A stretch of DNA of 11,196 nt from Syntrophorhabdus sp. (GTDB taxonomy: Bacteria; Desulfobacterota; BSN033; UBA1163), in NCBI GenBank assembly GCA_020724025.1, contig DYHU01000109.1, forward strand, positions 1 to 11,196. The letters are read 5' to 3'. Positions within the stretch are counted from its first letter, which is position 1. Every line of letters starts with the position of its first letter. The position numbers were made by a program, and so were the translations under genes. This document shows positions 1-11,196 of this stretch, piece after piece. Under the pieces are notes generated by a model. That model was not told the origin of the DNA. It saw only the letters and a program-made list of their open reading frames with translations, and searched no databases.

Positions 1-68
1 TCTGGGGCGGAGCCTGAGCCGGAGGCCGAAATCCGCAATTAGAATGCGCCAACTTTTTTATGGATGAC
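1..68. repeat. Extragenic repeat, copy A (direct repeat of 3549-3615)
   Basis: The first 48 bases are identical to 3549-3596, and similarity continues to the shared TATGGATGAC ending at 68 and 3615, with a few substitutions and one gap. The copy starts at the window edge, so its left half, including the partner arm of the GC-rich hairpin seen at copy B, may lie outside. It is non-coding. Two direct copies 3.5 kb apart bracket the csp, helicase and selenoprotein genes. Confidence 0.9.
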
Positions 69-101
69 AACCTGTCTTGTTCCACGAAATGGAAATGTGT
101 G

Positions 102-120
102 ATTACAAGACCTGACCCCA
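102..120. repeat. 19-bp motif, copy A (ATTRCAAGACCYGACCCCA)
   Basis: This stretch matches 3319-3337 at 17 of 19 positions in the same orientation; the two differences are transitions. It is intergenic. From memory, similar CAAGACCTGACCCC strings recur between genes in environmental delta-proteobacterial and Nitrospirota genomes, but that could not be checked here. It is probably part of a dispersed element. Confidence 0.6.
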
Positions 121-322
121 TCCTCTTCTCATTCCTGTCATTTTCACCCACTGGTATTCTTTTGAAGAGGCATCAATCTCCTTGAACGGATGATTGCCGA
201 TTGGTGTCTCTATCATCGAGATTGTTTGGGTATTTTTCTGTCAGTGAAAAATGCGTCAGAATACGCAAAAAAGTGGACCTTTAAAAAATCGTGGGAAAAG
301 TCACATTTTTTCCCCATACCCC
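121..322. other. Intergenic stretch with no recognisable gene
   Basis: AT-rich sequence with short direct echoes (GTCAGTGAAAAATGCGTCAG near 241-260) and T-runs, but no reading frame with a ribosome-binding site on either strand. It may hold decayed insertion-element sequence; nothing in it proves this. Confidence 0.4.
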
Positions 323-351
323 TTGCCGTTCGGTGGAGGATGTGCTAAACT
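323..351 (+). promoter_or_regulatory. Putative sigma70 promoter of the cold-shock gene
   Basis: The -35 element TTGCCG (323-328) is separated by 17 bases from TAAACT (346-351), which is preceded by TGC to give an extended -10. Transcription would start near 358, giving a leader of about 100 nt before the csp start codon, typical of cold-shock mRNAs. The call rests on motif match and spacing only. Confidence 0.6.
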
Positions 352-387
352 TTGGCTTAGAAATTGGAAGTTTTTGTTTTCAGGCGA

Positions 388-421
388 CCACAAGGACTTT
401 TGACTTTGTGGGTTTTTTTTT
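388..421 (+). terminator. Intrinsic-terminator-like hairpin inside the csp leader
   Basis: An 8-bp stem, CCACAAGG (388-395) against CTTTGTGG (404-411) with one G-U pair, has an 8-nt loop and is followed after one base by nine T residues (413-421). It lies between the putative csp promoter and the csp Shine-Dalgarno. It would therefore act on csp itself as an attenuator, unless it ends a transcript arriving from outside; no gene is visible upstream within the window. Confidence 0.6.
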
Positions 422-460
422 GGACGAGACTTTTAGAAACTAGAAAAGGAGATGAAAGAA

Positions 461-661
461 ATGGCTCAAGGAACGGTGAAATGGTTTAATGACAGCAAGG
501 GATTCGGCTTTATCGCGGGGGACGACGGGACGGAGGTTTTTGTCCATCACTCGTCCATCAATGCCGGAGGCTTTAAAAGCCTGTCGGAAGGAGACAAGGT
601 CAGCTTCGATACGGAAAAGGGACCGAAAGGTCTGAAGGCGGTTAACGTCCAGAAACTTTAG
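461..661 (+). CDS. Cold-shock protein (CspA family, single CSD)
   Basis: A 66-aa single cold-shock domain, full length for the family, that binds single-stranded RNA and DNA and melts RNA secondary structure in the cytoplasm. RNP1 is KGFGFI (residues 13-18) and RNP2 is VFVHH (26-30); the N-terminal GTVKWFN typical of CspA proteins is intact, and the end, [10 protein letters not shown], is normal. The start at 461 is chosen because AAGGAG (446-451) sits 9 nt upstream; an in-frame ATG at 452 directly abuts that ribosome-binding site and is unlikely. The DEAD-box helicase gene follows 221 bp downstream on the same strand, a functionally coherent pair. The leader carries a terminator-like hairpin, so expression may depend on antitermination. 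Which csp paralogue it is cannot be told. Confidence 0.96.
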
Positions 662-662
662 A

Positions 663-681
663 AGGAGCTGTCCAGGCTCCT
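663..681 (+). terminator. Small hairpin right after csp
   Basis: AGGAGC (663-668) pairs with GCTCCT (676-681) across a 7-nt loop, two bases after the csp stop codon. No T-run follows, so it is a weak terminator or an mRNA 3'-end stabiliser at best. Confidence 0.3.
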
Positions 682-882
682 CCCCGGTGGTTGCCTCTTC
701 ATCTGCCATCCTTCTACTAACCATAGGCTTTCAGTCAATCATCCTGATCGTCTATATCGGGGCGGTTCGAGCGAGATCTCGCAAGGCTGGCCCCCACTTA
801 CATCCCGTTTTGCAATAGGGTTGCTGCACATTGAAGCACCCGCCGCAATATCGGGCGCACCTATATGGAAAGAAAGGAACAC

Positions 883-2217
883 ATGAGTTTTGATTCATTT
901 GATCTTCACCCCCAGATTGCGGCCGGCGTGCAGGCGCTCGGCTATTCCACACCCACTCCAATTCAGCGCCGGGCCATCCCGCCGGTCCTCCAAGGACAGG
1001 ACGTGTTAGGTCTGGCTCAGACCGGGACAGGCAAGACCGCTGTTTTCGTGCTGCCGATCCTGCACCGTCTGCTCAAAAAACCCCGGGGCTGCATTCAGGC
1101 CCTCGTCATCGCGCCGACGCGCGAGTTGAGCGACCAGATCAACACTACCTTCGAAACGCTGGGGCGCCAGACGCACCTGCGTAGCTTTCCGATCTACGGG
1201 GGTGTCCCCATCGCCCCGCAGATCCGCAAGCTCCGATCCGGAGTCGAAATCGTCGTCGCCTGTCCGGGTCGGCTGCTCGACCACATCCGCCAGGGCACGA
1301 TCCGGCTTTCAAACCTGGAGGTGCTTGTGCTCGATGAGGCGGACCGGATGTTGGACATGGGGTTTCTTCCCGATATACGGGAGATCCTCAAGCACATGCC
1401 GACCGTGCGCCAGAGGCTGATGTTTGCGGCAACCATGCCGGACGACATCCGGCGCTTGGCCAAGGACGTCCTTCGCGCCCCTGTCACGGTGCAGGTTAAT
1501 TCCCCCGCGCCAGCAGCAACAGTTGCGCACGCGCTCTACCCGGTCGCCTCTCACCTCAAGACCGCACTTCTCCTTCAACTGTTGCGCCATACCGAAACGG
1601 CCTCCGTCCTTATCTTCACGCGGACCAAACACCGAGCTCAACGTTTGGGAGATCAGATCGAAAGGGCTGGCTACTCGACCGCATCGCTTCAGGGAAACCT
1701 GTCTCAGAACCAGCGCCAGGCGGCCATCCGCGGTTTCCGTGACGGCTCGTATCGGGTCCTCGTTGCAACCGACATCGCCGCCCGGGGGATCGATGTCTCA
1801 CGGATCTCGCATGTCATCAATTATGACATGCCTGACACAACGGACGCCTACACCCATCGGATCGGACGCACCGGCCGGGCCGAGAAGACAGGCGATGCAT
1901 TCTCGTTGGTCACCCACGAGGACGAGGCCTTGGTCCGTAGCATCGAGAATGTCCTTGGCACCAGGCTGGAGCGTCGAAGGCTGAACGGTTTCGATTATCA
2001 GAGGCCCGCGCCCCCGGAGAGAGGCAATAGTCGTCCAGGGCAGAGTCAAGAGGCTCGTGGCCGACCCGAGCGAGAAAGAACTTTTAATGACCGTACCTTC
2101 ACGGCTGGCTCGAAGAAAGGACGCCTATTCGAAGGCGTACTTCAGGCGGCTGATCCTCAGCCATTCTTCGGCTGCAGGAACCGCAGGGGTCGGTTGCCGC
2201 AACACCGGTTTCGCTGA
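883..2217 (+). CDS. DEAD-box ATP-dependent RNA helicase (RhlE/DeaD-like)
   Basis: A 444-aa cytoplasmic ATP-dependent RNA helicase with all core motifs in order: Q motif (GYSTPTPIQ, 20-28), motif I AQTGTGKT (45-52), PTREL, ACPGRLLDH (a CPGR form of motif Ib), DEAD (151-154), motif III as FAATMP (AAT at 182-184 instead of SAT), LIFTRTKH, VATDIAARGID, and HRIGRTGR (325-332). The tail after about residue 365 is arginine- and proline-rich, as in RhlE proteins, but its last 40 residues match nothing I recognise. The start at 883 gives the family-typical MSFDSFDL and has AAAGGA just upstream (spacing about 4). An in-frame ATG at 865 lacks a ribosome-binding site. The gene is visibly richer in GC than the sequence after it, which could mean transfer. 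With csp upstream it suggests a cold-response or RNA-remodelling pair. The substrate RNA is unknown. Confidence 0.95.
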   Translation: MSFDSFDLHPQIAAGVQALGYSTPTPIQRRAIPPVLQGQDVLGLAQTGTGKTAVFVLPILHRLLKKPRGCIQALVIAPTRELSDQINTTFETLGRQTHLRSFPIYGGVPIAPQIRKLRSGVEIVVACPGRLLDHIRQGTIRLSNLEVLVLDEADRMLDMGFLPDIREILKHMPTVRQRLMFAATMPDDIRRLAKDVLRAPVTVQVNSPAPAATVAHALYPVASHLKTALLLQLLRHTETASVLIFTRTKHRAQRLGDQIERAGYSTASLQGNLSQNQRQAAIRGFRDGSYRVLVATDIAARGIDVSRISHVINYDMPDTTDAYTHRIGRTGRAEKTGDAFSLVTHEDEALVRSIENVLGTRLERRRLNGFDYQRPAPPERGNSRPGQSQEARGRPERERTFNDRTFTAGSKKGRLFEGVLQAADPQPFFGCRNRRGRLPQHRFR

Positions 2218-2599
2218 ATCGCATGAATTCTCTGGGGAGAGTTGAGGCTCAGGAATAAAAAAGAAGTTCCAAAAAAGAGAACTCAGGAAAAATATTTCAA
2301 GAAACAAACCAAGATATTCAGATTTAGCAGTTACGCAACAAAAGAACTGCAATTGGGATCATTTTGCCATTCCCCATCCACAAAGAAAGGAAATTCACAT
2401 TGACGCGGATTCAGAACGAGGAGTATCCTCCAGATCCCTTTGGCGTCGATTTTCAGAGGATGCGAAGACGGATTCCGTATTGATTAAAATCTCCAGCCAT
2501 GTATGCACTTTGGGCTTCAATCTTTAAGTAATTCTCTATGCCCTTGGCGCTTTGCTTCAGGGCAGGGCCAACTTTTTTAGGGATAACCTAAATTTTCTT
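2218..2599. other. Intergenic region between convergent helicase and FrnE-like genes
   Basis: AT-rich sequence with no supported gene. On the minus strand, 2587-2453 stays open for 44 codons in the same frame as the FrnE-like gene, but after two stop codons and with no start codon or ribosome-binding site at its head. It may be a gene remnant. No convincing T-tailed terminator was found for either convergent gene. Confidence 0.5.
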
Positions 2600-3223
2600 T
2601 CAATGATTACGTTTCTTAGCGCCGAAGTTTATTAGGAATTGTTCCAGATCTTCGTAAGGTTGGAATCCAACAGCCGCATGGTGATCGACCCAAAAGGTTG
2701 GGACTCCTGTGATTCCAAGGGCGCGTGAACGAGACCAGTCGGAATCCACTGCCTCCTTAAAGGTTCTCAATCCAAGAACAGATCTTGCCTCCTTGTCTGA
2801 AAGGCCTATTGATTTCGCCAGATCGACTATTTCATTTACGTTGCCGATATTCTTACCATCGACAAAATAGGCTCGAAAGACAGCTTCGTGAAATTCGTCT
2901 CCCTTTCCCTTCGATTCTGCCCATTTTGCCAATTCCTGAGCAAGACGGCTATTGTAAGTCTTTCTGCGTTCACCAAGGGGCAAGCCTAATTCATCCGCCA
3001 CTTGCTTCAACCGAACCATGATCTTCTTAATATCTATGGGTTGTCCAGCGAAGAGTTCTTCAAGGGTAAGTCCCTCTTCCGGCGTCTCGGGATGAAGAGG
3101 AAAAGCCGTCCAACGAACTTCAATTTCGTAATTCTTTCGCAATTGCTCAATACGCACGGTACTGAAATAGCACCAAGGTCAAACATAATCGGAGAATATC
3201 TCGAAGATCACTGGCTTATTCAT
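2600..3223 (-). CDS. Probable selenoprotein: FrnE-like DsbA-family thiol/selenol oxidoreductase (UPWC)
   Basis: Read with one TGA decoded as selenocysteine, this is a 207-aa DsbA/FrnE-type oxidoreductase (thioredoxin fold with helical insertion), near the usual length. ATG at 3223 has AGGGAG 6 nt upstream. The N-terminus MNKPVIFEIFSDYV is the normal first beta strand of the family; codon 15 (3181-3179) is TGA, followed by PWCYF, so the family CPWC active site becomes U15-P-W-C18. The rest is uninterrupted, with the cis-proline motif GVPTF near P175. A SECIS-like hairpin starts 12 nt after the TGA. No signal peptide is seen, which fits cytoplasmic FrnE proteins rather than periplasmic DsbA. 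Conventional gene calling would start at GTG 3157 and lose the catalytic motif. The alternative is a Cys-to-stop mutation in a young pseudogene, but the exact position, the hairpin and the intact remainder favour recoding. The substrate is unknown. Confidence 0.85.
3146..3166 (-). promoter_or_regulatory. Putative bacterial SECIS element
   Basis: In the mRNA, UUCAGUAC (3166-3159) pairs with GUAUUGAG (3153-3146), giving 8 bp with two G-U pairs and an apical loop CGUGC. The loop begins 21 nt after the TGA and has G at its second position. These values fit the published bacterial SECIS pattern (a short stem inside the coding region, loop about 16-37 nt after UGA, G in the first two loop positions). 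A competing 6-bp hairpin (GGUGCU with AGUACC) overlaps its 5' side. Folding was done by eye. Confidence 0.6.
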
Positions 3224-3296
3224 ATTTTTCTCCCTTTCGGTCTCACTCGACAGAGCCAACTATTTTTTTATGACACCAAATGTTATGATGTCCACT

Positions 3297-3325
3297 ATTA
3301 TTTTTCTGGGAATGCTTAATTGCAA
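3297..3325 (-). promoter_or_regulatory. Candidate promoter for the FrnE-like selenoprotein gene
   Basis: TTGCAA (3325-3320) and AATAAT (3302-3297) are 17 bases apart, which would place the start about 66 nt before the ATG at 3223. The -35 overlaps the 19-bp repeat motif, so the repeat may supply the promoter. The region is AT-rich, and chance matches are likely. Confidence 0.35.
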
Positions 3326-3337
3326 GACCCGACCCCA
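3319..3337. repeat. 19-bp motif, copy B
   Basis: Direct copy of 102-120 with 17 of 19 matches (ATTGCAAGACCCGACCCCA). It lies about 100 bp upstream of the FrnE-like gene. Confidence 0.6.
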
Positions 3338-3419
3338 ATTTCATTTACTCCTCTTAACCATAAATCTCCCTTCTTATCCCCCAATCTCCTGGTATGAATC
3401 ATCGCTGCGCCCCAGAGAC

Positions 3420-3454
3420 GTAAAACTTGACTGAAAAATTCAGTCAAGCGTTAC
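3420..3454. repeat. Long perfect palindrome CTTGACTGAA-AAA-TTCAGTCAAG
   Basis: The 10-bp perfect arms 3426-3435 and 3439-3448 are separated by AAA. Beyond a 2x2 mismatch the pairing resumes for 4 bp (GTAA 3420-3423 with TTAC 3451-3454). On the minus strand the stem is followed by TTTT, so it could end transcription coming from the MFS gene. As DNA it could also be a dimeric-protein operator upstream of the FrnE-like gene. Confidence 0.6.
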
Positions 3455-3510
3455 AGTCTTGCTTTGGGCTATTCATCCTTTTTATTATCAATTCTGCACT
3501 CCGAATTCTC

Positions 3511-3559
3511 TCCGCCCCAGAGGGCTCTCCCTCCGGGGCAGAAGCCCCTCTGGGGCGGA
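3511..3559. repeat. GC-rich hairpin joined to repeat copy B
   Basis: TCCGCCCCAGAGGGCT (3511-3526) pairs with 3543-3559 over about 16 bp with a single bulged C. Its right arm forms the first bases of repeat copy B, so hairpin and repeat appear to be one element. Non-coding. Confidence 0.7.
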
Positions 3560-3615
3560 GCCTGAGCCGGAGGCCGAAATCCGCAATTAGAATGCGTCTA
3601 CTTTCTATGGATGAC
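3549..3615. repeat. Extragenic repeat, copy B (direct repeat of 1-68)
   Basis: Forty-eight bases are identical to the window start, followed by a diverged tail ending in TATGGATGAC. The element lies between the 3' end of the MFS gene and the 5' region of the FrnE-like gene. The stretch 3338-3690 otherwise holds no gene; a plus-strand open frame that crosses it is made of repeat sequence. Confidence 0.9.
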
Positions 3616-3690
3616 CTAAATCCCGTTAAAGATTCTTATAATATTATGGACGTCCCCCCTGGTCTTCCGAACGGGGCGGAGGTTTCGAGT

Positions 3691-4914
3691 CTATGCCTTT
3701 TTTTCTTTTTGGTCGTTTCCCATTAAGACGATGGCTAAGAGGGCGGCGATCAAAGCCATCAATGCGCCGAAGGAGAAGGCCCACTGGACCCCGATGGCTT
3801 TCCAGATGAGTCCCATCAGGAAGCTTGCCGGAAGAGCGGCGATCCCGATGCAGAAGTGGTAGGCTCCGTAGGCTGTTCCACGCTTTGATTCCTCCACCAG
3901 GTCAGAGACCCAGGCCTTTTCCGTTCCCTCGGAGAGACCATAGAAAAACCCATAGAGGATAAAGAGAAGCCAGACCTGATAGGCCTTTGATGAAAAGGCA
4001 AATCCTAAATAGACCAGGCCATAGATGATCCAGGCAAGGATCATCACCTTTCTTCGACCGATTCTGTCGGAAAGGGCCCCTCCCGGAACCGAGAAGGCCG
4101 TTTTTGAAAGGTGAAAGACAAACCAGAGGATGGGAATGGAGACGACATTGAGCCCGAGGTCCTGTGCGCGAAGAAGGAGGAAGGCATCGCTCGAATTGCC
4201 CAGGGTGAAGAGGGTGATGATGAGGAGAAAATATTTGAACTTCCTGTCCCATCCCCTCCAGTGAAGTTTTGGGGGAGAGGAGATCGAGTTCTGTTTTTTA
4301 TTAACCCCGTTGGAATTTTTAATGGGGTAAACATCCGTTACCCCTCGCCAGAGGATCCACAGACAGAACAGGGAGGGAATAAAAGCGAGGAGGAAGATGA
4401 TTCTGAGATCCTTTGTGAAGACCGCCATCAGAAGGGAGGCGATGAGAGGGCCTGTCATGGCGCCGGCATGGTCCATGGCCCTCTGAAAACCGAATGCCTT
4501 TCCCCGCTCCTCTTCACCGCAGGACTGGGAGAGCAGTGCATCTCTCGGCGAAGACCTCATCCCTTTGCCGATGCGATCGAAGAATCGGAGGAAGAGGACA
4601 TGGTATGCTGAGGTGGCCAGCCCGATGAAGGGCCGGGTAATGGAGGCAAGGGCATATCCGAAAAGGATGAGCCCTTTTCTCTTCCTGAAGCGGTCTGAGA
4701 CCCAGCCGGAAAAGAGTTTTAAGAAGCTGGAGACACTCTCCGCAATCCCCTCAATGAGACCGATGAAGACTACTCCCGCTCCAAGCACGGTATTTAAAAA
4801 GAGCGGGAGAAGGGGATAGATCATTTCGCTGGCAATGTCATTAAAGAGGCTGACCCAGCCAAGGCTTCTCACGTTCTTTGAAAAACCCAAGAAAGGTTTC
4901 TTTTCTGCTGTCAT
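3691..4914 (-). CDS. MFS transporter
   Basis: A 407-aa inner-membrane protein of the major facilitator superfamily with about 12 hydrophobic helices in two halves, joined by a basic cytoplasmic loop (about residues 195-232). The loop 2-3 signature occurs twice, as SDRFRKRKG (near residue 72) and SDRIGRRK in the second half, as expected for an MFS duplication. The N-terminal NDIASEMIYPLLPLFL and a conserved DRIGKGMRSSPRDALL (near residue 113) mark a bacterial MFS subgroup usually annotated only as drug or unknown efflux. The ATG at 4914 has GGAG only 2 nt upstream and GGGAG 11 nt upstream, so the ribosome-binding site is not ideal, but no better start exists. It lies 164 bp after the AIR-synthase-like gene and may be co-transcribed. 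The substrate cannot be inferred. Confidence 0.93.
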   Translation of the reverse strand: MTAEKKPFLGFSKNVRSLGWVSLFNDIASEMIYPLLPLFLNTVLGAGVVFIGLIEGIAESVSSFLKLFSGWVSDRFRKRKGLILFGYALASITRPFIGLATSAYHVLFLRFFDRIGKGMRSSPRDALLSQSCGEEERGKAFGFQRAMDHAGAMTGPLIASLLMAVFTKDLRIIFLLAFIPSLFCLWILWRGVTDVYPIKNSNGVNKKQNSISSPPKLHWRGWDRKFKYFLLIITLFTLGNSSDAFLLLRAQDLGLNVVSIPILWFVFHLSKTAFSVPGGALSDRIGRRKVMILAWIIYGLVYLGFAFSSKAYQVWLLFILYGFFYGLSEGTEKAWVSDLVEESKRGTAYGAYHFCIGIAALPASFLMGLIWKAIGVQWAFSFGALMALIAALLAIVLMGNDQKEKKA

Positions 4915-4963
4915 TGCTCCGATTTCTCCCGTCCTATGCCAAAGTTAAGCACGTTGCTCTTAC

Positions 4964-5072
4964 TGGAATATTGGAATGTTGGAAGAATGGAATATTGTCA
5001 TCAAGAAAATAAACCTTTAATTCGTAACCAAGTTTTTCCCATCATTCCATCATTCCACTATTCCATTATTCC
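4964..5072. repeat. Inverted repeat of 8-bp units (TGGAATNN), copy 1
   Basis: Four tandem units TGGAATAT, TGGAATGT, TGGAAGAA, TGGAATAT (4964-4995) are followed 41-44 nt later by the complementary array with CC at 5039, 5047, 5055, 5063 and 5071, a strict 8-bp period. The arms can form an imperfect stem of over 30 bp. A second copy of the same architecture lies at 8479-8556. Confidence 0.85.
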
Positions 5073-5078
5073 GAGAAG

Positions 5079-6110
5079 TTAGAAAATTTTCAGAATCTCA
5101 TCTTGAGAAAGGGATTTCAGTTCTTTTCGCCTCTTTCCCTCCACTGCCAGGACCCTTGCCGGTCCTTTCTTCACCCTGCCGATAGCGTGGAGAGGGATGG
5201 AGGCTGATCCAAAAGCCTTTTGGAGGGCCGAGAGATGACGAGGAGAGACGGTTAAGAGCAGTGCACCTGATGCGATGACACCCAGAGGGTTTAATCCAAA
5301 TTCATGGCATAGAATTTTCGACTCTTCATAGATGAAGACTTTCTCCAAATCGACTTCAAACTCCTTCTTAGAGGCCATTGCCATCTCGATGATCCCATTG
5401 ATCAGGCCTCCCTCAGTCGGATCGTGCATCGAGTGGATTGTGGCATGACGACAGGCGATCTGAGCGGCCTGGAGCACATCGATCCCCGGATTGAAGATGA
5501 AAGATTTTGCCCTTTTTATTAAGGAAGGGGAGAGACCTTTTGAGAGGAGTTTGGCTTCCGTCTCCCTGGCGATGATTGAGGTCCCTTCAATGCAGACCCC
5601 TTTGATCAGAAGGAGCAGGTCTCCCGCTCTCGCTCCGCTCGTTTTAACCAGATTCTCCTTCCTCACCTCGCCGATCATATGGCCGGAGAGGATGATTCTG
5701 TCCAATCCTGGTGTGATTTCCGTGTGGCCTCCGATGAAAGAAACCTTAAAGCGACGGCAGGCACCGTGGATCTGGCGAAAGACCTTATGGATGGATTTCT
5801 GATCCAATTCTTCATCGGGAAAGAGGAGGGTGGCCAGGAAATATTTTGGGATCGCTCCTCTTGTTGCGATGTCATTGATATTGACCATGACTCCATAATA
5901 TCCGATCTCCTCCGTTGTGAAGGTGATGGGATCTGAGGTCACCACCCAGTAATAATTCAACTCTTTTCCAGGATCGATGACTGCGGCATCTTCACCGATT
6001 TCTGGTCCGATGATGACGCTTGGATCGAGGATGGCGTATTTCGCCAGAACCTTATTCAGGAGACCGATGGGAAGTTTGCCGGATTTCATGGATGGATCCG
6101 TTCGTTTCAA
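5079..6110 (-). CDS. HypE-like AIR-synthase-family protein (PurM-like fold)
   Basis: About 343 aa, with the two-domain PurM/HypE/SelD ATP-binding fold. Visible are the N-terminal glycine/acidic motif IGPEIGEDAAVID, the central SDPITFTTEEIGYYGVMVN-NDIATRGA segment, IGGHTEIT, and the C-domain HDPTEGGLINGIIEMA. Members activate carboxyl or amide oxygens with ATP. True HypE ends in a PRIC-type tail whose cysteine carries the carbamoyl-derived cyanide; this protein ends SQDEILKIF with no cysteine. It also lacks a recognisable SelD-type Cys/Sec loop. So neither hydrogenase maturation nor selenophosphate synthesis can be assigned, despite the nearby selenoprotein. Start choice: the TTG at 6110 has GAGGTG 6 nt upstream. 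A GTG at 6119 overlaps that site, and ATG 6089 (MKSGKLP) has only a weak one, so the N-terminus is uncertain by about 10 residues. It has its own putative promoter. Confidence 0.88.
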   Translation of the reverse strand: MKRTDPSMKSGKLPIGLLNKVLAKYAILDPSVIIGPEIGEDAAVIDPGKELNYYWVVTSDPITFTTEEIGYYGVMVNINDIATRGAIPKYFLATLLFPDEELDQKSIHKVFRQIHGACRRFKVSFIGGHTEITPGLDRIILSGHMIGEVRKENLVKTSGARAGDLLLLIKGVCIEGTSIIARETEAKLLSKGLSPSLIKRAKSFIFNPGIDVLQAAQIACRHATIHSMHDPTEGGLINGIIEMAMASKKEFEVDLEKVFIYEESKILCHEFGLNPLGVIASGALLLTVSPRHLSALQKAFGSASIPLHAIGRVKKGPARVLAVEGKRRKELKSLSQDEILKIF

Positions 6111-6130
6111 ACCGTTCACCTCAGGAGAAA

Positions 6131-6159
6131 ATTAAAACAGATTTTAGTGTGAGGGGCAA
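6131..6159 (-). promoter_or_regulatory. Putative promoter of the AIR-synthase-like gene
   Basis: TTGCCC (6159-6154), a 17-nt spacer and TTTAAT (6136-6131) lie just ahead of the Shine-Dalgarno GAGGTG (6122-6117). Transcription would start close to 6124, giving a very short leader. It comes after the terminator-like hairpin of the upstream operon, supporting a separate unit. Confidence 0.45.
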
Positions 6160-6208
6160 GCCCTATTTAAATTAAGAGGATCGGATTGAAAGGAATCGGT
6201 TGAAGAGA

Positions 6209-6245
6209 GATGAAGCCCTGGGAGAGGATGTCCCAGGGCTTCATC
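6209..6245 (-). terminator. Terminator-like hairpin at the end of the phosphotransferase operon
   Basis: A perfect 15-bp stem, GATGAAGCCCTGGGA (6209-6223) with 6231-6245 around a 7-nt loop, begins two bases after the TAA of the membrane-protein gene. The downstream bases on the minus strand are TCTCTTCAAC, so the T tract is poor. It should still stabilise or end the operon mRNA. Confidence 0.65.
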
Positions 6246-6247
6246 AT

Positions 6248-7360
6248 TTATGCGGCTTGGTCAGGGGGTGGAGTTCCTGGTGGGTTGGGGAGTGTCAGTG
6301 GGCATCTAAGCCAGAAGGCGTTATGGGCAATGAGGGCTGGAGCTACGATACAGAGGTTGAGATAAATGATGAGGATATTGATGTCAGCAGGAAGTTTCGC
6401 GGCCGCTATAGCCTCGGCAGCAGGGCCGAGGATCAATCTTAACACTATGATCCAGATAGCAATAAGGATGCACTGGATGATGAATGCCGCAAAAGCCCTT
6501 TTGGCGAGGGTATATTTCGTAACTCCCCAGAACTGAAGATGCCAGGAGTGGACCAATGGCCAGAAGATGAGGGACGAGCCCACAGCAGCAAAGGAGAAGG
6601 TTGGACTGATACCAAGGGCTAAACTTCCACTCCAGAAGACATACCCCAACAGGTGGGCAAGGATAGTCTGACCAATGGCTGCGCCGGGATGACCCCATTT
6701 AACAAAGGGCGTTCCCTGTGTGGTAAAGACAGGACTGAAGACGAAGAACCAGGCGATGGACCAGACGAAGAATCCGGTTAGCCATTGCACATTTAGAGGG
6801 CCTTTATGATTCATCGGGGTATCGGCAAAGGGTGTTCCATCAAGATTGGTTAAAAAATTCCATATGAGGATGGAAACGACCATTACAATAATGAAACTGA
6901 TAGCCATCGTTCCCCATGGATGGAGTTTACCCTTAAAAGGCCATCCTCCCCAATTCACTCCATAAAGGAGTGTAGCCCAAAACCCAATGACCCCGAACCA
7001 GAGATAAAGCGGGCCTATTATCCATCCGGGATAGATGAATCTCATAAAGAGCAACATGGCAAAAGTGAAGATGGCCCACAGGACTGTCATCCCAACCCCT
7101 GGAATGAGACGGGATTTGGCAGGCGTCCAATTCCCTCCCGGAGGCGCCCAGGGCCAATTGTCACCAAGAAGAACCAGATGCCCCAAGGCAATGAGCATGA
7201 TGAGCGTAGCAGGGATGATCTTCATAACGATGAGTTCGGGAGAGATAGAGTATACGAATAGGAGAATCCCGATGATAGCCAAAACGATAAATTGAATGAG
7301 TCCTCCCAATCTTCCACTTGGACCGATTCCAATTTTTTCTGGTGGTTTTTCATTTCCCAT
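6248..7360 (-). CDS. Polytopic membrane protein of unknown function in the phosphotransferase operon
   Basis: A 370-aa protein with about ten hydrophobic helices, roughly at 20-40, 44-66, 86-108, 112-135, 148-170, 190-212, 228-250, 253-276, 285-310 and 326-350, and hydrophilic proline-rich tails. It is unusually rich in Trp and Gly, with conserved-looking polar residues in membrane segments (GQTILAHLLGYVFW; LVHSWHLQFWG; PALIAHNAFWL). I recognise no transporter family. AAAGGAGG lies 8 nt before the ATG, and the gene starts 38 bp after the subunit-2-like gene, so it is the third gene of the operon. Taking up or exporting the compound that the two soluble subunits phosphorylate is a reasonable guess from position only. 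It takes the place where Thauera has the third, CBS-domain subunit of phenylphosphate synthase, but is unrelated to it. Confidence 0.85.
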   Translation of the reverse strand: MGNEKPPEKIGIGPSGRLGGLIQFIVLAIIGILLFVYSISPELIVMKIIPATLIMLIALGHLVLLGDNWPWAPPGGNWTPAKSRLIPGVGMTVLWAIFTFAMLLFMRFIYPGWIIGPLYLWFGVIGFWATLLYGVNWGGWPFKGKLHPWGTMAISFIIVMVVSILIWNFLTNLDGTPFADTPMNHKGPLNVQWLTGFFVWSIAWFFVFSPVFTTQGTPFVKWGHPGAAIGQTILAHLLGYVFWSGSLALGISPTFSFAAVGSSLIFWPLVHSWHLQFWGVTKYTLAKRAFAAFIIQCILIAIWIIVLRLILGPAAEAIAAAKLPADINILIIYLNLCIVAPALIAHNAFWLRCPLTLPNPPGTPPPDQAA

Positions 7361-7398
7361 AGAAGTTGCCTCCTTTCAGACTCCTCAAGCCAGTTTGC

Positions 7399-8463
7399 TC
7401 AGGAATCAATTTTGACGGTTGATAAGGCCTTTTCCATCAGAAGCTCATAGACGCTCTTCTTTCCGAGGACAGGCTCCTTTTTCTTCTGGCTCCACACGGT
7501 TTCCGGCCGGCTCTGGACCATATAGATATTGAAAGGGAAGGGTTTCTGTTTGTCGATGGCCCATTCGATGTCCTGGGGACAGCCGTAATACTCTTCGATC
7601 CTTCTTGCATATCTTGTCAGTTCCAAGACCTCCTGGTCCTCGATACACTGGATCTCCCGGCGGTCGGGAGGGATGTCGGCATGGACGACCTCTCTTCTCT
7701 TAGGATCGAAGATGCATTCCACCCCTTTTAAAGAGATCTCACTCTCTATGCCCTTAGTCACCTTGTCCACGACAAACTTGTCGGGATTGCAAAGTCCGGC
7801 CACGACCGTTTCTCCCAATCCCCAATTGCCTTCGATGACGATCTTGGATGGATCTCCGTTGAGGGGGTTCAGGGTGAACATTACTCCTGCGGCTCTGGCA
7901 TCGACGATCTTCTGGACGCCAACGCTGATCAAAACCTTCTCATGAGGAAATCCCATTTTGACCCTGTAAGATATGGCTCTCGGTGTAAACAGGCTTGACA
8001 TACAGTGTTTAATCTTTTCCAGAACCTCTTCGATTCCCTGCACCCAGAGAAAGGTGTCCTGCTGTCCGGCAAAACTGGCTCCGGGAAGATCCTCGGCCGT
8101 GGCGCTGGAACGGACCGCAACAGGAAGATCAGTCGTATCGAAGACCTGGGACAGGGCCTGATAGTTAGAACCAATCTCTTGTTCCATCTTTTGAGACAAT
8201 GGGGTTTGAGCCATCACCTGGCGGATCACTCCGCTTGCCTCCCCCAGGGAAGCGACGTCCTGAAGATCAATATGCGAAAGGATTTCTTCAATCCTGTCTT
8301 TGAGACTGCCAGTGATAAATTCAAGATAAGCTTCTGTTGTCACGGAAAAACCAGGCGGAACCGGGATGCCGGCCCTGATCAACTCGCCCAGGCTGGCATT
8401 CTTGCCTCCGACCAGAGCAATGGCCTCCTTCCCGGCCCTGTCAAACCATAATGTGTAAGGCAT
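7399..8463 (-). CDS. PEP-synthase N-domain protein; phenylphosphate synthase subunit 2-like
   Basis: A 354-aa stand-alone ATP-binding (ATP-grasp) half of a PEP synthase. Motifs: GGKNASLGEL (19-28), the ATP-site block VAVRSSATAEDLPGASFAGQ (115-134), GVMFTLNP (193-200), EGNWGLGETVVAG (211-223), QDIEWA (297-302) and QSRPETVWS (317-325). It has no phosphohistidine domain and no PEP/pyruvate barrel. Such 40-kDa proteins pair with a separate 70-kDa histidine-domain subunit; in Thauera aromatica the pair converts phenol and ATP to phenylphosphate, AMP and phosphate. Here that partner is the gene just upstream. The start is ATG 8463 (MPYTLWF), with TAGGGAG 6 nt upstream; the frame stays open to 8568, but that part only translates repeat DNA. 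Phenol as substrate is inferred from family resemblance; another alcohol, or a pyruvate-like role, remains possible. Confidence 0.9.
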   Translation of the reverse strand: MPYTLWFDRAGKEAIALVGGKNASLGELIRAGIPVPPGFSVTTEAYLEFITGSLKDRIEEILSHIDLQDVASLGEASGVIRQVMAQTPLSQKMEQEIGSNYQALSQVFDTTDLPVAVRSSATAEDLPGASFAGQQDTFLWVQGIEEVLEKIKHCMSSLFTPRAISYRVKMGFPHEKVLISVGVQKIVDARAAGVMFTLNPLNGDPSKIVIEGNWGLGETVVAGLCNPDKFVVDKVTKGIESEISLKGVECIFDPKRREVVHADIPPDRREIQCIEDQEVLELTRYARRIEEYYGCPQDIEWAIDKQKPFPFNIYMVQSRPETVWSQKKKEPVLGKKSVYELLMEKALSTVKIDS

Positions 8464-8478
8464 TGTAGACTCCCTACT

Positions 8479-8556
8479 TGGAACGTTGGAATAATGGAAT
8501 AATGGGTTGATCCTCTTACCCCCATTATTCCACCATTCCATAATTCCAGTATTCCA
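8479..8556. repeat. Inverted repeat of 8-bp units (TGGAATNN), copy 2
   Basis: Units TGGAACGT, TGGAATAA, TGGAATAA (8479-8502) and the complementary array with CC at 8522, 8530, 8538, 8546 and 8554 show the same 8-bp period as 4964-5072, with a 15-nt loop. It fills most of the 111-bp spacer between the two phosphotransferase subunit genes, so it is transcribed and would fold into a long stem. Confidence 0.85.
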
Positions 8557-8574
8557 GTTGGAGCACAAAGCTCC

Positions 8575-10422
8575 TTAGGCTCGTTTCAATATCTTTACGA
8601 TTCCGGTGTTTCCATCCACTTTCACGGTGTCGCCTGTCTTGAGCACGGAGGTAGCGATTCCTGTACCGGTCACGGATGGGACTCCATACTCCCTGCATAC
8701 GATGGCGGCGTGACTGGTCAGGCCGCCGATGTCTGTGATGGAGGCCTTTATCTTGGTGAAGATAGGCGCCCAGGCAGGGTTCGTGGTCGGGCAAACAAGG
8801 ATATCGCCCTGTTCCACCTTGGTGATCTCCTCGAGAAGTTTGACGACCCTCACCTTTCCCTCAATGACACCCGCAGAGGAGCCAAATCCTTTCAGCTCAG
8901 TGACATCTGCCGGCACAATGGCGGCTCCCTTCATCCATTCCTTCACCCTTTCTGTCGTAATGCCCCAGAGCATGACCGTAAACGGTTCGGCAACCTCTTC
9001 GGGCGGAGTTCCAAGGGCAGGGACAGGGTTCCATTTCTTTGCCGCTTCCAGTATCTTCTTTCTCTTTTCTGCTTTGGCCTGCCAGTAATGAGCCCCGGAA
9101 GGCACGCCTTCGCCCAATGCCCATGTCGTTGCCATGTCTTCCATGAGGGCCGGGACCTCAAACCGGTTAAAGAGGTAGATATCATTGACCTCCTTGAGCA
9201 TCCCGCACTTCACCAAGAGACGGCCAAAGTCCCTCACCTTGTCAAACCATATCGTATGAAACCAGTGTTCCACCCAGAAGAGGTGGTCTTCTGCGTATTT
9301 GTAAATCGTGCGGACCGCCTTGTAAGTATCGTCAAAAGATTTCCTGTCCTCGTCGGTCTTGATGAGTTTTCTGTATTCTTCGGCCAGTTCGGCCCTCGCC
9401 TTGTCAATTGCAGGAAGATCCCTCTCGATCTTCTCTCCCCTTTCGACCCTTTCCACATAGCTCTTCAGATATCCAAAGGGAATTTCCAGTTTGGTGGTCC
9501 AGCTCCCCTCGTAGTGGAACCAGCCGCTGCCGCAGGAGACATAGAACCACGGGTCTTTCGATTTTTCATATTCCACCAACCAGTCATTTCCCTCTGCGGT
9601 CTTTCTGAGGGTTTCTATTTTTTTATCAACAGGCAGATCACTTTTTAAAACCTTTGCCAATTCGGGGACGGCTGCTGCAATGCGGGCGAGCCTGCACAGT
9701 TCTTCTTCGGGCCGGAACATCTGGACATAGGCCCCTGCAACAAGTTTTCCGATGGTGCTTTCACTGGCCCCCGGGAAGAGCTTTCGACAAGTGTCGGTAA
9801 AAAGCAGATAGGCAAGATAGGCCAGATTGAGATACTGAAAATGGTATTGCCACCCTTTGATCATAAGGTTGACCAGCCTGTCCCAGGCATCAATGACTTC
9901 AAAAGAAGTATAATAACCCTTTGGTTCAGGAAGTACTGTATCATCCGGCTCAAATTTCGGGAATTCCTCCGGGACTTTGATGCTCGCCATCTCTTCACCC
10001 AGGGCTCTGAATTTTTTCAACCACGTTCCCCAGAGTTCATCATAGTGGTCAAATACATAAAATACCCTTTTTTGAAAGAGAGCGGCTTTTTCGCCGATGA
10101 TCTCCGGCGGGGGCGGCGCAACCGGCGTGATATACATGTAACAGCCCACCATCCGTTGAGAAATACCCTGGGCAGGCGGGATGCAGAAAACTCTCGTCGT
10201 ATACTGGGAAAGGGAGATCTGCCAGGCCTCATGGAAAATGAGGTCAAGAGGATACATTGCTTCAGGGGCATGGATCTTGTCATGAAACCAGAAATGCTTC
10301 TCTTCCCACTCCTTTCTCTCTTTGCTGAAGATGTAGTAGGGTGGATACATCTCTTCCCACCCCTCCAGTTCTTTCGGATATTTCACCTCTAACGGCATCG
10401 GGAAACCTTTTTGCTCTGCCAT
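8575..10422 (-). CDS. PEP-utilising enzyme; phenylphosphate synthase subunit 1-like
   Basis: A 615-aa protein (about 70 kDa), the size of Thauera phenylphosphate synthase protein 1. The C-terminal 90 residues are a PEP-utilising mobile (swivelling) domain: GDILVCPTTNPAWAPIF, then DIGGLTSHAAIVCREYG with the phosphorylatable His at 571, then GVPSVTGTG. The first 480 residues are the long alpha-helical region special to this subfamily (FWFHDKIHAPEAMYPLD near 43-60, LSQYTTRVF near 71-79), probably the acceptor-substrate part. The phosphoryl group would pass from ATP on the subunit-2-like protein to His571 and then to the acceptor. AGGAGG lies 7 nt before ATG 10422. It is the first gene of the operon, behind a strong promoter and a leader of about 217 nt. 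Phenol is the best guess for substrate; no phenylphosphate carboxylase genes or third subunit are in the window. Confidence 0.9.
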   Translation of the reverse strand: MAEQKGFPMPLEVKYPKELEGWEEMYPPYYIFSKERKEWEEKHFWFHDKIHAPEAMYPLDLIFHEAWQISLSQYTTRVFCIPPAQGISQRMVGCYMYITPVAPPPPEIIGEKAALFQKRVFYVFDHYDELWGTWLKKFRALGEEMASIKVPEEFPKFEPDDTVLPEPKGYYTSFEVIDAWDRLVNLMIKGWQYHFQYLNLAYLAYLLFTDTCRKLFPGASESTIGKLVAGAYVQMFRPEEELCRLARIAAAVPELAKVLKSDLPVDKKIETLRKTAEGNDWLVEYEKSKDPWFYVSCGSGWFHYEGSWTTKLEIPFGYLKSYVERVERGEKIERDLPAIDKARAELAEEYRKLIKTDEDRKSFDDTYKAVRTIYKYAEDHLFWVEHWFHTIWFDKVRDFGRLLVKCGMLKEVNDIYLFNRFEVPALMEDMATTWALGEGVPSGAHYWQAKAEKRKKILEAAKKWNPVPALGTPPEEVAEPFTVMLWGITTERVKEWMKGAAIVPADVTELKGFGSSAGVIEGKVRVVKLLEEITKVEQGDILVCPTTNPAWAPIFTKIKASITDIGGLTSHAAIVCREYGVPSVTGTGIATSVLKTGDTVKVDGNTGIVKILKRA

Positions 10423-10424
10423 TT

Positions 10425-10499
10425 TTACCCCTCCTTCTTAGATGTTGTGATTGGAAGACGATCTTCTAACCTTAGCCTCCTTTTGAAAATTTTTCTCAT
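10425..10499 (-). CDS. Possible 24-codon leader ORF upstream of the phosphotransferase operon
   Basis: ATG at 10499 follows AAGGGGGTG and opens a basic 24-residue frame (MRKIFKRRLRLEDRLPITTS...) that ends in TAA two bases before the ATG of the subunit-1-like gene; the ribosome-binding site of that gene lies inside the frame. The arrangement would allow translational coupling. It is short, with tight Shine-Dalgarno spacing, and may be chance. Confidence 0.2.
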   Translation of the reverse strand: MRKIFKRRLRLEDRLPITTSKKEG

Positions 10500-10645
10500 C
10501 ACCCCCTTTCGATGAAGATGGTTCCCCCCCCAGGGTTTATCCAGAAAAGAGATGCCCATGCTCGCTTTCCGTAAGTACTCAAGTTGAACGGATGAATCAA
10601 AGGAAGGAATTGAAATCCACTTCTTTTAAAAACCCTACCTACCTG

Positions 10646-10674
10646 ATTATCTTTATCAGAGAGGCAGTTGTCAA
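10646..10674 (-). promoter_or_regulatory. Strong sigma70-type promoter of the phosphotransferase operon
   Basis: A consensus -35 TTGACA (10674-10669), exactly 17 nt, and GATAAT (10651-10646) lie upstream of the subunit-1-like gene. An interrupted palindrome, CTGAT-N7-ATCAG (10643-10659), overlaps the -10 and could be an operator. The transcript would start near 10639, giving a leader of about 217 nt with no other gene apart from the doubtful short frame. The stretch 10500-10645 shows nothing else recognisable. Confidence 0.7.
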
Positions 10675-10725
10675 TCTATTTTTTGTTATACCTGGATTAC
10701 CCAAGGTTATCTCGTATACTCCGTT

Positions 10726-10929
10726 TTAAGGTTTGAGGATAACCTCGATCTGGGGAGCATTTTTGTCGATTTTTGTTCCAACGGAAGAGGAACAGTAGAC
10801 GCAGAGATATTCGAACTCATCCCCTTCGGGAAGGACGAGGAGCAACTTCTTTCTTACCGGCACGGCCGCCTTACACTTAGGGCAGTATAAGGAGATGGCT
10901 TCAAGCTCCTTAAAGTGGGACTGACGCAT
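10726..10929 (-). CDS. Small zinc-ribbon-like protein (two CxxC pairs)
   Basis: A 67-aa protein with C16-x2-C19 and C43-x2-C46, the spacing of a zinc ribbon; the segment between is LLLVLPEGDEFEYL. It has no membrane segment or signal peptide. The function is not recognised; candidates are a metal-binding structural or regulatory protein. The start is taken as ATG 10929 because TATAAT lies 7 nt upstream with a matching -35, so the ATG would be at or next to the transcript 5' end (leaderless), consistent with the lack of any Shine-Dalgarno. An in-frame TTG at 10965 would add 12 residues but overlaps the -35. The gene reads toward the operon promoter, with its stop codon about 50 bp upstream of that -35. 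Confidence 0.7.
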   Translation of the reverse strand: MRQSHFKELEAISLYCPKCKAAVPVRKKLLLVLPEGDEFEYLCVYCSSSVGTKIDKNAPQIEVILKP

Positions 10930-10936
10930 GGACTTA

Positions 10937-10965
10937 ATTATAAAGAAAAATGGATTTGGAGACAA
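10937..10965 (-). promoter_or_regulatory. Promoter of the small zinc-ribbon gene
   Basis: TTGTCT (10965-10960), a 17-nt spacer and a consensus TATAAT (10942-10937) sit directly in front of ATG 10929, predicting an mRNA with almost no 5' leader. Confidence 0.55.
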
Positions 10966-10989
10966 TGGGTTTTTTAATCCCTCTGTTAA

Positions 10990-11149
10990 TGCCTCAGTTA
11001 CAGGGGGTCACAAAATTCCTGATAAAAATTTAATTACACCCGATAGGCGGGACATTCCTGTCCCGCCTATATTGGAGGCGGGGTTAGAAAACCCCGCCTA
11101 TCGACTCCTACTATCAATGAGATGGAATTACCCCCCCATAACTGAGGCA
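10990..11149. mobile_element. MITE-like palindromic element, about 160 bp
   Basis: The ends are inverted: TGCCTCAGTTA (10990-11000) and TAACTGAGGCA (11139-11149), with pairing continuing into G-rich/C-rich tracts just inside. TTAA flanks both ends (10986-10989 and 11150-11153), as a 4-bp target duplication would. Inside are two perfect hairpins: a 12-bp stem at 11043-11070 (loop TTCC) and a 10-bp stem at 11076-11099 (loop AGAA). In addition, CGATAGGCGGG at 11041-11051 can pair with 11093-11103 instead. A 12-bp direct repeat TTAATCCCTCTG (10974-10985, 11150-11161) also brackets it. There is no coding capacity; movement would need a transposase elsewhere. Confidence 0.6.
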
Positions 11150-11196
11150 TTAATCCCTCTGCTAAAATTCGGTTGAAAGAAGAAGGGAGAGAGTGA

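Follow-up and report, generated by a model that had tools for sequence, protein, structure and literature searches.

Selenocysteine (Sec)-containing proteins of the DsbA/FrnE type have been known since 2005. Zhang, Fomenko and Gladyshev (2005) placed nine DsbA-like selenoproteins with a UXXC motif under COG2761, and the same paper describes the bacterial SECIS element as having a guanosine in a small apical loop (PMC1088965). A 2026 review names a 'DsbA-like protein form 1' with PF01323 (PMC13188914), and DsbA 1, 2 and 3 are listed in a 2008 GOS paper (PMC2398784). 'FrnE (DsbA)' is named in SelenoDB 2.0 for animals (PMC3965025), a Sec-FrnE is named in the green algae Mamiellophyceae and M. viride (PMC6627142), and a Sec-containing DsbA has been reported in tunicates and amphioxus (PMC2874816). 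The FrnE of D. radiodurans, DR_0659, belongs to COG2761 (PMC1978522). This protein reduces insulin and isomerizes disulfides, and recharging of its active site has been proposed as the task of a C-terminal CXXXXC; the motif exists in many but not all FrnE proteins, being absent from those of S. roseofulvus and D. maricopensis (PMC8945050).

Because DR_0659 is assigned to COG2761, the gene described here, whose product carries Sec in a UPWC motif, can be tied to the COG2761 selenoproteins of 2005; in the literature searched, a selenoprotein is paired with COG2761 in the 2005 paper alone. An earlier note on this DNA had left it uncertain whether a Sec form of FrnE had been described. Such forms already had been, in the 2005 paper under COG2761, in SelenoDB 2.0 and in green algae.

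Reading frame, family and fold

The gene is located on the minus strand at 2600–3223 of the window (the whole stretch of 11,196 nucleotides that was analysed), and all features below are on the same strand. The ATG (3221–3223) is preceded, across a six-base spacer, by a Shine-Dalgarno-like AAGGGAG (3230–3236) recognized by eye. The 14 codons from the ATG, MNKPVIFEIFSDYV, are followed by an in-frame TGA (3179–3181), by PWCYF, and by an open frame extending to the terminal TGA (2600–2602), with an in-frame TAG as the fourth codon beyond. With the internal TGA read as Sec, the product contains 207 residues, including one Sec (U15) and one Cys, C18 of the U-P-W-C motif (3170–3172). The start, the Shine-Dalgarno sequence, the 14 codons, the TGA and PWCYF all agree with the description in the earlier note, and the frame past PWCYF is likewise open; only its codon count needs a trivial correction, from 188 to 187, with 192 residues downstream of U15. 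The same note held that a standard annotation would begin at GTG 3157 and miss the catalytic centre, and a conventional ORF of 185 residues does begin at this GTG (3155–3157), at the loop of the hairpin described below.

The product matches the Pfam DSBA family (PF01323) over residues 8–197 with an E-value of 8.6e-36 and 124 bits, compared with a curated cut-off of 25.6. Among solved structures, D. radiodurans FrnE is the closest by sequence (4.6e-23). An alignment-based structure model reached a pLDDT of 82 and a pTM of 0.78 and was used in place of a single-sequence model, which was dropped at a pLDDT of 47. The top five PDB fold matches of the model are all entries of D. radiodurans FrnE (5co3, 5cp1, 5cnw, 5xwh and 5coh), with TM-scores by query length of 0.70–0.74, and the next match is SCO1869 of S. 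coelicolor. In the model, U15 is situated just before the helix of residues 17–31, and is aligned with the first Cys of the CP(W/F)C motif in FrnE. Furthermore, Val174 and Pro175 (2699–2704) are invariant in the homologue alignment and correspond to the cis-proline loop of the DsbA/thioredoxin fold. By sequence comparison and by the predicted structure, the protein is an FrnE-type DsbA, in agreement with the assignment of the earlier note.

Among the NCBIfam models, none reaches its cut-off. The nearest is the selenoprotein model NF041057, the Rcas_1661-family thioredoxin-like (seleno)lipoprotein (DsbG-like), which matches weakly over residues 96–196; at 33.6 bits against a cut-off of 190, membership in this family was ruled out. 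The C-terminal CXXXXC was found in none of the 101 UPWC rows (last 60 residues), and its absence does not disqualify the protein as an FrnE, since the FrnE proteins of S. roseofulvus and D. maricopensis also lack it. Inspection of the N-terminus by eye revealed no signal peptide, and the protein is probably located in the cytoplasm, as judged from its sequence.

Kappa GST and HCCA isomerase share this fold and are also present among the fold matches, which would suit a protein that receives Sec for a non-disulfide role, such as that of a glutathione-using enzyme. However, UPWC retains the two-residue redox motif, and FrnE is nearer to the protein than kappa GST or HCCA isomerase by both sequence and fold, making such a role unlikely. 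The product is very probably an FrnE-type DsbA-family oxidoreductase of 207 residues with a predicted redox role, in which UGA15 is decoded as Sec via a hairpin.

The TGA codon and the hairpin beyond it

A genome scan yielded 238 confirmed relatives, of which the best 80 loci were kept. One of these (L032) begins past the TGA and was therefore not counted; in the remaining 79 loci, all of which cover the position, the codon is TGA in every case, and the tblastn alignments cross it. The TGA lies within a conserved ORF, and its column holds TGC or TGT in 15 more distant homologues, so that the alignment proposed in the earlier note recovered both Cys in the U15 column and further homologues with TGA. 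In the codon alignment, whose 79 rows are the window and 78 loci, every row has P, W, C and Y after the TGA and Ser-Asp at −4/−3. Upstream of the TGA, the protein sequence is kept across the rows and the codons vary.

According to the record titles, the 80 loci derive mostly from Deltaproteobacteria or Thermodesulfobacteriota and their orders, together with some Nitrospirota, one Acidobacteria and one Abyssobacteria bin. An isolate is present among the carriers, Desulfosarcina widdelii PP31 (L073), with a complete genome; this strain is tabulated in the deep-Sep paper, apparently with 38 selenoprotein genes (PMC12013277). In the class of the nearest carrier, a homologue exists in 8 of 23 genomes and carries TGA in all eight, seven by the count of one TGA and one (G041) with the TGA readable beside a run of N. 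This run, at 1478–1500 of locus L089, breaks the gene just past the TGA context. In an even draw of 395 genomes from the phylum, with a homologue threshold of E ≤ 1e-15, 84 genomes possess a homologue: 67 have TGA (the codon itself was read in 55, and in 12 it is deduced from the number of in-frame stops alone), 15 have Cys, one has Ser (G075), and one is uncovered at this position (G244). One of the 67 TGA genomes, G303, contains an additional TAA inside the match.

Database gene calls look different. Among the 120 homologues listed, 117 have 180–196 residues and cover 86–89% of the query, lengths that are expected if these homologues begin past the TGA, and all short homologues that were aligned do begin there. 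Such calls, below 200 residues in 117 of 120, agree with the TGA being a true stop and the real protein being the 185 residues from GTG 3157. However, this start drops the first strand and both active-site residues, the residues encoded ahead of the TGA are conserved in 79 rows although their codons vary, and the Cys homologues read straight through the TGA column, all of which makes a true stop highly improbable. With the TGA read as Sec, most of the listed homologues stand in the databases without their catalytic centre, and their function is therefore invisible to routine annotation.

The hairpin is located within the coding sequence at 3147–3165, with an apical loop at 3158–3154. Synonymous identity was calculated for codons −13 to +30 in 79 rows, with the expectation taken from codon usage in the downstream parts of these genes. 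From +5 to +10, the identity is 1.00, 0.79, 0.83, 0.85, 1.00 and 0.92, compared with expected values of 0.51, 0.35, 0.34, 0.27, 0.19 and 0.41, respectively. Smaller excesses, of 0.12 to 0.27, exist at −7, −4, −1, +1, +11, +16, +24 and +26. RNAalifold gives one consensus hairpin, spanning codons +5 to +11. The six pairs of this hairpin are formed in 99.8% of 444 cells (74 distinct rows of the 80), one row breaking a pair, and the G of the small apical loop is invariant in 80 of 80 rows, corresponding to a SECIS-like hairpin just past the TGA.

Two of the six pairs have changed on both sides: column pair 21/31 from UA to CG in seven rows, and 19/33 from AU to GC in three rows. None of 500 shuffles matches the paired percentage, the number of two-sided-changed cells or the covariation score, whereas the count of pairs with a two-sided change is matched by 24 of 500 and that of further pair types by 283 of 500. 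A slide of +3 gives a covariation score of 0.112 compared with 0.088 for the hairpin, yet only 52.5% of its cells are paired. In the window copy, the 19-mer forms seven pairs at −4.9 kcal/mol. When the 51 bases from the UGA are folded from the window alone, the best fold is a different hairpin, and 81 of 200 shuffles fold equally well (z −0.24). The case for the SECIS element thus rests on the alignment, because folding of the single window sequence carries no signal.

Selenocysteine machinery in the carriers

For selA, selB and tRNA-Sec, 24 carrier genomes from the 80 loci were tested together with 14 control genomes. All 24 carriers score above the cut-offs for selA and for selB, compared with 2 of 14 controls for selB and 1 of 14 for selA. 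A tRNA-Sec above 60 bits is present in 18 of 24 carriers; 20 of 24 pass the Rfam cut-off, but so do 5 of 14 controls. A pattern search added one further candidate, in G013. ARAGORN, applied to seven stretches (six of them around selB) for the six carriers without a clear Rfam match, found no tRNA-Sec. Five carriers, G005 (L005), G010 (L010), G018 (L044), G019 (L062) and G023 (L048), possess selA, selB and the UPWC gene, but Rfam, the pattern search and ARAGORN near selB all failed to give a clear tRNA-Sec, which may reflect divergent tRNAs or gaps in the assemblies. Two of these loci, L044 and L062, come from chromosome records.

In G001 and G002, the two nearest carriers (92% and 90% over the protein, respectively), selA, selB and tRNA-Sec all occur. 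A second protein of the window (6248–7360) is 91% identical in both genomes, and the window organism is therefore probably a relative of them, on this comparison. A protein with an AIR-synthase fold is encoded at 5079–6119 on the minus strand, scoring 94.7 bits for HypE, 93.0 for ThiL and 70.8 for SelD; all are below the NCBIfam cut-offs, and its identity as SelD is not confirmed by this score.

Across the phylum sample, selB is present in 353 of 395 genomes, and being so common its presence alone says little. It occurs in 63 of 67 TGA carriers compared with 12 of 15 Cys carriers (Fisher p = 0.11, some matches being partial), and as a discriminator between the two groups it was set aside as weak, being near universal in the phylum. 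Either selA or selB is found in 66 of 67 TGA carriers compared with 12 of 15 Cys carriers (Fisher p = 0.018, for a comparison picked post hoc). Among the four TGA carriers that lack selB, selA is absent from G231 and present in the other three; the three Cys carriers without selB also lack selA.

Reassignment of the TGA to Trp, in the manner of code 4, would account for the W found at this column in three other database copies (P0008, P0019 and P0109). These three are located on contigs shorter than 1.2 kb, for which reason the W probably stems from a gene call with TGA as Trp. Moreover, in the loci whose DNA was read the codon at this column is TGA, TGC, TGT or once TCC and never TGG, the window gene itself terminates in TGA, and selA and selB accompany the gene in the 24 carriers tested, leaving reassignment scarcely credible. 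Any single TGA could be a sequencing error or the nonsense mutation of a decayed gene, but the same TGA in 79 of 79 covering loci from many assemblies, including the complete D. widdelii PP31 genome, reduces this explanation to a negligible one. The constant codon, the Cys that occupies its column in other homologues, the two-sided pair changes in the hairpin and the occurrence of selA, selB and tRNA-Sec in close carriers strongly support Sec at the TGA, as the earlier note proposed. That note had named an absence of TGA from all homologues as evidence against it, which the 79 covering loci contradict.

Predicted mechanism, branch history and relation to known systems

The Sec codon, the SECIS element, the fold, the position of the active site and the machinery in the carriers have been established by computation. 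In the proposed mechanism, UGA15 would be decoded by SelB and Sec-tRNA, guided by the hairpin 14–32 bases downstream with its invariant loop G. The selenolate of U15 would then attack a substrate disulfide, and C18 would resolve the intermediate. The recharging tail of D. radiodurans FrnE, its C-terminal CXXXXC, is missing from the UPWC branch. An outside reductant is therefore likely, and the reducing power would probably come from another thiol system, for example thioredoxin. The direction of the reaction (reductase or isomerase), the substrate, the partner and the location are the predicted elements of this account.

No conserved gene neighbourhood was found, the eight neighbours in the window each being matched in at most 4 of 80 loci (flanks up to 6 kb), and among the 80 loci there is no recurring neighbour that would name a redox partner. 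Elsewhere on the minus strand of the window, two adjoining genes at 7399–10422 are possibly a split dikinase-like pair: one resembles the N-terminal half of PEP synthase, and the other passes the NF006153 cut-off and has a PEP-utilising part at its C-terminus. In addition, a match to Rfam PK-repBA exists at 3441–3558 on the minus strand (30.5 bits, E 0.0016), below the gathering score of 45.

In a tree of 73 of the 132 distinct rows, rooted at the midpoint, the 42 UPWC rows form one branch (98/96), within which two CPFC rows, L122 and L123, are nested. These two belong to a supported subgroup of eight (99/98), while their exact position inside it is poorly supported (81/28), and the branch on which they sit is long (0.96). 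Altogether, 101 distinct UPWC Sec rows were collected, compared with the two Cys rows nested in the branch. The genomes of L122 and L123 retain selB, and the two genes have lost the hairpin sequence. The pair likely represents a Sec-to-Cys change, and the simplest reading of the tree is that Sec would be ancestral in the UPWC branch with one change to Cys. The two Cys members offer a natural Sec-to-Cys comparison. Another branch, with several switches, contains the Sec rows with UPFC or UPYC together with most of the remaining Cys rows. In these Sec rows (L140–L155), the hairpin differs in sequence, and its loop is equally far from the UGA (RNAalifold consensus, 12 of 16 rows).

A wider reading is put forward tentatively. 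The UPWC proteins may constitute a bacterial branch of their own, with Sec as its ancestral and nearly obligatory state, beside a UPFC/UPYC branch with a different hairpin, Sec having been gained or kept separately in the FrnE lineages; the UPWC protein might then be a cytosolic selenenylsulfide enzyme, widespread among syntrophs and anaerobic sulfur bacteria and left without its active site by gene calling. The hairpin and the 80-row alignment suffice for a Sec-aware model and for the choice of a cultured carrier.

Compared with known systems, the gene resembles the DsbA-like family of 2005 in its Pfam domain, in Sec as the first residue of UXXC, in the stem-loop just past the UGA and in its Cys homologues, a likeness drawn from the description in that paper. 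With the Sec-FrnE of green algae and SelenoDB 2.0, which is eukaryotic, it shares a Sec protein named FrnE, and the two are likened by name as those sources give it. The selenoprotein DsbA of tunicates and amphioxus likewise has Sec in place of the upstream Cys, but it is an animal protein with a eukaryotic SECIS, and is likened by the description available. D. radiodurans FrnE DR_0659 (5cnw, 5cp1, 5xwh) shares the DsbA fold, the CP(W/F)C column and probably also its predicted cytoplasmic location; unlike the UPWC proteins, it has Cys in place of Sec, is longer and possesses the C-terminal CXXXXC recharging tail. The known list of selenoprotein kinds is unchanged, and what is new here is a large bacterial branch, almost all of it with Sec, that is shortened by standard gene calling.
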